Source: Oscillospiraceae bacterium (GTDB lineage Bacteria; Bacillota; Clostridia; Oscillospirales; Oscillospiraceae). From it: a stretch of DNA of 64,000 bases. Below the pieces are notes generated by a model. It did not search any database. It was not told the origin of the DNA and worked only from the letters and a program-made list of their open reading frames with translations. The translations under genes were made by a program, and so were the position numbers. Of this stretch, positions 1 to 64,000 are shown piece after piece (the first letter of the stretch is position 1; the number at the start of each line of letters is the position of its first letter). The stretch lies in assembly GCA_022800215.1 (NCBI GenBank), contig JAAWPV010000002.1, positions 55,191-119,190 on the forward strand, in the 5' to 3' direction.

Positions 1-468
1 CTGGCCCAGTTGGTCCTGAAAGGCGTTTTCGTGGACAGCCACCCGCCGGAAGCCCAGCTTCTCATAGACGTGCTGGGCCCGGAGGTTTTGAAGGTTGGTG
101 TCCAGAACAATCTTGCTGTAGCCCATGTCAAAGAGCCCGGCAATGAGCATGGAGAGGAACACCCGCCCGTAGCCCTTCTCCTGCTGGGAGAGGACGCAGA
201 TTTTGATGCCGATCTCGGCGCTGCCGTTTTGAAGGTTCCGGTAGTTCATCTCCCCCACGGGCCAGCCGTCCACCTCCAGAATAAGGCGGCGGTGGGTGCT
301 GTCATCGTCCCCGGCAAGTTTTTGGGCGATGCCCCCGGCAGTCTCCCCGGTGCCGTTGGGGTAGCCGGCGTGGGCCATCAGGGCCCCGTTGTTCCACCAG
401 GCGGCCAGCAGGGGGGCGTCGGCGGCGGTGGCGTTGCGGATGGTCTGGTTTTTATAGGTTAAGAGCAT
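1..468 (-). CDS. GNAT family N-acetyltransferase (3' end cut by window edge)
   Basis: Reading the minus strand from the ATG at 468 gives a frame starting MLLTYKNQTIRNATAADAPL that stays open to base 1, so about 156 residues of the N-terminal and central part are visible and the stop lies outside the window. The pattern fits acetyl-CoA-dependent GNAT enzymes: an N-terminal 'R.A...D...L..WWN' segment, the acetyl-CoA loop QQEKGYG and the C-terminal 'N..A..VYEKLGF' block. A good ribosome site (AAAGGAG) lies just upstream. The substrate cannot be told. The ORF-track entry on the opposite strand is a shadow. Confidence 0.88.
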   Translation of the reverse strand, partial: MLLTYKNQTIRNATAADAPLLAAWWNNGALMAHAGYPNGTGETAGGIAQKLAGDDDSTHRRLILEVDGWPVGEMNYRNLQNGSAEIGIKICVLSQQEKGYGRVFLSMLIAGLFDMGYSKIVLDTNLQNLRAQHVYEKLGFRRVAVHENAFQDQLGQ

Positions 469-523
469 AAAGTCTCCTTTCGGCGATGGGTGGATAGGTA
501 CGGTTTCTCATGATGTACGTCAT
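452..523 (-). CDS. Short leader ORF (23 aa) overlapping the GNAT start
   Basis: An ATG at 523 is preceded by a near-perfect ribosome site (GAAAGGAGGCGATCTAC). The frame encodes MTYIMRNRTYPPIAERRLYA and three more residues, and stops 17 nt inside the GNAT gene. Its codons GAA AGG AGA contain the ribosome site of the GNAT gene, so translating the leader would place ribosomes at the GNAT start. It may be a translational-coupling leader peptide or a chance frame; only the strong ribosome site and the overlap support it. Confidence 0.35.
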   Translation of the reverse strand: MTYIMRNRTYPPIAERRLYALNL

Positions 524-551
524 GTAGATCGCCTCCTTTCGTAAGTTTGGG

Positions 552-1244
552 TTATTGGTTTTTGAGCTCCTCGTAAACGGTTTTGTATTTGGGACGGCGG
601 GAGAAAAGGGCCTCCAGCAGGGTGAGGAGCAGGCCGGAGCCGAAGGCCAGCCCTGCCACCAGGGCTGCTGCCCGCGCCCAGAAGTCCTCGGGCAGAATGA
701 GGATGATGGCATCGGCACGGTAGTCAAAGACCCAGTTGGTCTTGCCGGGGAAGAAAGCGTGGTGGAAGGCGGTGAAAAGGCTCTCGAAGTCCACAAGCCC
801 CCAAATGCCGAAGACCAGCACGGCCGCCGTCATCAGGAAAAAGGCCCAGGCACAGGGCCCCCGGCCCAGGAAACGGTGGAGGGAGACCTTTTTCCGCCAC
901 ACCAGCAGGAGCATCAGGAGCAGAAAGAGGGCGGAAAGGCCCAGAACGATGAAGTCCAGCCGGAAAAGGCCTTTGCAGTCGGCAAAGTGGGCCATGCCCT
1001 CTTGGGACCAGGGGAGGGCCCCGGTGCCGAAGGGGCCGTCCAGGACCAGGTAGTCCATCACCTCGTCGAAGGCGCCCCGGATGATTTCGGGGGAAAAGCC
1101 CGTCCGGGCGGGGAGGGAGAGGGCGTCGATCTGCCCGTAGTAGAAGCCCCGCCAGAGGATGGGCACCGCCACCGAAGTGGTGACCAGGAACACCGCCAGA
1201 GCCAGGGAGGTAAGGGCGGAGAGGAGTTTAGAGGGCTTTTTCAT
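552..1244 (-). CDS. TIGR01906/DUF1461 family integral membrane protein
   Basis: The product is 230 residues when started at the ATG at 1244 (MKKPSKLLSALTSLALA); the longer frame in the ORF track has no ribosome site. It shows about four membrane segments, an N-terminal one at residues 8-30 and three after residue 100, with an extracytoplasmic region between the first and second. The segment 'AFFPGKTNWVFDYRADAI' followed by 'LPEDFW' matches the conserved block of the TIGR01906 (DUF1461) family of Firmicutes. Molecular function is unknown. The start lies inside the end of the upstream membrane-protein gene (overlap 17 bp), so the two are probably translated together, with the GNAT gene further down the same operon. 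Confidence 0.75.
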   Translation of the reverse strand: MKKPSKLLSALTSLALAVFLVTTSVAVPILWRGFYYGQIDALSLPARTGFSPEIIRGAFDEVMDYLVLDGPFGTGALPWSQEGMAHFADCKGLFRLDFIVLGLSALFLLLMLLLVWRKKVSLHRFLGRGPCAWAFFLMTAAVLVFGIWGLVDFESLFTAFHHAFFPGKTNWVFDYRADAIILILPEDFWARAAALVAGLAFGSGLLLTLLEALFSRRPKYKTVYEELKNQ

Positions 1245-1935
1245 GGGTATCACCTGTTTCTTGAGATAAGACAATGAGCACTTGGGAGGGGAGGTAAAAG
1301 AGCCACATTCCGGGGAAAGTGAGGGTGGGGAGAAGGCCCAGGTTGTAGGCACCCACGCAGAGGTCGCAGCAGACGAAGAGGAACAGGCCGAAGGCGAAGG
1401 TCCGCTTTTTCAGGGCGAAAGCCTCGGCGGCGTTGATACAGAGGTTAGAGAAGTAGAAAAGAGGGAGCCATTCGGAAAAAATAGACCATAAATCCTGATA
1501 AATAGTGGTTCTGGGAGGGCCATCCCAGCCAAAAGCGGCTCGCGCAAACAGATAAAGCCCCATTAAGAACACTCCAGAGAATAACCCCAGCAGTATGCGA
1601 AGAGTAAAACAACGGAAATGAATATGTTTTCCCCGAAACAGGTAGAGCCGGTAGGCGTAGATGCCTTGTACCACAAGGAACAAGGCTACTCCCAAAGTAT
1701 AATGCTTGTCCAGCACCAGCAGGAACCAGTCTGCCGCCACGGTGAAACACAAAGCCACCGCCACCAGCTTTCCGTCTGTTGTCTTCGCCCCCAAAAGAGC
1801 GGTCAAACAGCACAGGCAGATGGAGGCAAACTTCACCCAGCGGGAATCGCACAGCCCGGTGAGGTCCAGGGTGAGGAAGCAGACCCACAACGCCCCCGCC
1901 AGAGCGGGGAAGAGCCTTCTGCGGTAAACGGCCAT
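1228..1935 (-). CDS. YhhN/TMEM86-like multi-pass membrane protein
   Basis: The start is set at the ATG at 1935 (MAVYRRRLFPAL) because AAAGGAGGTGA, an almost perfect ribosome site, lies seven bases upstream. The 235-residue product has about eight hydrophobic segments. The stretch 'ADWFLLVLDKHYTLGVALF' followed by a Q-G-Y block resembles the YhhN/TMEM86 family, some members of which hydrolyse lysoplasmalogens. The similarity is visible only in part, so the enzymatic role is uncertain; a purely structural or unknown membrane role is equally possible. First gene of an apparent minus-strand operon running to the window edge. Confidence 0.5.
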   Translation of the reverse strand: MAVYRRRLFPALAGALWVCFLTLDLTGLCDSRWVKFASICLCCLTALLGAKTTDGKLVAVALCFTVAADWFLLVLDKHYTLGVALFLVVQGIYAYRLYLFRGKHIHFRCFTLRILLGLFSGVFLMGLYLFARAAFGWDGPPRTTIYQDLWSIFSEWLPLFYFSNLCINAAEAFALKKRTFAFGLFLFVCCDLCVGAYNLGLLPTLTFPGMWLFYLPSQVLIVLSQETGDTHEKAL

Positions 1936-2014
1936 ACGCCTCACCTCCTTTGCATCAGAATACCACATTTTCCCGGCCGCCGCAAGGGTTTAGGGATAAG
2001 TGGCCGTATACGCA

Positions 2015-2044
2015 GACAGACGGTCTCGTATGAGACCGTCTGTC
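2015..2044 (-). terminator. Perfect 13-bp hairpin downstream of the MATE gene
   Basis: GACAGACGGTCTC and GAGACCGTCTGTC flank a GTAT loop. It sits 14 bp past the stop of the minus-strand MATE gene. No run of T follows on the minus strand, so it may act as an mRNA 3' stabiliser or weak terminator. Confidence 0.55.
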
Positions 2045-2057
2045 AGGTGGTTAGATT

Positions 2058-3440
2058 TTAGTTGGAAGCGGCGGCCGGCTCGGGGGTGGGGACAGCCACC
2101 CGGGCGTAGGCTTTCTTCCGGATGCAGAAGAAGCAGGTCAGATGGATGGCTCCGGTGATGATCCAGCTGATAGGGTAGGAGAGGTAGAGACACCGGGGAG
2201 TGTGGTAAACCTGGAAGATGGTGGCGATCCAGATGAGCCGCACGCCGCAGACGCCCGCGATGGAAATGACCATGGGGGCCACCGACCAGCCCAGGCCCCG
2301 GAGCGTGCCCACGGTGATGTCCATGATGCCGCAGAGGAAATAGGGGGCGCCCACGTAGGCAAGGCGGACCATGCCCTGGGCGATGACATCGGGGTTGGGG
2401 GTGTAGAAGCTCAGCAGGGTTTCCCCGAAGAAGTAGGCCAGATTGCCCAGCACCAGGCCGCTGATGATACCAAAGCACTGGCACCAGAGAAGGACCTTGT
2501 CCACCCGGTCTGTCTTGGCGGCGCCGTAATTCTGGCCGGTGAAGGACAGGCAGGTCTGGTAAAAAGCGTTCATGCCAACATAGACAAACCCCTCCACATT
2601 GGCGGCAGAGCCGGAACCTGCCATGACGATGTCACCGAAGGAGTTGATGGAGGACTGGATGACCACGTTGGAGATGGCGAAGATGGTGCTCTGGAACCCG
2701 GCAGGCAGGCCGATGCGGATGATGTTCATCATCACGTCCCTGTCGATGCGAAGAGCCTTCAGGTCCAGATGGAGGGGACCGCTCTCTTTTATGAGACACC
2801 GCAGTACCAGCACGGCGGAGATATACTGGGAGGTGATGGTGGCGATGGCTACGCCGGCCACGTCCAGATGGAAGACGATGACCAGAATCAGGTTGAGGAT
2901 CACATTCACTACCCCGGCAATGCCCAGGAAGAACATGGGCCGCTGGGTGTCGCCGCCGGCCCGGAGAAGGGCGGCGCCGAAGTTATAGGCCAGGTTGGCG
3001 GGCATACCCAGGAAGTAGATGCGCAGATACAGGCTGGAAAGGTCAATGACGTTTTCCGGGGAGGACATAAGCTCCAGAATGGTCCGGGAGGCAAAGAAGC
3101 CCACCACGGCCAGCACCAGCCCCACCACCAGGCTTAAAAGGATGGAGGTATGAACCGCCCGGTTGACCCGGTCCCCGTCTCCGTGGCCCAGGGCGTGGGC
3201 TACCACCACGTTGGCGCCGATGGAGAGCCCCATAAAGAGATTGACCAGCAAAGCGGTGGGAGAACCTGTGGACGTCACGGCGGCAAGGGAGGTGTCGCTG
3301 GCAAAGTTGCCCACCACAATGATATCGGCGGCGTTAAAAAGAAGCTGCAGGATGCTGGATGCCATCAGGGGGAGGGCAAAAAGCAGGATCTTGGATGCCA
3401 AAGGGCCGCTGCACATATCGATTTCATAATGTCGTTTCAT
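2058..3440 (-). CDS. MATE family multidrug/organic-cation exporter
   Basis: The 460-residue product has the length and twelve-helix pattern of MATE antiporters, which expel drugs or metabolites using Na+ or H+ gradients. The first helix block 'ILLFALPLMASSILQLLFNAADIIVVGNFA' is the classical MatE opening, and a second MatE repeat begins near residue 240 ('IIRIGLPAGFQSTIFAISN'). Start at the ATG at 3440 gives MKRHYEIDMCSGPLASKILL, with the ribosome-site-like AAAGAGG upstream. It has its own promoter and terminator hairpin, so it is monocistronic. The substrate is unknown. Confidence 0.92.
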   Translation of the reverse strand: MKRHYEIDMCSGPLASKILLFALPLMASSILQLLFNAADIIVVGNFASDTSLAAVTSTGSPTALLVNLFMGLSIGANVVVAHALGHGDGDRVNRAVHTSILLSLVVGLVLAVVGFFASRTILELMSSPENVIDLSSLYLRIYFLGMPANLAYNFGAALLRAGGDTQRPMFFLGIAGVVNVILNLILVIVFHLDVAGVAIATITSQYISAVLVLRCLIKESGPLHLDLKALRIDRDVMMNIIRIGLPAGFQSTIFAISNVVIQSSINSFGDIVMAGSGSAANVEGFVYVGMNAFYQTCLSFTGQNYGAAKTDRVDKVLLWCQCFGIISGLVLGNLAYFFGETLLSFYTPNPDVIAQGMVRLAYVGAPYFLCGIMDITVGTLRGLGWSVAPMVISIAGVCGVRLIWIATIFQVYHTPRCLYLSYPISWIITGAIHLTCFFCIRKKAYARVAVPTPEPAAASN

Positions 3441-3468
3441 TCATTAAGACCTCTTTTCCGTGAGGGAT

Positions 3469-3497
3469 AGGATAGCACCTTTTTTCTTGATTTGCAA
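3469..3497 (-). promoter_or_regulatory. Promoter of the MATE gene
   Basis: On the minus strand TTGCAA and TATCCT are separated by exactly 17 bp, about 30 bp upstream of the MATE start. Confidence 0.55.
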
Positions 3498-3613
3498 GGA
3501 CTTTGAACCACTTCAAACGGATTTTCTGTTTTGACAATTTTCTTTCTTCTTTCACCCCAATTTCCTGTGGAAAAAAACCATGGAAATCCGGCTCTGTTTT
3601 TGGCCAAAAGCGT

Positions 3614-3642
3614 TTGCAATGTGGCGGGAAAATTGTTATAAT
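3614..3642 (+). promoter_or_regulatory. Promoter of the smc-rsfS operon
   Basis: TTGCAA and a consensus TATAAT are separated by 17 bp and lie about 50 bp upstream of smc. No other convincing promoter is seen before rsfS, consistent with one long transcript. Confidence 0.7.
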
Positions 3643-3692
3643 AGATCATTAAGATTATTCTGGAAAATTATGACCACTGAGAGGTGCCCACT

Positions 3693-6600
3693 TTGTACCT
3701 AAAAGCATTGGAAATTCAAGGCTTCAAAAGTTTCCCGGACAAAACGGTGCTGTCCTTTGGCGAGGACATCACCGCCATTGTAGGGCCCAATGGCTCGGGA
3801 AAATCAAATATCTCCGATGCCATCCGCTGGGTCATGGGGGAGCAGTCCACCCGGGCTCTTCGGGGCGGCAAAATGGAGGACGTCATCTTCGGCGGCACAG
3901 CCAAGCGGAAGCAGCTGGGCTTTGCCGAGGTGTCCCTTGTGCTGGACAACACCGAGCATATCTTTCCCCACATGGAGGAGAGCGAAGTGATGGTCACCCG
4001 GCGGTATTACCGCTCTGGGGAGAGTGAGTACTACATCAACCGCCGCTCTGTCCGGCTCAAGGATGTGAACGAGCTCTTTATGGATACGGGCCTGGGCCGG
4101 GAGGGATACTCCATCATCGGCCAGGGCAAGATCGACGAGATATTGTCGGTCAAATCCGCCGACCGCCGGGAGGTCTTTGAGGAGGCCGCCGGCATCTCCC
4201 GCTACCGTCACCGGAAGGAGGAGGCGGAGCGGAAGCTGGAGCGCACCGAGGAGAATTTGACCCGGGTCAATGACAAGATCGACGAATTGGAGCTTCAGGT
4301 AGAGCCCCTGCGCATCTCCGCCGAGAAGGCCAAGAAATTCCTTATCCTGCGGGATGAACTGCGAGGGTTGGAGATCTCCTTGTGGCTGGAGCAGCTGGAG
4401 CGGATCCGCACCGGCTCCATCAAGGTCCAGTCCGACTATGAGAACGCTGTCCGGCAAAAGACGGAGGCCCAGGCAGAGGTGGAGCGGCTCTATGCCGCCG
4501 CCGAGGCCATCGCCCAGCAGATGCGCCAGAAGGAGATGGACGCTGAGGGGATTCGTTTCGAGATGATGGGCCGCCAGGCTGACGCCAACGAGTGCGAGAA
4601 CGCCATCGCCGTTTTGAAAGCCAACATCCAGAACAACCTGGAGAATACCGACCGGCTCCGGCGGGAGCTGGAGGCCCAGGAGGGCCGGGCCGGCTCCATC
4701 GAGGGGCAGATCGAGCAGCGAAAGGGGCGGCTGGAGGAGATCGAGAGGGAAACTGCCGCACTGGCGGCGCAGATCGCCCAAAAGCAGGCCGAGGCCGACG
4801 AGCTGGGCAAGAGCGCCGGCACCCTGGCCAGCGAGATGGAGGCCCTCCGCCAGAAGGAGAGCATGGAGAATGCCTCTGCAGCCGAGGCCAAGGCCCTTCT
4901 CTCCGCTCTGGCTGCCGCCGCCCAGGAGGTCATGGACCGGGACGGGGCGGTGCGGCAGGACCTGAACGCCGGCGAAGAGCGGCTGGAGAGCGCCAAAGCG
5001 GAGGCACAGGCCGCCCAAAAGGAGCTGGAGGAGGCCCGGGAGGACCGGGACTCCATCAAGAACATCATCAGTGGCTACGCCCTCCGGCTGGACGGGCGGA
5101 ACCGGAAAATGAAGGAAGCGGAAGAGAAGTACAATAAGCTTCAAATCGAGGTAAATACCCTCCAATCCCGCATCCATATGCTGCTGGACATGGAGAAGAT
5201 GTACGAGGGCTACTCCAAGGCCGTGAAGATGGTCATGGGGGAGGCCGAGCGGGGCCAGCTGAAGGGCGTTTTGGGTCCGGTGGCGGGGCTTCTCCGGGTG
5301 CCGGGTGAGTACACCGTGGCCATCGAGACCGCTTTGGGCGCCGCCATGCAGAACATCGTGGTGGAGCGGGAGGAGGACGGCAAGGCCGCCATCCAGTACC
5401 TGAAGCGCCGGGACGGTGGGCGGTGTACGTTCCTGCCCTTAAACGCCATCCAGCCGTCCGACTTCAAAGAGAGTGACGTGGTGGACGAGCCCGGCTTTGT
5501 GGGCCTGGGGGACGAGCTCATCGAGTGCGAGAAGAAGTACGAGACCGTCTTTTCCAACCTGCTGGGCCGCACCGTCATCGCCGAGGACATGGACGCTGCC
5601 ATCGCCATGGCCCGGAAGTATAAGCACAAGCTGAAGATTGTCACCCTGGACGGTCAGGTGCTAAACCCCGGCGGCTCCATGACGGGCGGGTCCGCCTCCC
5701 GGACGGCGGGCATTTTGTCCCGCCAGGGGGAGCTGGAGCGGCTTCGGGAGCAGGAGTCAGGGCTGAACGACAAGCTCTCTGCTGCCAGCAAGGAGTTTGA
5801 GGAGGCCAAGCGGGAGGTCACGGGGGCCCAGTATGAGATGGAGACCGCCCAGGCCCAGCAGCGCTCCCACGAGGATGACATTTTGAAGCTGGAGGAGCGG
5901 GTGAGCCACCTCAGCCAGGCAGTGGCCGACCAGGAGCGAGCGCGGGACGAGTGGAAGAAGGAATTGGAACAGCTTGCCCTTCGGGCCCAGCGCACCGAGG
6001 AGGACACTGCCAATGCCCGGAAGCGGATCGAGGAGCTGGAGGGCTCCGCCTCTGCCCTCCGCTCGGAGGCGGAGGCCAAGGCACAGGGCCAGAATGAGGT
6101 CCGGGAGCGGAGCGACGCCATCCAAAGCGAGATCGCGGCCCTGAACGTCCAGAAGGCGGCCCTGGAGGCCGAGACTCTGGCCTCCCGCCAGTCTCTCCGG
6201 GAGCTGGAGGACCTGCGGAAGGATATGGTGGGGGACCGGGAGGACCGGACCAACCGTATTGAGGAGCTGAAAAAGCAAAGTGAAGAGCTGCGCGCCCAGA
6301 TCGCCGAGCGGGAGCAGAAGCTCCAGGCATTGAAAGCGGAAAGCGCCCAGAAGCAGGCCGATATCCAGCGCATCAATCAGGAGCGGCTGGACCTGGAGGG
6401 GGAGCGCACCAAGGCGGACAAGCTGAGCCGGGACAAGAACAACGAGCTTCTGGCCATGGAGCGGGAGGTCTCGGTGCTGGAGCAGAAGAAGGCCGCCGCC
6501 GAGATGGAGGAAAAGCAGATCCTGGACCGGCTGTGGGAGACCTACGAGCTCTCCCACGAGGCGGCCAAGGCCCAGCGGGTGGAGTTGGAGAGCGTTCCCA

Positions 6601-7265
6601 AGGCCCAGCGCCGGGTGGGAGAGCTGAAAAGATCCATCTCCGCTCTGGGCAATATCAACCTGGACGCCATCGAGGAGTTCCAGCGGGTCAACGAGCGTTA
6701 TACCTACTTCACCGACCAGAGGAACGATGTGCAGAAGGCCAAGAGCGAGCTTTTGAAGGTCATTGCCGATGTGACCGGGGAGATGGAGCGCATCTTTGCA
6801 GAGCAGTTCGGCAAAATCAACGAAGCCTTCCAGCAGACCTTTACCGAGCTTTTCGGCGGCGGCAAGGCCACCTTGGAGCTGGATGACCCGGAGGACATTT
6901 TGAACTGCGGCATCGAGATCAAGGTCCAGCCCCCGGGGAAGACCTTGAAGATCATTACCCTCCTCTCGGGCGGCGAGAAGGCCTTTGTGGCCATCGCCCT
7001 CTATTTTGCCATTCTGAAGGTCCGGCCCACCCCGTTCGTGGTCATGGACGAGATCGAGGCGGCTTTGGACGACGCCAACGTGGCCCGGTTTGCAAGCTAT
7101 ATGCGCTCCATGGCGGACCACACCCAGTTCATTGTCATCACCCACCGCCGGGGCACCATGGAGGAGGCCGACGTGCTCTACGGCGTCACCATGCAAGAAC
7201 AGGGCGTTACAAGGGTTTTGACGATCAACCTCAATGATGTGGAGAAGGAGCTAAAAATCAAATGA
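3693..7265 (+). CDS. smc: Chromosome segregation ATPase SMC
   Basis: SMC dimers condense and segregate the chromosome together with ScpA and ScpB. The 1190-residue product has the full layout: N-terminal Walker A (GPNGSGKSNI, near residue 35), two long coiled coils, a hinge around residues 515-640, the C-terminal signature LLSGGEKA and Walker B 'FVVMDEIEAALDD'. The start is taken as the TTG at 3693 because it gives the family-typical MYLKALEIQGFKSF and lies six bases after AGAGGTG; the ORF track uses a GTG three codons earlier. Its stop overlaps the next start by 4 bp. Confidence 0.97.
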   Translation: MYLKALEIQGFKSFPDKTVLSFGEDITAIVGPNGSGKSNISDAIRWVMGEQSTRALRGGKMEDVIFGGTAKRKQLGFAEVSLVLDNTEHIFPHMEESEVMVTRRYYRSGESEYYINRRSVRLKDVNELFMDTGLGREGYSIIGQGKIDEILSVKSADRREVFEEAAGISRYRHRKEEAERKLERTEENLTRVNDKIDELELQVEPLRISAEKAKKFLILRDELRGLEISLWLEQLERIRTGSIKVQSDYENAVRQKTEAQAEVERLYAAAEAIAQQMRQKEMDAEGIRFEMMGRQADANECENAIAVLKANIQNNLENTDRLRRELEAQEGRAGSIEGQIEQRKGRLEEIERETAALAAQIAQKQAEADELGKSAGTLASEMEALRQKESMENASAAEAKALLSALAAAAQEVMDRDGAVRQDLNAGEERLESAKAEAQAAQKELEEAREDRDSIKNIISGYALRLDGRNRKMKEAEEKYNKLQIEVNTLQSRIHMLLDMEKMYEGYSKAVKMVMGEAERGQLKGVLGPVAGLLRVPGEYTVAIETALGAAMQNIVVEREEDGKAAIQYLKRRDGGRCTFLPLNAIQPSDFKESDVVDEPGFVGLGDELIECEKKYETVFSNLLGRTVIAEDMDAAIAMARKYKHKLKIVTLDGQVLNPGGSMTGGSASRTAGILSRQGELERLREQESGLNDKLSAASKEFEEAKREVTGAQYEMETAQAQQRSHEDDILKLEERVSHLSQAVADQERARDEWKKELEQLALRAQRTEEDTANARKRIEELEGSASALRSEAEAKAQGQNEVRERSDAIQSEIAALNVQKAALEAETLASRQSLRELEDLRKDMVGDREDRTNRIEELKKQSEELRAQIAEREQKLQALKAESAQKQADIQRINQERLDLEGERTKADKLSRDKNNELLAMEREVSVLEQKKAAAEMEEKQILDRLWETYELSHEAAKAQRVELESVPKAQRRVGELKRSISALGNINLDAIEEFQRVNERYTYFTDQRNDVQKAKSELLKVIADVTGEMERIFAEQFGKINEAFQQTFTELFGGGKATLELDDPEDILNCGIEIKVQPPGKTLKIITLLSGGEKAFVAIALYFAILKVRPTPFVVMDEIEAALDDANVARFASYMRSMADHTQFIVITHRRGTMEEADVLYGVTMQEQGVTRVLTINLNDVEKELKIK

Positions 7266-7522
7266 CCTTGAAGAAGTTTGCCCGGCTGCGGCTGGGGCTG
7301 TGGATCGTGTGTATGGTCCTCTGGATCGGGGCGGCCTTCCTGACGGGGCTGCCGCGGTATCTGCTGACGGCGGCGGGCGCTGCGGTTCTTGTGGTCACGG
7401 TGGTGCTGACAAGCCGCCACTGGAAATGTCCCTACTGCGGCACCCCCATTGCCGGCTGGTGGAAGGGGAAGAACAGCGTCTGCGCCAAGTGCGGCAAAAG
7501 CTGGAAGGAGGAATGGGAATGA
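7262..7522 (+). CDS. Small membrane protein with C-terminal zinc ribbon
   Basis: The 86-residue product has two membrane segments (about residues 11-28 and 32-50) followed by a short cytoplasmic zinc ribbon, CPYCGTPIAGWW...CAKCGKSW, with two CxxC pairs. It is not a family I can name. It overlaps both neighbours by 4 bp (ATGA), so it is translationally coupled between smc and ftsY. The coupling suggests an accessory role at the membrane, but nothing shows which process. Confidence 0.75.
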   Translation: MTLKKFARLRLGLWIVCMVLWIGAAFLTGLPRYLLTAAGAAVLVVTVVLTSRHWKCPYCGTPIAGWWKGKNSVCAKCGKSWKEEWE

Positions 7523-8418
7523 GCTTTTTTGACAAGATCAAGCAGGGCCTTACCAGGACCAAACAGAACATCGGACACTCCTTTGAACAGCTTTTTGCCG
7601 GGGAGCTGGACGACGATTTCTATGACCTTTTGGAGGAAACTTTGATCCTCTCCGACATGGGGGTGGACACCGCCTTGGAGGTCAGCGAAAACCTGCGGAA
7701 AAAGGCGAAAGAAGAGAAGATCAAAACAGCCGCCGAAGCCAGGGAGGCACTGAAAGCCATCCTGACGGAGATGCTCACCGTGGAAAGCGGGGAGCTTGAT
7801 ATGACGAACCGGCCCGCCGTGTGCCTTTTCATCGGGGTGAACGGGGTGGGCAAGACCACCACCATCGGCAAGGTGGCCGCCCGGCTGAAGGGGGAGGGGA
7901 AGAAGATCCTCCTCTGTGCCGGCGACACCTTCCGGGCCGCTGCTGCCGACCAGCTTACCATCTGGGCCGAGCGGGCCGGGGTGGACATTATCAAGCAGCA
8001 TGAGGGGGCTGACCCCGCCGCGGTGGTCTTTGACGCCCTGAGCGCCGCCAAGGCCCGAAAGGCGGACATGGTGCTGGTGGACACCGCCGGGCGGCTCCAC
8101 AACAAGCAGAACCTGATGAACGAGCTAAATAAGATCAGCCGGGTCATCCAGCGGGAGCTTCCCGACGCCAGCCGGGAGACCCTTTTGGTGCTGGATGCCA
8201 CCACCGGGCAGAACGGCCTTATCCAGGCCCGGCAGTTCAAGGAATCCGCCGGCCTTACCGGGGTGGTGCTCACCAAGCTGGACGGCACTGCCAAGGGGGG
8301 CATCGTAGTGGCCATCGCCAAGGAACTGGGAGTACCCGTGAAGTTCATCGGTGTGGGGGAGGGCGTGGACGACCTGATGCCCTTCGAGCCGGAGAACTTT
8401 GTGGAGGCGTTGTTGTAA
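7519..8418 (+). CDS. ftsY: Signal recognition particle receptor FtsY
   Basis: FtsY is the membrane-associated SRP GTPase that docks Ffh-ribosome complexes at SecYEG. The start is the ATG at 7519 (MSFFDKIKQGLTRTKQNIGH), after GGAGG and overlapping the preceding stop; the ORF-track frame begins far too early. The 299-residue product has an N domain, the P loop GVNGVGKTTTIGKV (near residue 107), DTAGR (near 188) and TKLDGTAKGG (near 252). There is no long acidic A domain, as usual in Firmicutes. smc-ftsY linkage is common in Clostridia and Bacilli. Confidence 0.96.
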   Translation: MSFFDKIKQGLTRTKQNIGHSFEQLFAGELDDDFYDLLEETLILSDMGVDTALEVSENLRKKAKEEKIKTAAEAREALKAILTEMLTVESGELDMTNRPAVCLFIGVNGVGKTTTIGKVAARLKGEGKKILLCAGDTFRAAAADQLTIWAERAGVDIIKQHEGADPAAVVFDALSAAKARKADMVLVDTAGRLHNKQNLMNELNKISRVIQRELPDASRETLLVLDATTGQNGLIQARQFKESAGLTGVVLTKLDGTAKGGIVVAIAKELGVPVKFIGVGEGVDDLMPFEPENFVEALL

Positions 8419-8419
8419 T

Positions 8420-8662
8420 ATGGATAATTTGTTTGGAGTCTACACGTCCCGGGAATGGCTCCTCAGCGGCGCCATCTTGCTGGGGCTTGGCATTGCCTTT
8501 CTGGTGTTCAGCAGGTCTGTGGATAAGTCGGGGGGCAGTGGCAAGGGAAAGATAGCCGGGAGCCGGGCCCAAAGGGCCAGATCCAGCGGCTGCCTGATGT
8601 TGGTCCTGGGTATTCTGATGGTGGGGGTCGGTATTTGCGGTATGATTGGAGTGTTTTCATGA
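8420..8662 (+). CDS. Small two-helix membrane protein, unknown
   Basis: Started at the ATG at 8420 (MDNLFGVYTSREWLLSG), the product has 80 residues with two hydrophobic segments (about 12-30 and 55-76) joined by a basic, glycine-rich loop. It begins one base after the ftsY stop and its own stop overlaps the rph start (ATGA). No family is recognised. Position and overlap are the main evidence that it is a real gene. Confidence 0.6.
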   Translation: MDNLFGVYTSREWLLSGAILLGLGIAFLVFSRSVDKSGGSGKGKIAGSRAQRARSSGCLMLVLGILMVGVGICGMIGVFS

Positions 8663-9378
8663 TGGAACGGCTTGACGGACGGAAAAAAGATGAACTGCGC
8701 AAGGTGGAGATCCTGCCAGGCATCAACAAATTTGCCGAGGGCTCCTGCCTCATTCGCTGCGGCAACACCCATGTGCTGTGCTGCGCCAGCGTGGAGGAAG
8801 GGGCGCCCCGCCATGTCCCCGAGGGGACGGGTTGGGTGACGGCGGAGTATTCCATGCTCCCCCGGGCCAACCGGGAGCGGTCCCGCCGGGACATTGCCAA
8901 ACTGAAGCTCTCCCCCCGGTCGGCGGAGATCCAAAGGCTGGTGGGCCGGTCCCTCCGGGCCTGCGTGGATATGACCAAGCTGGGGGACAGGACAGTCACC
9001 ATCGACTGCGACGTTTTGCAGGGGGATGGCGGCACCCGGACTGCCAGCGTCACCGGGGGCTATGTGGCTCTTGCTCTGGCGGTGAAGAAACTGCTGGCTG
9101 AGGGCGTTTTGACGGAAGATCCCCTCATTGACAGCGTGGCCGCCGTCTCGGCGGGCATCGTGGGGGAGGAACTGCTGCTGGATCTCTGCTATGAGGAGGA
9201 CTCCTCCGCCCAGGTGGATCTTAACTGTGTTATGACAGGCTCCGGGGGTATCGTGGAGCTTCAGGGCACCGGGGAAGGCCGGGCCTTTACCGTGAAGGAG
9301 CAGCGGGCCCTGGTGGACCTCTGCGCCAAAGGAATCGGAGAGCTGCGGGCTATCCAGAAAGCCGCACTGGAGGGCTGA
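8659..9378 (+). CDS. rph: Ribonuclease PH
   Basis: RNase PH trims tRNA 3' ends by phosphorolysis. The product is about 240 residues, the usual length. It shows the RPH core: 'EGSCLIRCGNTHVLCCASVEEGAPR', 'GTGWVTAEYSMLPRA' and the catalytic region 'DCDVLQGDGGTRTASVTGGY'. The start overlaps the stop of the small membrane-protein gene, with a second ATG at the next codon as an alternative. The C-terminus encodes the ribosome site of rdgB, a conserved rph-rdgB pairing. Confidence 0.96.
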   Translation: MMERLDGRKKDELRKVEILPGINKFAEGSCLIRCGNTHVLCCASVEEGAPRHVPEGTGWVTAEYSMLPRANRERSRRDIAKLKLSPRSAEIQRLVGRSLRACVDMTKLGDRTVTIDCDVLQGDGGTRTASVTGGYVALALAVKKLLAEGVLTEDPLIDSVAAVSAGIVGEELLLDLCYEEDSSAQVDLNCVMTGSGGIVELQGTGEGRAFTVKEQRALVDLCAKGIGELRAIQKAALEG

Positions 9379-9382
9379 AACG

Positions 9383-9982
9383 ATGAAAATGGTATTGGCA
9401 AGTAAGAATCCGCACAAACTGACTGAGATGAAAGCCATTCTGAGTCAGTTGGGCGTTGAGGTGGTCCTGGAATCCGACGTTGGCGTGGATGTGGACGTGG
9501 AGGAGACGGGCACCACCTTTGAGGAGAACGCTCGGCTGAAGGCGGAGGCTGTCATGAAGGCCGCCGGCCTTCCCGCCATCGCCGACGACTCCGGCCTCTG
9601 CGTCACCGCCTTGGGCGGCGGGCCGGGGGTCTATTCCGCCCGGTACGGCGGGGAGGGGCTCAATGACCGGCAGCGGTATGAACTGGTGCTGCAAGGCCTT
9701 TCCGGCCAGATGGACCGGAGCGCCAAGTTCGTCTCCTGCATCTGCTGCTGCTTCCCGGGCGGGGATGTGCTGAACGCTCGGGGGGAATGTCCGGGGCTCA
9801 TCACTTACTCCCCCAGGGGAGAGGACGGCTTCGGCTACGACCCCATCTTCCTGGTGCCCGAGACCAAAAAGACCTTTGCCCAGATGACGGCGGCGGAGAA
9901 GAACGCCATCTCCCACCGGGGCCGGGCCTTGGAGGTATTTCGGACGGAATTGGAACAATATTTGGGAGGACAACATGGCTGA
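9383..9982 (+). CDS. rdgB: XTP/dITP diphosphatase (RdgB/HAM1)
   Basis: This enzyme hydrolyses non-canonical purine triphosphates such as dITP and XTP so that they are not built into DNA or RNA. The 199-residue product carries the HAM1 signature: 'LASKNPHKLTEMKAIL', 'TFEENARLKAEA', 'AIADDSGLCVTALGG.PGVYSARYGG' and 'GFGYDPIFLVPE'. It starts four bases after rph and overlaps yhbY by 8 bp. Confidence 0.96.
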   Translation: MKMVLASKNPHKLTEMKAILSQLGVEVVLESDVGVDVDVEETGTTFEENARLKAEAVMKAAGLPAIADDSGLCVTALGGGPGVYSARYGGEGLNDRQRYELVLQGLSGQMDRSAKFVSCICCCFPGGDVLNARGECPGLITYSPRGEDGFGYDPIFLVPETKKTFAQMTAAEKNAISHRGRALEVFRTELEQYLGGQHG

Positions 9983-10295
9983 ATTGACAAGTAAGCAGCG
10001 GGCCCAGCTCCGGGCTTTGGGCAACAGCCTGGAGCCTATCGTCCACATCGGCAAGGAGGACATCGGGGACAACCTGATCCGCCAGGCTGACGAGGCCTTG
10101 GAGGCCCGGGAACTCATCAAGTGCCGGGTGCTGGAGAATTCGGAGTACACCGCCCGGGAGGCCGCGGAGCTTCTTTCTCAGAAGGTCCGTGCGGAGATTG
10201 TCCAGGTCATTGGAACAAAATTCATTTTATATCGTCCAAGTCATAAGAAGGACAAAAAAGACAAGATCGTTCTGGTGAAAGCCAGCAGGAAATAA
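9975..10295 (+). CDS. yhbY: YhbY-family (CRM domain) ribosome-associated RNA-binding protein
   Basis: The 106-residue product is a single CRM domain: 'LTSKQRAQLRALGNSLEPIVHIGK' at the N-terminus and 'IVQVIGTKFILYRPS' near the end. YhbY proteins bind pre-50S ribosomal particles. The ribosome site GGGAGG lies inside rdgB, with an 8-bp gene overlap. The C-terminal tail is rich in lysine. Confidence 0.93.
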   Translation: MAELTSKQRAQLRALGNSLEPIVHIGKEDIGDNLIRQADEALEARELIKCRVLENSEYTAREAAELLSQKVRAEIVQVIGTKFILYRPSHKKDKKDKIVLVKASRK

Positions 10296-10345
10296 GGCCC
10301 ATTGCCTGAGAAACTGTCTGCCCAAGAGAAAAGGGGGAGTCCTTT

Positions 10346-11548
10346 GTGAAGATTGGTATCTATGGAGGCACCTTTAACCCGCCCCACCTGGGGCATCTCA
10401 CCTCGGCCCGGTTTGCCATGGAGGCCCTGGGGCTGGACAAGCTGCTGTTCATGCCGGCAGGAACACCACCCCACAAGGTTTTGCCGGAGGGCTCTCCCAC
10501 ACCGGAGCAGCGGCTCCGGATGATGGAGCTTGCCGCTGACAGTATGCTCCTGCCTGACCGGGTGGAGATATCCGATCTGGAGCTTCAGCGAGAGGGGAAG
10601 AGCTTTACCTCGGACACTCTCCGGCAGCTTCATGAGGTATTTCCCGATGACGAGCTGTGGTTCCTCATGGGCACCGATATGTTTCTGACCCTTCACAAGT
10701 GGCACGAGCCGGAAGTCATCTGTTCCCTGGCCCATTTGGCGGCCTTTGCCCGGACTGAGAAGGACACGGGAGAGATGCTGGAGATCCAGGGGAAGTATCT
10801 CGGCGAGACTTATGGGGCAAGCTGTACCGTTGTCCAGTTGCCCCGGATCATTCCCGTGTCCTCCACCCAGCTGCGGGAGCTGCTTCGGAAGGGGGAGGGA
10901 CGGCAATACCTTGCCCCGGGGGTCTACGGCTATGTCCTGCGTCATGGACTTTATGGGACCAAAGCCGATCTGAAGCACCTCAGTGATGAGGATTTGAAGG
11001 CCTGCTCCCTCTCCATGGTTCATGCCAAGCGCCACGCACATATTCTGGGTGTGGCCGGGGAGGCGGTGCGTTTGGCGGAGCGCTGGGGTGCCGACAAGGA
11101 GAAGGCTTACCGGGCCGGTATTCTCCACGACTGCACCAAGTACCTGGAACTGGAGGCTCAGTTAGCCATCTGCCAAAAATACGGCGTGGAGATAGACGAG
11201 CTGGAGCGGAAAGACGCCAAGCTGCTCCACTCTAAGACGGGAGCGGCCATCGCCCGGGGTGAGTATGGAGTGGACGAGGAGATATACACCGCCATCTTCT
11301 ACCATACCACGGGGCGGGCAAATATGACTTTAATGGAGAAGATTATTTATCTGGCCGATTACATAGAGCCCAATCGGGACTTCGAGGGGCTGGAGACGCT
11401 GCGGCGGCTCTGCTACGAGGATCTGGACGCGGGGCTTGAGATGGGCTTTGCCATGAGCGTGGCCGATCTGAAGCGGCGGGGCGTTGTGATCCATGCAAAT
11501 ACACAGGGAGCGCTGGACTGGGTGCGGGAGCACCGGAAAGGACCGTAA
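10346..11548 (+). CDS. nadD: Fused nicotinate-nucleotide adenylyltransferase (NadD) and YqeK HD-domain hydrolase
   Basis: Residues 1-195 are NadD, which makes deamido-NAD+ from nicotinate mononucleotide: GGTFNPPHLGHL (nucleotidyl-transferase HxGH block), 'PAGTPPHK' and 'ISSTQLRELL'-like VSSTQLREL. From about residue 215 the same chain continues as YqeK: RHAHILGV, ILHDCTKY (HD motif), then an H at 'LLHSKTGA' and 'YHTTGRANMTLMEKIIYLADYIEP'. YqeK homologues hydrolyse diadenosine tetraphosphate. In Bacillus these are two adjacent genes; here no stop separates them. The GTG start follows AGGGGGA. The total of 400 residues equals the sum of both families. Confidence 0.93.
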   Translation: MKIGIYGGTFNPPHLGHLTSARFAMEALGLDKLLFMPAGTPPHKVLPEGSPTPEQRLRMMELAADSMLLPDRVEISDLELQREGKSFTSDTLRQLHEVFPDDELWFLMGTDMFLTLHKWHEPEVICSLAHLAAFARTEKDTGEMLEIQGKYLGETYGASCTVVQLPRIIPVSSTQLRELLRKGEGRQYLAPGVYGYVLRHGLYGTKADLKHLSDEDLKACSLSMVHAKRHAHILGVAGEAVRLAERWGADKEKAYRAGILHDCTKYLELEAQLAICQKYGVEIDELERKDAKLLHSKTGAAIARGEYGVDEEIYTAIFYHTTGRANMTLMEKIIYLADYIEPNRDFEGLETLRRLCYEDLDAGLEMGFAMSVADLKRRGVVIHANTQGALDWVREHRKGP

Positions 11549-13675
11549 ATGAAGGACGAAAAAGAACAGGGGACCGGCGGCAAGACTCCGCCGAAAAAGC
11601 CACGGGGGAACGGACGAGGCGCCCAACCCATACAGGGGACGAGCCGAGGCACAACCCGGCCCGTTCGAAGGTTTGATGTGGACATTCCAGGCCCGGGAGA
11701 GCCGGAAACCGGAATGGGACTCGGAGCGGAAACGCCTGTACCTGCCGGGGAAAAACCGGAAGAGTCTGTGGCTGCCGAAAAAAAGCCCGCTGAGAGGCCG
11801 AAAAGAACTGCCGGAGCCAAGGACACCGGAGAGACAAAAGCTGCCGGGACGGTCCCGCCTGCCGGAAAAGCGGCCCAGGAGCAGTGGGCACCTCCGCCGG
11901 AGGAGCCCACCGTCCGGTTCCGGAAGGGGCAGGTGCCCGTAAAGGGGCCCAAGCCCCCCGCCCGGCGGGGAGCGGTGTCCTCCAGAAGAGGAAGCGTCCC
12001 GGCAGGGGGCAGCCAGACCAGGCGGGAGACCCCCGGACCGACAACGGACGGAAAAACCGGACAGGGTACAACCAAGCCGGCCACCAGCCAGAGCGGACAA
12101 GGAACGCCGAAGACGGCAGCGGACGACAGGCAGCAGGCGGGGCAGTCTTCCCCTCCTGCGGAGGGCCGCCAGGGCAGAGGCCGCCCGGTGGGGGTCAGAG
12201 GCGTTCGGGCGGACGGTCCCCGGACAGCCGGACAGCCGCCAAAGGCAAAGGAAGTGCCCGCCGGAAACGGCCGGGGCGCCCAGAAGAGCCAGCGGCCCGT
12301 GCCGCCGCCCTCTTCCCGCCCCCCCAGAGAGCAGGAAGAGGCGGAGAAGCCCCGGTACACCGGCAAACAGCTGATCCTTCGCCGCTGCTATATTGCCCTC
12401 ACCGTTCTCTCTGCCATCATCGTGGCGGTGTATGCGGGATTTCGGCTCTTTGCCGCCCCGCCCGAGGTGAAGCCTCCTGCCATCAGCCGTCCTCCAGTGG
12501 TCATTACCACCACCGACCCGGAAGGGAATCAAGTGGAGATGATCGAGCCGGATATTTCCAGCAGTGACCGGAAGCAAGAGTTTTATACCTTCCTGCTGGT
12601 GGGGGAGAGCCAGGAGGCAGGCGGCGGCCTTACGGATACCATGATCCTGGTGTCCTACGACGTGCCCAACCAGAAGCTGAGCCTGATGAGCCTGCCCCGA
12701 GATATCTACGTCAGCGAGAACGAACGGCTCCTCAACTCGGTCTATACCCGGGCCGGGGGTGGAGAGGAGGGCATGACGGCCCTTCAGGAGCAGGTGCAGA
12801 AGCTCACCGGCATATACCCCGATTTCGGTATCAGCCTGAAGTGGGAGGCAGTGGGCGAACTGGTGGAGGCCATCGGCGGGGTGTGGTTCGATGTGCCCCG
12901 GGACATGCACTACTGGGATCCCACCCAGAACCTGCGGATCAATGTGGACAAGGGCTATCAGCTTTTGAACGGCGAGGACGCCATGGGTGTGGTTCGGTTC
13001 CGGGCCACCTATGTGGATGGTGACCTGGGGCGCATCAAGGTCCAGCAGGACTTTTTGAAGGCCCTTATCAGCCAGTGCCTCCAGATGGACAACCTGCTGA
13101 AAAATCTGGGCAGCTACCTGGATATTTTCCAGCGGAATGTGAATACCAACCTGACAGTGGGCAACTTGACCTATTTCGCCACCAACGCCCTGACGGGGCT
13201 GGATATGGACAATGTGACCTTTACCACCCTACCCAACGCCTCCCCATACGAGGGCTGCGACCATCTGGTGGGCGTCCCCCGGCAGATCGTGGTGACGGTG
13301 AACCAGTATTTCAATCCCTATAAGACGGACATTCGGCTGAGTGAGCTGGATGTGGTGACCAACATCTCCCGGCCCACTCCAAAGCCCACCCCCACCCCGG
13401 AGCCTACGGAGACGCCGAAGGTGGAGGACCCGAAGGAAAGCCATCGGCCCACTGAGTCGGAGGAGCCGGAGGACCCCGTCACCCAGCTGCCGCCGGGAGT
13501 GAGCCCCACACCCAAGCCCTCTGCCCGGCCCAGCCAGCCCCCCGAAGAGAGCCGGGAGCCGGAGCCCACGGCGGCACCAACCCCCACCCCGGAGCTCCCG
13601 GCCCTCACCCCTCCGCCTGCGCCTTCGGCGCCTTCTGAACCGGAGGGAGAGCCTTTGTTACCTCCGGGCATATAA
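11549..13675 (+). CDS. LytR-CpsA-Psr (LCP) family cell-wall glycopolymer ligase with long disordered N-terminus
   Basis: LCP enzymes move undecaprenyl-linked polymers onto peptidoglycan. The LCP domain spans about residues 343-560, with 'GGGLTDTMILVSYDVPNQKLSLMSLPRDIYV' and 'VRFRATYVDGDLGRIKVQQDFL'. A single membrane helix lies near residues 278-300 (IALTVLSAIIVAVYAGFRLF). The unusual part is the 270-residue cytoplasmic arm, which is very rich in Pro, Gly, Arg, Lys and Gln and looks disordered; the tail (about 608-708) is a PTP/PEP-rich wall-spanning linker. Family members are usually 300-450 residues, this one has 708. It begins directly after the nadD-yqeK stop. tagO and mnaA elsewhere in the window could supply its substrate pathway. 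Confidence 0.92.
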   Translation: MKDEKEQGTGGKTPPKKPRGNGRGAQPIQGTSRGTTRPVRRFDVDIPGPGEPETGMGLGAETPVPAGEKPEESVAAEKKPAERPKRTAGAKDTGETKAAGTVPPAGKAAQEQWAPPPEEPTVRFRKGQVPVKGPKPPARRGAVSSRRGSVPAGGSQTRRETPGPTTDGKTGQGTTKPATSQSGQGTPKTAADDRQQAGQSSPPAEGRQGRGRPVGVRGVRADGPRTAGQPPKAKEVPAGNGRGAQKSQRPVPPPSSRPPREQEEAEKPRYTGKQLILRRCYIALTVLSAIIVAVYAGFRLFAAPPEVKPPAISRPPVVITTTDPEGNQVEMIEPDISSSDRKQEFYTFLLVGESQEAGGGLTDTMILVSYDVPNQKLSLMSLPRDIYVSENERLLNSVYTRAGGGEEGMTALQEQVQKLTGIYPDFGISLKWEAVGELVEAIGGVWFDVPRDMHYWDPTQNLRINVDKGYQLLNGEDAMGVVRFRATYVDGDLGRIKVQQDFLKALISQCLQMDNLLKNLGSYLDIFQRNVNTNLTVGNLTYFATNALTGLDMDNVTFTTLPNASPYEGCDHLVGVPRQIVVTVNQYFNPYKTDIRLSELDVVTNISRPTPKPTPTPEPTETPKVEDPKESHRPTESEEPEDPVTQLPPGVSPTPKPSARPSQPPEESREPEPTAAPTPTPELPALTPPPAPSAPSEPEGEPLLPPGI

Positions 13676-13690
13676 GAAAGGAGAACCCAT

Positions 13691-14053
13691 ATGACACCCA
13701 AAGAAACCGCCCTGCTGCTGGCCAAAGCCCTGGACAGCAGGAAGGGGCTTGATATCAAGGTACTGGAGACCGGGCACCTCACCACCCTGGCCGACTATTT
13801 CGTCCTCTGCTCCGCCACCTCCTCCACCCAGATCCGCGCCCTTGCCGAGGCCTGCGAGAAAGCCATGAAAGAGCAGGCGGGGGAGGACCCCCACCACGTG
13901 GAAGGCCACCGGGGCGGCACCTGGGTGCTGCTGGACTTCTCCGCCGTGGTGGTCCACATCTTCAATGAGGAGGCCAGGGAGTTCTACGATCTGGAGCGGC
14001 TCTGGAGTGATGCCACCCCGGTGGATCTCACCGGCATCCTTACGGATAACTGA
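13691..14053 (+). CDS. rsfS: Ribosome silencing factor RsfS (RsfA/YbeB, Iojap family)
   Basis: RsfS binds L14 (uL14) on the 50S subunit and blocks subunit joining when nutrients are scarce. The 120-residue product shows the family core 'LDIKVLETGHLTTLADYFVLCSATSSTQIRALAE' and 'WVLLDFSAVVVHIFNEEAREFYDLERLW'. Ribosome site AAGGAGAA. It is the last gene of the smc operon and is followed at once by a strong terminator. nadD-yqeK-rsfS linkage is conserved in Firmicutes. Confidence 0.95.
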   Translation: MTPKETALLLAKALDSRKGLDIKVLETGHLTTLADYFVLCSATSSTQIRALAEACEKAMKEQAGEDPHHVEGHRGGTWVLLDFSAVVVHIFNEEAREFYDLERLWSDATPVDLTGILTDN

Positions 14054-14054
14054 G

Positions 14055-14094
14055 AAAAAAGGAGGCTTCCCGTTTTTGGGAAGCCTCCTTTTTT
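14055..14094 (+). terminator. Rho-independent terminator of the smc-rsfS operon
   Basis: AAAAAAGGAGGCTTCCC and GGGAAGCCTCCTTTTTT form a perfect stem around a GTTTTT loop. The T run on either strand means it can also serve the convergent flavodoxin gene. Confidence 0.9.
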
Positions 14095-14103
14095 GCGTGA
14101 AGA

Positions 14104-14646
14104 TCAAAATTTCTCCGCCAAGGCGGCGGCACGGGGCTCGCCGTCGGTCTTCTTGACAGCGCCTGCTTCCAAAACGCCGGGGACCAGCACCTGGCCCACG
14201 TCTGTCCAGCCGTTAAGGGCGGCGGTGCGCTCGTAGGGGATGCGGATACCGTCCAGGACGGCGGGGTCCTCCTCCTCGCAGCAGGCGATGAGGGCCGTCT
14301 TCTTGCCCTTGAAGTCCTTGCCGCCAATGACAAAGGAGAACATTTTGTCGATGACATTCTTAATTTGCCCGGGCATGGAGTACCAATAGAGGGGCATGGC
14401 GAAGACAATGCCGTCGGCAGTGAGAAGGTCGTCGGCGATGACATTGAAATCGTCGTCGAATGTACAGGGCTTGCCGGTGGAGTAGCAGGTCTCGCAGCCG
14501 TGGCAGCCGCCCACGTTCAGAAGGGCGGCATCATGGCGGATGACAGTGTGGCCTTTGGCCTGGGCGGCCTCGGCAAAGGCCTGGGCCATGGCGGCACTGT
14601 TGCCGTTTTTCCGGGCGGAGCCGGTGAGCAGGACGATCTTGGACAT
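14104..14646 (-). CDS. Flavodoxin-like NAD(P)H-dependent FMN reductase
   Basis: The product has 180 residues from the ATG at 14646 (MSKIVLLTGSARKNGNSAAM). The phosphate-binding loop GSARKNGNS, the CHGCETC cysteine pair and 'IVFAMPLYWYSMPGQIKNVIDKM' are typical of the iron-sulphur-flavoprotein/NADPH-dependent FMN reductase group, which reduces quinones, azo or nitro compounds. It is transcribed divergently from an HxlR regulator, an arrangement common for redox or electrophile-induced reductases. The natural substrate is not evident. Confidence 0.88.
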   Translation of the reverse strand: MSKIVLLTGSARKNGNSAAMAQAFAEAAQAKGHTVIRHDAALLNVGGCHGCETCYSTGKPCTFDDDFNVIADDLLTADGIVFAMPLYWYSMPGQIKNVIDKMFSFVIGGKDFKGKKTALIACCEEEDPAVLDGIRIPYERTAALNGWTDVGQVLVPGVLEAGAVKKTDGEPRAAALAEKF

Positions 14647-14691
14647 GATGATAACCTCTTTTACTTGAAATTTGGCGCGGCGTCTGCTATG

Positions 14692-14744
14692 ATTATAGCG
14701 GATAGGAGAAAAAGGGCAAGTACGCACAATTAGGTGATATACTT
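14692..14744. promoter_or_regulatory. Overlapping divergent promoters with candidate HxlR operator
   Basis: A minus-strand TATAAT (14697-14692) with TTGCCC 16 bp upstream serves the reductase. A plus-strand TATACT (14738-14743) serves hxlR but has a poor -35. Inverted pentamers AAGTA (14718-14722) and TACTT (14740-14744) flank the plus-strand -10 region and are a candidate HxlR site. The short arms make the operator tentative. Confidence 0.4.
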
Positions 14745-14764
14745 ACCCAAAGGGAAGTGTAAGG

Positions 14765-15097
14765 ATGAACGGACGGTGCATTTCGGCGGAGTGCCTGGGG
14801 GAGACGGGGTTTTCCTACACCCTGTCCCTCATCAGCGGGAAATACAAGATGACGGTGCTCTACACCCTCTCCGAGTTCGGGGTGGTCCGGTTCAACGAGA
14901 TGAAGCGGTACATCGGCGGGGTGTCCTTCAAGACCCTCAGCGCCACGCTAAAGGAGCTGGAAGCCGACGGGCTGGTCCACCGGGAGGAGTATCCCCAGAT
15001 CCCGCCCAAGGTGGAATACAGCCTGACAGAGCGGGGAAAGTCCCTGATGCCCATTCTGGACGGGATGTGCGAGTGGGGCGAGCAGAACAGGATATGA
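14765..15097 (+). CDS. HxlR-type winged-helix transcriptional regulator
   Basis: The 110-residue product has the HxlR (DUF24, MarR-like) layout: an N-terminal Cys followed by 'LISGKYKMTVLYTLSEFGVVRFNEMKRYIGGVSFKTLSATLKELEADGLVHREEY' and 'PPKVEYSLTERGKSL'. Cysteine at position 10 fits thiol-based sensing as in YodB/HypR, though only the family pattern supports that. It probably controls the divergent FMN reductase and itself. It ends at a hairpin shared with the SGNH gene. Confidence 0.92.
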   Translation: MNGRCISAECLGETGFSYTLSLISGKYKMTVLYTLSEFGVVRFNEMKRYIGGVSFKTLSATLKELEADGLVHREEYPQIPPKVEYSLTERGKSLMPILDGMCEWGEQNRI

Positions 15098-15100
15098 AAA

Positions 15101-15129
15101 AAGGAGCGGACCTATGAGGTCCGCTCCTT
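15101..15129. terminator. Bidirectional terminator between hxlR and the SGNH hydrolase gene
   Basis: GGAGCGGACC and GGTCCGCTCC around a TATGA loop, preceded by an A run and followed by CTTC on the plus strand. The two flanking genes converge on it. Confidence 0.75.
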
Positions 15130-15134
15130 CTGTG

Positions 15135-15869
15135 TTATTCCGCCGGGATATAGTGGTATTGCAGGTACTCCAGCCAGACCTTGTAATAGGAGGCGTTGAA
15201 GTGTATGCCGTCCCAGGTCTTGTTGGCGGGGAGGAAGCCGTCCTCCCCGGCCAGAGCGTCGCAGAGGTCAATGTAATAACATTCCTTCTCCTGGGCCAGC
15301 TCGTAGAGGTTCTCGTTGAAGCGGCGGACATTGGCCATGGTGAAGGAGCCGCCGGCGGCGTCCTTGTTGGCGCTGACAGGGGAGATGCCCATGACGTAGA
15401 TGAGGGCGTCGGGATGGTCGGCGGCGAGCCGGTCCAGCACCCCGCCGTAGGCGGACATGAGCCGGTCCATGCTGTAGCCGATCTCGTTGATGCCCAGAAG
15501 GATATAGATTTTTCCGTAGTCCTTCCCGGACATCTGTGTGATGTATTCATCCACGGTGAATACAGTTTTGCTGGTGGCGGCGTAGTAGTCGCAGACCGAC
15601 AGGCCGCTGTACATCCGGAAGCCGTCCACCAGGGAGTTGCCGATGAAAGCGGCGTCGGCAAAGTAATCGTCCTCCGCGGGGGCCTCCTGAGCCGGGACCT
15701 GGGGGCCGGAATAGGAGGGCTCCGGTTCCATCTCCGGCTCTGCCTCCACAACAGAAACAGCCGGGATCTCTTCTGCCGGGCTGGTATCTTCAGGCGGGGT
15801 AAGGCCGGGGCCCAGCAGGGCGGAAACCAAATAAAAGGCGGCGAAAAGAGCGGCGGTGTTTGGGGTCAC
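15135..15869 (-). CDS. Membrane-anchored or secreted SGNH/GDSL-type hydrolase
   Basis: The GTG at 15869 gives 244 residues. A hydrophobic N-terminus (residues 4-22) and an acidic Pro/Glu-rich linker (to about 70) precede the catalytic domain, which points to export. The domain has the SGNH blocks: FIGNSLVDGF (block I serine), a G-I-N-E at 'LLGINEIGY' (block III) and WDGIHFN (block V Asp/His). Such enzymes de-acylate lipids or cell-surface polysaccharides. The start overlaps the region behind the VanX-like gene by a 15-bp gap, so these two and the GNAT gene may be one operon. Confidence 0.82.
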   Translation of the reverse strand: MTPNTAALFAAFYLVSALLGPGLTPPEDTSPAEEIPAVSVVEAEPEMEPEPSYSGPQVPAQEAPAEDDYFADAAFIGNSLVDGFRMYSGLSVCDYYAATSKTVFTVDEYITQMSGKDYGKIYILLGINEIGYSMDRLMSAYGGVLDRLAADHPDALIYVMGISPVSANKDAAGGSFTMANVRRFNENLYELAQEKECYYIDLCDALAGEDGFLPANKTWDGIHFNASYYKVWLEYLQYHYIPAE

Positions 15870-15884
15870 TTGGGTTTCATCTCC

Positions 15885-16595
15885 TTATGCTGGGAAATCA
15901 CATTCCGGGCAAAAGCCGTAGATGGGGGCCTTGCCCGTCCGGGCGGCCCACTGGCGTTCCCCGTAGGCATAATGCCACCATTCACATTCGTAGTTCACAA
16001 GGCCCACCGAGGCCATCAGGTTGAAGAGGAGCCGCCGGTGGTCCCGGGCTTTCTCCAGGCCGGGAGGACAGTCCTGCTCCAAAGCGACCGTGCGGGCCAG
16101 GGCGGTGAAATCGTCAAAGCCGGTGCCCATGTCCAGAGGAACCCCGTTTTTGCACAGGGTCAGGTCCACGGCGCCCCCGGTGGTGTGGGGAGCGGGACGG
16201 TGGAGCCGCTTCACGGGCTTTGCCACAAAGTCGTCCAAAATAAGCTCCAGCTCCGCTGGGCTTGCCTCGGGCCGCTCCCGGAGGAGCTGGGCCTTGAAGC
16301 GGTCATAGATGGCCTGCTGGACCGGAAGGGGGCGGAGCGCGTCGAAAATAAGGATGGAGTAGTCCAGAGGCAGCTTGTTCACCGCCTGGCAGAGCTTCCG
16401 GCACAGGGTCTCCCGCAGAAGGCAGGTCTCCATGGCCCCGGAGAGGTCCTGCCTGTGGTAGGAGCCCTCATAGACGATGCGGCCGCAGAGGGCGGTGGGG
16501 TCCCCGAGGGCCTCGCCGCAGTCCTGGGGGGCGGGGACCGCCGCCCAGTCATACTGCTTGGGGCCGGGGATGGGGGCGGAAAATTCCCGCAGCAT
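15885..16595 (-). CDS. VanX-type D-alanyl-D-alanine dipeptidase
   Basis: The 236-residue product (start MLREFSAPIPGPKQYDWAAV) is a zinc DD-dipeptidase of peptidase family M15D. Visible motifs are the substrate-binding 'FDALRPLPVQQAIYDRFK', the zinc block HTTGGAVDLTL (H...D) and ECEWWHYAYG (catalytic E and zinc H). No vanH, vanA, vanR or vanS lies nearby, so it is more likely a wall-recycling enzyme than part of glycopeptide resistance. Its ATG overlaps the upstream GNAT stop by one base (TGATG), which implies coupling. Confidence 0.88.
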   Translation of the reverse strand: MLREFSAPIPGPKQYDWAAVPAPQDCGEALGDPTALCGRIVYEGSYHRQDLSGAMETCLLRETLCRKLCQAVNKLPLDYSILIFDALRPLPVQQAIYDRFKAQLLRERPEASPAELELILDDFVAKPVKRLHRPAPHTTGGAVDLTLCKNGVPLDMGTGFDDFTALARTVALEQDCPPGLEKARDHRRLLFNLMASVGLVNYECEWWHYAYGERQWAARTGKAPIYGFCPECDFPA

Positions 16596-17269
16596 CAGAC
16601 CACCTCGAACCAGCCGGAAACGACCCCCGTCTGCGCGAAGCCCTCGCTTTGGAGAAGGCCAAGGGCGGGGGCGTTGGTGGAACACACCGTCAGGGTGCAG
16701 GCAGGGGCCTTGCCCAGAGACTCCAAAGCGGCGCGGAGCAGCGCCCGGCCCAGCCCCTGGCGTTGATATTCGGGGGCCACCGCCAGGGTGATGAGCTCCG
16801 GGGTCTTGTCGCTGAGGTCCAGCCCAAAAGCACCCACCGGCTTATCCCCCTGGGAGGCCAGGAAAAAGCGATGGTTCTGCTTCTTTAGGCTGCCGGTCCG
16901 CAGGGTGGCGGCGCCGGGGACGGCGGCATAGGCCTTGTTCACAAGGTCCAGATAGGCGTTCTCCTCCTGGGCCCGCTTGGGGGCGCGGAGGTTCAGCTTC
17001 ACTTCGGCCTTGGCATGGCCCTGGGAGAGGGGGCATTCCATGCGGATATCGTCGTAGACATGGGTGAGCCGCCAGACCCCTATGGGGCCGGGGTTCAAAG
17101 GCTCCCCCTCAGGCAGGGAGGTGGCCCAGACCTGCTTGGCCCCGGCCTTTTTCAGCTTTTCCATGCCCTTGCCCAGGGCCTCGCCCAAGCGCTCCTCCGG
17201 GCAGTCCCGGAGGATAACGTAGCCGATGCCCCGGGTGGGGATCTCTCTTTGGATGACTTCCAGTACCAT
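16595..17269 (-). CDS. GNAT family N-acetyltransferase
   Basis: The 224-residue protein has an N-terminal half of unknown type and a C-terminal GNAT domain: 'ITLAVAPEYQRQGLGRALLRAALE' is the acetyl-CoA loop and 'STNAPALGLLQSEGFAQTG' is the C-terminal block. It heads an apparent operon with the VanX-like dipeptidase and the SGNH hydrolase. The substrate is unknown; the neighbours suggest a cell-wall link but do not prove it. Confidence 0.85.
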   Translation of the reverse strand: MVLEVIQREIPTRGIGYVILRDCPEERLGEALGKGMEKLKKAGAKQVWATSLPEGEPLNPGPIGVWRLTHVYDDIRMECPLSQGHAKAEVKLNLRAPKRAQEENAYLDLVNKAYAAVPGAATLRTGSLKKQNHRFFLASQGDKPVGAFGLDLSDKTPELITLAVAPEYQRQGLGRALLRAALESLGKAPACTLTVCSTNAPALGLLQSEGFAQTGVVSGWFEVV

Positions 17270-17359
17270 GGCTGGGGCCTCCTTCTTTGATGGTATTCCA
17301 TAAGGCAGAGGGACGGCTCTTCTGCCGTGCCGACAGCAAGAACCGCCCCTGCTGTCTTC

Positions 17360-18430
17360 TCAGAGAATAATAAGCTCCTCTTTGGGGGACTTGGTGATGG
17401 ACATACAGCCGCCGTCCAGCATCCGCACGCAGTCCTCGATCCGTACGCCGTACTTGCCGGGGACATAGATGCCCGGCTCGGCGGAGACCATGGCGCCCAC
17501 GGGCATGGGGGTGGTGCCGCGGGAGTTGGCGTTGGGGGCCTCGTGGACCTCAATGCCCAGGCTGTGGCCGTAGCCGTGGCCCATGAGGCCCACATATCCG
17601 GCGTCGTCGATGACCTTCACGGCGGCGTTGTGGATGTCACAGCCCAGCACCCCGGCCTTGGAAACGGCCATGCCCGCCTTCTGGGCGGCCAGGACGGTGT
17701 AGTAAATTTTCTCCTGCTCGGCGCTGACCTGGCCGATGGCCACGGTACGGGTCATGTCGGAGCAGTAGCCCTTGTACACGCAGCCGAAATCCATGGTGAC
17801 AAGGTCGCCCTTCTGGACCTGGCGCATGGAGGGGATGGCGTGGGGCCGGGAGCCGTTGGGGCCGGAGGCCACGATGGGGTTAAAGCTCATGCGCTGGGCG
17901 CCCCGGGCCATCTGCTCGAACACAAGCTGAGCGGCGATCTGGGCCTCGGTCATGCCGGGCTTGATGTAGCTGAGGATGGCGGTGAAGGCCTCGTCGGTGA
18001 TGCGCTGGGCCTCCAGCATGAGGGCAAGCTCCTCCTCGTCCTTGGAGCCGCGAAGGCCCACAATGAGGTCGTTGGCGTAGCAGAGCTCCACGCCCTTCAG
18101 GTTGTCCTTCAGGTAGTTGTACTGGCCCAGGGACATATAGCCGTCTTCGATGCCCAGGGTCTTGATGCCGTGGGCATCAATGAAGGACTGGATGCAGGCG
18201 GCGTAGTTGCGCTGGCCGTCCACGATGATGACCTCGGCGTCCTTGACGGACTCCTGGGCCACCTCAGTGTAGCGGGAGTCGGTGATGAAACAGGCCCCCT
18301 TGGGGGAGACAACGCCGTAAGCCTCGCCGTTGCAGTTGAAGGTGTAAAGCTCACCGGGGCGGCTGGTGACCAGCATAGCGTCAATGTGGAACTCGGGCAG
18401 TTTGGCAACGATTTTCTGGATACGGGACAT
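17360..18430 (-). CDS. Xaa-Pro aminopeptidase/dipeptidase (M24B family)
   Basis: The 356-residue product contains an N-terminal creatinase-like domain (residues 1-125) and a pita-bread metallopeptidase domain. The five metal ligands are visible: D in VTMDFGCVYKG, D in CSDMTRTVA, H in GHGYGHSLGIEVHEAPN, E in SAEPGIYVPG and E in GVRIEDCV. The family removes N-terminal residues before proline in the cytoplasm. It lies 45 bp downstream of the XRE regulator gene on the same strand and may be cotranscribed with it. Confidence 0.95.
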   Translation of the reverse strand: MSRIQKIVAKLPEFHIDAMLVTSRPGELYTFNCNGEAYGVVSPKGACFITDSRYTEVAQESVKDAEVIIVDGQRNYAACIQSFIDAHGIKTLGIEDGYMSLGQYNYLKDNLKGVELCYANDLIVGLRGSKDEEELALMLEAQRITDEAFTAILSYIKPGMTEAQIAAQLVFEQMARGAQRMSFNPIVASGPNGSRPHAIPSMRQVQKGDLVTMDFGCVYKGYCSDMTRTVAIGQVSAEQEKIYYTVLAAQKAGMAVSKAGVLGCDIHNAAVKVIDDAGYVGLMGHGYGHSLGIEVHEAPNANSRGTTPMPVGAMVSAEPGIYVPGKYGVRIEDCVRMLDGGCMSITKSPKEELIIL

Positions 18431-18475
18431 AGTGATACTTCCTTTCCTATATGAAATTTTACGGAGCAGGTGAAG

Positions 18476-18697
18476 TTAATTGGGCTCGTCGGTGCGGCCC
18501 AGGAGATAGTCGGCGGAGACGCCGAAGTAGTCGCAGAGGAGACAGAGCCGGGCAAGGGTGGTAGTTTTTAAGCCCTTTTCCATTTGACTGATTTGGTTGG
18601 TGCTAACATCAATCACATCAGCCAAAACTTTTTGAGAAATATCAGCGTCTCTTCGCAACTTTCGAAGACGGGTAGAGAATTTTTCTTGGTCAAACAT
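18476..18697 (-). CDS. XRE-family helix-turn-helix regulator
   Basis: Started at the ATG at 18697 (MFDQEKFSTRLRKLRRDADI), the product has 73 residues and is almost only a Cro/CI-type HTH: 'SQKVLADVIDVSTNQISQMEKGLKTTTLARLCLLCDYFGVSADYLLGR'. GGGGG lies upstream. The ORF-track start six codons earlier is a TTG without a better ribosome site. The gene is divergent from the small DUF6809-like gene, and the shared control region carries repeats that it could bind. Confidence 0.9.
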   Translation of the reverse strand: MFDQEKFSTRLRKLRRDADISQKVLADVIDVSTNQISQMEKGLKTTTLARLCLLCDYFGVSADYLLGRTDEPN

Positions 18698-18708
18698 TGA
18701 GTACCCCC

Positions 18709-18744
18709 TTGACAATTATACTTAAAGTTGATAAACTATACTTA
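18709..18744. promoter_or_regulatory. Divergent control region with promoter and twin TATACTTA repeats
   Basis: On the plus strand TTGACA (18709-18714) and TAAACT (18732-18737) are 17 bp apart and drive the small gene at 18757. A minus-strand TATAAT (18720-18715) can serve the XRE gene. The octamer TATACTTA occurs at 18717-18724 and 18737-18744, exactly 20 bp apart, with AGTT-GATA-AACT between them. Two helical turns of spacing on one DNA face suits cooperative XRE binding. Confidence 0.55.
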
Positions 18745-18756
18745 GAGGTGATTTTG

Positions 18757-19005
18757 ATGGATGAACTGGAAACACTTTTCTACGCACTCTGGGAGGAATC
18801 GGATCCCAAAACGCCGGAGTACAAAGAAAACAAGGCACGTCAGAATGCTCTTATGGAGCAGGCGATGAAAGCCATGGGCCTGGAATGGGTGGACAACTGG
18901 GACAATGTTTACTATGACTATTTGGAGCTGGTCAGCAAACGGTATTTCCAGGAAGGTCTGCGGTTTGGCCTGAAATTATTGCTCCTGCTTCACGAGGACT
19001 GGTAA
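18757..19005 (+). CDS. Small helical protein, DUF6809-like
   Basis: The ATG at 18757 follows AGAGGTGA and gives 82 residues (MDELETLFYALWEESDPKTP). The protein is acidic and predicted helical, with a C-terminal 'LVSKRYFQEGLRFGLKLLLLLHEDW' that resembles the small DUF6809 family of Firmicutes. No function is known. The 3' end overlaps the convergent endonuclease IV-like gene by 16 bp. Control by the divergent XRE protein is likely from the promoter layout. Confidence 0.7.
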   Translation: MDELETLFYALWEESDPKTPEYKENKARQNALMEQAMKAMGLEWVDNWDNVYYDYLELVSKRYFQEGLRFGLKLLLLLHEDW

Positions 19006-19835
19006 AGCCGTTTCATGGTCAGGGCGTCCTTGGCCTGGGTTCCGGCGCTTTCACAAATGAAGGTAGGCTCCCAGCCCCGGCGGGCGATCTCCGCCATGAG
19101 AGGGGCCGGGTCAGGGCCGAAGCCGCCGTTGTCGTCAAAGGTCCGGTGGCACTTCTCGCCCCCTTTGGGGGTGAACTCGATTTGGGAGAAGTGACTATGG
19201 AAGGTCCTGACCCGCTGGGGGCCAAGGGATTTCTCCATCTCATCCAGCATGGTCTTGCAGGCCTCAGATCCGGTGAGCTCCCCCAGGGAGCGGGCGTAGA
19301 GGTGGCCGAAATCCACGCAGGGGATGAGCCGTTCATCCAACCCGCACAGCTCCAAAACCTCGGCAAGGTCCCCAAGCTGACCGATCTTGCCCATGGTCTC
19401 AGGGCAGAGGGCGATGTGGGCGTAACCCTCGCCCTCCCAGGCTTTCAGGACCTCCTGCATGGAGGCAAGGGCGATGTCCAGGGCCTCCCGGCGGGTGCGC
19501 TTCATGAGGGCGCCGGTATGGACCACGATGCGTCCGGCTCCCATCCAGTCCGCCGCCTGACAGGCGGCGAGGATGTAGCCGGTGGTCTTTTGAAGGGCCT
19601 CGGGGTCGGGGTTTGCCAGATTGATGAAGTAGGGTGCGTGGAGGGAGAGGGTGATATCCGCCTCCCGGGCGGCCTCGCCCAGCTTGCGGGCAGTGGCTTC
19701 CCCCACGTGAACGCCCTTGCCGCACTGGTATTCGTAGCAGTCCAAACCAAGAGACCTCAGCCACTTGGGGGCGTCCACCGAGGATTTGTAGGGGAAATCG
19801 TCGGGATTTCCCGCAGGGCCGAATTTGGCGGGCAT
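18990..19835 (-). CDS. Endonuclease IV-like TIM-barrel protein (AP endonuclease family 2)
   Basis: The ATG at 19835 (MPAKFGPAGNPDDFPYKSS) follows GGAAG and gives 281 residues. Metal ligands of endonuclease IV are recognisable in order: LHAPYFINLANP, IVVHTGA, CPETMGKIGQLGD, CVDFGHLYAR, TFHSHFS, CHRTFDD and FICESAG. Endonuclease IV cuts DNA at abasic sites using three zinc ions. The order and the length fit a DNA-repair role, although paralogous sugar isomerases share the fold. Confidence 0.88.
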   Translation of the reverse strand: MPAKFGPAGNPDDFPYKSSVDAPKWLRSLGLDCYEYQCGKGVHVGEATARKLGEAAREADITLSLHAPYFINLANPDPEALQKTTGYILAACQAADWMGAGRIVVHTGALMKRTRREALDIALASMQEVLKAWEGEGYAHIALCPETMGKIGQLGDLAEVLELCGLDERLIPCVDFGHLYARSLGELTGSEACKTMLDEMEKSLGPQRVRTFHSHFSQIEFTPKGGEKCHRTFDDNGGFGPDPAPLMAEIARRGWEPTFICESAGTQAKDALTMKRLYQSS

Positions 19836-19859
19836 GGCGTTCACTTCCTTTCGGAAAAA

Positions 19860-20366
19860 TCAGCGGTCATGGCGGGCCATGGCGGCCAGGCGGAAAGGGG
19901 TCTCGATGGCGTAGCGCACCCGGCGGCCCGGGTTTTTGCCCCAGGCTATGGGCTTCACCAGCACGGAGGTGATGCCTGCCCGGTTGGCCCCCAAAATATC
20001 GGTGAATATCTGGTCCCCCACCATGATGGCGTTTTCCGCCGGGATGCCGGTCTGCGCCAAGGCTTCCCGGAAGCCTTTTGTCCCCGGCTTGCCCGCATGG
20101 CGGACGTAGGGGACGCCCAGAGCTTCACAGAAATCGGGACAGCGGCGGCTTTTCCGGGAGTTGGACACCACGAAGAGGGTGATACCGTTCTGCTCCAGTT
20201 CCTCCTTCCACCGCCGGAGGGCGGGGGAGGGAAGCGCCTCCTCATAGGGAGTCAGGGTGTTGTCCAGGTCGGCAAGGACCAGGCGGACCCCGGCTTCCTG
20301 TAAGCGTTGGGGGATTAGAAAATAGATACTTTCCACCAGATGGCAGGGCACCAGGGGACAGGCCAA
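19860..20366 (-). CDS. yqeG: YqeG family HAD-IIIA phosphatase
   Basis: HAD motifs are complete: DLDNTLTPYEE (I), VVSNSRKSR (II), the lysine in HAGKPGTKGF (III) and MVGDQIFTDILGANRAG (IV). This matches YqeG/GEP4-like phosphatases. The start is placed at the TTG at 20366 because AGAGGTGATC, a close match to the anti-Shine-Dalgarno sequence, lies just upstream and the family begins shortly before 'LVESIYFLIP'. A GTG at 20375 is the alternative; the ORF-track start adds 32 unlikely residues. About 168 residues. Confidence 0.88.
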   Translation of the reverse strand: MACPLVPCHLVESIYFLIPQRLQEAGVRLVLADLDNTLTPYEEALPSPALRRWKEELEQNGITLFVVSNSRKSRRCPDFCEALGVPYVRHAGKPGTKGFREALAQTGIPAENAIMVGDQIFTDILGANRAGITSVLVKPIAWGKNPGRRVRYAIETPFRLAAMARHDR

Positions 20367-20497
20367 GGGGATCACCTCTTTCCGGCCGGGACGTCTGTTT
20401 TTGCGAAAAGCAACATAAGATAAATGTGATGATATCAGGAAGCAAATACTTCTTCCAAACATTATATCACTTTTAGGGCGGTCAGGACAAGGGGGAA

Positions 20498-21283
20498 ATG
20501 AAAATGGAGTTGATGAAACGTATTATTTTGGCGGTCCCAACCGGGCAGCTTACCGCCGCCGGAGCCTGGGGCCGGCCTTTGGCCCACCTCTGTTACCGGG
20601 TGGGGGAGGGGCCTCATCTTTTCCGGGCCAAAAGTCCGGTGATGCCCCAGGGGGGATTGATGGTCATTGACGGCACCGGTTTTTCCGGCGGCGGCGAGGG
20701 GGAGGCCTTCTGCAACGAGGTGCTGCGGGAGTGCGCCGCCCGGAAATTTACCGGGGTGGTGTGCAGCTTTCCGGGAAGGCCCCAGGGGGCTCTTCTGAGC
20801 ACCGCCGCCCGGCTGGGGGAGCTGTGCCAGAGCCGGGGGCTGGAATGCTTTGTGTCCGAGGGCTGCGGAGGCGCTGCCCCCACGGCCACGGTCATCATCC
20901 CCACCGCCCTTTCGGGAGGCTCCCTCCAGAACCGGCTGGAGGAGGCCCAAAACCGCTATGGCCCCGACCGGGTGGCGGTGTGGGTGGAGCGGTCGGCGGA
21001 GGACTTTTTGCTGCCCTCCCCCACGGGCAGCGGTACGCCCCTCACCATGGAGGAGCTGGAGCGCCGGAGGGAGGAGTATGGCTCCAGCGTGTTTTTCTCC
21101 TCCGAGCTGTGCGCCCATTACTTTACCTATATGGCGGGAGAACAGGGGCATTTTGTCCTCTTCGACGACGCCGGGAGCATCCGCAAAAAGCTGCTGATGG
21201 CCCGGCAGCTTGGCATCACCACCGCCTTTTTGCCCTATGGGGCCACGGCGGAATTGCTGGGGGAGCTGTTGGAACGGCCTTGA
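20498..21283 (+). CDS. Conserved protein of unknown function, TIM-barrel-like pattern
   Basis: The product has about 260 residues; an ATG two codons later (20504) fits the upstream AGGGGGA slightly better. Alternating strands and helices such as 'GLMVIDGTGFSGGG', 'TGVVCSFPGR', 'TATVIIPTALSGG', 'RVAVWVERSAEDF' and 'TAFLPYGATAELLGELL' suggest an alpha/beta barrel of the glycosidase-like type. No catalytic motif can be assigned. There is no signal peptide. Its stop codon overlaps the -35 box of the next gene. Confidence 0.65.
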   Translation: MKMELMKRIILAVPTGQLTAAGAWGRPLAHLCYRVGEGPHLFRAKSPVMPQGGLMVIDGTGFSGGGEGEAFCNEVLRECAARKFTGVVCSFPGRPQGALLSTAARLGELCQSRGLECFVSEGCGGAAPTATVIIPTALSGGSLQNRLEEAQNRYGPDRVAVWVERSAEDFLLPSPTGSGTPLTMEELERRREEYGSSVFFSSELCAHYFTYMAGEQGHFVLFDDAGSIRKKLLMARQLGITTAFLPYGATAELLGELLERP

Positions 21284-21308
21284 CACGGAGGGCGGTTTTT
21301 GCTATACT
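21280..21308 (+). promoter_or_regulatory. Promoter of the nucleotidyltransferase-domain gene
   Basis: Consensus TTGACA, a 17-bp spacer and TATACT. The -35 box overlaps the TGA stop of the preceding gene, so the downstream gene is a separate transcription unit 35 bp later. Confidence 0.8.
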
Positions 21309-21342
21309 CAAGCTCCATTTTACCAAAGAGGGGGAGAACAAG

Positions 21343-22005
21343 ATGCTGAAAGATGCGTACGGTTGGCTGGACGGCTTGATAGGGGAACTTCAGGCCGAAT
21401 TGGGGGAGCGGGTACTGTTTGTAGGGCTCCAGGGCAGCTACCGCAGGGGGGAGGCCACCGAAGAGAGCGACATCGACGTGGTGACCATTCTGGACAAGGT
21501 GGACCTGCCCACGTTGGACGCCTACCGGAGACTGGTCCGCTCTATGCCCCAGGGGGAGCTGGCCTGCGGGTTCCTGTGCGGGCGGGAGGAGCTGCTTCGC
21601 TGGCCCAGGTTCGACCTTTTGCAGATGGTGCTGGACACCCAGCCCCGGCTGGGAAGCTGGGAAGACTTACTGCCCGGGTTTATGGCGGAGGATACCGCTG
21701 AGGCGGTGCGGGTGGGCGCCTCTGGGCTTTACCACGCCGGGGTCCACTGCTGGCTCTATGAGCAGGACCGGGCCGCCGCCCTCCGAGAGCTTGCGAAAAG
21801 CGTTTTCTTCCTCCTGCGGATGGAGGCCTATCAGAAAACAGGCCGCTACTGCATCAACAAAAAGGAGCTGGAGGGCTGCATTTCGGAGGAGGAGCGGCCT
21901 CTGCTGGCGCTTTCCCGGGACCCGGCAGGGGCGACGGCGGACTTGGCACAGGTGGAGAGGCTGTACGCACAGCTTCTTCCATGGAGCGCCGGGCTGATGG
22001 CCTGA
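21343..22005 (+). CDS. Nucleotidyltransferase-domain protein (kanamycin-nucleotidyltransferase-like/MNT)
   Basis: From the ATG at 21343 (MLKDAYGWLDGLIGELQAEL) the product has 220 residues. The motif GSYRRGEATEESDIDVVTI is the GS...DxD metal-binding signature of polymerase-beta-like nucleotidyltransferases. A helical C-terminal region follows ('SVFFLLRMEAYQKTGRYCINKKEL'), as in proteins pairing NTase and substrate-binding helices. No HEPN antitoxin/toxin partner is next to it. The ORF track merges it with an unrelated upstream frame. Confidence 0.85.
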   Translation: MLKDAYGWLDGLIGELQAELGERVLFVGLQGSYRRGEATEESDIDVVTILDKVDLPTLDAYRRLVRSMPQGELACGFLCGREELLRWPRFDLLQMVLDTQPRLGSWEDLLPGFMAEDTAEAVRVGASGLYHAGVHCWLYEQDRAAALRELAKSVFFLLRMEAYQKTGRYCINKKELEGCISEEERPLLALSRDPAGATADLAQVERLYAQLLPWSAGLMA

Positions 22006-22025
22006 GGATACCCGCAGGGAAACGC

Positions 22026-22059
22026 AAAAACCCCGTGGCGCACTGCGTCACGGGGTTTT
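22026..22059. terminator. Terminator between the nucleotidyltransferase gene and rpsU
   Basis: AAAAACCCCGTG pairs with CACGGGGTTTT around a GCGCACTGCGT loop region. Both strands carry T runs, so it serves both convergent genes. Confidence 0.88.
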
Positions 22060-22068
22060 ATTGGTCAC

Positions 22069-22251
22069 TTAATAAAACTTTTTGCGATTCTTGCGGGCGG
22101 CCTCAGACTTCTTGCGGCGCTTGACGCTCGGGCTCTCATAGTGCTCGCGCTTGCGGACCTCGGCCAGGACTCCGGACTTGGCGCAGCTGCGCTTAAAGCG
22201 CTTCAGTGCGTTTTCCAGGGACTCGCCCTCTTTGATGCGGACTTCCGACAT
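22069..22251 (-). CDS. rpsU: Ribosomal protein bS21
   Basis: The 60-residue product is [20 protein letters not shown] followed by the basic tail typical of S21 ('[18 protein letters not shown]'). S21 helps the 30S subunit in initiation. The start at 22251 follows GGAGGGGAAAG; the longer track frame is not supported. Own promoter and terminator. Confidence 0.97.
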
Positions 22252-22327
22252 TGACTTTCCCCTCCCTCCAAAGCGGCAGAACCTGTCCACCGCAAAAGGG
22301 CCACATAGCTATGGCTTTAACAGTAGT

Positions 22328-22356
22328 ATTATATGCGGAAATCCAACGCTTGTCAA
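22328..22356 (-). promoter_or_regulatory. Promoter of rpsU
   Basis: On the minus strand a perfect TTGACA and a perfect TATAAT are 17 bp apart, about 75 bp upstream of rpsU. This is the closest match to consensus in the window, as expected for a ribosomal protein gene. Confidence 0.85.
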
Positions 22357-22414
22357 GGGAGAATTTTTGAAGTTTCCATCGACTTTTGCGGGGGACAAGC
22401 GCTGTCTGCCGGTT

Positions 22415-22954
22415 TCATATCTGTGCAGAAAAAGCCAGGATCTCCGGTGCTCTGTGGGTTGCCGCCTCTTTGCATTCCATCGAGCAGAGGCCGAGGCTTC
22501 CGCAGCATTGGATCTCCAGATGACCGTAAAAATGCTCTATACTGCTAATGATTCGCTCACATTCTTTCATACCAGGGCCTGTCCGCAGTGCGATGGCATA
22601 GCCTTTTTTGCCGGGCTGGATGGACGCATGAGGCTCGTGGGTGTTGCACCAAGGGGTACACCTATCAATAAATGCTTTGAACCGCCCCGGGATATCCGCC
22701 CAATAGGAGGGAGAAACCGAGACGATGATATCCGCCCATTCCAATTCTCCCATCAGCAGGTCCACATCATCATGCTGCACACATGCTGCGGTGGTATGAC
22801 AGGTCCGGCATCCCTTGCAGAATTGAAAGTCATAGTCGTCGATACAAATACATTTCGTGTTGTACCTGCGGGACAGATCATCTCCCACCATGCGTACGAT
22901 CTCCGCGGTGGCCCCGGTTCGGACCGGGCTGCAATTTATGACAAGGGCATTCAT
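22415..22954 (-). CDS. Flavodoxin family (NADPH-dependent FMN reductase-like) protein
   Basis: The 179-residue product starts MNALVINCSPVRTGATAEIV, whose SPVRTGAT is the FMN phosphate loop. CKGCRTCHTTAACVQHDD is the cysteine cluster seen in iron-sulphur-flavoprotein-like reductases, and 'ADIIVSVSPSYWADIPGRFKAFIDR' is the second flavin contact. It is a distant paralogue of the reductase at 14104-14646. The region has lower GC than its neighbours, so transfer is possible. The substrate is unknown. Confidence 0.85.
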   Translation of the reverse strand: MNALVINCSPVRTGATAEIVRMVGDDLSRRYNTKCICIDDYDFQFCKGCRTCHTTAACVQHDDVDLLMGELEWADIIVSVSPSYWADIPGRFKAFIDRCTPWCNTHEPHASIQPGKKGYAIALRTGPGMKECERIISSIEHFYGHLEIQCCGSLGLCSMECKEAATHRAPEILAFSAQI

Positions 22955-23101
22955 AGGGTCATCGCCTCCCGTTGATTTTTAGCATCTTATCACAATGAAA
23001 GCCCGCAGTCAAGGCTGCAAAGCCTTCCCTTTTGGGAAAAAGAAGTATATAATATGGGGCAGAGAATCAGCCCGGTTCGTTGGGGCAATCGGAGGGAGCA
23101 T

Positions 23102-23554
23102 ATGGACAAGTTAGAGATCAGAATGGCAGGAGCGGAGGATCTGGTGCAAATCGTTGCCATGCAGAACGCCGCCTTTCACGGGGAACAGGGTATCCCGGAG
23201 GACAGCGTGGAGAATTTCAGCAAAAAGGAGCCCCTCTGCTGGTGTGCCTTTCTGGGAGAGAAACTGGTGGGGACGGTGGCCGCCTGGCAGGAGGAGGGCC
23301 GGACCCACGTGGGCCGCTTTGTGGTAGACCCCGCCCACCGGGGCCATCACATCGGGAAACGGCTCATCTGCGCCGCCTTTGAGGACCTGTTTGCCGATGG
23401 GGCGGAGGAGCTTTACATGGAAGCCCGGGCCATCACGGTGAAGCTGGTGGAAAGCGTGGGCGGCAAGGTGGTGGGGGAGACGGTGCCCTTTTTCGGGGGG
23501 ACCATCACGCCCATGACCCTGGCCCGGGAGGACTATCGGCGGACGGTGGGATAG
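23102..23554 (+). CDS. GNAT family N-acetyltransferase
   Basis: The ATG at 23102 (MDKLEIRMAGAEDLVQIVAM) follows GGAGG and gives 150 residues. 'RFVVDPAHRGHHIGKRLICAAFE' is the acetyl-CoA binding loop of GNAT enzymes. A TATAAT lies at 23048-23053 with no good -35. Substrate unknown. Confidence 0.88.
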   Translation: MDKLEIRMAGAEDLVQIVAMQNAAFHGEQGIPEDSVENFSKKEPLCWCAFLGEKLVGTVAAWQEEGRTHVGRFVVDPAHRGHHIGKRLICAAFEDLFADGAEELYMEARAITVKLVESVGGKVVGETVPFFGGTITPMTLAREDYRRTVG

Positions 23555-23583
23555 AGCGTCTATTCAGGCGTTTAAGCCCCCGA

Positions 23584-24105
23584 TTAAGCATGGGGTTTCA
23601 GGTGATCCAAGATCCAAAATGTGACTGGCCTGAACACAACGAAAAAAGCATATCCGAGCGCACCGCCGATCACATTCGTGATCAAATCCGTAATATCCGA
23701 GGCCCTGAGACCATCAATGAGCGGCTGCAACAGTTCAATGCCCAAACTCATCAAAAAACAGAAAAATACCGTTCTGCCCAGCTTGGCAGTTCTCCTTTGC
23801 GTCAATGGAAACAGAAAACCAAAAGGCATCGTCATAATAACGTTCAGCACGATCTGCCTTATAAAGTCTCCTCTTCCCTCTAAAACATCTATAAAGGGCA
23901 CCATATTCATAGGGGTGTAGGGATGATTTAGAATATAGGGGAGCTTTACAAGGATCGGCATCAAGGTGAAATAGAGCACAAAAGAAAGATAGATATACAT
24001 CAGTGTATTGACAAGCAGGATATCCCTGCCTTTGTATTTCCACTTCCTGAAGAAGACAAAGACGTATAAAAAGGCCAGCGCTACAAAGTCTATCAAGCAT
24101 TTCAT
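23584..24105 (-). CDS. VanZ family membrane protein
   Basis: The 173-residue product has four to five membrane segments and the VanZ core: 'LPYILNHPYTPMNMVPFID', 'LNVIMTMPFGFLFPL', 'GIELLQPLIDGLRASDITDLITNVIGGALGY'. VanZ-like proteins are linked to low-level teicoplanin or lipoglycopeptide tolerance and to surface chemistry; the reaction is unknown. The gene is visibly AT-richer than the flanking DNA, which suggests horizontal transfer. Confidence 0.88.
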   Translation of the reverse strand: MKCLIDFVALAFLYVFVFFRKWKYKGRDILLVNTLMYIYLSFVLYFTLMPILVKLPYILNHPYTPMNMVPFIDVLEGRGDFIRQIVLNVIMTMPFGFLFPLTQRRTAKLGRTVFFCFLMSLGIELLQPLIDGLRASDITDLITNVIGGALGYAFFVVFRPVTFWILDHLKPHA

Positions 24106-24207
24106 AACGATCCTTCTTTCAAAGCCTGATTTTCTGCGTGTATCCTAACTGTTATTTTAGATGTTCAGCTTACGTGGCTCTCCGGACTGGGACAAGGAAA
24201 ATACATC

Positions 24208-24254
24208 AAGAAGCTCCCTTGCCGCATCATCAGCGGCAGGGGAGCTTCTTTTTT
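24208..24254. terminator. Long hairpin after the leuS-VOC transcription unit
   Basis: AAGAAGCTCCCTTGCCGC and GCGGCAGGGGAGCTTCTT pair at 17 of 18 positions around ATCATCA. It begins three bases past the VOC stop on the minus strand. The T run lies on the plus strand side, so termination of plus-strand read-through is also possible. Confidence 0.75.
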
Positions 24255-24256
24255 GC

Positions 24257-24640
24257 TTACAGCTCGCAGAAAAACTCCAGCTCTTCCCCGGCAGGACCCC
24301 GGCAGAAGGCTACCCGGGCGGGGTGATCTTCCCCTAGCTTCACATCGGTGGGAGCCATGATGAGGGAAAAGCCTGCTCCGGTCACCCTGGCCACATCGCC
24401 GTCCACATCGTCGGTACGGAAAGCGATGTGGGCGAAGGGGCCGGGTTGGGCACTGGAGACGCCGTTGGCGCTCAGCTCCAGAATGGTGTTGCCCAGATCC
24501 AGCATGGCCATCTGCTTCTCTCCCTGTCCCCAGGTCCGAAGCAGAGGAAAGCCCAAAAGGTCACGGTAGAACGTGATGGCGGCCTGAAGGGCCTCTTGGC
24601 TGGCCACTTTCAATGAGACATGATGCAGTCCCTTTAGCAT
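24257..24640 (-). CDS. VOC superfamily (glyoxalase/dioxygenase-like) protein
   Basis: The 127-residue protein is a single vicinal-oxygen-chelate module: start 'MLKGLHHVSLKVASQEALQAAITFYRDLLGFP' and second half 'PFAHIAFRTDDVDGDVARVTGAGF'. Candidate metal ligands are H7 or H8, the H in FAHIAFR and the E in EELEFFCEL. The reaction cannot be named. It lies 49 bp downstream of leuS on the same strand and is probably cotranscribed. Confidence 0.85.
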   Translation of the reverse strand: MLKGLHHVSLKVASQEALQAAITFYRDLLGFPLLRTWGQGEKQMAMLDLGNTILELSANGVSSAQPGPFAHIAFRTDDVDGDVARVTGAGFSLIMAPTDVKLGEDHPARVAFCRGPAGEELEFFCEL

Positions 24641-24689
24641 AGGATCCTTCCTTTCTAAGATGCGGTATCACGCCTTGGGCTTGCCGATG

Positions 24690-27119
24690 TCAAACCTTCG
24701 GCTTGCCAATAAAGTTCACCAGCTTGCCGGGGACATGGATGACCTTCACAATATCCAGCGGGGCCAGAAACTTGGCCACGGTGGGGATCTCCTTGGCGGC
24801 GGCCTCAATGACCTCATTGCCGCTGCCCGCGGGGACCTCCACGGTGCCCCGGAGTTTGCCGGAGACCTGGACGGCGATGGTGACGGTGGAGGCTACCGTC
24901 TTGCTCTCGTCATAAACGGGCCAGGACTGCTGGCAGGCCATGCCCTCCCCGGCGAAGCCCAGGTTTTCCCAAAGCTCCTCGGCAATGTGGGGAGCGAAGG
25001 GGGAGAGGAGGGTGATGAGGGTTTTCATGTCCCCCTTGGTGCAGCCGTTCTTCTGGAAGTCGCCCACCAAGGTCATCATGGCGGCGATGGCGGTGTTGAA
25101 CTTCATGTTCTCAATGTCATCGGCTACCTTCTTGATGCACTTGTGGATGCCCGCTTCGTTCTCCTTGGTGTACTCCAGGCTGTCCGAACAGCTTTCCGAG
25201 AGGTTCCACACCTTGTCCAGGAACCGCTTGCAGCCCTTGACGGCGTTGTCCGACCAGGTGGCGGCCTGCTCAAAGTCGCCGATGAACATGATATAGAGCC
25301 GCAGGGTGTCGGCACCGTAGGCCTGGATGATATCGTCCGGGTTTACCACGTTGCCCCGGCTCTTGCTCATCTTCTCGCCGCCCTCGCCCAGGATCATGCC
25401 GTGGCTGGTCCGCTTGGCGTAAGGCTCCTTGGTGGGCACCACCCCGATGTCGTAGAGGAAGCGGTGCCAGAACCGGGAGTAGAGAAGGTGGAGGGTGGTA
25501 TGCTCCATGCCGCCGTTGTACCAGTCCACCGGGGACCAGTACTGAAGGGCCTCCTTGGAGGCGAGGGCATCGGGGTTATGGGGGTCCATATAGCGAAGGA
25601 AGTACCAGGAAGAGCCTGCCCACTGGGGCATGGTGTCCGTCTCCCGCTTGGCGGGCGCACCGCAGCAAGGGCAGGTGGTGTTGACCCAGTCGGTCATCTT
25701 GGCGATGGGGCTCTCTCCGTCGTCGGTGGGCTCGTAGTTCTCCACCTCGGGAAGGGTGAGGGGAAGCTGGTCCTCGGGCACGGGGACCCAGCCGCATTTG
25801 TCGCACCAGACCATGGGGATGGGTTCGCCCCAGTAGCGCTGGCGGGAGAACACCCAGTCCCGGAGCTTGTAGTTGACCTTCGCCTCGCCAATGCCCTTCT
25901 CCTCCAGCCACTTGGTGATGATCGGGATGGCGTCCTTTACGGTAAGGCCGTTGAGGAACTCGGAGTTGCAGAGAATGCCGGTCTCGTCCTTGGCGGTGAA
26001 AGCGGCCTTCTGCACGTCCTCGCCGCCGGACACCACCTCAATGATCTCACAGCCGAACTTCTTGGCAAACTCCCAGTCTCTATCGTCGTGGGCGGGCACC
26101 GCCATGATGGCTCCGGTGCCGTAGGTGGAGAGCACATAGTCGGAGATGAAGATGGGGATCTCCTTGCCGTTCACCGGGTTGACGCCTCTCACCCCGTCCA
26201 GTTCCACGCCGGTCTTATCCTTGTTGAGCTCGGTGCGCTCCATGTCGGACTTGGAGGCGGCCAGCTTCTGGTAGGCGGTGATCTCCTCCGCATTCTTTAG
26301 CTTGCCGCTCTCCAGCCAGCCCTTCACCAGGGCATGTTCGGGGGAGAGGACCATATAGGTGGCGCCGAAGAGGGTATCGGGCCGGGTGGTGAAGACCACG
26401 ATGTCGTCCCCGGTGGTGGATTTGAAGGTGACCTCAGCGCCGGTGGAGCGGCCGATCCAGTTGCGCTGCTGGGTCTTGACCCGCTCAATGAAGTCCACCT
26501 CGTCCAAACCGTCCAACAGTTTCTGGGCGTACTCGGTGATCTTCAACATCCACTGGCTCTTCTCCTTCCGGATGACGGGGGAGCCGCAGCGCTCGCAGAC
26601 GCCCTCCACCACCTCCTCGTTGGCCAGCACGCACTTACAGGAGGTGCACCAGTTCACCGGCATGGTGGTCTTGTAGGCAAGGCCGTGCTTCCAGAGCTGG
26701 AGGAAGATCCACTGGGTCCACTTATAGTAGGTGGGGTCAGTCGTATCGACGACACGGTCCCAGTCGAAGGAGTAGCCGATCTTCTTAAGCTGCTCGGTGA
26801 AGTGGGCAATGTTCTGGCGGGTGACGATGGCAGGGTGGATGTGGTTTTTGATGGCGTAGTTCTCCGTGGGTAGGCCGAAGGCATCAAAGCCCATGGGGAA
26901 GAGGACGTTATAGCCGTCCATCCGCTTTTTCCGGGCCACAATATCCATGGCGGTGTAGGGCCGGGGATGGCCCACGTGGAGCCCCTGGCCCGAGGGGTAG
27001 GGGAACTCAATGAGGCCGTAGAACTTGGGCTTCTCGCTCTGGTCCAGGGCGGCGTAGACCTTGGATTCCTCCCAGCGCTTTTGCCATTTGGGTTCAATGG
27101 AGCCGAAATCGTATTTCAT
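24690..27119 (-). CDS. leuS: Leucyl-tRNA synthetase
   Basis: LeuRS charges tRNA-Leu. From the ATG at 27119 ([20 protein letters not shown]) the product has 809 residues, the normal bacterial length. The class I motifs are [14 protein letters not shown] (HIGH) and [11 protein letters not shown] (KMSKS); between them lies the CP1 editing domain with '[19 protein letters not shown]'. Cys pairs CTSCKC/CERCG and CPCCG are zinc-module candidates. The track start 21 codons earlier lies inside the 5' leader. No T-box leader is seen. Confidence 0.97.
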
Positions 27120-27167
27120 ATTCTCACGCTTTCCTTGGTAATATAGGGAATGTGGCTTTGGGCGCAA

Positions 27168-27225
27168 AATAGCCGCATACAAAGCTGTATGCGGCTATTA
27201 TAAAGGAAAAAGGAAGGAATTGCAA
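27168..27225 (-). promoter_or_regulatory. leuS promoter with a hairpin at the transcript 5' end
   Basis: On the minus strand TTGCAA (27225-27220), 17 bp and TATAAT (27202-27197). Starting inside the -10 box, AATAGCCGCATACA and TGTATGCGGCTATT (27199-27168) form a perfect 14-bp inverted repeat followed by TTTTGCG. Transcripts would begin within the first arm and could still form a 6-bp stem. It may stabilise the mRNA or stop read-through from upstream. Confidence 0.6.
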
Positions 27226-27239
27226 GGGGAAAGGGAGAT

Positions 27240-27447
27240 TTAGGGAAGCTCGGCCAGCCAGTGGCCCTCCCCACAGGAATCCTCTGTCAGGGGGATGTAC
27301 CATTTGCCCAGGGCGAGTCCTGTCGCAAGAGCGGTGTCCTCCAAAAGCTCCAGTGGTTGGTGGTGCAGCGGTCACTGACAGAGGTGCTGTCCTTGTCTCC
27401 GGCCACCCAGGCGCGGCTGGAAAGGTAGGTGGTGGAGAAACGCTTTC
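27240..27447 (-). pseudogene. Possible decayed coding remnant between leuS and the NlpC/P60-like gene
   Basis: The interval 27240-27640 holds no intact gene. On the minus strand, two adjacent frames read like protein: 'FSTTYLSSRAWVAGDKDSTS' up to about 27365, then after a frame change 'LELLEDTALATGLALGKWYI' to a stop at 27240. A 13-bp hairpin (GGTGGTGGAGAAA / TTTCTCCACCACC, 27428-27456) lies at the front and a TTGACA-N17-TAACCT promoter-like pair at 27519-27491. This fits a frameshifted gene remnant, but no family is recognised and chance frames in GC-rich DNA are possible. Confidence 0.3.
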
Positions 27448-27580
27448 TCCACCACCTCCTTTCACTTCATACACGTTTCAGGTGGGGAAAAGGTTACACA
27501 GAAGAAGGTAAAATGTCAAATCGGAGGAAAAGAAGGGGGAAATCTTAAATAATTAGTTAGGAATCTTAAGCATTTCTTTA

Positions 27581-27609
27581 TATACATGGCGGTCGATCTC
27601 TGATATACT
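27581..27609 (+). promoter_or_regulatory. Probable promoter of the NlpC/P60-like gene
   Basis: TATACA, 17 bp and TATACT, 30 bp upstream of the start. The -10 is good; the -35 matches consensus at four of six bases. Confidence 0.5.
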
Positions 27610-27638
27610 GTAACAGACGAATCAAAAGGGGGAAGAAC

Positions 27639-28196
27639 ATGAAGGACCAAACCGATGTTCGTACCATTTACATACTGCTCACCCGGTCGGAGACCTATTT
27701 CTCCCGGCTTATCCATCTTGCCACCAAGGCGGACTATACCCACTCCTCCATCGGCTTTGAGGGTCCCGCCGGACCCTTCTACAGCTTTGCCCGGAAGAAT
27801 CCCCAGATGATGCTGCCCGCCGGCCTCATCCAGGAGCGGGCGGGGAGAGGCTTCTTCGGCCTCCATCCCCATATCCCCTGCCGGCTTTATGAGCTGAAGG
27901 TGTCGGAGAGTACATATCAGGACATTTGCCGCCGGGTGGAGGAGATGTACGCCGATAAAGAGCGCTACCACTACAACCTTTTGGGAACGGTGGCCGCCTT
28001 TTTCCGGTTTGGCCGCCTGAAGCGGCGGCATCACTACTTCTGCTCCCAGTTTGTGGCGGAAATGCTCATCGAAAGCGGAGCGGCGGAGCTTCCCAACCCC
28101 TCGGCCTTGTCAAGGCCGGAGGACTTCCGCCATGTGGCGGAAGTCCAACAGATCTTTCAGGGCAAGGTAGGGGCCCTGGCAAATTGGGCGGCATGA
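27639..28196 (+). CDS. YiiX/YaeF-like permuted NlpC/P60 cysteine hydrolase
   Basis: The 185-residue product has the circularly permuted papain-like layout: an early histidine block 'TKADYTHSSIGFE' and a later cysteine block 'HHYFCSQFVAEMLIESGA'. These proteins hydrolyse amide or ester bonds in peptidoglycan or lipids. There is no signal peptide, so it acts in the cytoplasm or leaves by another route. AAGGGGGAAG precedes the ATG. It is monocistronic, with a terminator right after it. Confidence 0.78.
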   Translation: MKDQTDVRTIYILLTRSETYFSRLIHLATKADYTHSSIGFEGPAGPFYSFARKNPQMMLPAGLIQERAGRGFFGLHPHIPCRLYELKVSESTYQDICRRVEEMYADKERYHYNLLGTVAAFFRFGRLKRRHHYFCSQFVAEMLIESGAAELPNPSALSRPEDFRHVAEVQQIFQGKVGALANWAA

Positions 28197-28205
28197 CATA
28201 ACACG

Positions 28206-28240
28206 AAAAAATATCAGGCTTTCGGGCCTGATATTTTTCT
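28206..28240 (+). terminator. Terminator of the NlpC/P60-like gene
   Basis: AAAAATATCAGGC pairs with GCCTGATATTTTT around TTTCGG, followed by CTCTTTT. Confidence 0.88.
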
Positions 28241-28241
28241 C

Positions 28242-28270
28242 TTTTCAAGTACACATATATGTGTTATAAT
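28242..28270 (+). promoter_or_regulatory. degV promoter with a palindromic operator in its spacer
   Basis: TTTTCA (28242-28247) and consensus TATAAT (28265-28270) are 17 bp apart. The perfect 14-bp palindrome ACACATATATGTGT (28251-28264) fills most of the spacer, a position where a bound repressor would block polymerase. The binding protein is unknown. Confidence 0.6.
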
Positions 28271-28312
28271 GAACCGAACAAGGACATTATCGACAGGAAG
28301 AGAGGAACCTCT

Positions 28313-29182
28313 ATGAGCGAACAGACGAAGGATCCCTCCATTCTTTTGATGGCGGAGACCGGTGCGGATATTCCCCCTGCGCTTGCGGAGCGCTACAACA
28401 TCCAAATCGTCCCCATGCACGTCACCTTCGGTGACGAAACAAGGGACGACGGAGATTTCCCTTCTGAGGAGATCTGTGCGTTTTATGACCGGACGGGGAT
28501 ACTGCCCAAGACCAGCGGCAGCACGCCGGAGGACTTTACCAAGGCCTTTGACGCCCTCCACGCCAAGTGGCCCGACGCCCAGATCCTGTATTTGGCCTAC
28601 TCCTCCGTCACCACCTGCTCCTACCAGAGTGCCCAAATCGCCGCCGAGGGCCGGGATTATGTGGTGAGCTTGGACACCAAGATGGTCTGCGCCGGCCAGT
28701 GCGCCATCGTGGTCAGCATGGCCCGGCTTTTGGAGGAGAATCCCGGCTGGACCATCAAAGAGGCTGCCGAGGCGGCCAAACCCCTCATTGAGAAGGCCCG
28801 CATGTGCTTTATCCCGGACGATTTGGAGTACCTCCGGGCCGGCGGCCGGGTGAGCAATGCCGTGGCCTTGGTGGGCCGGGTGCTGGGGCTTCATCCGCTC
28901 ATTGAGATTCAGGACGGCAATCTGGTGGCCACCAAAAAGCTCCGGGGCAAGCTCATCAAGCTGGCTCCCCAGCTTGTGAAGGACTATGCCGCCGAGCATA
29001 ACCTGGACAAAAAGGAGCTGTGGCTCATCTGGACCCCCGGCTTTCCCGATGAGGTCCGCTCCGCCGTCAACGAAGCGGCGAATGAGTACGGTTTCGAGGA
29101 CGTCATCTGGGTCAAGAGCGGCGGCGTCATCACCACCCACTCGGGCCCCAGCGCCTTCGGCGTGGTGGGCTTTGCGGGGTAA
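28313..29182 (+). CDS. DegV family fatty-acid-binding protein
   Basis: From the ATG at 28313 (MSEQTKDPSILLMAETGADI) the product has 289 residues. DegV/FakB features are 'ETGADIPPALAERYNIQIVPMHVTFGDE', 'KTSGSTPEDFTKAF', 'DTKMVCAGQCAIVV' and 'FIPDDLEYLRAGGRVSNAVALVG'. FakB proteins present fatty acids to the kinase FakA for phosphorylation; no fakA is in the window. Monocistronic with its own promoter and terminator. Confidence 0.93.
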   Translation: MSEQTKDPSILLMAETGADIPPALAERYNIQIVPMHVTFGDETRDDGDFPSEEICAFYDRTGILPKTSGSTPEDFTKAFDALHAKWPDAQILYLAYSSVTTCSYQSAQIAAEGRDYVVSLDTKMVCAGQCAIVVSMARLLEENPGWTIKEAAEAAKPLIEKARMCFIPDDLEYLRAGGRVSNAVALVGRVLGLHPLIEIQDGNLVATKKLRGKLIKLAPQLVKDYAAEHNLDKKELWLIWTPGFPDEVRSAVNEAANEYGFEDVIWVKSGGVITTHSGPSAFGVVGFAG

Positions 29183-29194
29183 AGAAGGAAGAGA

Positions 29195-29223
29195 AAAGCG
29201 CCGGGCATTTTGCCCGGCGCTTT
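29195..29223. terminator. Terminator shared by degV and the fRMsr gene
   Basis: AAAGCGCCGGGCA and TGCCCGGCGCTTT form a 13-bp stem around TTT between the two convergent genes. Confidence 0.88.
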
Positions 29224-29227
29224 CTTG

Positions 29228-29710
29228 TCACAGAATTCCTTCCAGAATGGGGACCAATAGTTCCAGCCCGTCGGCGTCGGCCTGGGTGAACCGCCCTGTG
29301 GTGGGGCTGTCGATGTCCAGCACCGCAGCGACCTGCCCATCCTTGCGGAGGGGGATCACCACCTCCGCGTTGGAGGCGCTGTCGCAGGCAATGTGGCCGG
29401 GAAAATCGTGGACATTCGGAACCAGCATGACCCTATTTTGGGCCACGGCCCCGCCGCAGACGCCTTTGCCCACCTCGATCTCAATGCAGGCGGGCTTGCC
29501 CTGAAAGGGGCCCAGCACCAGCCGCCCCTTCTCCATCAGGTAAAAGCCTACCCAGTTGATGTCCCGCAGGGCCATCCATAGAAGGGCGGAGGCGTTGGCC
29601 AGATTGGCCGTCCGGTGGGGCACCCCGCCGGTGAGGGCGCGAAGCTGAGATGCCAGCATGGGGTAGAGCCGTTCCGGCTCAACGGGAAAGGAGAGGGAGA
29701 CCTCCTCCAT
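29228..29710 (-). CDS. msrC: Free methionine-(R)-sulfoxide reductase (GAF domain)
   Basis: The ATG at 29710 (MEEVSLSFPVEPERLYPMLA) follows AGGAAGG and gives 160 residues, the size of fRMsr/YebR proteins. The GAF core 'DINWVGFYLMEKGRLVLGPFQGKPACIEI', 'GKGVCGGAVAQ' and 'PGHIACDSASNAEVVIP' contains the three catalytic or recycling cysteines in the expected places. It reduces free Met-R-sulfoxide in the cytoplasm. Confidence 0.92.
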   Translation of the reverse strand: MEEVSLSFPVEPERLYPMLASQLRALTGGVPHRTANLANASALLWMALRDINWVGFYLMEKGRLVLGPFQGKPACIEIEVGKGVCGGAVAQNRVMLVPNVHDFPGHIACDSASNAEVVIPLRKDGQVAAVLDIDSPTTGRFTQADADGLELLVPILEGIL

Positions 29711-29858
29711 AAAAATCATCCTTCCTGTCGATTGGTTGGCTCCATTATATACCGGCAGTCTCTTTTTGTCAGCCCAAATCTTCAAAGAATCTTAAAGGAT
29801 TTGTAAAGCAGCCTCAAAAAACCTCTGGTAAGATGTGGCTTGCAAAGGAGGCTTTGAA

Positions 29859-30584
29859 ATGGAATATGTGTTGACGACAAAGGACCTGTGCAAGCGCTAC
29901 AAGGACTTTGAGGCTCTCCGGGGCCTCACCATGTCGGTGCCCAAGGGCGCTATCTACGGCCTTGTGGGCCGGAACGGAGCGGGCAAGACCACCCTCATCC
30001 GCCTGATCTGCGGCCTGCAAAGCCCCACATCGGGCACTTTCGCCCTCTGGGACATCCCCGGGGACAGCGGGGAGATCGCCGCCGCCCGCCGGCGGATGGG
30101 GGCGGTGGTGGAGACCCCCTCCATCTACCAGGACCTGACGGCGGAAGAGAATCTGCGCCAGCAGTACATGGTCCTGGGCCGCAGGGATTTTGAAACCATT
30201 TCCGCTCTTTTGGAGCTGGTGGACCTTGCGGGCACAGGCAGAAAAAAGGTCAAAAATTTCTCCCTGGGCATGAAGCAGCGGCTTGGCATCGCCGTGGCAT
30301 TGGCGGGGGATCCCGACTTTCTGGTGCTGGACGAGCCGGTGAACGGCCTGGACCCCCAGGGCATCATCGAGATGCGTCGGCTCATCCTGAAGCTGAATCG
30401 GGAAAAAGGCATTACGGTGCTGATCTCCAGCCACATTCTGGACGAGCTTTCCCGCCTTGCCACCCACTACGGCTTTGTGGACAAGGGGAAAATGGTGCGG
30501 GAGATCACCGCCGGGGAGCTTCCGGCCCAGGAGCATCTGGAGGACTATTTTATGGACCTGGTTGGAGGTGGACAGCATGACTGA
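29859..30584 (+). CDS. ABC transporter ATP-binding protein
   Basis: The ATG at 29859 (MEYVLTTKDLCKRYKDFEAL) follows AAAGGAGG. The 241-residue NBD shows Walker A GRNGAGKTTL, a signature region 'KNFSLGMKQRLGIAVALAG' (LGMKQ in place of LSGGQ, usual in bacitracin/lantibiotic-type exporters), Walker B 'FLVLDEPVNGLDP' and 'SSHILDE'. It overlaps the permease gene by 8 bp. Likely an exporter of an antimicrobial peptide or lipid-like compound; no immunity or biosynthetic gene is beside it to refine this. Confidence 0.94.
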   Translation: MEYVLTTKDLCKRYKDFEALRGLTMSVPKGAIYGLVGRNGAGKTTLIRLICGLQSPTSGTFALWDIPGDSGEIAAARRRMGAVVETPSIYQDLTAEENLRQQYMVLGRRDFETISALLELVDLAGTGRKKVKNFSLGMKQRLGIAVALAGDPDFLVLDEPVNGLDPQGIIEMRRLILKLNREKGITVLISSHILDELSRLATHYGFVDKGKMVREITAGELPAQEHLEDYFMDLVGGGQHD

Positions 30585-31410
30585 GCTGTTTCGGGCCGAT
30601 TTTGTGCGGCTGTGGAAAAACAAGGTATTCTGGGGCTGTATGGCCCTTATGGCAGCCGTCGAAGCTGTCGTGGTCCTCAACGGCTGCCGCCAGGCAAGGC
30701 TTTTGGCGGCGGAGGGCTATCTCCGCAGCCTGGACGACTACTATTTCGGCACTTCCGTCCTGCTGGGCCTTCTTCTCGCTCTGACCCTGGGACTGTTCCT
30801 GGGCACCGAATACAGCGACGGCACCCTTCGGAATAAGCTCGTCGTGGGCCATACCCGCCGGGAGGTGTACCTTTCCAGCCTGCTGACCGGTTTTGGGGCG
30901 GCCCTTCTGCTCACCCTGGCCCTCTTCCTGGCAGGGCTGGTGGGGATCCCAACCCTGGGCCTTTGGAAGATGGGCCTCCGGGGGGCATTGCTGCACGTTC
31001 TGGTGATCCTGTGCGCCGCCATGGCCCTCTGCGCCCTCTATACCCTGGTGGGTATGCTCAGCGGGAAAAAGTCCACCACGGCGGTGACTGTCATCCTGCT
31101 GTTCCTGGGGCTTTTCCTGCTGTCCAGCTGGATATACTCCCGGCTCAATGAGCCGCCCATGAACAGCGGCATCATTATCACCGCCGCCGGCATGGAGATG
31201 GCCCCGGAGACCCCCAATCCCAACTATGTGGGCGGCGCTCTGCGGCAGGTGTTTGAGGCACTCATGGAATTTCTGCCCACGGGCCACATCATGCTCATCC
31301 TAAACGGCGCCCTGACCCGGCCTCTGCTCAACGCCGCCGCCTCCCTGGTGCTGACGGTGCTTACCACGGTTCTTGGAATTGTCCTCTTTCAGAGAAAGGA
31401 CCTGAAATGA
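30577..31410 (+). CDS. ABC-2 type transporter permease
   Basis: From the ATG at 30577 (MTELFRADFVRLWKNKVFWG) the product has 277 residues and six predicted membrane segments, with a large loop after the first and a short extracytoplasmic loop near residues 185-220. It pairs with the overlapping ATP-binding gene and should form an export complex. The pattern fits the BcrB/ABC-2 group. A strong terminator follows. Confidence 0.9.
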   Translation: MTELFRADFVRLWKNKVFWGCMALMAAVEAVVVLNGCRQARLLAAEGYLRSLDDYYFGTSVLLGLLLALTLGLFLGTEYSDGTLRNKLVVGHTRREVYLSSLLTGFGAALLLTLALFLAGLVGIPTLGLWKMGLRGALLHVLVILCAAMALCALYTLVGMLSGKKSTTAVTVILLFLGLFLLSSWIYSRLNEPPMNSGIIITAAGMEMAPETPNPNYVGGALRQVFEALMEFLPTGHIMLILNGALTRPLLNAAASLVLTVLTTVLGIVLFQRKDLK

Positions 31411-31430
31411 CCACGTCATAAGTGCGAATA

Positions 31431-31470
31431 AAAGGCCCCAAACCGGACTTTTCCGGTTCGGGGCCTTTTT
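31431..31470 (+). terminator. Terminator of the ABC transporter operon
   Basis: AAAGGCCCCAAACCGGA and TCCGGTTCGGGGCCTTTTT pair with one mismatch around CTTT and end in a T run. Confidence 0.9.
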
Positions 31471-31583
31471 GTTGTATCCGGAGATGCAAACATAACAGTT
31501 TTGTTACAAATTTTCACTGGATGTACGAAAACGTACAACACCCGAGGGCGTTTTCACTACCATTAAAAGGGCTTTTTCAAATG

Positions 31584-33068
31584 TCAGCCACCCAACTGGC
31601 TGATGCCCTTCTCCATCCGCCGGAGGCTCTCTTCCTTCCCAAGAATAAGGCACAGCTCCACCGCCCCGCCGGGGGTGACGGCCTTGCCCGAAAGGGCAGT
31701 GCGCACCGGCCACATGATGCGCCCATTCTTCAGCTCCAGCTTCTCCGCAAGGCCCACCAGCGCGTCATGGATGCCGTCGTAGGTCCACTGGGTCAAGCCC
31801 TCCAAAACAGGAAGCGTTGCCTTGAGGGCCTCCAGCGAGTTCTGTTCGTCGGTTTTCATCTTCTTGTGGCAGTAGAGCTCGTTGGAGTACTGAGGCAGTT
31901 CATCGAAGAAATCCACCTGAGGGGCAATGTCCAGCAGGGTATCGCACCGGCCTTGGACCAAAGGAGCGATGAGGGTAAGGCCGATGCCCGGGGTCTTGAC
32001 GGCCTCCTTCAGGTAGGGCTCCGCCAAAGCGTAGAAGGCCTGGGGCTCCATCTCCCGCAGGTAGTGGGCGTTGAAGTAGTTGAGCTTCTCCTTGTCGAAG
32101 ATGGCGGGAGATTTGGAAACGCCGGAAAGCTCAAAGATCTCCGCCAGCTCGTCAAGGGTGAAGAACTCCCGCTCCGCGTTTTCTCCCTTGGGGGCCCAGC
32201 CCAAAAGCGTTACATAGTTGAGGATGGCCGGGGTGATGTACCCCTGGGCCTTCAGGTCCTCGTAGGAGGGGTCCCCGTGGCGCTTGCTCATCTTGTTGTG
32301 CTGGTCCCGCATGACGGGGGAGCAGTGGACGTAGGTGGGCACCTCCCAGCCGAAGGCTTCGTAAAGAAGGTTATACTTGGGGGCGGAGGAGAGGTACTCG
32401 CTGCCCCGGACCACGTGGGTGATGCCCATGAGGTGGTCGTCGATGACGTTGGCGAAGTTGTAGGTGGGCAGCCCGTCCCGTTTCAGAAGCACCTGGTCGT
32501 CCAGGGTGTCATTGTCCACGGTGATGTCCCCAAAGATGGCGTCGTGGAAGGTGGTCTGGCCGCTCTCCGGGATGCGCTGGCGGATGACGTAAGGCTCCCC
32601 GGCCTCCACCCGGGCCTTGGCCTCGGCCAAAGAGAGGTTCCGGCAAGGGTCCTCCGCCCGGTCAAACTCGCCCGAGTCCTCGGCGGACTCCGCCTTCTCG
32701 CAGAAGCAGTAGTAGGCGTGGCCCTTCTCCACCAGCAGGTGGGCATACTTGCCGTAGGTGTCCCGGCGCTCCGTCTGGATATAGGGCCCTACCGGGCCGC
32801 CGATATCCGGGCCCTCGTCCCAGGTGAGGCCGCACTCCTTCAGGGTGTTGTAGATGACGTCGGTGGCGCCCTCCACCAGCCGGCCCTGGTCGGTGTCCTC
32901 AATGCGCAGGATGAAGGTTCCCTCCTGGTGCCGGGCGATGAGCCAGGTATAGAGGGCGGTGCGGAGATTGCCCACGTGCATGTACCCCGTGGGGGAGGGA
33001 GCGAACCGGGTCCGGACCTTGCCGTGGGGGATGCGGGCTTCCATATCGTTGAACCATGTCATATCCAT
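31584..33068 (-). CDS. gltX: Glutamyl-tRNA synthetase
   Basis: GluRS charges tRNA-Glu, and in Firmicutes usually also tRNA-Gln as the first step of the GatCAB route. The ATG at 33068 (MDMTWFNDMEARIPHGKVRT) follows GGAGG; 494 residues. Class I motifs are FAPSPTGYMHVGNLRTALY (HIGH variant) and NKMSKRHGDPS (KMSKS variant). It is divergent from trpS, and the -35 boxes of both promoters overlap. Confidence 0.96.
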   Translation of the reverse strand: MDMTWFNDMEARIPHGKVRTRFAPSPTGYMHVGNLRTALYTWLIARHQEGTFILRIEDTDQGRLVEGATDVIYNTLKECGLTWDEGPDIGGPVGPYIQTERRDTYGKYAHLLVEKGHAYYCFCEKAESAEDSGEFDRAEDPCRNLSLAEAKARVEAGEPYVIRQRIPESGQTTFHDAIFGDITVDNDTLDDQVLLKRDGLPTYNFANVIDDHLMGITHVVRGSEYLSSAPKYNLLYEAFGWEVPTYVHCSPVMRDQHNKMSKRHGDPSYEDLKAQGYITPAILNYVTLLGWAPKGENAEREFFTLDELAEIFELSGVSKSPAIFDKEKLNYFNAHYLREMEPQAFYALAEPYLKEAVKTPGIGLTLIAPLVQGRCDTLLDIAPQVDFFDELPQYSNELYCHKKMKTDEQNSLEALKATLPVLEGLTQWTYDGIHDALVGLAEKLELKNGRIMWPVRTALSGKAVTPGGAVELCLILGKEESLRRMEKGISQLGG

Positions 33069-33114
33069 GTGTGATTCCTCCAAACAAATTGGCTTTCATT
33101 TGTTAAGCAGTTCT

Positions 33115-33165
33115 ATTTTATAGGCAAGGGAAGAACTTGTCAAGCGGGGAAGAATGTGGTATACT
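33115..33165. promoter_or_regulatory. Overlapping divergent promoters of gltX and trpS
   Basis: For gltX (minus): TTGACA (33143-33138), 17 bp, TAAAAT (33120-33115). For trpS (plus): TTGTCA (33137-33142), 17 bp, TATACT (33160-33165). The two -35 hexamers share five bases in CTTGTCAAG, so polymerase cannot occupy both promoters at once. Confidence 0.75.
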
Positions 33166-33172
33166 GTTTTAA

Positions 33173-33192
33173 CATGGATTTTTGTATCCATG
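33173..33192 (+). other. 5'-terminal hairpin of the trpS mRNA
   Basis: CATGGAT and ATCCATG around TTTTGT, starting seven bases after the -10 box, so the stem would be at the very 5' end of the transcript. It may protect the mRNA from decay. No T-box or trp attenuator features are seen. Confidence 0.5.
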
Positions 33193-33227
33193 CCAGTTGA
33201 AAATGTAAGAAAGGAGCGCTTAGGAAC

Positions 33228-34229
33228 ATGGAAAACGCAAAAAAGGTCATGCTCTCGGGCATTCAGCCCAGCGGCGAACTGCACATCGGAAATTATTTGG
33301 GGCCCCTCCGTCACTGGCCGGCCATGCTGGACGAGTACGACTGTTATGTCTTCCTGGCGGACCTTCATACCATCACGGTACGGCAGGACCCTGCTGAGCT
33401 TCGCCAGCGGGTCATGAAGCTGTTGGCCAACTATATCGCCTGCGGCCTGGACCCGGAGAAATGCACCCTCTTTATCCAGTCCCACGTCCCCGCCCACTCT
33501 CAGCTTGCCTGGGTGCTGAACTGCTACACCATGTTCGGGGAGCTTTCCCGCATGACCCAGTTCAAGGATAAGTCCGCCCGGAACGCCGATAATATCAACG
33601 CGGGCCTTTTCACCTATCCGGTGCTCATGGCGGCGGATATTCTCATCTACCAGCCCGATGTGGTCCCCGTGGGGGAGGACCAGCGCCAGCACGTGGAGAT
33701 CTGCCGGGACATTGCCCAGCGGTTCAACGGTATCTACGGCGACGTGTTCAAGATTCCCGAACCTGTCATCCAGAAGGTGGGGGCCCGGATCATGAGCCTT
33801 TCCACCCCGGAGAAGAAGATGAGTAAATCCCAGCCCGAGGGCTGTGTGTACCTTATGGATAAGCCCGAAGACATCCTGCGCAAGTTTAAGCGGGCTATCA
33901 CCGACTCGGACACCGAGCGCTGCGTCCGCTACGCCCCCGAGGAGAAGCCCGGGGTGGCAAACCTCATGCAGATCTATTCCTCCGTTACCGGCAAAAGCTA
34001 CGCCGAGATCGAGCGGGAGTTTGACGGCAAGGGATACGGCGCCTTCAAGCCCGCCGTGGGCGAGGCGGTGGTGGAGTGCCTGCGCCCTATCCGGGAGGAG
34101 ACCGAGCGGCTTTTAAAGGATAAGGCCTACCTGGAGTCCGTCTACCGTACCGGGGCCGAGAAGGCTGCCTATGTGGCAAATAAGACCCTCCGCAAGGTCT
34201 ACAAAAAAGTGGGCTTTATCCAGCCCTGA
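33228..34229 (+). CDS. trpS: Tryptophanyl-tRNA synthetase
   Basis: The 333-residue product has the usual length of TrpRS. Motifs: LSGIQPSGELHIGNYLGPLR (HIGH), 'QFKDKSA', 'ILIYQPDVVPVGEDQRQHVE' and KKMSKSQPEG (KMSKS). AAAGGAGCG lies upstream of the ATG. A short 5' leader with a hairpin follows its promoter. Confidence 0.97.
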   Translation: MENAKKVMLSGIQPSGELHIGNYLGPLRHWPAMLDEYDCYVFLADLHTITVRQDPAELRQRVMKLLANYIACGLDPEKCTLFIQSHVPAHSQLAWVLNCYTMFGELSRMTQFKDKSARNADNINAGLFTYPVLMAADILIYQPDVVPVGEDQRQHVEICRDIAQRFNGIYGDVFKIPEPVIQKVGARIMSLSTPEKKMSKSQPEGCVYLMDKPEDILRKFKRAITDSDTERCVRYAPEEKPGVANLMQIYSSVTGKSYAEIEREFDGKGYGAFKPAVGEAVVECLRPIREETERLLKDKAYLESVYRTGAEKAAYVANKTLRKVYKKVGFIQP

Positions 34230-34334
34230 GTGGAACTTTTTTCCCTTCCTTCCGTCTAATTCGGTAGGGGCCGGACACTGGCCGGCTCAACACAGAAAGA
34301 ACTCCGGCAATGCCGGTACGAAGGAGATCATCTC

Positions 34335-35426
34335 ATGCCGATATCAATAGAACTCATCGGGCAGGTGGCGGGCGCGCTGGGCGTTGCGTTTCTCATTGCC
34401 TTTATGCTGACGCCGGTGGTGAAGAACCTGGCGGTGAAGATGGGGGCGGTGGACGTGCCCAAGGACAACCGCCGGATGCACAAGCGGCCCATGCCCCTCA
34501 TGGGAGGCCTTGCCATTTTCCTGGGCTTTCTTCTCTCCACCCTCATCTTCGTGCCCCTCAACGAGCAATACCGGGGTATGCTGCTGGGGGCGGTGGTCAT
34601 TCTGGTGCTGGGGGTTTTTGATGATATCTACGCCTTGGGGGCCAAATTTAAGCTGGTGGTCCAGATCATTGCCGCCCTCATTGCCGTCATGACGGACAAC
34701 GTGATTGAGGCTTTGTCCAACCCCAATATTTTCTCCTCCGACCCATACTGGATCCTGGGCTGGCTCTCCGTCCCGGTGACGGTGGTGTGGATCGTGGGCA
34801 TGACAAACGCCGTCAACCTCATCGACGGCCTGGACGGCCTGGCCTGCGGCGTTACCTCCATCAGCGCCCTCACCCTTTTAGTGGTGGCCCTTCTCATGGG
34901 GGAGCCCGCCGTGGCCCTCCTGGTGGCCGCCCTGGCGGGGGGGTGTCTGGGCTTTTTGCCCTACAACATGAACCCGGCCAAGATCTTTATGGGGGACACG
35001 GGCTCCACCTTCCTGGGCTACGTCCTGGCGGTCATCTCCATCCAGGGCCTTTTCAAGATGTACGCCCTTATCTCCTTTGTGGTGCCTTTCCTTATCTTCG
35101 GCCTTCCCATCTTTGACACCTGCTTCGCCTTCACCCGCCGCATCGCCCACGGCCAGAGCCCCATGCACGCTGACCGGAGCCATGTTCACCACCGGCTTAT
35201 CGACATGGGCTTTTCCCAGAAGCAGGCGGTGGCCGTCCTCTATGTCATCACTGCCATTTTGGGCCTCTCCGCCGTGGTCCTCACCACCTCGGGGGCCATG
35301 AAAGCCATGCTGCTCCTCTTTGCCTTCTGCGCCGCCGGCGCCGTGGCCCTGAGCCTCTTCCAGAGCGCCCACCACACGGCCAAGGAGGAGCCTAAGGAGC
35401 GGGAAGAGAAGGAGGGACTGAAATGA
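34335..35426 (+). CDS. tagO: Undecaprenyl-phosphate GlcNAc-1-phosphate transferase (TagO/WecA/MraY family)
   Basis: The 363-residue, eleven-helix membrane enzyme links GlcNAc-1-P to undecaprenyl phosphate, the first step of wall teichoic acid or other polysaccharides. Family motifs: 'DNRRMHKRPMPLMGGLAIF', 'FDDIYALGAKFKL', 'TNAVNLIDGLDGLACG', 'FMGDTGSTFLGY' and HADRSHVHHRL (the HIHH-type motif of the WecA/TagO branch). It overlaps mnaA by 4 bp, which supports a linkage-unit operon. Confidence 0.94.
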   Translation: MPISIELIGQVAGALGVAFLIAFMLTPVVKNLAVKMGAVDVPKDNRRMHKRPMPLMGGLAIFLGFLLSTLIFVPLNEQYRGMLLGAVVILVLGVFDDIYALGAKFKLVVQIIAALIAVMTDNVIEALSNPNIFSSDPYWILGWLSVPVTVVWIVGMTNAVNLIDGLDGLACGVTSISALTLLVVALLMGEPAVALLVAALAGGCLGFLPYNMNPAKIFMGDTGSTFLGYVLAVISIQGLFKMYALISFVVPFLIFGLPIFDTCFAFTRRIAHGQSPMHADRSHVHHRLIDMGFSQKQAVAVLYVITAILGLSAVVLTTSGAMKAMLLLFAFCAAGAVALSLFQSAHHTAKEEPKEREEKEGLK

Positions 35427-36571
35427 AGCAGCTTCGCGTTATGAGTATCTTCGGCACCCGGCCCGAGGCTATCAAGATGGCCCCCCTGGTGAAGGAGTTG
35501 GAGCGGCGGGAGGGCCTGGAAAGCCTCTGCTGTGTCACCGCCCAGCACCGGGAGATGCTGGACAGCGTGCTGGACATTTTTAACATCAAGCCCGACTTTG
35601 ACCTCAACATCATGGAACCGGGCCAGACCCTCTCTACCATCACCACCAAGTGCCTGCTGGGGCTGGAAAAGGTGTTCGGGGAGGCAAAGCCCGACCTGGT
35701 GCTGGTCCACGGGGACACCTCCACCGCCTTCTCCGCCGCCCTGGCGGCCTTCTACGGCCAGATCAAGGTGGGGCATGTGGAGGCGGGATTGCGCACCTAC
35801 GACAAGTATTCTCCCTTTCCCGAGGAGATGAACCGGACCCTGGTGGGGGACCTTGCCGACCTTCATTTCAGCCCCACCGCTGCCAACCGGGATAACCTCC
35901 GGCGGGAGGGCATTACCAAAAACGTCTTTCTCACGGGCAATACGGTTATCGACGCCATGGCCACCACCGTCCGAGCCGATTTTCAATTTGGGACCGATGT
36001 TCTGAACCATCTGGACTATGAGAATAAGACTATCATCGCCGTCACCTGCCACCGGCGGGAGAACTACGGTGTGCCCATGAAGAACATCATGACCGCCCTC
36101 CGCCGCCTGGTGGAGACCTATCCCCAGGTGGAGCTTGTCTACCCCGTCCATCTCTCCCCGATGGTCCGGGAAGCGGCGGGGAAGTACCTGGAGGGCCATG
36201 ACCGCATCCACCTCATCGACCCGGTGGACGTGGAGGAGATGCACAACCTGATGGCCCGGTGCAAGTTCGTCATGACCGACTCCGGGGGACTTCAGGAGGA
36301 GGCCCCCGCCCTTGGCAAGCCGGTGCTTGTCCTCCGCCGGGAGACCGAGCGGCCCGAGGCCGTGGAGGCAGGGACCGTGAAGCTGGCGGGCACCGATGAG
36401 GAGACGATCTTCTCCCTGGGGTCCCAGCTCATCACCGACCCCACCGCCTACGACGCCATGGCCCACGCGGTGAACCCCTACGGCGACGGCCGGGCCTGTC
36501 GGCGCATCGCCGACGCCATCGAGCACTTTTTCGGCCTTCGGGCGGAGCCCCCGGCAGAGTTTGGGGTATAA
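35423..36571 (+). CDS. mnaA: UDP-N-acetylglucosamine 2-epimerase (non-hydrolysing)
   Basis: The 382-residue product interconverts UDP-GlcNAc and UDP-ManNAc; UDP-ManNAc is the second sugar of teichoic-acid linkage units. Motifs: 'FGTRPEAIKMAPLVKELE', 'VLVHGDTSTAFSAALAAFYGQIKVGHVEAGLRT', 'TCHRREN' and 'TDSGGLQEEAPALGKPVLVLRRETERPE'. Translationally coupled to tagO through ATGA. Also known as wecB. Confidence 0.95.
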   Translation: MKQLRVMSIFGTRPEAIKMAPLVKELERREGLESLCCVTAQHREMLDSVLDIFNIKPDFDLNIMEPGQTLSTITTKCLLGLEKVFGEAKPDLVLVHGDTSTAFSAALAAFYGQIKVGHVEAGLRTYDKYSPFPEEMNRTLVGDLADLHFSPTAANRDNLRREGITKNVFLTGNTVIDAMATTVRADFQFGTDVLNHLDYENKTIIAVTCHRRENYGVPMKNIMTALRRLVETYPQVELVYPVHLSPMVREAAGKYLEGHDRIHLIDPVDVEEMHNLMARCKFVMTDSGGLQEEAPALGKPVLVLRRETERPEAVEAGTVKLAGTDEETIFSLGSQLITDPTAYDAMAHAVNPYGDGRACRRIADAIEHFFGLRAEPPAEFGV

Positions 36572-36637
36572 ACAAAAAATTTTCTCAGCGTCAACACTTG
36601 TATATGCTGAAAGGTTATGGGACAGGGGGGTGAAAAG

Positions 36638-37384
36638 GTGGAACGCCGCAACCGGAATATCCTGATCGTTCTCATCGGCGTGGTCATCATCATCGCCGTC
36701 GTTTCCAGCTTCGGCCTGCCCCTCTTCGCAAGCCCTACTCCCACCATCACCCTGCCCACCGCCCAGCCCACCGCTACTGTCCCTCCGGAGGGAGCGGACC
36801 AGGGGGAGGGCACCCGGGTGGAGGTGACCCCCTCCACCGTTCAGAGCGTCATCGCCGCCCTGAGCCGATTGGAGAGCTACTCCCGCACCGTTACAACAAC
36901 TTTGGAGGATTCCTCCGCCACTGCCCAGGTTTGGGTGGACGGGGCCTGGACCCGGGCGGATATGACTCTGCCCACCGGTCTTGTGGTCCACACCATCGTG
37001 GGGGAGGGAACCCTCTGGCGCTGGTATGGGGAGGACCAAACGCTGGTCTCCTGGAGCGCTGACAGCGCCTCGGTGGATGTGGAGGGACAGCGGATCCCCA
37101 CCTATGAAGATGTGCTGGCCCTGGATACGGACACCATCACCGCCGCCGGGTACGAGGAGAAAAACGGCTTTGCCTGCGTCTATGTGGAGGTGTCCGTTCC
37201 GGCGCTTTCCCAGGTGGAGCGGTATTGGGTCTCGGCGGACAACGGCCTTCTGGTGGCCTCTGAGACCGAGACAGGCGGCACGGTAGTCTACTCCATGACC
37301 GCCGAGGTGCCCGAGGTCCCTGTGCCTGCCTCCGCTTCCTTTACCTTGCCTGACGGTACGGTACTTCATCAGGTAGGAGAATAA
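36638..37384 (+). CDS. Membrane-anchored extracytoplasmic protein of unknown function
   Basis: The GTG at 36638 follows GGGGGGTGAAAAG and gives 248 residues (MERRNRNILIVLIGVVIIIA); an ATG at 36617 is the alternative. One N-terminal helix (residues 7-30) anchors a Thr/Pro-rich linker and a beta-rich exported domain ('SYSRTVTTTLEDSSATAQVWVDGAWTRADM', 'ACVYVEVSVPALSQVERYWVSADNGLLVASE') that resembles the LolA/RseB-like outer-surface fold in pattern only. No lipobox cysteine is present. Located after mnaA with a 66-bp gap and followed by a terminator. Confidence 0.75.
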   Translation: MERRNRNILIVLIGVVIIIAVVSSFGLPLFASPTPTITLPTAQPTATVPPEGADQGEGTRVEVTPSTVQSVIAALSRLESYSRTVTTTLEDSSATAQVWVDGAWTRADMTLPTGLVVHTIVGEGTLWRWYGEDQTLVSWSADSASVDVEGQRIPTYEDVLALDTDTITAAGYEEKNGFACVYVEVSVPALSQVERYWVSADNGLLVASETETGGTVVYSMTAEVPEVPVPASASFTLPDGTVLHQVGE

Positions 37385-37385
37385 A

Positions 37386-37411
37386 AACCGGGCGGCCTCT
37401 GCCGCCCGGTT
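37386..37411. terminator. Terminator between the anchored protein gene and the unknown minus-strand operon
   Basis: AACCGGGCGGC and GCCGCCCGGTT around CTCT, at the junction of convergent genes. The T run after it is short (TTCCT). Confidence 0.75.
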
Positions 37412-37412
37412 C

Positions 37413-37655
37413 CTATAGAATAAGCATCAAACCCAATGTGATGAGAAGCTCCAGATTGTCCTCCCGGTCGTCCAGAAAGAGGAAGAGAAGGATCAGCAGG
37501 AGCAGCACGTCCCCCGTGTCTAGATCCTCCAGCTTCAAAGCCTTCAAAAGACCGCCCAGCCCTTTCTTTTCAGCCGGAGGTTCCTTTTGCGGCGGTGGGG
37601 AGGGTGGAGGTGCCGTCCGCTCCGTCCAGCTTTGGGATAGGTAAGGGTTATACAT
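37413..37655 (-). CDS. Small protein with hydrophobic C-terminus, unknown (operon gene 3)
   Basis: The 80-residue product has a polar, proline-rich N-terminal half and a C-terminal half with two short hydrophobic runs split by DDREDN ('DVLLLLILLFLFLDDREDNLELLITLGLMLIL'). The first 8 bp overlap the preceding gene. No family recognised. It resembles tail-anchored or coat-type small proteins, but nothing proves this. Confidence 0.6.
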   Translation of the reverse strand: MYNPYLSQSWTERTAPPPSPPPQKEPPAEKKGLGGLLKALKLEDLDTGDVLLLLILLFLFLDDREDNLELLITLGLMLIL

Positions 37656-38124
37656 GGCCGTCCCCCTCCTCTTTCAGAAGCTGGATAGCCACCCGCACCA
37701 CCCGGCTCAGCCGGGCGATTTTCTCCGCTTTCTCCATCTTCTCCAGCCGCTCCGCCTTCAAAAAGGGCTTCAGAGAGGCAAGCAGGGCCGCCTTCTCATT
37801 GTCCTGGGCGGAGTATTCCGAGTAGACCCGCAGGGCGATCTGAATCAGCCGGGGGTCAATGTCGGGCAGCCCGCCGCCTCCCAGCATACCCAGAAGGGCA
37901 GAGAGGTCAGGCCCGTCATTGACCACCGTGCCCTCCTGGCTTTGGGTGGGTTCTTCCTCCACCGGTACGAACTCCACGTCCTGGGCCTCGGGCTCCTGGG
38001 GCTGGGAAGGGGGCGGAGAGGACTCTCCGCCCCCGCCCGTCAGGGCCTTGGCAATGGCGGCGATCTGCCCCATGGCCTGGGGGTCCCCTAAAATGGCCTG
38101 GAGTTGCTCTTGTAGATCCGCCAT
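37648..38124 (-). CDS. Unknown helical protein (operon gene 2)
   Basis: The 158-residue product begins MADLQEQLQAILGDPQAMGQ, continues with a Gly run and an acidic Pro/Gln/Glu linker, and ends in a helical basic domain ('ALLASLKPFLKAERLEKMEKAEKIARLSRVVRVAIQLL'). The N-terminal 'ILGDPQAMGQIAAIAKAL' resembles 'LLGDPAGLKALLSSPETQKL' of the neighbouring gene product, so the two may share a small motif. Overlaps the downstream gene by 8 bp. Not recognised. Confidence 0.65.
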   Translation of the reverse strand: MADLQEQLQAILGDPQAMGQIAAIAKALTGGGGESSPPPSQPQEPEAQDVEFVPVEEEPTQSQEGTVVNDGPDLSALLGMLGGGGLPDIDPRLIQIALRVYSEYSAQDNEKAALLASLKPFLKAERLEKMEKAEKIARLSRVVRVAIQLLKEEGDGHV

Positions 38125-38144
38125 ACCAACACCCCCTCAACAAA

Positions 38145-38423
38145 TCATTTCTGGGTCTTCTTTTTCAGCCCCTCCACCGCTTGGGAGCCTTCCTGGGTGT
38201 TCATCACCTGATTGAGAAGCCCCATAAGAGCCTCGGGCTTGCCGGTGGCCGCCGCCTTGGCCGCCGCCTGGAGTCCGTCTCCGGCGCTCTGGTTTAAGAG
38301 GCTCATGAGCTTCTGGGTCTCCGGGGAGGAGAGGAGAGCCTTGAGTCCTGCGGGGTCGCCCAGAAGTTGGGCGGCCTGGGGGTCCTTTTTCAATGCTTCC
38401 AGGGTGGGATCGCTCTTGCCCAT
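38145..38423 (-). CDS. Unknown small helical protein (operon gene 1)
   Basis: The ATG at 38423 (MGKSDPTLEALKKDPQAAQL) follows AAGGAGGAAC and gives 92 residues, all predicted helical, rich in Leu, Ala, Lys and Gln, with 'GDPAGLKALLSSPETQKLMSLLNQ'. The longer frame in the ORF track runs into the divergent YfcE gene and is not supported. First gene of a three-gene minus-strand operon that I cannot place in a pathway. Confidence 0.7.
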   Translation of the reverse strand: MGKSDPTLEALKKDPQAAQLLGDPAGLKALLSSPETQKLMSLLNQSAGDGLQAAAKAAATGKPEALMGLLNQVMNTQEGSQAVEGLKKKTQK

Positions 38424-38495
38424 AGAAAGTTCCTCCTTGTACCTTATTTGGCTTCTCTTCATTATATGAATACAAACAGGAAAGGTGACAACGTT

Positions 38496-38975
38496 ATGAA
38501 ATGGTTGGTTTTTTCCGACTCCCACGGCCGTTGGGAGTATATGAAACAGGCGGTGGAGCTGGAAAAGCCCGACCGGGTCCTCCACCTGGGGGATGTGACC
38601 CGGGACGCCCAGCGGCTTCTGAAGGAGTGCCCCGGCCTTCTGCTGGAGCAGGTCAGGGGTAACTGCGACGGCTTCATCGACGAGTATCCCGATGAGAAGG
38701 AGCTTTTCTTCGGCACCAAGCGGGTCTGGATGCTTCACGGCCACACCTACCGGGTGAAGCTGGGCATCGGCATGGCGGTGGCGGAGGCCCGGAGCCGGGG
38801 GGCGGACGCGGTCCTCTTCGGCCATACCCATGAGTCCCTCTGCTTTCTGGAGGGCAGTCTTTGGGTCATGAACCCCGGCGCCATCGGCGGTCCCGCCGCC
38901 CAGCGCACCTACGGCGTTATGGAGGAGCGGAACGGGGAGCTCTACTGCCGTATAGCGGTGTTGCCCAAAGACTGA
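38496..38975 (+). CDS. yfcE: YfcE/MJ0936-type metallophosphodiesterase
   Basis: The ATG at 38496 (MKWLVFSDSHGRWEYMKQAV) gives 159 residues. Metal-binding motifs are FSDSHG, HLGDVTRD, RGNCD, LHGH and FGHTH, followed by 'NPGAIGGP'. The family is cytoplasmic with activity on phosphodiesters; the in vivo substrate is unknown. In many Clostridia this gene sits in the rph-rdgB operon; here it has moved beside the MerR gene. Confidence 0.93.
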   Translation: MKWLVFSDSHGRWEYMKQAVELEKPDRVLHLGDVTRDAQRLLKECPGLLLEQVRGNCDGFIDEYPDEKELFFGTKRVWMLHGHTYRVKLGIGMAVAEARSRGADAVLFGHTHESLCFLEGSLWVMNPGAIGGPAAQRTYGVMEERNGELYCRIAVLPKD

Positions 38976-39001
38976 GTCAGGACAGGGAGGAGTCGGCTGA
39001 C

Positions 39002-39832
39002 ATGAAGGAGAAAGAGATGCGTCGCCCCCCTTACCGCATTGCGGAGTTTGCCAAGATGGTAGGTATTGATCCCTCCACCGTGCGCTACTATGAAAAGCAG
39101 GGCCTGCGGGGGAAGGAGCGGGCTGAGAACGGCTACCGGATCTTTGATGAGCAGGATGCTTTTCAAATGAATACCTTCCGTTCTATCAATGCCCGGGGCT
39201 ATTCCATCAGCGAGGCTTTGAAACGAATGGAGCCTACGGATCCCGTTACCATAGTTCGGGAGCTGGAGGAGAAGAGTGCCGCCATGGAGCGGGAGCGGTT
39301 GCTGTTGGAGGGCCGCCGTCAGTGGACGGAAGAGACATTGTTTCTAATGAGAAAGGTGGCGGCGGGGGAGCCGTTGTTCTGGCGGACGGAGTTGGAGGAT
39401 TTCTACTATCTTCCGGCGTCCCGGCGGGGCGACTTTTCCATCACGCAGAAAAACGGACAGGTACGCAGCGATTGGGAGGAGTGGCTGGGCTATACCCGTT
39501 TTGTGGCCCTGGGGGACAGTGCGGCCCTATGCCGGAGCGAACATTCTCTTATCGGCCTGGGAGAGGCGGTCAAGGTTTGCGATTTTGAGCGTTTGGGCTA
39601 TCTTGGTGATGATACGGTGCGCCGTATCCCCATGGGAGACTGCTTGTGCTTCAGCGGTAAAAAACTGCCGCGGAACGGTGGGGCGGCCGGCTATGACGAG
39701 GTTCGGGAATACCTGGACCGGCACGATTTGGAGCCCTGGGGAGAGTATTTGGAGTTCTTCTTTATGCTGTATACCGGCGAGGATGTGGTGGAAGATGGGA
39801 TCATCGCAATGCCGGTACAAAAAAGAGAGTGA
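39002..39832 (+). CDS. MerR-family regulator with GyrI-like effector domain
   Basis: The ATG at 39002 (MKEKEMRRPPYRIAEFAKMV) gives 276 residues; an ATG at 39017 with the closer ribosome site AAGGAGA is an alternative start. The N-terminal winged helix 'YRIAEFAKMVGIDPSTVRYYEKQGLRGKERAENGYRIFDEQD' and a dimerising coiled coil (about 75-115) are followed by a ligand-binding region ('PLFWRTELEDFYYLPASRRGDF') in place of the cysteine loop of metal sensors. It most likely activates the adjacent reductase gene, whose promoter has MerR geometry. Confidence 0.92.
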   Translation: MKEKEMRRPPYRIAEFAKMVGIDPSTVRYYEKQGLRGKERAENGYRIFDEQDAFQMNTFRSINARGYSISEALKRMEPTDPVTIVRELEEKSAAMERERLLLEGRRQWTEETLFLMRKVAAGEPLFWRTELEDFYYLPASRRGDFSITQKNGQVRSDWEEWLGYTRFVALGDSAALCRSEHSLIGLGEAVKVCDFERLGYLGDDTVRRIPMGDCLCFSGKKLPRNGGAAGYDEVREYLDRHDLEPWGEYLEFFFMLYTGEDVVEDGIIAMPVQKRE

Positions 39833-39851
39833 ATTATTTGACAAAAGATGC

Positions 39852-39882
39852 TTGACCTTCGACCAGGTTTAAGGAATATACT
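39852..39882 (+). promoter_or_regulatory. MerR-type promoter and operator of the secreted reductase gene
   Basis: TTGACC (39852-39857) and TATACT (39877-39882) are separated by 19 bp, the over-long spacer that MerR activators correct by distorting DNA. The spacer contains the dyad CCTTCGACCAGGTTTAAGG (39856-39874), in which CCTT-nn-ACC-n-GGT-nn-AAGG is perfectly symmetric. Confidence 0.85.
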
Positions 39883-39935
39883 TCTTTTCGTAACCTGTGG
39901 GCTGATGCCCATGGAATATGAAAAGGAGGACAGAC

Positions 39936-41807
39936 ATGAAGAAAAGAGTACTTTGTTTCCTGCTGGGCGCGGCCATGGTGCTGGGCATGGCAGGCTGCGG
40001 CCAGAAGCCGCAGGAACCCACCCCCACCGCAGGTATCCAGGATGGTACCTATACCGGTGTGGGTACCGGTAAGGGTGGTGAAATGAAGGTAGAGGTCACC
40101 ATCTCCGGCGGCGCCATTACCGCTGTCAATGTGACCGAGCACCAGGAGACCGAAGGGATCTGTGAACCTGCCATCGAGCGCATCCCCAAGACCATTGTAG
40201 ACAACCAGTCTGTGCTGGTGGATGCCATTGCCGGGGCCACCATCACCAGTGATGCCATCCTTGATGCGGTCAAATCCTGCATCGAGCAGGCCGGCGGCAA
40301 TGTGGCCGATTTTGAGAAGGAGATCGAGGCTGCCGGCGGCAAGACTGTGGAGTACGAGACTGACATCGTCATCGTGGGTGCTGGAGCTGCCGGACTGATG
40401 GCGGCCTACACCGCCAGCGAGGGCGGCGCCAAGGTCATCGTGATGGAGAAGGGAGCCAGTGCGCTCCAGTCCAACTTTGCTACCTGCGGCGGCCCTGCCG
40501 GTGCTGAGACCATCACTGCCAAGGAGGCAGGGGTCACCACCACCAACAAGGAGATCTTCGAGCATCTTTATGCTTTCGCCAACACCACCGTGGACGCCAA
40601 GCTGCTGTGGGAGAGTTGGAGCCGTGCTGGTGTGGCTATTGATAACATGATCGGCCTGGGGATCCCCTTCTCTCTGAACGAGGATGTTTACGGCGTGGGT
40701 TTTCGGGCCCGCCACTCCTTTGAGGCCGGTGGTGCCGACCGCATTGGACCCATCACCTCCGCTGTGGAGGCCAATGGCGGTCAGTTCCTTTATGAGACCC
40801 CCGGTGAGCACATTATCATGGAGAATGGTAAGGCCGTGGGGGTTCAGGGAACCAACGCCAACGGCGATACCGTGATCGTTCGTGCCAAGGCTGTTATGAC
40901 GTGCACCGGAGGTTTCCAGGGCAACAAGGAGATGTTGCAGGAGTATCTGGGGTATTCCAATGTGGTATCCCTGGGCAGCAACATGCCCACCGGCGATGGC
41001 ATCAATATGGTGCTGGAGGCCGGAGGCATCCTGGACCGGAACTTCGGCGTCCTGGGCAATGAGGGCTCGGGCAATAACTCCAAGACTGCTGTCAATGTGG
41101 CCTTTTTCCCCGACTTCAACCAAAATTTGGCCTTCTGGATGTACGGTGGCCTTTATGTGGACCGTGACGGTGACCGTTTTATCAATGAGAAGCGGGTCGC
41201 TGATTTCCCTCTGGCTCTGGGTGGCGAAGCAGTCCTGCGTCAGGGCAAGGTCTACGCCGTGGTGGATGCGGCCTACTATGATGCCTGCTGCACGGAAGGC
41301 GTCTACAACTATATGGGTCAACCTGAGAACTGGAAGTCTGGCACTGAGCTCTGGGTGCCCGTAGTGAGCAAGGGTAAGGAGCAGCTTCAAAGCGCCATTG
41401 ACGAGGGCTGGGCTTACACAGCCGATACCTTGGCCGAGTGCGCTGAGTATTTCGGTCTGGAGAACCTGGAGGCGACTGTGGCGGAGTACAATGAGATGTG
41501 CGCCAAGGGGGAGGATACCCTCTATGGCAAGGCGGCCAACTTCATGCTCCCCATCGGTGAAGGCCCCTACTACGTCTTTGAGTATGAGCCTGGTGCCTGG
41601 TCCACCTTCGGCGGCGTTAAGACCGATAGCTATCTGCGGGCGGTGGATACGTCCGGCGAGGCTATCCCTGGTCTGTACTGCGGCGGCTGCGAAGTCGGCA
41701 GCTATTACGCTGTGCCCTACTACGACGGTCCCGGTAGCTGCGTGGGAATTTCCGTGGGCAGCGGTATTTGGGCGGCTGAAAATATGCTGGAGTATATCGG
41801 CAAGTAA
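39936..41807 (+). CDS. Secreted FMN-binding, FAD-dependent reductase lipoprotein (urocanate/fumarate-reductase family)
   Basis: The 623-residue product has a lipoprotein signal (VLGMAGC, Cys about 21), an FMN-binding domain (about 35-118) with 'DAIAGATITSDA', which carries the GAT-x-T flavinylation pattern used by ApbE/FmnB, and a FAD domain from residue 143 (DIVIVGAGAAGLMAAYTASEGG). The end 'GGVKTD....GLYCGGCEVGSYYAVPYY.GPGSCVGISVGSG' is typical of the flavocytochrome c/fumarate reductase group. There is no haem domain, as in UrdA. It probably reduces an external acceptor (such as an unsaturated acid) on the outer face of the membrane for anaerobic respiration. The acceptor cannot be read from sequence. 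Confidence 0.92.
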   Translation: MKKRVLCFLLGAAMVLGMAGCGQKPQEPTPTAGIQDGTYTGVGTGKGGEMKVEVTISGGAITAVNVTEHQETEGICEPAIERIPKTIVDNQSVLVDAIAGATITSDAILDAVKSCIEQAGGNVADFEKEIEAAGGKTVEYETDIVIVGAGAAGLMAAYTASEGGAKVIVMEKGASALQSNFATCGGPAGAETITAKEAGVTTTNKEIFEHLYAFANTTVDAKLLWESWSRAGVAIDNMIGLGIPFSLNEDVYGVGFRARHSFEAGGADRIGPITSAVEANGGQFLYETPGEHIIMENGKAVGVQGTNANGDTVIVRAKAVMTCTGGFQGNKEMLQEYLGYSNVVSLGSNMPTGDGINMVLEAGGILDRNFGVLGNEGSGNNSKTAVNVAFFPDFNQNLAFWMYGGLYVDRDGDRFINEKRVADFPLALGGEAVLRQGKVYAVVDAAYYDACCTEGVYNYMGQPENWKSGTELWVPVVSKGKEQLQSAIDEGWAYTADTLAECAEYFGLENLEATVAEYNEMCAKGEDTLYGKAANFMLPIGEGPYYVFEYEPGAWSTFGGVKTDSYLRAVDTSGEAIPGLYCGGCEVGSYYAVPYYDGPGSCVGISVGSGIWAAENMLEYIGK

Positions 41808-41828
41808 GAAGCGCCAAAATAGAGTAAG

Positions 41829-41860
41829 CAGAGCGGACAGCCATTGGGCTGTCCGCTCTG
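41829..41860. terminator. Hairpin between the reductase and ribokinase-family genes
   Basis: CAGAGCGGACAGCC and GGCTGTCCGCTCTG form a perfect 14-bp stem around ATTG. No long T run follows on either strand, but the two genes converge here. Confidence 0.65.
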
Positions 41861-41895
41861 GGTATATATAGGGGGAATACAACTAAGGGTACAAC

Positions 41896-42792
41896 TTACT
41901 TCCGCTCTGCCAAAAATTCCTCCACCTCGGCCCTTGTGGGGATGGAGGGCACCGCCCCCTGGCGGGAGACGGCAATGGCCGAAGCGGCGCTGGCCTCCTT
42001 AAGGCACTGGGGGATGTCCTTCTGAAGGCACAGCCCCGCCAGGAAGTAGCCGCAAAAGGTGTCACCGGCGGCGGTGGTGTCCACCGCCGTCACCTTGAAA
42101 ATGGGGTGGGCGAAGGTTTCGCCGCCCTTCCGGCACACCACCCCGCTGCCCCCTAAGGTGAGGACCACCCAGGCGTTGGGGAACCTCTCCCCAATTGCGT
42201 TCAAAATGGTCTCAGGCTGAGTATCCAGGGGAAGTTCCGCCAGCAAGGCCCCCTCGATCTCGTTGACGATGAACAGGTCCACCAGCTCATAGGGCAAAGG
42301 CTCGGCGGGGAAGGGGGAGGGATTGAAGACGACGGTGAGGCCCTTCTCATGGGCGCGGCGAATAATCTCTGCCGTGCCGCTGGTCTCATTCTGGAGAAGG
42401 ACCAGATCACCCACATCACCCAGGGCCAGCATTTTGTCAATATATGCTTCGTCCAGGCACTGGTTGGCGCCGCCATAGACAATGATGGCGTTCTGACCGG
42501 CGGAGTTGATCTGAATGACGGCATGGCCTGTCTCGGTTTCCGGTCGGAGCAGATGCCCGGCGTCTGCCCCGGACTGGGTAAGCGCATCCACCAGAAAACC
42601 TCCCTCAGGGCCAACGGCCCCGGCGTGGATGACCTGGGCCCCGGCCCGGGCGGCGGCAACCGACTGGTTTAGACCCTTGCCGCCGGCGTAAATGTGGAGG
42701 CCGCCGGCTGAGATGGTCTCCCCGGGTGCCACCATCTGGGCCACATCATAGACACGGTCAATGTTCATGGAGCCGAAATTGATGATCTTCAT
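41896..42792 (-). CDS. PfkB/ribokinase-family carbohydrate kinase
   Basis: The 298-residue product has the ribokinase signatures 'INFGSMNIDRVY', 'IYAGGKGLNQSVAAARAG' and DTTAAGDTFCGYFLAGL with the catalytic Asp. Overall it is closest to ribokinase (ribose to ribose-5-phosphate), yet no ribose transporter is nearby. It lies 17 bp downstream of the hybrid kinase gene on the same strand, an unusual partner. Sugar specificity is open. Confidence 0.9.
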   Translation of the reverse strand: MKIINFGSMNIDRVYDVAQMVAPGETISAGGLHIYAGGKGLNQSVAAARAGAQVIHAGAVGPEGGFLVDALTQSGADAGHLLRPETETGHAVIQINSAGQNAIIVYGGANQCLDEAYIDKMLALGDVGDLVLLQNETSGTAEIIRRAHEKGLTVVFNPSPFPAEPLPYELVDLFIVNEIEGALLAELPLDTQPETILNAIGERFPNAWVVLTLGGSGVVCRKGGETFAHPIFKVTAVDTTAAGDTFCGYFLAGLCLQKDIPQCLKEASAASAIAVSRQGAVPSIPTRAEVEEFLAERK

Positions 42793-42809
42793 GGGGAGAC
42801 CTCCTTCGG

Positions 42810-45371
42810 TTATTTGCTGTGGATGAATTTATCCAGCAGCCGGGCCACCTCCCGGACGTCAATGGGCTTGGATATATGGGCGTTCATGCCGCAGTCCAGG
42901 CACTTTTTCACATCCTCGGCGAAGGCGTCGGCAGTCATGGCGATGATGGGGATGTCCCTGTCCGGCCGGTCCAGGGCCCGGATCTCCTGGGTGGCTTCGT
43001 AGCCCGTCATCACCGGCATACGGATATCCATAAGGATGGCGTCGTAATAACCGGGCTGGGCAGCCTTGAACTTGTCTAGACAGATCTGGCCGTTCTCCGC
43101 CCAGTCCAGCTCCAGCTCCAGTTCGGCGGTAAGCAGCTCGTTGGCGATCTCCCAGTTCAGGTCGTTGTCCTCGGCCAACAGGATACGCTTGCCGGCCAGT
43201 GATTCGAAGCTGTCAGCGGCAACCTCGGCCGGCGTGCCGGTCTCCTCGCCCACAAAAGGCTTCAGGCCGTGATAGAGGGTGGATTTGAAAAGAGGCTTGG
43301 AGATGAAGCCGGTGATGCCGGCCTGGCGGGCTTCCTGCTCGATCTCACTCCAATCGTAGGCGGAAATGAGGAGGATGGGCACGTCCGCCCCCAACCGGGC
43401 GTGGATGCGGCGGGCGGTCTCAATGCCGTCAATGCCGGGCAGCTTCCAGTCCAGCAGGATGATGTGGTAGGGATCCCGGGCCTTGGCCCGGGTTTCGGCC
43501 ATTTCCACGGCGCTTTCGCCGTCCAGGGTCCAGTCGGCTTTGACGCCGATAGACTGAAGAGAAGTGGCAGCACTCTCGCAGAGCTGCTGGTCGTCGTCCA
43601 CCACCAGCATGTTCCAGTCAGGCAGGATCATGTCGGCTTCGGGAACATCCGCCTTCTCCAGGTCCAGGGTCACGTGGAACTCGCTCCCCTTGCCCAGCTC
43701 GCTGTTGACCTCGATGGTGCCGCCCATGGCGTCCACGATGTACTTGGTGATGGTCATGCCAAGGCCGGTGCCCTCAGTCTTGTGGACCCGGGTGGAGTCC
43801 TCCCGGGTGAAAGAGTCAAAGATCCGCTGCTGGAACTCCTTTGTCATGCCGATACCTGAGTCCTTCACCAGAATGTGGGCCCGGACATAGTTTTCTCCCT
43901 TGGGGGAATCCTCCTCATAGAGGGAGACAGTGATACTGCCGCCGTCTGGGGTGAACTTGATGGCGTTGGAGAGGAAGTTCAGCAGTACCTGGTTGAGCCG
44001 TACGCTGTCGCAGTATACGCTTTCGGTGGAAATATCGTGAATGAAGACATTGAACTGCTGGTTTTTGGTGTGGATCTGGGGTTGGACGATGCTGACGATG
44101 CTGTCCAGCACCTCCCGGAGGGAGATGAGCTCCATGCTGAGGGTCATCTTGCCGCTTTCGATCTTGCTCATATCCAGCACGTCGTTGATGAGACCCAGCA
44201 GGTGCTTGGAAGACAGTGTGATCTTTTTCAGGCAGTTCTGCACCTGCTGTTTGTCGTCTATGTTGGCTGTAGCGATGGCCGTCATGCCCACGATGGCGTT
44301 CATGGGGGTGCGGATGTCATGGCTCATGTTGGAGAGGAACTCGCTCTTGGCTTTGGTGGCGGCCTCCGCGTCCTCACGGGCCTTATCCAGCTCTTTCATC
44401 TGCTGCCTGGTAAGGTGGAAATAGACGGCAAAGAGCAGCAGCAGCGTTCCCAGAATGGCTCCGGCGCCCAGCAAGGCGCTGACCGACCATTGCCAGCTCA
44501 GGTTGCTGACGATGGCGTTCATGGTGTTGTAGGGCATAAAGGTGAGCAGATACCATTCAGAGTAATTCAGCCGGGTACAGTATAGGTGCCGCCGCTCGCC
44601 GCCCACCCGGAACTCGCTGGAATAGTCCTCGTTCCGGTCCATGGCCTCCTGGAGTTCGGCGAGATATTCCACTGGCGTTTTTCCGTCCACATCATCGTAG
44701 AGGGCCAGCGCCCGGTCAAAGTAGCTGTCCCGGTACGCGTCTGAGGTCTGGACCACGAAGGAGCCGTCCCGGCGGATGATGAAGGAATAGACATGGTCGC
44801 TGTTTTCATCCAGGGAAAGGGTCTCGTTGATGTAAGAAACGGGAAGGGCGGCCACCAGGGCCATGCAGGGATGGCCCTCTCCCAGCGTGCGGACGGTGGG
44901 GACCCCCAGCAGGATCACGCTGTTGCCCTCGGCGTCACTGCCGATGGCGGCCTTTTTCTCCCCGTTCTGCAGAGAGGTAAAAAAGGGCTCCGGGTCGGTG
45001 ACGGAGAGAGGAGAGCCGTAGAGCATATCAAAGTTGCCGTCGGCGCTGTAAAAACCCAAATAGGAGAAACCCAGAGCCTTTGCAGAGGTGATCAGCCGTT
45101 GCTGGGCCGCGCCTTCATGAATATCCTCTGAGACAGCCGTTTTCACCAAGGCCTCCACCTCGTCCAGCTGAAGGGTGATGGTGGTGCTGAAGTGAAGGGA
45201 GATCTGCTGACTCATACTGGACATATAGAACCCGCCCACCTCGTTGATGGTCTGGGTGCTCTGGTTGCTCATGTGGAACGCAAGGAAGGAAAAAATGCAG
45301 GTGCAGACAAGGATGACCAGAGCCAGGCTTCCGCCCAGGAAGCGGGTAGTCTTGTTTTGAAAAACTTTCAT
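42810..45371 (-). CDS. Membrane hybrid sensor histidine kinase with two receiver domains
   Basis: The 853-residue product contains TM1 (about 13-33), an extracytoplasmic sensor region of about 265 residues, TM2 (about 303-325), a HisKA domain with the phospho-acceptor in NMSHDIRTPMNAIVG (H about 351), a HATPase domain ('LNFLSNAIKFTPDGGSITV', 'DSGIGMTKEFQQRIFDSF', GTGLGMTITK), REC1 from about 586 ('LLDWKLPGIDGIETA') and REC2 from about 728 ('ILMDIRMPVMTGYEAT'). It has no built-in Hpt; that domain is the next gene upstream. The sensor resembles a Cache fold in length, with no certain ligand. Confidence 0.95.
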   Translation of the reverse strand: MKVFQNKTTRFLGGSLALVILVCTCIFSFLAFHMSNQSTQTINEVGGFYMSSMSQQISLHFSTTITLQLDEVEALVKTAVSEDIHEGAAQQRLITSAKALGFSYLGFYSADGNFDMLYGSPLSVTDPEPFFTSLQNGEKKAAIGSDAEGNSVILLGVPTVRTLGEGHPCMALVAALPVSYINETLSLDENSDHVYSFIIRRDGSFVVQTSDAYRDSYFDRALALYDDVDGKTPVEYLAELQEAMDRNEDYSSEFRVGGERRHLYCTRLNYSEWYLLTFMPYNTMNAIVSNLSWQWSVSALLGAGAILGTLLLLFAVYFHLTRQQMKELDKAREDAEAATKAKSEFLSNMSHDIRTPMNAIVGMTAIATANIDDKQQVQNCLKKITLSSKHLLGLINDVLDMSKIESGKMTLSMELISLREVLDSIVSIVQPQIHTKNQQFNVFIHDISTESVYCDSVRLNQVLLNFLSNAIKFTPDGGSITVSLYEEDSPKGENYVRAHILVKDSGIGMTKEFQQRIFDSFTREDSTRVHKTEGTGLGMTITKYIVDAMGGTIEVNSELGKGSEFHVTLDLEKADVPEADMILPDWNMLVVDDDQQLCESAATSLQSIGVKADWTLDGESAVEMAETRAKARDPYHIILLDWKLPGIDGIETARRIHARLGADVPILLISAYDWSEIEQEARQAGITGFISKPLFKSTLYHGLKPFVGEETGTPAEVAADSFESLAGKRILLAEDNDLNWEIANELLTAELELELDWAENGQICLDKFKAAQPGYYDAILMDIRMPVMTGYEATQEIRALDRPDRDIPIIAMTADAFAEDVKKCLDCGMNAHISKPIDVREVARLLDKFIHSK

Positions 45372-45391
45372 GTTACCTCCAGCCTCTTTCT

Positions 45392-45754
45392 TTACGCTTC
45401 CAGACCGGCCTGATAGGCGCGGATGGCGTCTGCGGTCTGCCGGTAGTCAGCATCCACCTGCTCCTTAAGGGCGGGAGCCTCTGGATGAAAGCCGTCACGC
45501 AGCGCCTCACAGAGGGGGGCGCTGGACTGGTAGAGTCGGGTGAAGCTCAGATTCTGACACACACCCTTCAGGGTATGTGCGGCCCGAAAGGCCTCGCCGT
45601 AATCCTCGCCTTCCATGGAGCGGCAAAGCAGGTCATAGCTTCCGTCCTCCAGAAACTTGAGGACAAATTTTTGGACCAGCCGCTCGCTGCGGAGCCGGCC
45701 GGTGACGCTCTCGTAATCGCCGCCCAGGGCGGCATAGCATTCTTGCAAGGTCAT
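45392..45754 (-). CDS. Stand-alone histidine phosphotransfer (Hpt) protein
   Basis: The 120-residue helical protein contains AFRAAHTLKGVCQNLSF, the Hpt phospho-histidine motif. It should move phosphate between the receiver domains of the hybrid kinase (20 bp downstream) and the REC domain of the c-di-GMP protein, whose gene it overlaps by 4 bp. The gene order RR-Hpt-HK on one transcript supports one phosphorelay. Confidence 0.92.
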   Translation of the reverse strand: MTLQECYAALGGDYESVTGRLRSERLVQKFVLKFLEDGSYDLLCRSMEGEDYGEAFRAAHTLKGVCQNLSFTRLYQSSAPLCEALRDGFHPEAPALKEQVDADYRQTADAIRAYQAGLEA

Positions 45755-47868
45755 TTGTCCTCGTCTCCTTTTTCTGCTTTTTGAAGTCCGCTGTCGATGG
45801 GGGAGATGGCGGACTGCGTTTCTTCATCAGCCATGGACTCATTGTAAAACACATATTTGGCGCCCTTGCCCCGCTGGCCCCGTTTGATGGTGTACAGGGC
45901 CTGGTCGGCCGCATTGAAAAGGTCACTGTACCGGATCCCGACGTCCTCCGTCTTTGCAACGCCCATGCTGAGTGAGATGGTAAAGTCGCCGAAGGGGCCG
46001 CACAGAGAGTTGTAGATCCGGCGGATAATGGGCTCCAGAGGATTTTTGTACTCCATAAAAATGAGGAACTCATCTCCGCCTACGCGCGCCACAATGTCAC
46101 CGCCGCGGATGCTCTTGCGAAGCTTGTCGGCCAGGTATTTCAAGAGCTCATCGCCGAAGAGGTGGCCGTAAGTATCATTGGCATGTTTGAAAAGGTCCAG
46201 ATCGAAGATGACCAGGGCATATCTGCCGTGCGGCCGCTCGTTGAGACGCACTTCGATCTGCTTTTTTGCGCTGGTGTGGTTCAAAAGGCCGGTGAGGGAA
46301 TCGCTGGAGGCTTGCCGTTCCAAATCATCCAGCTTCATCCGGTCGTCATGGATGTCGGTGGCCTTGCCGATGGCTCCCATGTAGCGGGGGGGCTCGTCAG
46401 CCGACCAGGTGGCCCGGGCGACGATTCGGTGCCAGCGCTCCTCGCCGTTCACATTCAACAGGCAGTCGCAGGTGACCACCGGCTGCCCCGGGGAGGTGGA
46501 GCGGAGCATATCGGAAAGGCGCATAACAGCTTCCGGCTTGGACATGGACAGAACGCCGGGATCGTGAAGGGGGTCCTTGATGACCTCGGGAAATCCCAGC
46601 TTCTTTGCGCCGAAAGCAGAAAACGTTACCTGAAGCGGGCTCATGGTGAACTCAAACTGAATTTCGTCCGAGAGGGCGGCAAAAAAGTCGTGCTTGACCC
46701 GCTCATGCTCCCAAAGCTGCAAGGTGCGCTTTGACACCGACAGATTCTCGTGCTGAAGGATCTCCGCGGTGATCGACAGTGCATTTTGACGGCTGTCTTC
46801 CGTGGCCATGTCTTGGCTCACTTCCTTCTGTATGACCTCGCTGAGTTCAGAGAGACATTCCAGCAGGAGGGGGTTAAAAGCGCCGCACTGTCCGTCCAAA
46901 ATCATTTGAATGGCCTCCTCGTGGGGAATGGCCTTCTTGTAGACCCGGTCACTGGTGAGAGCGTCGTAAACGTCAGCCAGGGCCACGGTTTGGGCGGAAA
47001 TGGGGATCTCATCCCCTTTAAGACCGTCTGGGTAGCCCCGGCCGTCATACCGTTCGTGGTGCCAGTGGCAGATCTGATGAGAGATCTGGACCAGCGGTTT
47101 GTCCCGGTAATCGGGCAGCTTCTCCAGCATCTCGGCCCCCACAGTGGTGTGGGTTTTCATGATTTCGAACTCCTCCATGGTCAGCTTGCCCGGCTTGTTG
47201 AGAATCTCCTCAGGGATGGAGATCTTGCCGATATCGTGCATGGCGGAGGCGGTGGCGATGGTGGAGATATCGGTTTGAGAAAAGTGGTAGCCGCAGTTTT
47301 TGCGGTCCAACTGTTCCAGCAAAAGCACGGTCAGATTCCGGACATGGCGCACATGAAGTCCGCTTTCGGAATTCCGGAATTCCACGATATGGCTCAATAT
47401 CTCGATCATCATGTTGCTCTGCTGCTCCCGCTCAAACATTTGGGAGACAACCAGATTCATAAGCCGCTTTTGCTTGGCGTAGAGAAGGATGGTATTCACC
47501 ACCCGCTTATGTACGATAAGGGCGTCAAAGGGCCGGGTGATAAAGTCGGTGGCTCCCAGCTCGTAGGCCCGCTCCACCTGGGCCACGCCGCTTTCGGCGG
47601 AGATCATGATGACAGGGATGTCCTCGATCCAGTGGTTCTGGTTCATCGCGGTGAGGACGCCGAACCCGTCCATCTCGGGCATGACGATGTCCAGTAGGAT
47701 AAGGGACAGTTCGGTGCCCTGAGACCCGATGACGGAGACGGCTTCCACGCCGTTTTCCGCCTCCACGATATCGTACTCGTCCCCCAGCATATCCGCCAGG
47801 ATGGCCCGGTTCATCTCCGAATCGTCGGCGATCAGTATTTTAGATCTCTGGTTTTCCGGCTTTTCCAT
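45751..47868 (-). CDS. REC/HD-GYP/PAS/GGDEF dual-domain c-di-GMP response regulator
   Basis: The 705-residue product has a REC domain (8-125; 'LILLDIVMPEMDGFG'), an HD-GYP phosphodiesterase domain (about 150-345; AMHDIGKISIP and HHERYDGRGYPDGLKG), a PAS-like region (about 400-515) and a GGDEF cyclase (about 525-690; 'DLDLFKHANDTYGHLFGDELL', RVGGDEFLIF). An RGGD inhibitory site sits five residues before GGDEF, so the cyclase is probably active and product-inhibited. Both catalytic motifs are intact, so it could make or break c-di-GMP depending on phosphorylation. Confidence 0.95.
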   Translation of the reverse strand: MEKPENQRSKILIADDSEMNRAILADMLGDEYDIVEAENGVEAVSVIGSQGTELSLILLDIVMPEMDGFGVLTAMNQNHWIEDIPVIMISAESGVAQVERAYELGATDFITRPFDALIVHKRVVNTILLYAKQKRLMNLVVSQMFEREQQSNMMIEILSHIVEFRNSESGLHVRHVRNLTVLLLEQLDRKNCGYHFSQTDISTIATASAMHDIGKISIPEEILNKPGKLTMEEFEIMKTHTTVGAEMLEKLPDYRDKPLVQISHQICHWHHERYDGRGYPDGLKGDEIPISAQTVALADVYDALTSDRVYKKAIPHEEAIQMILDGQCGAFNPLLLECLSELSEVIQKEVSQDMATEDSRQNALSITAEILQHENLSVSKRTLQLWEHERVKHDFFAALSDEIQFEFTMSPLQVTFSAFGAKKLGFPEVIKDPLHDPGVLSMSKPEAVMRLSDMLRSTSPGQPVVTCDCLLNVNGEERWHRIVARATWSADEPPRYMGAIGKATDIHDDRMKLDDLERQASSDSLTGLLNHTSAKKQIEVRLNERPHGRYALVIFDLDLFKHANDTYGHLFGDELLKYLADKLRKSIRGGDIVARVGGDEFLIFMEYKNPLEPIIRRIYNSLCGPFGDFTISLSMGVAKTEDVGIRYSDLFNAADQALYTIKRGQRGKGAKYVFYNESMADEETQSAISPIDSGLQKAEKGDEDK

Positions 47869-47959
47869 AGCCTCACGTCCTTTTTGCTTCTGTTACAGTT
47901 GTGTGACATTTTGGGCTGGATACACCAAAACATGCAACACAGCTCCCCGAAACGACTAC

Positions 47960-49168
47960 TTATGGATTGGGCTCCAGGGGCTGCACAATGGCGTGGAGCT
48001 GAGCGGGGGAGTGGGGATACTGCCGGGTGAAGGATTTCAAAATACGGTCACAGACCATGCAGCTATTCTCGTAGTTGGCCTGAGGCAGCAGGAAGACAAA
48101 CTGAGATACGCTGCACCGGGCGGCTACGTCGCCCTTTCGGAGACCGGCGCAGATAAGTTCCTGAAGGTTTTCCACCACCCGGTCCAGGCTGCGGCGGGGA
48201 AGCTCCTTGCCGTCGGGGCCGGAGATGGAGAGCAGGGCCAGGTGGACGGCATCGCCGCTCCGGGCCACCGCCCGGGCGAAGCACTGGTAGATGGCCTTGA
48301 AAACATCATAATCACAAAGCAGTGCGCCGCTGCCGCTGTTTGTCTCCCGAAGCTGCTCCAGAATAACGCCGGAAGAAACAGTGTGGTCATTGACGGTGCG
48401 AATGGCCTCCCGATAGAGGGACAACATCTCATCGGAGGGCATGACCCCAAACTGTGTCAACAGAAGCTCGCTCATATCCTCATAGACCTTGACGGCAGAG
48501 TTTTGCTCCCCCAGCTGGATCTGGGCATTCATTAAATACCGATAGAGCTCCTCCATGTAAGGATCCTGCCCAAGGACCCCGCGGCAGAGGGAGATGATGT
48601 CCTGCCAGCGCCGCTGCTTTTCCAGTAGGGACAGGGTTTCCAGGGCCATCTGGATGTAAAGGTTGTGGTAGTGGGCGGCAATGGGGACCACCCAAGGCTC
48701 GGCGGACAGCTTGGAGAGGAATTCCCCTTGGTAAACATTCAGGGCTTCCAGCCAAAAATTCAGCCGTTCGGCAGGCGCCTTGGTCTGAATACCAGCCTGA
48801 TAGAGCGCGTCAAAGCGGTCAATATCCAGGTTCAGGGGGATATCGGTATTCCAGGCGTAAGTGCCTTCCCGCCGGAGTATCAAAGTCCGCCCGGCCCTTT
48901 CGTCCAACTGGCTGAGAGCCGTCCGGGCCCGGTGAAACATGGTTTTCAGTGCGTTGGCGGGGTTGGAGCTGCGACCGTCTTCTCCCCAAAGGAGGGAGAT
49001 CAATTCTTCTGGTGGAATGGGGCGGCTGCGGTAGTAGATCATATAGGCAAGCAAAAGCCAGACCTTCCGGGTCCGGTTGTCGCTGTCGTTGATCTCAGCG
49101 GAACCCAGCTGAATGGAGAATTCCCCCAGAAAATTGATGTTGATAGGTGTGGCTGTCTTTTCTGTCAC
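47960..49168 (-). CDS. BTAD-domain transcriptional regulator with degenerate GGDEF C-terminus
   Basis: The 402-residue product begins with an OmpR-like winged helix (about 10-110; 'INFLGEFSIQLGSAEINDSDNRTRKVWLLLAYM'), continues with a bacterial transcriptional activation (TPR-like) domain (about 115-260; 'LLEKQRRWQDIISLCRGVLGQDPYMEELYRYLM') and ends with a region shaped like GGDEF ('LRKGDVAARCSVSQFVFLLP') where CSVSQF stands in place of the GGDEF motif. It therefore cannot be a cyclase and may only bind a nucleotide or partner. First gene of the signalling block. Confidence 0.85.
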   Translation of the reverse strand: MTEKTATPININFLGEFSIQLGSAEINDSDNRTRKVWLLLAYMIYYRSRPIPPEELISLLWGEDGRSSNPANALKTMFHRARTALSQLDERAGRTLILRREGTYAWNTDIPLNLDIDRFDALYQAGIQTKAPAERLNFWLEALNVYQGEFLSKLSAEPWVVPIAAHYHNLYIQMALETLSLLEKQRRWQDIISLCRGVLGQDPYMEELYRYLMNAQIQLGEQNSAVKVYEDMSELLLTQFGVMPSDEMLSLYREAIRTVNDHTVSSGVILEQLRETNSGSGALLCDYDVFKAIYQCFARAVARSGDAVHLALLSISGPDGKELPRRSLDRVVENLQELICAGLRKGDVAARCSVSQFVFLLPQANYENSCMVCDRILKSFTRQYPHSPAQLHAIVQPLEPNP

Positions 49169-49219
49169 GAAGATTTCCCCCTTACAAAACCAAAATCCGT
49201 ATTTTTATATTCATCATAA

Positions 49220-49248
49220 AATATATCACAAATCATTTTCATTTGCAA
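49220..49248 (-). promoter_or_regulatory. Promoter of the BTAD regulator and signalling block
   Basis: On the minus strand TTGCAA, 17 bp and TATATT, about 50 bp upstream of the BTAD gene, within an AT-rich 267-bp divergent intergenic region (49169-49436). A plus-strand TATACT at 49343-49348 with a weak TTCCAT -35 may drive the transglutaminase gene. I see no c-di-GMP riboswitch there. Confidence 0.55.
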
Positions 49249-49436
49249 ATTGAAACTACGGGGAAAAGTCGTATGTTACAAAACAAAATAAAAAAAGAAA
49301 ATTTTTTTCAAAAAAGTACTTCCATTTCCCGGAGCAATGTGTTATACTGATGGCGAAACCGGAAGAGAAGACTGGTATGAAATACGTCAAAACTTATATT
49401 ATTCACTCCGACAAGATGATGATAGAGGTGTGAAAT

Positions 49437-50420
49437 ATGAAAAAAATCAAACAAATTTTACCGTTTGCGCTTGCGCTGGCCTTGCTGGCCGGATGCGCTG
49501 CGGGAGCAGCGGTTCCGGAGGACCCTATTTTTGCGGAGCAAGTAGAACTGGAGGAGGTAGAGCTGGAGGCGGAGGCCGTGGCTTTGGCTGATGTACCGGC
49601 TCTCCACGACCTGCTGGTGCCTGTAGCTTCGGGGACGCAGGTGAAGAAGAGCGCAAAGGCCCAGATCGACTATTCCAATATCACTGACGGCTATGTGATG
49701 GCCCAGTACACCACCGCTACCGAGAACCGGGTGAAGGTAAAGATCGTGAGTCCTTCTGACAACAACGACTATTACCAGTACAATCTGACCCCGGGAGTAT
49801 GGACCGCATTCCCTTTGTCTGACGGCAATGGGGAGTATAAGGTGTCTGTTCTGGAGCTGAACCCCGCCACCGGAAAGTATGCAGTTCTGGTTTCTGTAAC
49901 GGTTAATGTGACGCTGAAAGACGAGTTTGCGCCCTTTGTCCGGCCAAACCAATATGTGGATTATGCCGGCCAGACCAATACCATCGCAAAGGCGGAGGAG
50001 CTCATCGGAAACGAAACGGATACGCTGAAGAAAGTGGAGAAGGTCTATAAGTATGTGGTGGAAAATCTGACCTATGACAAGGAGAAGGCTGCTACTGTCC
50101 AATCTGGCTATCTCCCTGTGCTGGACACTGTACTGGCGGAGAAAAAAGGGATCTGCTTCGATTATGCCGCACTCATGGTGGGGATGCTTCGCTCTCAGGG
50201 GGTCCCTTGCAAATTGGTGGTAGGTTACGCCGGAACCGCCTACCACGCCTGGGTCAATGTCTGGAGCGAGGAGACCGGGTGGGTCACCGCCGCCATCTAC
50301 TTTGACGGCACTACCTGGCAGCGGATGGACCCCACCTTTGCTTCCTCCTCCAACAGCAGCGACGCCATCATGAAGTATATCGGCGACGGCTCCAACTACT
50401 CTGTGAAGTACCTTTATTAA
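49437..50420 (+). CDS. Transglutaminase-like domain lipoprotein
   Basis: The 327-residue product has a lipoprotein signal (LALLAGCAAG, Cys about 20), a long acidic linker and a beta domain, then a transglutaminase-like core (about 185-300). The triad is visible: Cys in KKGICFDYAALMVGMLRSQG, His in AYHAWVNVW and Asp in QRMDPTFAS. Such exported domains usually act as cysteine proteases or cross-linkers of surface proteins. It lies between the signalling block and the filament operon. Confidence 0.88.
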   Translation: MKKIKQILPFALALALLAGCAAGAAVPEDPIFAEQVELEEVELEAEAVALADVPALHDLLVPVASGTQVKKSAKAQIDYSNITDGYVMAQYTTATENRVKVKIVSPSDNNDYYQYNLTPGVWTAFPLSDGNGEYKVSVLELNPATGKYAVLVSVTVNVTLKDEFAPFVRPNQYVDYAGQTNTIAKAEELIGNETDTLKKVEKVYKYVVENLTYDKEKAATVQSGYLPVLDTVLAEKKGICFDYAALMVGMLRSQGVPCKLVVGYAGTAYHAWVNVWSEETGWVTAAIYFDGTTWQRMDPTFASSSNSSDAIMKYIGDGSNYSVKYLY

Positions 50421-50472
50421 AAGCCTATGTGGCGGAATTCTTTTCTCCGGCCACAAGATATGGAAAAAACTC

Positions 50473-50533
50473 TTTACGAATGACCCCAAATGGGTTAAAA
50501 TGGACTTGCGGTTTTTGCCGCAAGTCCATTTTT
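50473..50533 (+). promoter_or_regulatory. Terminator overlapped by the promoter of the filament operon
   Basis: AAAATGGACTTGCGG and CCGCAAGTCCATTTTT (50497-50533) form a strong terminator for the transglutaminase gene. TTTACG (50473-50478), 17 bp and TAAAAT (50496-50501) form a promoter whose -10 box is part of the first stem arm. Upstream transcripts should end where the filament operon transcript starts. Confidence 0.6.
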
Positions 50534-50553
50534 AAGTTGATGTGGGGGATCAT

Positions 50554-51594
50554 ATGAGAAAAATACTGTCCAATCAGGAGATTTCCTCCCTCTGTTTGGA
50601 GCTTTCCATGCTGCTCCATGCCGGTGTGATGGTGGGAGACGCGCTGACTTTGCTCAGTGAGGAAAGTGATAAAGAATACCGGGATATGCTTGAGACTATG
50701 GCCCGGAAGGTGGACGACGGTGCTTCCCTGGCTTCTGTGCTGCGGGACACCGGCCGGTTCCCCGTCTATGTCTGCGGCCTTGTGGAGGTGGGCGAAACTG
50801 CGGGCCGGACCGAAGAAGCCCTGGCCGCCCTGGCCGCCTACTACGAAAGCCGGGTCCGTACTGACCGCCGGACTAAGAGCGCCCTTCTGTACCCTGCGGT
50901 GATGCTGGTTTTGATGCTGGTGGTCATCGGTGTGCTTTTGGTGAAGGTGCTGCCCATTTTTGACGGCGTCTATACCTCTCTGGGCGGACGGCTCACCGGT
51001 GTGGCTGGTGGTCTGCTTTTGCTGGGCCGGGGGCTCAGCACTGTTATGCCTGTGCTGTGGGGAGTCCTCATTCTGGCGGTCCTGTTTTTGGTGGGCTTCA
51101 CTGCTGCCGATGGTTTCCGGGAAAAGGTCATGGTCTTCTGGCGGAAGTGCTTTGGTGATAAGGGCGTCAGCCGGAAGCTGAACGACGCCCGTCTGGCCCA
51201 GGCCCTTGCCATGGGGATGGCCAGCGGCCTTTTGATTGAGGAAGCTCTGGCACTTAGCGTCGGTCTTCTGGAGGATGCTCCCGGGGCCAAGGCCCGGTGC
51301 GTGGATTGCCAGAGCCGGATGGAGAACGGCTCTGCTATGGGGGAGGCTATGAAGGGCAGCGGCCTGTTCCCGGCCAGCGCCTGCCGGCTTCTGGAGCTTG
51401 GCCAGCGCAGCGGCTCCGCAGACACCACTATGGCCAAGATCGCGGTTGATCTGGAGGAGGAGGGCGAAGCTGCCCTGGAGGAAGTGGTGAGCCGTGTGGA
51501 GCCGGCGTTGGTCCTGGTCTGCTCGGTACTGGTAGGTCTTATTCTCCTCTCGGTGATGCTGCCGCTCATGAACATCATGTCGGCCATCGGGTAA
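50554..51594 (+). CDS. GspF/PilC-type inner-membrane platform protein
   Basis: The ATG at 50554 (MRKILSNQEISSLCLELSML) follows GGGGGAT and gives 346 residues. Two T2SSF repeats are seen: 'ELSMLLHAGVMVGDALTLL' with 'GLVEVGETAGRTEEALAALAAYYE', and 'ARLAQALAMGMASGLLIEEAL' with 'LELGQRSGSADTTMAKIA'. Membrane segments lie near 113-137, 150-185 and at the C-terminus. Such proteins anchor pilus or type II secretion assembly. Length is slightly below PilC (about 400). First gene of the filament operon. Confidence 0.9.
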   Translation: MRKILSNQEISSLCLELSMLLHAGVMVGDALTLLSEESDKEYRDMLETMARKVDDGASLASVLRDTGRFPVYVCGLVEVGETAGRTEEALAALAAYYESRVRTDRRTKSALLYPAVMLVLMLVVIGVLLVKVLPIFDGVYTSLGGRLTGVAGGLLLLGRGLSTVMPVLWGVLILAVLFLVGFTAADGFREKVMVFWRKCFGDKGVSRKLNDARLAQALAMGMASGLLIEEALALSVGLLEDAPGAKARCVDCQSRMENGSAMGEAMKGSGLFPASACRLLELGQRSGSADTTMAKIAVDLEEEGEAALEEVVSRVEPALVLVCSVLVGLILLSVMLPLMNIMSAIG

Positions 51595-51598
51595 TGCC

Positions 51599-51916
51599 AT
51601 GAAAAGAAGAAAATCGCCTTGGGCCAGTGCACTCCAAAGCCTCTTGATGCCGGTGGCGGCTCTGGCTCTACTGCTCTGTTTTACGATTGCCATCGGCAAC
51701 ATGGAGGATGGACGGAATGCTGAAAGCCTTCGCCAGCTGGAAGAGGCCATTCACCGCAGTTGTATAGCCTGCTATGCCACTGAAGGGATTTACCCTCCTG
51801 ATATTGCCTACTTGCAGGACCGCTACGGTCTTCAGGTAGATGAGGAGCATTACATTGTGCATTACGAAATTTTTGCGCCCAACATGATGCCTGACGTCAC
51901 AGTATTGGAAAAGTAA
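51599..51916 (+). CDS. Pilin-like single-TM protein
   Basis: The 105-residue product has a basic N-terminus, one hydrophobic helix (about 12-32) and a short extracytoplasmic domain with two cysteines ('RSCIACYATEGIYPPDIAYLQDRYGLQV'). The EGIYPPDI pattern resembles the 'G.YP..L' turn of GspG-type pseudopilins and type IV pilins. There is no classical G-F-x4-E prepilin peptidase site. It is the best candidate for the main filament subunit, by position and pattern only. Confidence 0.65.
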   Translation: MKRRKSPWASALQSLLMPVAALALLLCFTIAIGNMEDGRNAESLRQLEEAIHRSCIACYATEGIYPPDIAYLQDRYGLQVDEEHYIVHYEIFAPNMMPDVTVLEK

Positions 51917-51919
51917 AAC

Positions 51920-52408
51920 ATGAAAAAGAAAGCCGATGCTATAAAACATCATATGGATACCTTGGCGGCACTGCTGCTGTTCGGGGTTTTTGCGGTGTGC
52001 GTGCTGGCGGTCCTGCTGACCGGCGCGGACGCCTATCGGCGGCTGACGGAGCGGGACCGGGAGGCCTATGACCGCCGCTCCTGCGTCCAGTACATCGCCA
52101 CCCGAGTCCGCCAGTCCGATGCCGCCGGAGGCATTGGGGTGGAGCCCTTCGGCGACACCACGGCCCTGGTGCTTGGAGAGGGCGATTTTGTCACCCGTGT
52201 ATACTGCTATGAGGGCTATATTATGGAGCTGTACTGTGCCGCCGGTGACACGGAGCTGACCCCCCGGGATGGGGAACGGGTCATGGAGGCCGACTCCATG
52301 GATGCCTACCTGACGGACGGGCTTTTACAGATCATAGTGGTGGATCCCAACTATCAGTATGACTCCATGGTCCTGTCCCTGCGCAGCGGAGAGGGGGGAG
52401 CGGCATGA
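51920..52408 (+). CDS. DUF4860-like pseudopilin-type protein
   Basis: The 162-residue product has one helix (about 15-36) after a basic start (MKKKADAIKHHMDTLAALLL), followed by 'DREAYDRRSCVQYIATRVRQSDAAGGIGVEPFGDTTALVLGEGDFVTRVYCYEGYI', which fits the DUF4860 family found in Clostridia pilus-like loci. No clear prepilin cleavage motif. It overlaps the next gene by 4 bp. Confidence 0.7.
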   Translation: MKKKADAIKHHMDTLAALLLFGVFAVCVLAVLLTGADAYRRLTERDREAYDRRSCVQYIATRVRQSDAAGGIGVEPFGDTTALVLGEGDFVTRVYCYEGYIMELYCAAGDTELTPRDGERVMEADSMDAYLTDGLLQIIVVDPNYQYDSMVLSLRSGEGGAA

Positions 52409-52872
52409 AAAGCAAAGCGCCCCTTTCCTTGATGGAACAGATGGTGATGCTGCTGGTATTCGCCCTGGCCGCCGCCCTGTGCCTCCAGACTTTTGTAAAA
52501 AGTGACCGGATCTCCCGGGAGAGTGAAGCTCGGGACCGGGCGGCATTGCTGTGCCAGTCGGTGGCCGAGGCCGTCCGCCATAACGGCGGGGACCTGGAGG
52601 CAGCCATGACCCAGGTCAATGGGCGTGAACCCTTCCAGCGGGAGGGGTTCGGCTGGTTCGCGGGCTATGATGAAAGCTGGGTGCTTCTGGACGAGGGAAC
52701 TGTGGACAGACCTCAGCACAGCAGCTATACCCTCCGGATCATGGAGCTGGACAGCGGCCTGGAGGGCCTGGGTAAAGCCAATGTGGAAGCTTTTGCCTGG
52801 AACGGCGGGACCATGGAGTCTCTCTTTGCCATTGAAGTCTCCTGGCAGAAGGGGGTGGGCGGTCATGGCTAA
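52405..52872 (+). CDS. Pseudopilin-like single-TM protein
   Basis: The 155-residue product starts MKSKAPLSLMEQMVMLLVFA. LSLMEQ followed by a hydrophobic helix (about 12-28) imitates the mature pilin start with Glu at position 5, but the residue before the putative cleavage is Pro, not Gly. The rest is an exported beta-rich domain. Overlaps both neighbours (4 and 8 bp). Confidence 0.65.
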   Translation: MKSKAPLSLMEQMVMLLVFALAAALCLQTFVKSDRISRESEARDRAALLCQSVAEAVRHNGGDLEAAMTQVNGREPFQREGFGWFAGYDESWVLLDEGTVDRPQHSSYTLRIMELDSGLEGLGKANVEAFAWNGGTMESLFAIEVSWQKGVGGHG

Positions 52873-53281
52873 AAAGGACAAAGGTTCCTTCGCCCCTCCG
52901 GCCCTGGGAGGCATCTCCCTGTTGGTGGTCTTCGCAGTCCTCTGTCTGACGGTATTTGCCCTTCTGAGCCTCAGTACCGTCCGGGCTGATGAACGGCTCA
53001 GCGACGCTTCTGCCCAGGCGGTGAAGAACTATTATGCCGCCGACTGCAAGGCCCAGGAGCTCCTGGCCCGGCTCCGGTTCGGGGAGACTCCGGAGGAGGT
53101 CTGGACTGACGGTAGTCTCTGTGGCTATACGATACCCATTTCGGATACCCAAGAGCTTCAAGTGGAGGTGGAGATCCGGACCACGAACGATTATACCATC
53201 CTCCGCTGGCAGGCAGTGCCCATTGGGGAGTGGGGGTTGGATGAGGGTCTGGACCTTTGGGACGGCGAAACACTTTTTTAA
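52865..53281 (+). CDS. Pseudopilin/PilX-like single-TM protein
   Basis: From the ATG at 52865 (MAKKDKGSFAPPALGGISLL) the product has 138 residues with a helix at about 14-38 and 'RLSDASAQAVKNYYAADCKAQELLARLR', a pattern like the amphipathic helix of PilX/GspK-type minor pilins. The ORF-track frame begins much too early. Overlaps the upstream gene by 8 bp; a 39-bp gap leads to the ATPase gene. Confidence 0.65.
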   Translation: MAKKDKGSFAPPALGGISLLVVFAVLCLTVFALLSLSTVRADERLSDASAQAVKNYYAADCKAQELLARLRFGETPEEVWTDGSLCGYTIPISDTQELQVEVEIRTTNDYTILRWQAVPIGEWGLDEGLDLWDGETLF

Positions 53282-53320
53282 GAGAGAACAACGATACTTT
53301 TTAGAGAGAAGGAACCTGAT

Positions 53321-54379
53321 ATGGCACAACTTCTGGATTATTTGAAGCAAGCGGTGGCGGACGGTGCCTCTGACCTTTTCATCGTTGCCGGCGGTCCGGT
53401 GAGCGAGAAGCTGGATAAGCGGCTGCGGCCCATCAGTGGGGAGAGGGTCTATCCGCAGGAGACCAGCCAGCTCATCGCTGAGCTTTACGGCCAGGCCGGC
53501 CGGCCTATGGAGCCGTTCCTGAAGCGGGGGGATGATGACTTTTCCTTTTCAGTGCCCGGTCTGGCCCGGTTCCGGGTGAATGCTTACCGTCAGCGGGGCT
53601 CTTTGGCTGCGGTGGTCCGGGTGGTGGCCTTTGATATTCCCGACTATCTGGAGCTGGGGATCCCCAGCGACGTGCTGGATCTGGCTGACGTACAGCACGG
53701 TATGATCCTGGTCACCGGCACGGCGGGCAGCGGAAAATCTACCACCCAGGCCTGTATCATCGACCGGATCAACCGGACGAGGGAGTGCCACATCATCACC
53801 CTGGAGGATCCCATTGAATACCTCCACCGGAACCAGCGAAGCATTGTCTCCCAGCGTGAGATTGCCATTGATACCGAGGGGCACCTTTCCGCTCTTCGGG
53901 CCTGTCTCCGCCAGGCCCCGGATGTGATCCTTCTGGGGGAGATGCGGGATCATGAGACCATCCGTACCGCCATGACCGCTGCCGAGACGGGCCATTTGCT
54001 CATCGCCACCCTTCACACCAAGGGAACGGTGAACACCATCGACCGGATCGTGGATTCCTTCCCCAGCGCCCAGCAGGGCCAGGTCCGGGTGCAGCTGAGT
54101 ATGGTGCTTCATACAGTGGTGTCCCAGCAGCTTCTGCCCAGCACCAGCGGCGGACTGGTGCCCGCCTTTGAGATCATGCATATGAACAGTGCCATCCGCA
54201 GCATGATCCGGGAGAGCAAAACCCACCAGATCGACTCCGCCATTGTGGCCGGCAGCGGTGAGGGCATGATCACGATGGAGCAGTCCATCCTGAACCTGTA
54301 CCGGGCGGGGGAGATCACTGCGGAAACCGCCCTCAGTTACTCCGACAACCCGGATCAGCTTCGGCGCCATATGCGGTAA
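53321..54379 (+). CDS. PilT-like type IV filament ATPase
   Basis: The 352-residue protein is a secretion ATPase of the PilT group: 'GASDLFIVAGGPVSEKLDKRLRPI' (N2D region), Walker A GTAGSGKST (about 132), 'ITLEDPIEYLH' (Asp box), Walker B VILLGEMRD (about 201) and the His box ATLHT (about 229). PilT normally powers retraction; here it is the only ATPase in the operon and might power both directions. Last gene of the operon; no hairpin terminator is evident directly after it. Confidence 0.92.
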   Translation: MAQLLDYLKQAVADGASDLFIVAGGPVSEKLDKRLRPISGERVYPQETSQLIAELYGQAGRPMEPFLKRGDDDFSFSVPGLARFRVNAYRQRGSLAAVVRVVAFDIPDYLELGIPSDVLDLADVQHGMILVTGTAGSGKSTTQACIIDRINRTRECHIITLEDPIEYLHRNQRSIVSQREIAIDTEGHLSALRACLRQAPDVILLGEMRDHETIRTAMTAAETGHLLIATLHTKGTVNTIDRIVDSFPSAQQGQVRVQLSMVLHTVVSQQLLPSTSGGLVPAFEIMHMNSAIRSMIRESKTHQIDSAIVAGSGEGMITMEQSILNLYRAGEITAETALSYSDNPDQLRRHMR

Positions 54380-54477
54380 TGTACAAGCTGCACAAAAATG
54401 AAACGAAAAATTTATGAAAAATCACAACAAGCTTTTGAAAGAAAAAGTGGAAAATGTAACCGGTTTTGTAACCGACG

Positions 54478-54610
54478 TATGTTATAATAGCTTATAACCG
54501 CCGCACAAAGTGCCGATTATAGCTATTGCAACAATAGCAAAACCAGCTACGCTGGTTTTGCCGCGAAAGCGGCGCAAGTTGCTTTGCAACTTGTAGCTAT
54601 GTTATAATAG
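54478..54610 (+). repeat. Hairpin-rich repeat flanked by TATGTTATAATAG direct repeats
   Basis: The 13-mer TATGTTATAATAG occurs at 54478-54490 and 54598-54610. Between them lie four consecutive hairpins: GCTATTG/CAATAGC (54522-54538), GCAAAACCAGC/GCTGGTTTTGC (54537-54561), GCCGC/GCGGC with a GAAA loop (54560-54573) and CAAGTTGC/GCAACTTG (54575-54593). ATTATAGCTA at the left end is mirrored by TAGCTAT...ATAAT at the right. It resembles a MITE or REP-type mobile repeat that brings TATAAT boxes. The rest of 54380-54640 is AT-rich and has no gene. Confidence 0.7.
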
Positions 54611-54640
54611 GCGCAGAATATAAGAAGGGAGGCGGCTGAG

Positions 54641-55069
54641 ATGCAGGAACGGATCCGTGGAAACGAATACCGCACCACAGTGGTCTGTGTGGATTCCTAT
54701 CACCGGGGTATTCCGGTGGGGCGCTTTTATAATCCCAGCTGCAAGGAAGGAAAAAGCTTTGAGAGCTTAAGTCAGCTTCTTGTCAGAATGGAGGACATGC
54801 TGGACGACATGAAGTTCCCCCAGTCCTTCACAATGGCCAGGACCTTCGGTTCCTCTGTCTCCATTGGGACTGAGGGGACCTCCGGACAGGGTCAGAAGCA
54901 GAGCGGGCAGTTGGCTACCTTCGCGGTGCGGGTCCTTTTCCGGCAGAACGCCAGCTGGCAGGGTGAGGTCACCTGGCTGGAAGGCAAGCGGGAGGAGAGC
55001 TTCCGCAGCGTGCTGGAGTTGATCCTGTTGATGGACGGCGCCTTGCAGGAGAGCATGGGGACCAACTGA
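54641..55069 (+). CDS. Conserved protein of unknown function
   Basis: The ATG at 54641 follows GGGAGGCGG. The 142-residue soluble protein alternates strands and helices ('EYRTTVVCVDSYHRGIPVGRFYNP', 'FESLSQLLVRMEDMLDDMKFPQSF', 'ATFAVRVLFRQNASWQGEVTWLEG'). I do not recognise the family. The -10 box from the upstream repeat (TATAAT at 54603) with TTGCTT 18 bp before it could drive this gene. A terminator follows. Confidence 0.75.
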   Translation: MQERIRGNEYRTTVVCVDSYHRGIPVGRFYNPSCKEGKSFESLSQLLVRMEDMLDDMKFPQSFTMARTFGSSVSIGTEGTSGQGQKQSGQLATFAVRVLFRQNASWQGEVTWLEGKREESFRSVLELILLMDGALQESMGTN

Positions 55070-55082
55070 GAAAGAAACCGAG

Positions 55083-55110
55083 AAAGGCCCGGACTTGCGT
55101 CCGGGCCTTT
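55083..55110 (+). terminator. Terminator of the gene at 54641-55069
   Basis: AAAGGCCCGGAC and GTCCGGGCCTTT around TTGC, followed by GTTTG. Confidence 0.88.
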
Positions 55111-55154
55111 GTTTGTAACAAATAGAAGTGAGAACGGAACGAGACAAGCCTCGT

Positions 55155-55183
55155 TTGCATTTTTCCTCCTGCTGTGCTATCAT
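55155..55183 (+). promoter_or_regulatory. Promoter of the first esterase gene
   Basis: TTGCAT, 17 bp and TATCAT, about 40 bp upstream of the start. Confidence 0.55.
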
Positions 55184-55222
55184 GTCAGTGTAGAAAATGG
55201 AACAATAGGAGTGACCTGCCCC

Positions 55223-55990
55223 ATGTTGGAAACTTGGACTCTGACTATTCCGGCGCTCACCGGAGATACCCCCCGCCGGGCCTATTGCTATGTGCCTGAT
55301 TTCTGGAAGGAGAATCAAAACCTCCGCTACCCGGTCCTCTATATGTTCGACGGGCACAACCTGTTTTTCGATGACCACGCCACCTACGGAAAAAGCTGGG
55401 GCATGGGGGAGTACCTGGAGGAGAACGGGATCCCCCTCATGGTGGCGGCGGTGGAGTGCAACCACAGCCCCGACGGCGGCCGGCTGAAGGAATACTGCCC
55501 CTTTACCTGCGACCTGCCTACCTTCGGCCATATTCGGGGCCGGGGTAAGACCACCATGGACTGGATGACGGAGGAGTTCAAGCCCCTCATCGACCGGGAG
55601 TTCCCCACCCTGCCTGACCGGAAGCACACCTTCATCGCAGGAAGCTCCATGGGAGGGCTTATGAGCCTTTACGCCGTGACCCGATACAATAAGGTGTTCT
55701 CCCGGGCAGCCGCCCTGTCTCCCTCCATATGGTTCGGCGGGGAGAAGCTGGACAAGATTCTCCGCTCTGCCCGGATCCAGCCCGACACGGTGGTCTATAT
55801 GGATTACGGCGCCCGGGAGCTGGGCTTTCATCCGGGGACGACGGCCCGGTTCAGTGAGGTGGCCTCCATTTTGCTGGAGCGGAAGGTGGACCTGACCGCC
55901 CGGATCGTGCCCAATGGCAACCACAACGAGGCAAGCTGGGAGAAACAGATCCCCTTCTTTATGAACACTCTGCTTTATGAATTGGAATAA
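55223..55990 (+). CDS. Alpha/beta-hydrolase (esterase D/Fes-like family)
   Basis: The ATG at 55223 (MLETWTLTIPALTGDTPRRA) follows GGAGTGA and gives 255 residues. It has 'YPVLYMFDGHNLFFD', the nucleophile elbow GSSMGGLMSLYA and a late His in NGNHNEASWEKQIPF, as in the PF00756 esterase family. No signal peptide. Substrate unknown. A second hydrolase and an ATP-grasp gene follow in the same direction. Confidence 0.9.
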   Translation: MLETWTLTIPALTGDTPRRAYCYVPDFWKENQNLRYPVLYMFDGHNLFFDDHATYGKSWGMGEYLEENGIPLMVAAVECNHSPDGGRLKEYCPFTCDLPTFGHIRGRGKTTMDWMTEEFKPLIDREFPTLPDRKHTFIAGSSMGGLMSLYAVTRYNKVFSRAAALSPSIWFGGEKLDKILRSARIQPDTVVYMDYGARELGFHPGTTARFSEVASILLERKVDLTARIVPNGNHNEASWEKQIPFFMNTLLYELE

Positions 55991-56024
55991 AGAACAGCCG
56001 GGTCAATGACCCGGCTGTTCTTTC
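55990..56024 (+). terminator. Terminator of the first esterase gene
   Basis: GAACAGCCGGGT and ACCCGGCTGTTC around CAATG, followed by TTTCCTTGTT. Confidence 0.85.
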
Positions 56025-56028
56025 CTTG

Positions 56029-56057
56029 TTGACTTTTTTGCTTTGCTGTGCTAAACT
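56029..56057 (+). promoter_or_regulatory. Promoter of the second hydrolase and ATP-grasp genes
   Basis: TTGACT, 17 bp and TAAACT, directly behind the preceding terminator. Confidence 0.6.
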
Positions 56058-56092
56058 GTTAAAAACTTTTCCCGAAGGGAAGAAACAGGCCC

Positions 56093-56851
56093 ATGGAGAC
56101 ACAGTATTATAAAGTGTACAGCCCTGCCCTGGGCCGGGACATGGAGTGCAAGCGCTACGGCCACGCCGGCCGGCCGGTGCTCTACATCCCCTGTCAGAAC
56201 GGCCGCTTTTTCGACTTTGAGGATTTCCACATGGCGGACGCCCTGGCCCCCTGGATCGAGTCGGGGCAGATGATGCTCTTTTCCATCGACACCATGGACG
56301 CCGAAAGCTGGTCGGACAAGGGGGGCGACCCATATTGGCGCATCCGCCGGTATGAGCAGTGGATCGACTACATCACCCGGGAGATGGTGCCCTTCATCCG
56401 GGCGGAGGCCAATGGACACAACGGCTGGGAGGGGTATCCCGGCATCATCGCCTTCGGCTGCAGCCTGGGGGCTACCCACGCCGCAAACCTCTATCTCCGC
56501 TTTCCTGACCTCTTTGACGGTCTGCTGGCCCTCAGCGGGGTCTATACGGTGGACTTCGGTTTTGACGGCTACATGGACGAGGCGGCCTACCGAAATTCCC
56601 CCGTCCATTATCTGGCGGACATGCCGGCGGACCATCCTTTCATCGGACAGTACAACGCCCACCGGGGAGTCATCTGCGTGGGACAGGGGGACTGGGAGCT
56701 CCCCGAGACCACCTTCCGTATGGCGGAGATCTGCCGGGAGAAGGGCATCGGGCTCTGGGTGGATATCTGGGGCTATGACGTGAAGCATGACTGGGACTGG
56801 TGGTACAAGCAGGCGGCCTACTTTGTGCCCTATCTGTTGGGGCAATGCTGA
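56093..56851 (+). CDS. Alpha/beta-hydrolase family protein (esterase-like)
   Basis: The 252-residue product shows 'AGRPVLYIPCQNGRFFDFED', a nucleophile elbow FGCSLGATHAANLYLRFP, an acid region and a C-terminal His in VKHDWDWWYKQAAYFVPYLL. It is a distant relative of the preceding esterase and has no signal peptide. The ATG lies after AAGGGAAG. 19 bp separate it from the ATP-grasp gene, so they are probably cotranscribed. Confidence 0.85.
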   Translation: METQYYKVYSPALGRDMECKRYGHAGRPVLYIPCQNGRFFDFEDFHMADALAPWIESGQMMLFSIDTMDAESWSDKGGDPYWRIRRYEQWIDYITREMVPFIRAEANGHNGWEGYPGIIAFGCSLGATHAANLYLRFPDLFDGLLALSGVYTVDFGFDGYMDEAAYRNSPVHYLADMPADHPFIGQYNAHRGVICVGQGDWELPETTFRMAEICREKGIGLWVDIWGYDVKHDWDWWYKQAAYFVPYLLGQC

Positions 56852-56870
56852 CAGAGAAAGAAGCGGTAAA

Positions 56871-58067
56871 ATGAAAAACGTGGTTTTTATTTCCCCCAAT
56901 TTTCCCACCAATTACTGGCAGTTCTGCCGGGAATTGAAAAACAACGGCATGAACGTGCTGGGCATTGGGGACGCCCCCTATGATAAGCTGATGCCTGAGC
57001 TGCGGGACAGCCTCACCGAGTACTACAAGGTGGACACCCTGGAGGACTACGACCAGGTTTACCGGGCGGTGGGTTACTTTATTTTCCGCTACGGCCGCAT
57101 CGACTGGCTGGAGTCCAACAACGAGTACTGGCTGGAGCGGGACGCCCGGCTGCGCACCGATTTCCATATCACTTCCGGCTTCCAGACGGAGGACATGCCC
57201 CGGATCAAGTACAAGTCCCGGATGAAGGAGTATTATGAGAAGGTGGGCATCCCCACCGCCCGGTATCACCTGGTGGACGACGAGGCGGGCTGCAAGGCCT
57301 TTATCAAGGAGGTGGGCTTCCCCGTGGTGGTGAAGCCGGACAACGGGGTGGGCGCCTCCCATACATACAAGCTCTCCAGCGACGGGGAGCTGAAGGATTT
57401 TCTGGAAAACAAGCGGGAGCTGGAGATATCCTACATTATGGAGGAATTCGTCCACGCCGAGGTGAACTCCTACGACGCCATCATCGACTCCCGGGGGGAG
57501 CCCATGTTCGAGACGGGCAACGTGACCCCCATGTCCATCATGGATATCGTCAACGAGGAGGATAACTCCATCTACTACATCGTCAAGGACCTGCCCGCCG
57601 ATACCCGGAAGGCAGGCCGGGCTGCGGTGAAGAGTTTTGGGGTAAAGAGCCGCTTCGTCCATTTTGAGTTCTTCCGCCTGACCCAAGACCAGGAGGGCAT
57701 GGGCAAGAAGGGGGATGTGGTGGCCCTGGAGGTCAATATGCGCCCTTGCGGCGGGTTCAGCCCCGACATGATGAACTTTGCCAACGCCACCAATGTGTAT
57801 AAGATCTGGGCGGATATGATCGCCTTTGACTGCTCCACTATGCCTGATGGGGAGCACGCCTACTGCGCCTATGCCGGCCGCCGGGATGGGAAGGACTTTG
57901 TCCTGTCTCACAAGGAATTGCTGGAGAAGTACGCCGGCCAGCTCCGGATGGTGGAGCGGATCCCCGACGCCCTGGCGGGGGCCATGGCCAACCAGATGTA
58001 TGTGGCGGTCTTCCCCACCAAGAAGGCCATGGACCAATTCTATAAGGACGTTTTGAAGTGCCGCTGA
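56871..58067 (+). CDS. ATP-grasp ligase domain protein
   Basis: From the ATG at 56871 (MKNVVFISPNFPTNYWQFCR) the product has 398 residues. The ATP-grasp fold spans about 110-320: 'KSRMKEYYEKVGIPTARYHLV', 'VGFPVVVKPDNGVGASHTYKL', 'MEEFVHAEVNSYDAIID' and the metal-binding 'VVALEVNMRPCGGF'. Enzymes of this type join a carboxylate to an amine or thiol with ATP. Partner hydrolases upstream suggest it builds a product that they cleave or modify, but the compound is unknown. Confidence 0.9.
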   Translation: MKNVVFISPNFPTNYWQFCRELKNNGMNVLGIGDAPYDKLMPELRDSLTEYYKVDTLEDYDQVYRAVGYFIFRYGRIDWLESNNEYWLERDARLRTDFHITSGFQTEDMPRIKYKSRMKEYYEKVGIPTARYHLVDDEAGCKAFIKEVGFPVVVKPDNGVGASHTYKLSSDGELKDFLENKRELEISYIMEEFVHAEVNSYDAIIDSRGEPMFETGNVTPMSIMDIVNEEDNSIYYIVKDLPADTRKAGRAAVKSFGVKSRFVHFEFFRLTQDQEGMGKKGDVVALEVNMRPCGGFSPDMMNFANATNVYKIWADMIAFDCSTMPDGEHAYCAYAGRRDGKDFVLSHKELLEKYAGQLRMVERIPDALAGAMANQMYVAVFPTKKAMDQFYKDVLKCR

Positions 58068-58106
58068 AAAAAGAGGGCCGAGGTAGTAACCTCGGCCCTC
58101 TTTTTT
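58067..58106. terminator. Strong bidirectional terminator between the ATP-grasp and MATE genes
   Basis: AAAAAAGAGGGCCGAGGT and ACCTCGGCCCTCTTTTTT around AGTA, with T runs on both strands. Confidence 0.92.
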
Positions 58107-58113
58107 CCTTATA

Positions 58114-59607
58114 TTACAGCACGATCTTTTTCCATTTTCCGGTGCCGTAGCGAAGCCGGACCAGGGTAGTGCGGGTGATCTGGTCCATGGCGATGGCATA
58201 CCAGGCGCCCATCAATCCCAGGTCAAGCATATTGATGGTGACATAGGCGATGAGGGGACGCATGATAAGCACACCCATCATGGTGATCACAGCAGTCACC
58301 TTTGTGTCGCCTGCGCCCCGAAGGGAGCCGGACAGTATGAACTGGGGTGTCTGGATGGGCTGCATGATACCCAACAAGATCATCACGGGGACAGAGGCTT
58401 CCAAAACGGCAGATGTATCGCTGTACAAAGCTACCACATATTTGCCGAAGAAGGCAAAGAAGAGTCCCAATGCAAGGGAGATCCACATGCCCAACCGGCT
58501 GCATCGCCGGGAATAATGTTCGGCCATGTCAGGACGGCGTTTGCCCAGGGATTGGCCCACCAGGCTGGTGGAGCTGACGGCCATGGCCTGGCCCAGATTG
58601 AAGGTGAGGGACTGAATGTTCATACAGACCTGATGGGTGGTGAAGGAAATATCACCCAGGGAGGCCACCTGACGGGAGAAGAGGATGATGCCCACCCGCA
58701 TGACGAACTGCTCCGCCAGGGAGGGGATACCCACCTTGACGATCCGGCCGATGATGACCTTGTCCAGCTTGAAGCCACGGAAAAAGTCGGTGAGGAGGAC
58801 CTTAAAATAGTATTTGCCGGTGCCTACGGCCCAGAGGGCGATGAGCAGGGCCACGGTCTGGCCGATAACGGTGGCGATGGAGGCACCCACCACGCCCATG
58901 GCGGGGAAGCCGAAGTGCCCGTTGATCAGCAGGTAGTTGCCGCAGACATTGATCAGGTTTGCGGTCAGGTTATAGACCATAGGCAGCTTGGAGTTGCCAG
59001 AGCCCCGAAGGGCGGCGGTGAAGGTGGTGGTGATGCCCATGGTGAGGAAGCCCGCCATCTGGATCTTCAGATAGGAGGTGCTCATAGCCAGAATGTTGTC
59101 ATTGAGGCCGGAGTTTGCCATGAACCGCACCAGTGGTTCTGCAAAGGCAAAACCCACCACCGAGCCGAAAATACAGACGGCCAGCGAGATGACAAGACCC
59201 TGCCGGAGGGTATCATTGGCTTTTTCGTGATCCCCTTCGCCCCGGGCCCGGGCCACGGCGGCAGTAACGCCCACGTTGAGGGCGATCAAGAGGGAGAGAA
59301 AAATAAATTTGGGCTGGTTGGAAAGGCTCACCGCCGAGATGGCATCGTCGCCATAAAGGGGGATGGAGCCCACCATGATCATGTCGGCCATGGACACCAG
59401 GCTGGTGAGCAGCAGCTCCACCAGGGAGGGCCAGGCAATACGCATTACATCCCGGTACAGTACCGAATCCCGGCAGCCCTCGGGAAGAATCTTGCGCTCT
59501 TTGCGGCTTTTCTTTTCCTCAGCCTGGATGAATGCCTCATCCCCCTTGGGAAGCTCGTCCAGGTAGGTCTTTACCATCTTTCTTTCTTGACTTCCAGTTT
59601 TACTCAT
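58114..59607 (-). CDS. MATE family exporter with cytoplasmic N-terminal extension
   Basis: The 497-residue product has twelve helices and MATE repeats starting at 'VMRIAWPSLVELLLTSLVSMADMIMVG' and 'IGRIVKVGIPSLAEQFVMRVG'. About 48 charged residues (MSKTGSQERKMVKTYLDELP...) precede the first helix; an internal ATG at 59577 could start a shorter form. It is not closely related to the first MATE in the window. Substrate unknown. Confidence 0.92.
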   Translation of the reverse strand: MSKTGSQERKMVKTYLDELPKGDEAFIQAEEKKSRKERKILPEGCRDSVLYRDVMRIAWPSLVELLLTSLVSMADMIMVGSIPLYGDDAISAVSLSNQPKFIFLSLLIALNVGVTAAVARARGEGDHEKANDTLRQGLVISLAVCIFGSVVGFAFAEPLVRFMANSGLNDNILAMSTSYLKIQMAGFLTMGITTTFTAALRGSGNSKLPMVYNLTANLINVCGNYLLINGHFGFPAMGVVGASIATVIGQTVALLIALWAVGTGKYYFKVLLTDFFRGFKLDKVIIGRIVKVGIPSLAEQFVMRVGIILFSRQVASLGDISFTTHQVCMNIQSLTFNLGQAMAVSSTSLVGQSLGKRRPDMAEHYSRRCSRLGMWISLALGLFFAFFGKYVVALYSDTSAVLEASVPVMILLGIMQPIQTPQFILSGSLRGAGDTKVTAVITMMGVLIMRPLIAYVTINMLDLGLMGAWYAIAMDQITRTTLVRLRYGTGKWKKIVL

Positions 59608-59721
59608 TCTTCTTCGTTACCTTTCTGCTCTGTTTCGTCATTCGTTTTCTTCATCTATTCTCACTTCATCACTGCGGGGAAAAACGTCTCCTTCCCTTTG
59701 TAAATAGATGTAACGTCAACC

Positions 59722-59750
59722 ATTATACACCTTTGCCGGCGGCAATGCAA
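59722..59750 (-). promoter_or_regulatory. Promoter of the second MATE gene
   Basis: On the minus strand TTGCAT, 17 bp and consensus TATAAT, about 110 bp upstream of the start. The 170-bp gap to the uvrA-like gene holds nothing else obvious. Confidence 0.65.
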
Positions 59751-59777
59751 GTGGCCGGGAAAAGAAAGTTAGCCGCC

Positions 59778-62276
59778 TTACAAATACCGGCCTGTGAGGC
59801 TGTCCTTGCAGGCCCGAACCGACTTTACTGTCCCGGCGGCCACCACCCGGCCGCCCTGGTCCCCGCCGCCGGGGCCCATGTCGATGATATAGTCGGCGTT
59901 GCGGATCACGTCTAGATCGTGCTCAATGACGATGACGGTGGCGCCGCTGTCCATGAGGGTCTGGAAGACTTCCAGCAGGGTGCGCACATCCAGGGGGTGA
60001 AGCCCGATGGTGGGCTCGTCAAAGATGAACACGGAATCCGATTGGGCCCTGCCCATCTCGCTGGCCAGCTTGAGCCGCTGGGCCTCTCCGCCGGAGAGGC
60101 TGGGAGTCTCCTCTCCTAAGGTCAGGTAGCCCAGCCCCAGGTCCTTCAGCACCTGGAGCCGCTGACGGACCAGCTTCAGATCTTCACAGGCGGTAAGGGC
60201 GGTATTTACATCCAGGTCCATGAGCTGGGGAAGGGAGTATGCCTCGCCCGCCTTGCTCCGGTATTTGATCCGCCGGGCCTCCTTGCCGTAGCGGGAGCCC
60301 TGGCAGTCGGGGCAGGGGATCTCGATGTCGGGGAGGAACTGCACGTCCAGGCTGATGGTGCCCGTGCCATCGCAGACGGGACAGCGGAGGGAGCCGGTGT
60401 TGTAGGAGAAGTCTCCGGCCTTATAGCCCAGCTCCTTGGCGCCGGCCGAGCGGGCAAAGGCCTTCCGCAGCTCGTCGTGGATGTTGGCGTAGGTGGCCAC
60501 GGTGGAGCGGACATTGATGCCGATGGGGGTGGCGTCGATGAGCTTCACCTGCCGGATGCCGGGGGCGTCCACCGCCCGGACGTGGCCGGGCAGAGGCCGT
60601 CCGGCTATGGCGGCTTCCAGGCCGGGGACCAGGCTCTCCAGCACCAGGGTGGTCTTGCCCGAACCCGAGACCCCGGTGACCACCGTGAGCCGGCCCTTGG
60701 GGATGTCCACCTCCAAAGGCTTCACCGTGTGGATGGCCCCAGTGGAGAGGTGAAGGGTCCCCCCGGCAAAGAGGCTTTCCTCCGGGTGGGTGGCCCGAAT
60801 TCGGGCTTCCGCCTTGCCCGAGAGGAAGGGGCCGATCATGGAGGCAGGGTCAGCCTCGATTGCGGGGATGGTGCCCTGGGCCAGCACATGGCCGCCCCCG
60901 GCCCCCGCCTCGGGACCCATCTCAATGACCCAGTCAGCCTCAGAGAGGATCTGGGGGTCATGGTCCACTAGGATCACCGAGTTGCCGTCGGCAATGAGGT
61001 CGTGCATCACGCCGTTGAGTCCTACAATGTTGGAAGGATGGAGGCCGATGGAGGGCTCGTCCAGCACATAGAGGACCCCGGTGGTCCGGTTTCGGACCGC
61101 CCGGGCAAGCTGCATCCGCTGCCGCTCTCCGGTGGAGAGCGTGGCGGCGGAGCGGTCCAGGGACAGGTAGCCCAAGCCCAGGTCCATAAGCCGCCGGGCG
61201 GCCAGCCGGAAAGAATCGCAGATGCTCTCGGCCATGGGGCGCATCTCCTGGGGGAGGGAGGCGGGAACGCCGTTGACCCACGCCAGCAGCTCGGTAAGGG
61301 GTATGGTGCAGGCCTCAGCTAAGGAGAGCCCCCGGAGCCGGGGAGCCCGGGCGGCCTCAGAGAGCCGGGTGCCGCCGCAGTCAGGGCACACATCCTGCTT
61401 CAAAAACTTCTCCACCCGTTTCATGCCCTTCTCGTCCTTTACCTTGGCGAGGGCGTTTTCCACGGTGTAGATGGCGTTATAGTAGGTAAAGTCGATCTCG
61501 GCCACCTCTTCGGTGGTCTTGGCCTTGAAAAGGATATGCTTTTTCTCTGCCGGGCCGTGGTAGACAATATCCTTCTCCTCCGGGGTCAACTGGGAGAAGG
61601 GGATATCGGTGCGGACGCCCATAGCCCGGCATACGTCGGTCATGAGAGCCCACATAAGGGTCCGCCAGGGAGCCACCGCCCCCTGGTCGATGGAAAGGCT
61701 TTCGTCGGGCACCAGGGAGGCAAGGTCCACCGTCCGCACGGTGCCGGTTCCTCCGCAGGTAGGGCAGGCCCCCTGACTGTTGAAGGCCAGCTCCTCGGCG
61801 GAGGGGGCGAAAAACCGCTCCCCGCACTCTGGGCAGACAAGCTCCTGCCCCGCCGCCACGGCGAAGGAAGGGGGGACGTAATGCCCGTTGGGGCAGCGGT
61901 GGCTTGCCAACCGGGAAAACATGAGCCGCAGGCTGCTCAAAAGCTCCGTTCCCGTGCCGAAGGTGCTGCGGATGCCGGGGACGCCGGGCCGCTGGTGGAG
62001 GGCCAGGGAGGCGGGGACATACAGGACCTCGTCCACCTGGGCCTTCTCCGCCTGGGTCATCCGCCGCCGGGTGTAGGTGGACAGGGAGTCCAGATACCGC
62101 CGTGAGCCCTCGGCATAGAGGACCCCCAGGGCCAGGGAGGATTTGCCTGAGCCGGACACCCCCGCGATGGCCACGATCTGGTTGAGGGGCACATCCACAT
62201 CCACGTTTTTCAGATTGTGGACCCGGGCGCCCCGAACCTCAATGTGGTCGGGCGCATGAGAGAATTCCTGCTTCAT
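59778..62276 (-). CDS. UvrA2-like excinuclease ABC subunit A homologue
   Basis: From the ATG at 62276 (MKQEFSHAPDHIEVRGARVH) the product has 832 residues, about 110 shorter than housekeeping UvrA, as in the UvrA2/DrrC branch that lacks the UvrB-binding and part of the insertion region. Two ABC modules are complete: GVSGSGKSSLA with LSTGERQRMQLARAV and 'YVLDEPSIGLHP', and GVSGSGKTTLV with LSGGEAQRLKLASEM and 'FIFDEPTIGLHP'. Zinc-type pairs such as CPTCGGTGT, CPDCGGTRL and CPVCDGTGT are present. No uvrB or uvrC is adjacent. Such proteins can protect against DNA-binding drugs. Confidence 0.9.
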   Translation of the reverse strand: MKQEFSHAPDHIEVRGARVHNLKNVDVDVPLNQIVAIAGVSGSGKSSLALGVLYAEGSRRYLDSLSTYTRRRMTQAEKAQVDEVLYVPASLALHQRPGVPGIRSTFGTGTELLSSLRLMFSRLASHRCPNGHYVPPSFAVAAGQELVCPECGERFFAPSAEELAFNSQGACPTCGGTGTVRTVDLASLVPDESLSIDQGAVAPWRTLMWALMTDVCRAMGVRTDIPFSQLTPEEKDIVYHGPAEKKHILFKAKTTEEVAEIDFTYYNAIYTVENALAKVKDEKGMKRVEKFLKQDVCPDCGGTRLSEAARAPRLRGLSLAEACTIPLTELLAWVNGVPASLPQEMRPMAESICDSFRLAARRLMDLGLGYLSLDRSAATLSTGERQRMQLARAVRNRTTGVLYVLDEPSIGLHPSNIVGLNGVMHDLIADGNSVILVDHDPQILSEADWVIEMGPEAGAGGGHVLAQGTIPAIEADPASMIGPFLSGKAEARIRATHPEESLFAGGTLHLSTGAIHTVKPLEVDIPKGRLTVVTGVSGSGKTTLVLESLVPGLEAAIAGRPLPGHVRAVDAPGIRQVKLIDATPIGINVRSTVATYANIHDELRKAFARSAGAKELGYKAGDFSYNTGSLRCPVCDGTGTISLDVQFLPDIEIPCPDCQGSRYGKEARRIKYRSKAGEAYSLPQLMDLDVNTALTACEDLKLVRQRLQVLKDLGLGYLTLGEETPSLSGGEAQRLKLASEMGRAQSDSVFIFDEPTIGLHPLDVRTLLEVFQTLMDSGATVIVIEHDLDVIRNADYIIDMGPGGGDQGGRVVAAGTVKSVRACKDSLTGRYL

Positions 62277-62344
62277 AGTCTGGAAACTCCTTTCTCTGCT
62301 TCGGGCAAGGCCCGAAAGTTTATACTGCGGTGTTTTTTTGAGTC

Positions 62345-62402
62345 GGTGGTTCTGACCGGATTCGAACCGACGACCCCCACAATGCGAATGTGATGCGCTC
62401 CC
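62345..62402 (-). pseudogene. 3' fragment of a tRNA gene (possible attachment-site scar)
   Basis: On the minus strand the sequence runs from the end of a D arm (GGGAGCGC) through an anticodon arm (TCACA-TTCGCAT-TGTGG), a T arm (GTCGG-TTCGAAT-CCGGT), an acceptor strand CAGAACC and ACC. The matching 5' half is absent: no GGTTCTG or D arm lies upstream. The loop reads CGC, but A rather than U at position 70 does not fit tRNA-Ala. Tyrosine integrases often leave such 3' fragments. The rest of 62277-62610 shows only a small GC hairpin (62300-62316) and the LysR promoter. Confidence 0.6.
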
Positions 62403-62551
62403 GGTTTGTGCAGATAGCAGGCGCTCAAAATCCATACTCCTCCGTATGGGATGTTTGTTTTCTTGTGATACCGTGAATGGAGGCTGTAGATAAGGAAGAG
62501 AAGGTAAGGTCTTGAGCAGGAAAACAGGAGAAAACGCATTGGAAACTTTGG

Positions 62552-62580
62552 TTGAGAAAATTGCGGTCTCATGCTACAAT
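62552..62580 (+). promoter_or_regulatory. lysR promoter with overlapping LysR-box dyad
   Basis: TTGAGA, 17 bp and TACAAT. TGAGA (62553-62557) and TCTCA (62567-62571) form an inverted repeat inside it, which fits autorepression by a LysR protein. Confidence 0.6.
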
Positions 62581-62610
62581 AATAAAAAATAAAAAAATGG
62601 AGGGAGAAAT

Positions 62611-63540
62611 GTGAAGACAGGGTTTACCCTACGGGAATTGGAGTGCTTTTTGACCATTGCCAAAGAGAAAAATTATACCCGGGCAGCCGAAAAGCTGTAT
62701 ACCAGTCAGCCGGCTCTGAGCCGCACAGTAACCCGAATGGAAGGAGAGATCGGGACCCTGCTGTTTATTCGGAAAAACCGACGTGTGGAGCTGACCCCTG
62801 CCGGAGAGATTCTCCTTCGCCACGCTCAGCGTATCATGCAGGAGTATGAGTGGTTGGGAAAAGAGTTGGAAACACAGTTTTCCGGGCAGGAAAATCCGCT
62901 TCGGATAGCCTATCTGGGAGATGGAATGCTTGCTGTTTTGATGAAACTCATCGCGTCTTTTTGCCGGCGGTATCCTGAGCAGGTCGTCACCTCTGTCCGT
63001 GCCCCGGAGTTGAAGGCGGTTCAGGAGGGGCTGGCGGATGCGGCGCTGTTGTACTTTCCTACGGGGGAGCGACCGGATTGGGCAGAGTCTATGACCTTAT
63101 ATTCTGTTGGGCTGTCGGCCTTTCTTCACAGCGAGCACCAACTGGCAGAGAGGGAGAGCGTTACCCTGGCCGATCTGCGGGGCAGTCAACTGTTGATACC
63201 GACCGGACAGTTTCCGATGTTCCAGCAGGAGTATGAAACAAGTTTTTTTGCCATCTCCCGCATTCTGGAGCATTGTGGAATGGATCCTGCCCGGTTTCAG
63301 AAGGCCGGAAGCTCCCATACTTTCCAAATGAACATCGTCCAAGAAAATATGGTGGGCATTCTGCCGGATCCATCTTGTTGTATTGCGAATAATCTTGTAC
63401 ACTGCGTTCCTATTCTTGACTGCAGGGAGAGTATGGAACTGGCTGTTGTATGGAAAAAAGGGGATAAGAGTCCTCAACTTGGCAGATTGAGGAAACTTTT
63501 GAAGGAACCAGAAGTCGTTGAACAGCTATGGGCTCCCTAA
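62611..63540 (+). CDS. LysR-family transcriptional regulator
   Basis: The GTG at 62611 follows GGAGGGAG and gives 309 residues. The N-terminal winged helix is 'LRELECFLTIAKEKNYTRAAEKLYTSQPALSRTVTRMEGEIGTLLFIRKNRRVELTPAGE'. The effector domain starts near residue 90 ('PLRIAYLGDGMLAVLMKLIASF'). The codon use is less GC-biased than in the housekeeping genes. It probably regulates the secreted reductase gene downstream, whose promoter carries an ATTTC/GAAAT dyad. Confidence 0.94.
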   Translation: MKTGFTLRELECFLTIAKEKNYTRAAEKLYTSQPALSRTVTRMEGEIGTLLFIRKNRRVELTPAGEILLRHAQRIMQEYEWLGKELETQFSGQENPLRIAYLGDGMLAVLMKLIASFCRRYPEQVVTSVRAPELKAVQEGLADAALLYFPTGERPDWAESMTLYSVGLSAFLHSEHQLAERESVTLADLRGSQLLIPTGQFPMFQQEYETSFFAISRILEHCGMDPARFQKAGSSHTFQMNIVQENMVGILPDPSCCIANNLVHCVPILDCRESMELAVVWKKGDKSPQLGRLRKLLKEPEVVEQLWAP

Positions 63541-63570
63541 CCAGATAGCATAGGTATTGTATTTTGAAAG

Positions 63571-63608
63571 GCTATCATATCACTTGTGATATGATAGCTT
63601 GCTTTTTT
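63571..63608 (+). terminator. Terminator of the lysR gene
   Basis: GCTATCATATCAC and GTGATATGATAGC form a 13-bp stem followed by TTGCTTTTTT. Confidence 0.9.
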
Positions 63609-63620
63609 AATCGTTTTGGC

Positions 63621-63651
63621 ATTTCCAATTTGAAATGGGGTTTGCTATAAT
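63621..63651 (+). promoter_or_regulatory. Promoter and candidate LysR operator of the second reductase gene
   Basis: TTCCAA (63623-63628), 17 bp and consensus TATAAT (63646-63651). The dyad ATTTC-N6-GAAAT (63621-63636) overlaps the weak -35 box, a usual place for an activating LysR protein. Confidence 0.6.
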
Positions 63652-63728
63652 TTTCTACAAGAAACCTCTTTATGCCTTAGCGCTGAAGGCATTTAAGGGG
63701 AGAAAAAGAACAGAAAGGAATCAGTGTT

Positions 63729-64000
63729 ATGAAGAAAAAAGTGATTGCGTTTGCCCTTGCTGCCGCCACAGCTTTGAGCCTGGCAGCGTGCGACGGCACG
63801 GCCGAAAGCACACCTCCAGCTGAGAACACTCCTGAGGCGGTCGGGAAGATCACCTATGCCGATACCATTGCCTGGGATGGCGAGTATGATGTGGTCGTAG
63901 TAGGCTTTGGCGGCGCCGGTTCCGTGGCCTCCATCACTGCTGCTGACGTGGGGGCTTCCGTCCTTCTTACCGAGAAGGCCCCGGAGGGCCATGAGGGAGG
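63729..64000 (+). CDS. Secreted flavoprotein reductase lipoprotein (cut by right window edge)
   Basis: The ATG at 63729 follows AAAGGAA. The visible 90 residues have a lipoprotein signal (MKKKVIAFALAAATALSLAA then Cys), a short polar linker and a FAD-binding start (DVVVVGFGGAGSVASITAADVGASVLLTEKAP). This matches the FAD module of the fumarate/urocanate reductase family. Unlike the reductase at 39936-41807 it has no FMN-binding domain at the N-terminus. The 3' part lies outside the window, so a C-terminal FMN domain cannot be excluded. Confidence 0.85.
   Translation, partial: MKKKVIAFALAAATALSLAACDGTAESTPPAENTPEAVGKITYADTIAWDGEYDVVVVGFGGAGSVASITAADVGASVLLTEKAPEGHEG

Follow-up and report, generated by a model that had tools for sequence, protein, structure and literature searches.

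Can a type IV filament machine dispense with both a prepilin peptidase and an extension ATPase? Both are held to be required in this superfamily, whose prepilins invariably carry a class III leader (PMC10191384). The question is raised by a locus in the 64,000-nucleotide stretch of DNA analyzed here (the window), which the initial annotation read as a type IV filament machine in reduced form that has a single PilT-type ATPase and lacks a prepilin peptidase.

Layout and conservation of the locus

The six tightly spaced genes reported at 50554-54379, from GspF to PilT, are all present as open reading frames on the plus strand; taken in order, they are separated by gaps of 4 and 3 nt, overlap by 4 and 8 nt, and then leave 39 nt before the last gene. 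The unit is larger than had been reported, however: a transglutaminase-like gene immediately upstream (49437-50420, plus strand) had been missed. The shared promoter suggested for the operon could not be upheld, as the 4 promoter-like sites in 49250-54700 were not beyond chance (2.3 ± 1.5 in shuffles). A terminator-like hairpin with a 16-bp stem, a possible read-through attenuator, separates the transglutaminase gene from gspF (50498-50535, plus strand; AAAATGGACTTGCGG-TTTTTG-CCGCAAGTCCATTTT) and occurs once in the window; comparable hairpins were found in 27/80 spacers of at least 45 nt (shuffled control, 0.1 of 115). Placed 3′ of the transglutaminase gene, it may set the level of the enzyme above that of the machine.

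Among loci compared within the family and the phylum, 44 of 52, spread over several families, shared the order GspF-P2-DUF4860-P4-P5-PilT, and 77 of the 80 named Bacillota loci had all six genes. One complete relative (G466, locus L081) has the platform and the four subunits, yet at a locus lacking PilT and the transglutaminase. A literature search for such a cassette in Flavonifractor or Oscillibacter found nothing.

Platform and ATPase

The assignments of the two engine components were confirmed. The GspF/PilC-type membrane platform (346 aa; 50554-51594, plus strand) matched PF00482 twice (E = 4.6e-40) and TIGR02120 (165 bits), and it is the only T2SSF protein in its genome. The PilT-family, retraction-type ATPase (352 aa; 53321-54379, plus strand) scored 406 bits against TIGR01420 (cut-off, 319); its motifs are intact (Walker A GTAGSGKSTT, Walker B ILLGEMRD, and AIRSMIRE) and align with those of the PilT structure 2gsz (phmmer, E = 1.6e-96). 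By these matches it belongs with the PilT/VirB11-like hexameric ATPases of the type IV filament superfamily. In our tree the cassette PilTs form one clade of 54 rows (support, 100/97) whose first branch is L079, a locus bearing A↓FALAE (arrow, cleavage position); the PilT of a PilD-bearing locus, L080, groups among the canonical T4P PilTs. The known role of PilT is that of a retraction motor, which leaves outward movement unproven.

Four pilin-like subunits

Searched singly, P2, P4, and P5 had no significant match among Pfam and NCBIfam families (the best was XpsI for P4, E = 0.0015), and PDB profile searches with P2, the DUF4860 protein, and P5 returned nothing useful. Conserved motifs are nonetheless present in each of the four subunits. 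Absence of the long N-terminal pilin helix would have refuted the filament reading; the helix was present, at 56 and 61 residues, in the two subunits folded (P2 and the DUF4860 protein), P4 and P5 not being among the proteins modeled.

P2 (105 aa; 51599-51916, plus strand) was modeled as a helix at residues 7-62 followed by two strands (AlphaFold2, pLDDT 90.7), for which Foldseek gave only weak matches to PilA4/PilE amid noise. It carries a conserved C/Y/G/P/N motif and an EGxYPPxxxYL turn, has neither a class III site nor Glu5, and probably takes the GspH/GspG position; its reading as the H subunit rests on position and the missing Glu5 only. The next protein (162 aa; 51920-52408, plus strand), annotated as DUF4860-like, does belong to that family (PF16152, 64 bits). 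Its model, a helix at residues 5-65 plus eight strands (AlphaFold2, pLDDT 93.4), matched XcpW (GspJ; 3nje/5bw0) in Foldseek with a probability of 0.98-0.99 and a TM score of 0.46-0.48. Cleavage site and Glu5 are both missing, and a homologue inside a complete T4P locus reads KKGFTLIELVVAM. Judged from the predicted fold, the DUF4860 protein is likely a GspJ-like pilin of the GspJ/PilW minor pseudopilin type; we found no literature on DUF4860.

P4 (155 aa; 52405-52872, plus strand), the GspI/PilV-like subunit, begins MKSKAP↓LSLMEQ, with Glu5 retained and Pro in place of Gly-1. Its assignment to GspI rests on Glu5 plus weak XpsI/PilV matches, and its profile matched PilA pilins in the PDB. Across GspI-like subunits Glu5 is kept in 53 of 54 rows, with Gly or Ala at -1 in only 6 of 49; the -1 residue is nearly random (Pro, Thr, Ser, Asn, Arg, Lys, and others). 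Relatives in PilD-bearing loci retain the full G↓FTLxE site (GFTLME/GFTLVE), and DUF4860-type and P4-type subunits occur inside such loci in G032 and G357. The GspI-like protein is absent from phage records.

P5 (138 aa; 52865-53281, plus strand), which we describe as GspK/PilX/ComGG-like, had been called PilX-like. No model matched it (ComGG, E = 0.08; PilX_N, only E = 1.7), so this label stands on position and comparison, and the GspK assignment on position and the missing Glu5 only. P5 keeps a glycine, Gly15, at the old -1 position, where Gly is invariant (51/51), and it may for that reason still be processed; in homologues from PilD-bearing loci this stretch is KKG↓SALVLV or NKG↓AASVLV. 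The machine comprises four pilin-like subunits, which we read as GspHIJK-like tip-complex subunits on the uneven evidence above, and no major pilin, and the cleavage site is gone from three of the four.

Loss of the peptidase, PilB, and the major pilin could resemble decay, and the locus could be a functionless remnant of a T4P operon. We find this scarcely credible, given the open frames, the strict gene order across families, the intact ATPase motifs, the near-constant Glu5, and the motifs conserved in all four subunits.

Absence of the peptidase and of the extension ATPase

The genome of origin has no match to the A24 prepilin peptidase family (PF01478) even at E = 10, in keeping with the initial annotation, which saw no peptidase in the sequence, but it is only 78% complete. 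Its lack of a match was therefore set aside as sole proof, and the claim is carried instead by a survey of 151 genomes. PF01478 was absent from 25 of 37 minimal-operon genomes, and 14 of these 25 are 90-100% complete. Of the 51 operon genomes, 19 had no A24 match even at E = 10, and nine more gave nothing beyond sub-threshold fragments (E of 0.017-0.37). The operon and the peptidase were distributed independently of each other (13/38 versus 32/113; P = 0.54). The missing peptidase is not merely a gap of an incomplete genome.

A complete T4P locus elsewhere in the genome would also have overturned the filament reading, and the peptidase-less carriers have none. In place of GspE, GspG, and GspO, these genomes offered no second T2SSE-type ATPase, no canonical prepilin (PF07963), and no PF01478; each has one GspF except G065, with 3 matches. 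A search for the extension ATPase (PilB/GspE/ComGA) found no PilB-range match in them or in the genome of origin, such matches (about 150-250 bits) being confined to genomes with classic T4P loci. The PilM search gave partial matches to other actin-like ATPases, which are uninformative outside full T4P loci.

These data bear on the possibility that the locus encodes a conventional type IV pilus whose PilD, PilB, and major pilin are supplied by another locus. An A24 peptidase is present in 12 of the 37 minimal-operon genomes, some with full T4P loci, and MSH loci, which lack a peptidase, occur alongside other systems that do encode one (PMC6668835). However, the 25 peptidase-less genomes (completeness of at least 90% in 14) have nothing to borrow and no PF07963 prepilin, and the cleavage site is lost even in 17 of 21 peptidase-bearing carriers. 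A borrowed peptidase was rejected on the co-occurrence data, and the survey leaves this very improbable explanation close to refuted.

It is harder to set aside, although we think it unlikely, that a peptidase of another family than A24, a highly divergent one, or signal peptidase I still processes the subunits and that they build an ordinary though short filament or pseudopilus. The invariant Gly of the GspK-like subunit and the few GspI-like subunits with Gly or Ala at -1 favor processing and count against uncleaved subunits, and the mitochondrial type II secretion system (miT2SS) also lacks GspO, with an alternative peptidase proposed there (PMC8134430). Against processing stand the A24 searches at E = 10, the varied -1 residue of the GspI-like subunits, two subunits without any site, and a cassette with no further conserved gene that could be a membrane peptidase.

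A proposed transglutaminase-like partner

The seventh gene encodes a transglutaminase-like protein and probable lipoprotein (327 aa) that by its sequence belongs to the PF01841 superfamily (E = 1.9e-24); its catalytic activity is inferred. It has a Cys-His-Asp triad (GICFDYA, YHAW, and MDPTF), a C-terminal KYLY, and a lipobox-like LLAGC at residues 16-20. Among 42 homologues the triad is present in 41. The gene was found in 35 of 37 operon genomes versus 1 of 114 without the operon (P = 1e-30), and 77 of the 80 named loci have it; in 39 of 52 loci it precedes GspF on the same strand, and in two genomes (G027 and G086) it is unlinked to the operon. The transglutaminase-like gene is part of a conserved seven-gene unit. 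Two observations run counter to the partnership: no transglutaminase was detected in two operon genomes, and only 22 of the 42 homologues have a lipobox pattern. A literature search for transglutaminases with pseudopilins found nothing.

The machine might instead move something else, in DNA uptake, adhesion, or sensing, with the transglutaminase an independent tenant or a co-made surface enzyme. The enzyme has not been shown to be linked directly to any part of the machine, and in monoderms the minor pilins of the ComG type function in DNA uptake (PMC10191384). We nevertheless regard this as improbable in view of the strong co-occurrence, which includes the two genomes with the gene unlinked, and the recurrent same-strand upstream placement.

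Proposed mechanism and significance

We place the cassette in the type IV filament superfamily as a novel variant. Its identity as a machine of this kind, which withstood both potential refutations, is well supported; motion, complex formation, and cargo contact are inferred, without evidence. We lean, with some reserve, toward a reduced type IV filament machine that is independent of a peptidase and has a transglutaminase-like surface protein dedicated to it. A more specific proposal, which we advance tentatively and stop just short of calling probable, is a filament-free type IV motor in which uncleaved membrane tip pilins, cycled in place by the retraction-type ATPase, deliver or activate the surface transglutaminase.

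Under the reading toward which we lean, the subunits would retain their short cationic leaders and remain anchored in the membrane, their cleavage state in the cell being inferred. HIJK subunits are known to form a tip complex, and non-pilin tip effectors include PulA (PMC10191384); the anchored subunits could form such a complex, unable to grow into a filament, and Glu5 of the GspI-like subunit may dock it on GspF or pair with the GspK-like neighbor. PilT would hydrolyze ATP and work GspF, and the complex would move up and down or turn in place. Its outer heads may act on the transglutaminase, presenting it or driving it across the thick wall, by analogy with the T2SS pseudopilus and the lipoprotein PulA in Klebsiella, after which the enzyme might cut or cross-link a surface protein.

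Prepilin cleavage has been regarded as a universal feature of type IV filaments (PMC10191384), and the cassette appears to depart from that rule: in a common gut-bacterial machine the peptidase and the cleavage site are gone, with Glu5 kept in one subunit. Two roles usually ascribed to Glu5, platform docking and pairing with the freed N terminus of the next subunit, are separated here and can be tested in cultured strains. Carriers in culture that have no A24 peptidase include Oscillibacter sp. 1-3, Flintibacter muris DSM 110149, Pseudoflavonifractor phocaeensis An901, and Colidextribacter sp. OB.20. DUF4860 gains a likely identity as a GspJ-like pilin, and a partner enzyme has been named, the transglutaminase. 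Should the more specific proposal be true, the cassette would be the first machine of this superfamily in bacteria known to operate with unprocessed prepilins, and it would reveal a new way to position an enzyme on the Gram-positive surface. The stripped-down pair of platform and PilT could allow the retraction ATPase to be studied without a filament, and the system as a whole suggests a pilus engine turned to a non-pilus use.

Comparison with known systems

The type IVa pilus of Clostridia has PilB, PilT, PilC, PilD, PilM-O, and pilins. The cassette shares the PilT and PilC families with it but has no PilB, PilD, or major pilin, and its PilT comes last in the gene order and forms its own clade. 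Like the Com (ComG) pilus of monoderms, the cassette is a small operon with a GspF-like protein (ComGB in that system), four minor pilins, and one ATPase; the Com pilus, however, has a PilB-type ATPase (ComGA), a major pilin (ComGC), and a peptidase (ComC). The miT2SS, a T2SS-derived machine, likewise has no recognizable GspO (PMC8134430), whereas its pseudopilin retains what maturation requires and it has relatives of GspE, GspD, and GspG, of which GspE and GspG are missing from the cassette. The type II secretion system itself differs in having GspE, the major pseudopilin GspG, and the peptidase GspO, in place of which the cassette has a PilT-type ATPase and subunits that have lost their cleavage sites. 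The two systems share the GspF platform, the GspJ-like fold (predicted in DUF4860), a subunit with Glu5 that we read as GspI-like, one lacking Glu5 that we read as GspK-like, and a secreted lipoprotein partner, which is PulA in Klebsiella and here the transglutaminase, a probable lipoprotein.

A conserved six-gene cassette with a PilT-family ATPase

Between positions 50554 and 54379, six open frames run in a single direction, spaced by 3 to 39 nt or slightly overlapping. They encode a GspF platform (two T2SSF domains, E = 4.6e-40), four small proteins termed P2 (51599-51916), DUF4860 (51920-52408), P4 (52405-52872) and P5 (52865-53281), and an ATPase scoring 87 bits above the cut-off of the PilT/PilU family. 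The arrangement described in the initial annotation held; the shared promoter it had posited was not supported, promoter signal across the cassette being no higher than chance. The ATPase aligned with the solved PilT 2gsz (E = 1.6e-96), including Walker A (GTAGSGKSTT), Walker B (ILLGEMRD) and the PilT signature (AIRSMIRE versus AIRNLIRE in 2gsz). Only one of the four small proteins belonged to a Pfam family (DUF4860, PF16152, 64 bits).

The gene-order survey proposed in the initial annotation was run on 52 loci, the window included, with profiles made from the window proteins, and the order GspF-P2-DUF4860-P4-P5-PilT was retained in 44 of them. Among the eight exceptions, a contig end interrupts L064, L067 and L068, and PilT is missing after P5 in L040, L070 and L081. 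L066 (genome G032) is a complete type IV pilus (T4P) locus with the extension ATPase PilB, PilT, GspF, several pilins and, farther along, the prepilin peptidase PilD; in L080 (genome G357), PilT comes first and PilD lies immediately behind P5. L081 belongs to a 100%-complete genome (G466) in which GspF, P2, DUF4860, P4 and P5 are present without a PilT-family ATPase, without an A24 peptidase above the cut-off and without a transglutaminase at the locus; it is possibly a motorless version of the cassette.

DUF4860 carriers made up 38 of 151 same-family genomes, spread over 37 of 106 genera, and 14 of 399 genomes of the phylum. A scan of GTDB genomes with the P2 family recovered no fewer than 558 relatives, and our named loci are the best 80 of them; all six cassette genes occurred in 77 of these 80, which came from Oscillibacter, Flavonifractor, Pseudoflavonifractor, Flintibacter, Lawsonibacter, Colidextribacter, Dysosmobacter, Parablautia, Emergencia and uncultured relatives. 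In L057, from a one-contig 4.3 Mb genome (G078), P2 is fused to a large additional region, its frame extending to 567 aa.

Absence of the peptidase and loss of the cleavage site

PF01478, the prepilin peptidase family, was detected in 45 of the 151 same-family genomes, independently of the operon (13/38 with it versus 32/113 without, P value = 0.54). In line with the initial annotation, which saw no prepilin peptidase in the window, 25 of 37 minimal-operon genomes had no PF01478, and 14 of these 25 reached a completeness of 90% or more (PF01478-free carriers include G074, 99%; G080, 100%; and G091, 100%). With the search extended to E = 10, 19 of 51 operon genomes still had no match and nine gave only sub-threshold fragments; among named carriers, mostly isolates, the peptidase was absent in 5 of 9. 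The missing parts were also sought elsewhere, and neither a canonical prepilin (PF07963) nor a PilB-range ATPase was found in any peptidase-less genome, each of which had one GspF (sole exception, G065). By these profile searches, the absence of an A24 peptidase from these cassette carriers is genuine.

When P4 rows were aligned at the pilin Glu5, this residue was present in 53 of 54, and only 6 of 49 minimal-operon rows had Gly or Ala at position -1. The window's P4 has Pro there (MKSKAP/LSLME, the slash following position -1), and other residues than Gly/Ala occurred in 26 of 28 peptidase-less and 17 of 21 peptidase-bearing genomes. In the PilD loci L066 and L080, P4 relatives read KKG/FTLMEV and EKG/FTLVEV, and DUF4860 relatives KKGFTLIEL and GKGYTLVEL; the cassette DUF4860 has nothing resembling the latter, a loss that parallels P4, and P2 has no cleavage site. 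P5 lacks Glu5, like GspK-like caps, and carries Gly15 in 51 of 51 rows, aligned with the -1 Gly of PilD-linked relatives; this Gly may serve packing or may be a cleavage site that has survived. Judged from sequence alone, the cleavage site is lost while Glu5 is kept in P4, with Gly15 of P5 as the exception.

Predicted folds and origin of the cassette

In AlphaFold2 models built from 48-sequence alignments, P2 has a helix of 56 residues and a head of two strands (pLDDT 90.7), and the helix of DUF4860 spans 61 residues and its head comprises eight strands (pLDDT 93.4), in keeping with the long N-terminal helix that the pilin-like reading of the initial annotation required. Foldseek returned no match under E = 0.001 for DUF4860, XcpW/GspJ (3nje, 5bw0) being the only family with a probability of 0.98 to 0.99 over the full length (TM 0.46 to 0.48), and weak pilin matches (PilA4, PilE) for P2; the best matches of the P4 profile in the PDB were mostly type IV pilins (E = 0.004 to 0.05). 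On the basis of these folds and matches, the four proteins most likely occupy the H/I/J/K positions of a tip complex, with J best supported, I next, and H and K supported by position and missing Glu5 only. In XcpUVWX, K is topmost, I-J are in the middle and H is beneath (PMC6211770).

In a tree of 93 PilT sequences, the cassette PilTs formed a single clade (54 rows, support 100/97) separate from canonical T4P PilTs, among which the PilT of L080 was placed. L079 is the first branch of the cassette clade; its P4 still reads A/FALAE and its genome has an A24 peptidase match. L094 and L180 are long branches of unsure placement within the clade. The picture is of a cassette derived from a T4P-like ancestor through loss of PilB, PilD and the major pilin.

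An associated transglutaminase and other neighbours

A seventh gene upstream of gspF (49437-50420) encodes a transglutaminase-like protein (PF01841, E = 1.9e-24) with a lipobox-like start. In 39 of 52 loci, a relative is encoded upstream in the same orientation, at a median distance of 83 nt, and one is present in 77 of the 80 named loci; in several loci apparently without it, a contig end interrupts or the gene is elsewhere in the genome. Across 151 genomes, full-length relatives (E < 1e-40) occurred in 35 of 37 with the minimal operon versus 1 of 114 without (Fisher test, P value = 1e-30), and in genomes G027 and G086 the gene lies on a different contig from the operon; proximity alone therefore does not account for the association. 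The Cys-His-Asp triad is kept in 41 of 42 transglutaminases, and a C-terminal Tyr likewise in 41 of 42 (KYLY is the commonest ending); just 22 of 42 show the lipobox pattern, and a lipid anchor may therefore not be common to all. The window's own genome has a second transglutaminase-like gene outside the window, on another contig (G000:C43:27255-28013; 46% identity to the gene at 49437-50420). The spacer between the transglutaminase gene and gspF contains a 16-bp hairpin with T residues after it (50498-50535). Of 80 spacers measuring 45 nt or more, 27 had comparable hairpins, often carrying ATGGGCTTGCGG, versus 0.1 of 115 spacers after single-base shuffling.

A BTAD-domain regulator with a weak GGDEF-like C terminus (47960-49168, minus strand) is divergent from the cassette. 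Its relatives flank the cassette in 17 loci, which makes control of the cassette by this protein possible. An uncharacterised 142-aa protein (54641-55069) without a Pfam match adjoins the cassette in 12 loci, its relatives often within 25 nt of pilT. The roughly 120 bases at 54478-54612, with strong hairpins GCAAAACCAGCTACGCTGGTTTTGC and GCCGCGAAAGCGGC flanked by two copies of TATGTTATAATAG, look like a small inserted repeat element, which is single-copy in the window and absent from every retrieved locus. About 21 of the 80 named loci, roughly a quarter, have sortase genes adjoining the cassette on one side or the other (PF04203 was confirmed in the two examples tested), which suggests a cell-wall setting.

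Proposed mechanism and comparison with known systems

From the parts, order, losses, folds and transglutaminase association demonstrated here, we infer that the tip complex would remain in the membrane with its leaders still attached. Glu5 of P4 might dock on GspF, a kind of role to which the title of a paper by Nivaskumar et al. reportedly points, or contact P5. PilT would work GspF and thereby move the tip complex. The tip heads would act on the transglutaminase, since type IV filament (T4F) tips bear non-pilin effectors, PulA among those listed (PMC10191384).

A literature search for DUF4860 turned up no paper, which does not exclude an earlier description elsewhere, and the cassette is not described in the consulted passages of a 2011 survey of Gram-positive pili, a paper that deals with com, pil and tad types (PMC3244431). 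MSH loci lack a peptidase of their own and have another in the genome (PMC6668835). The nearest precedent for absence of GspO is the mitochondrial T2SS, whose pseudopilin, unlike the cassette, retains maturation features (PMC8134430). Measured against the T4F superfamily, the cassette has the platform, an ATPase and the pilin fold and lacks the peptidase, the extension ATPase and the class III leader; in functional terms, it is akin to a T2SS whose pseudopilus does not grow.
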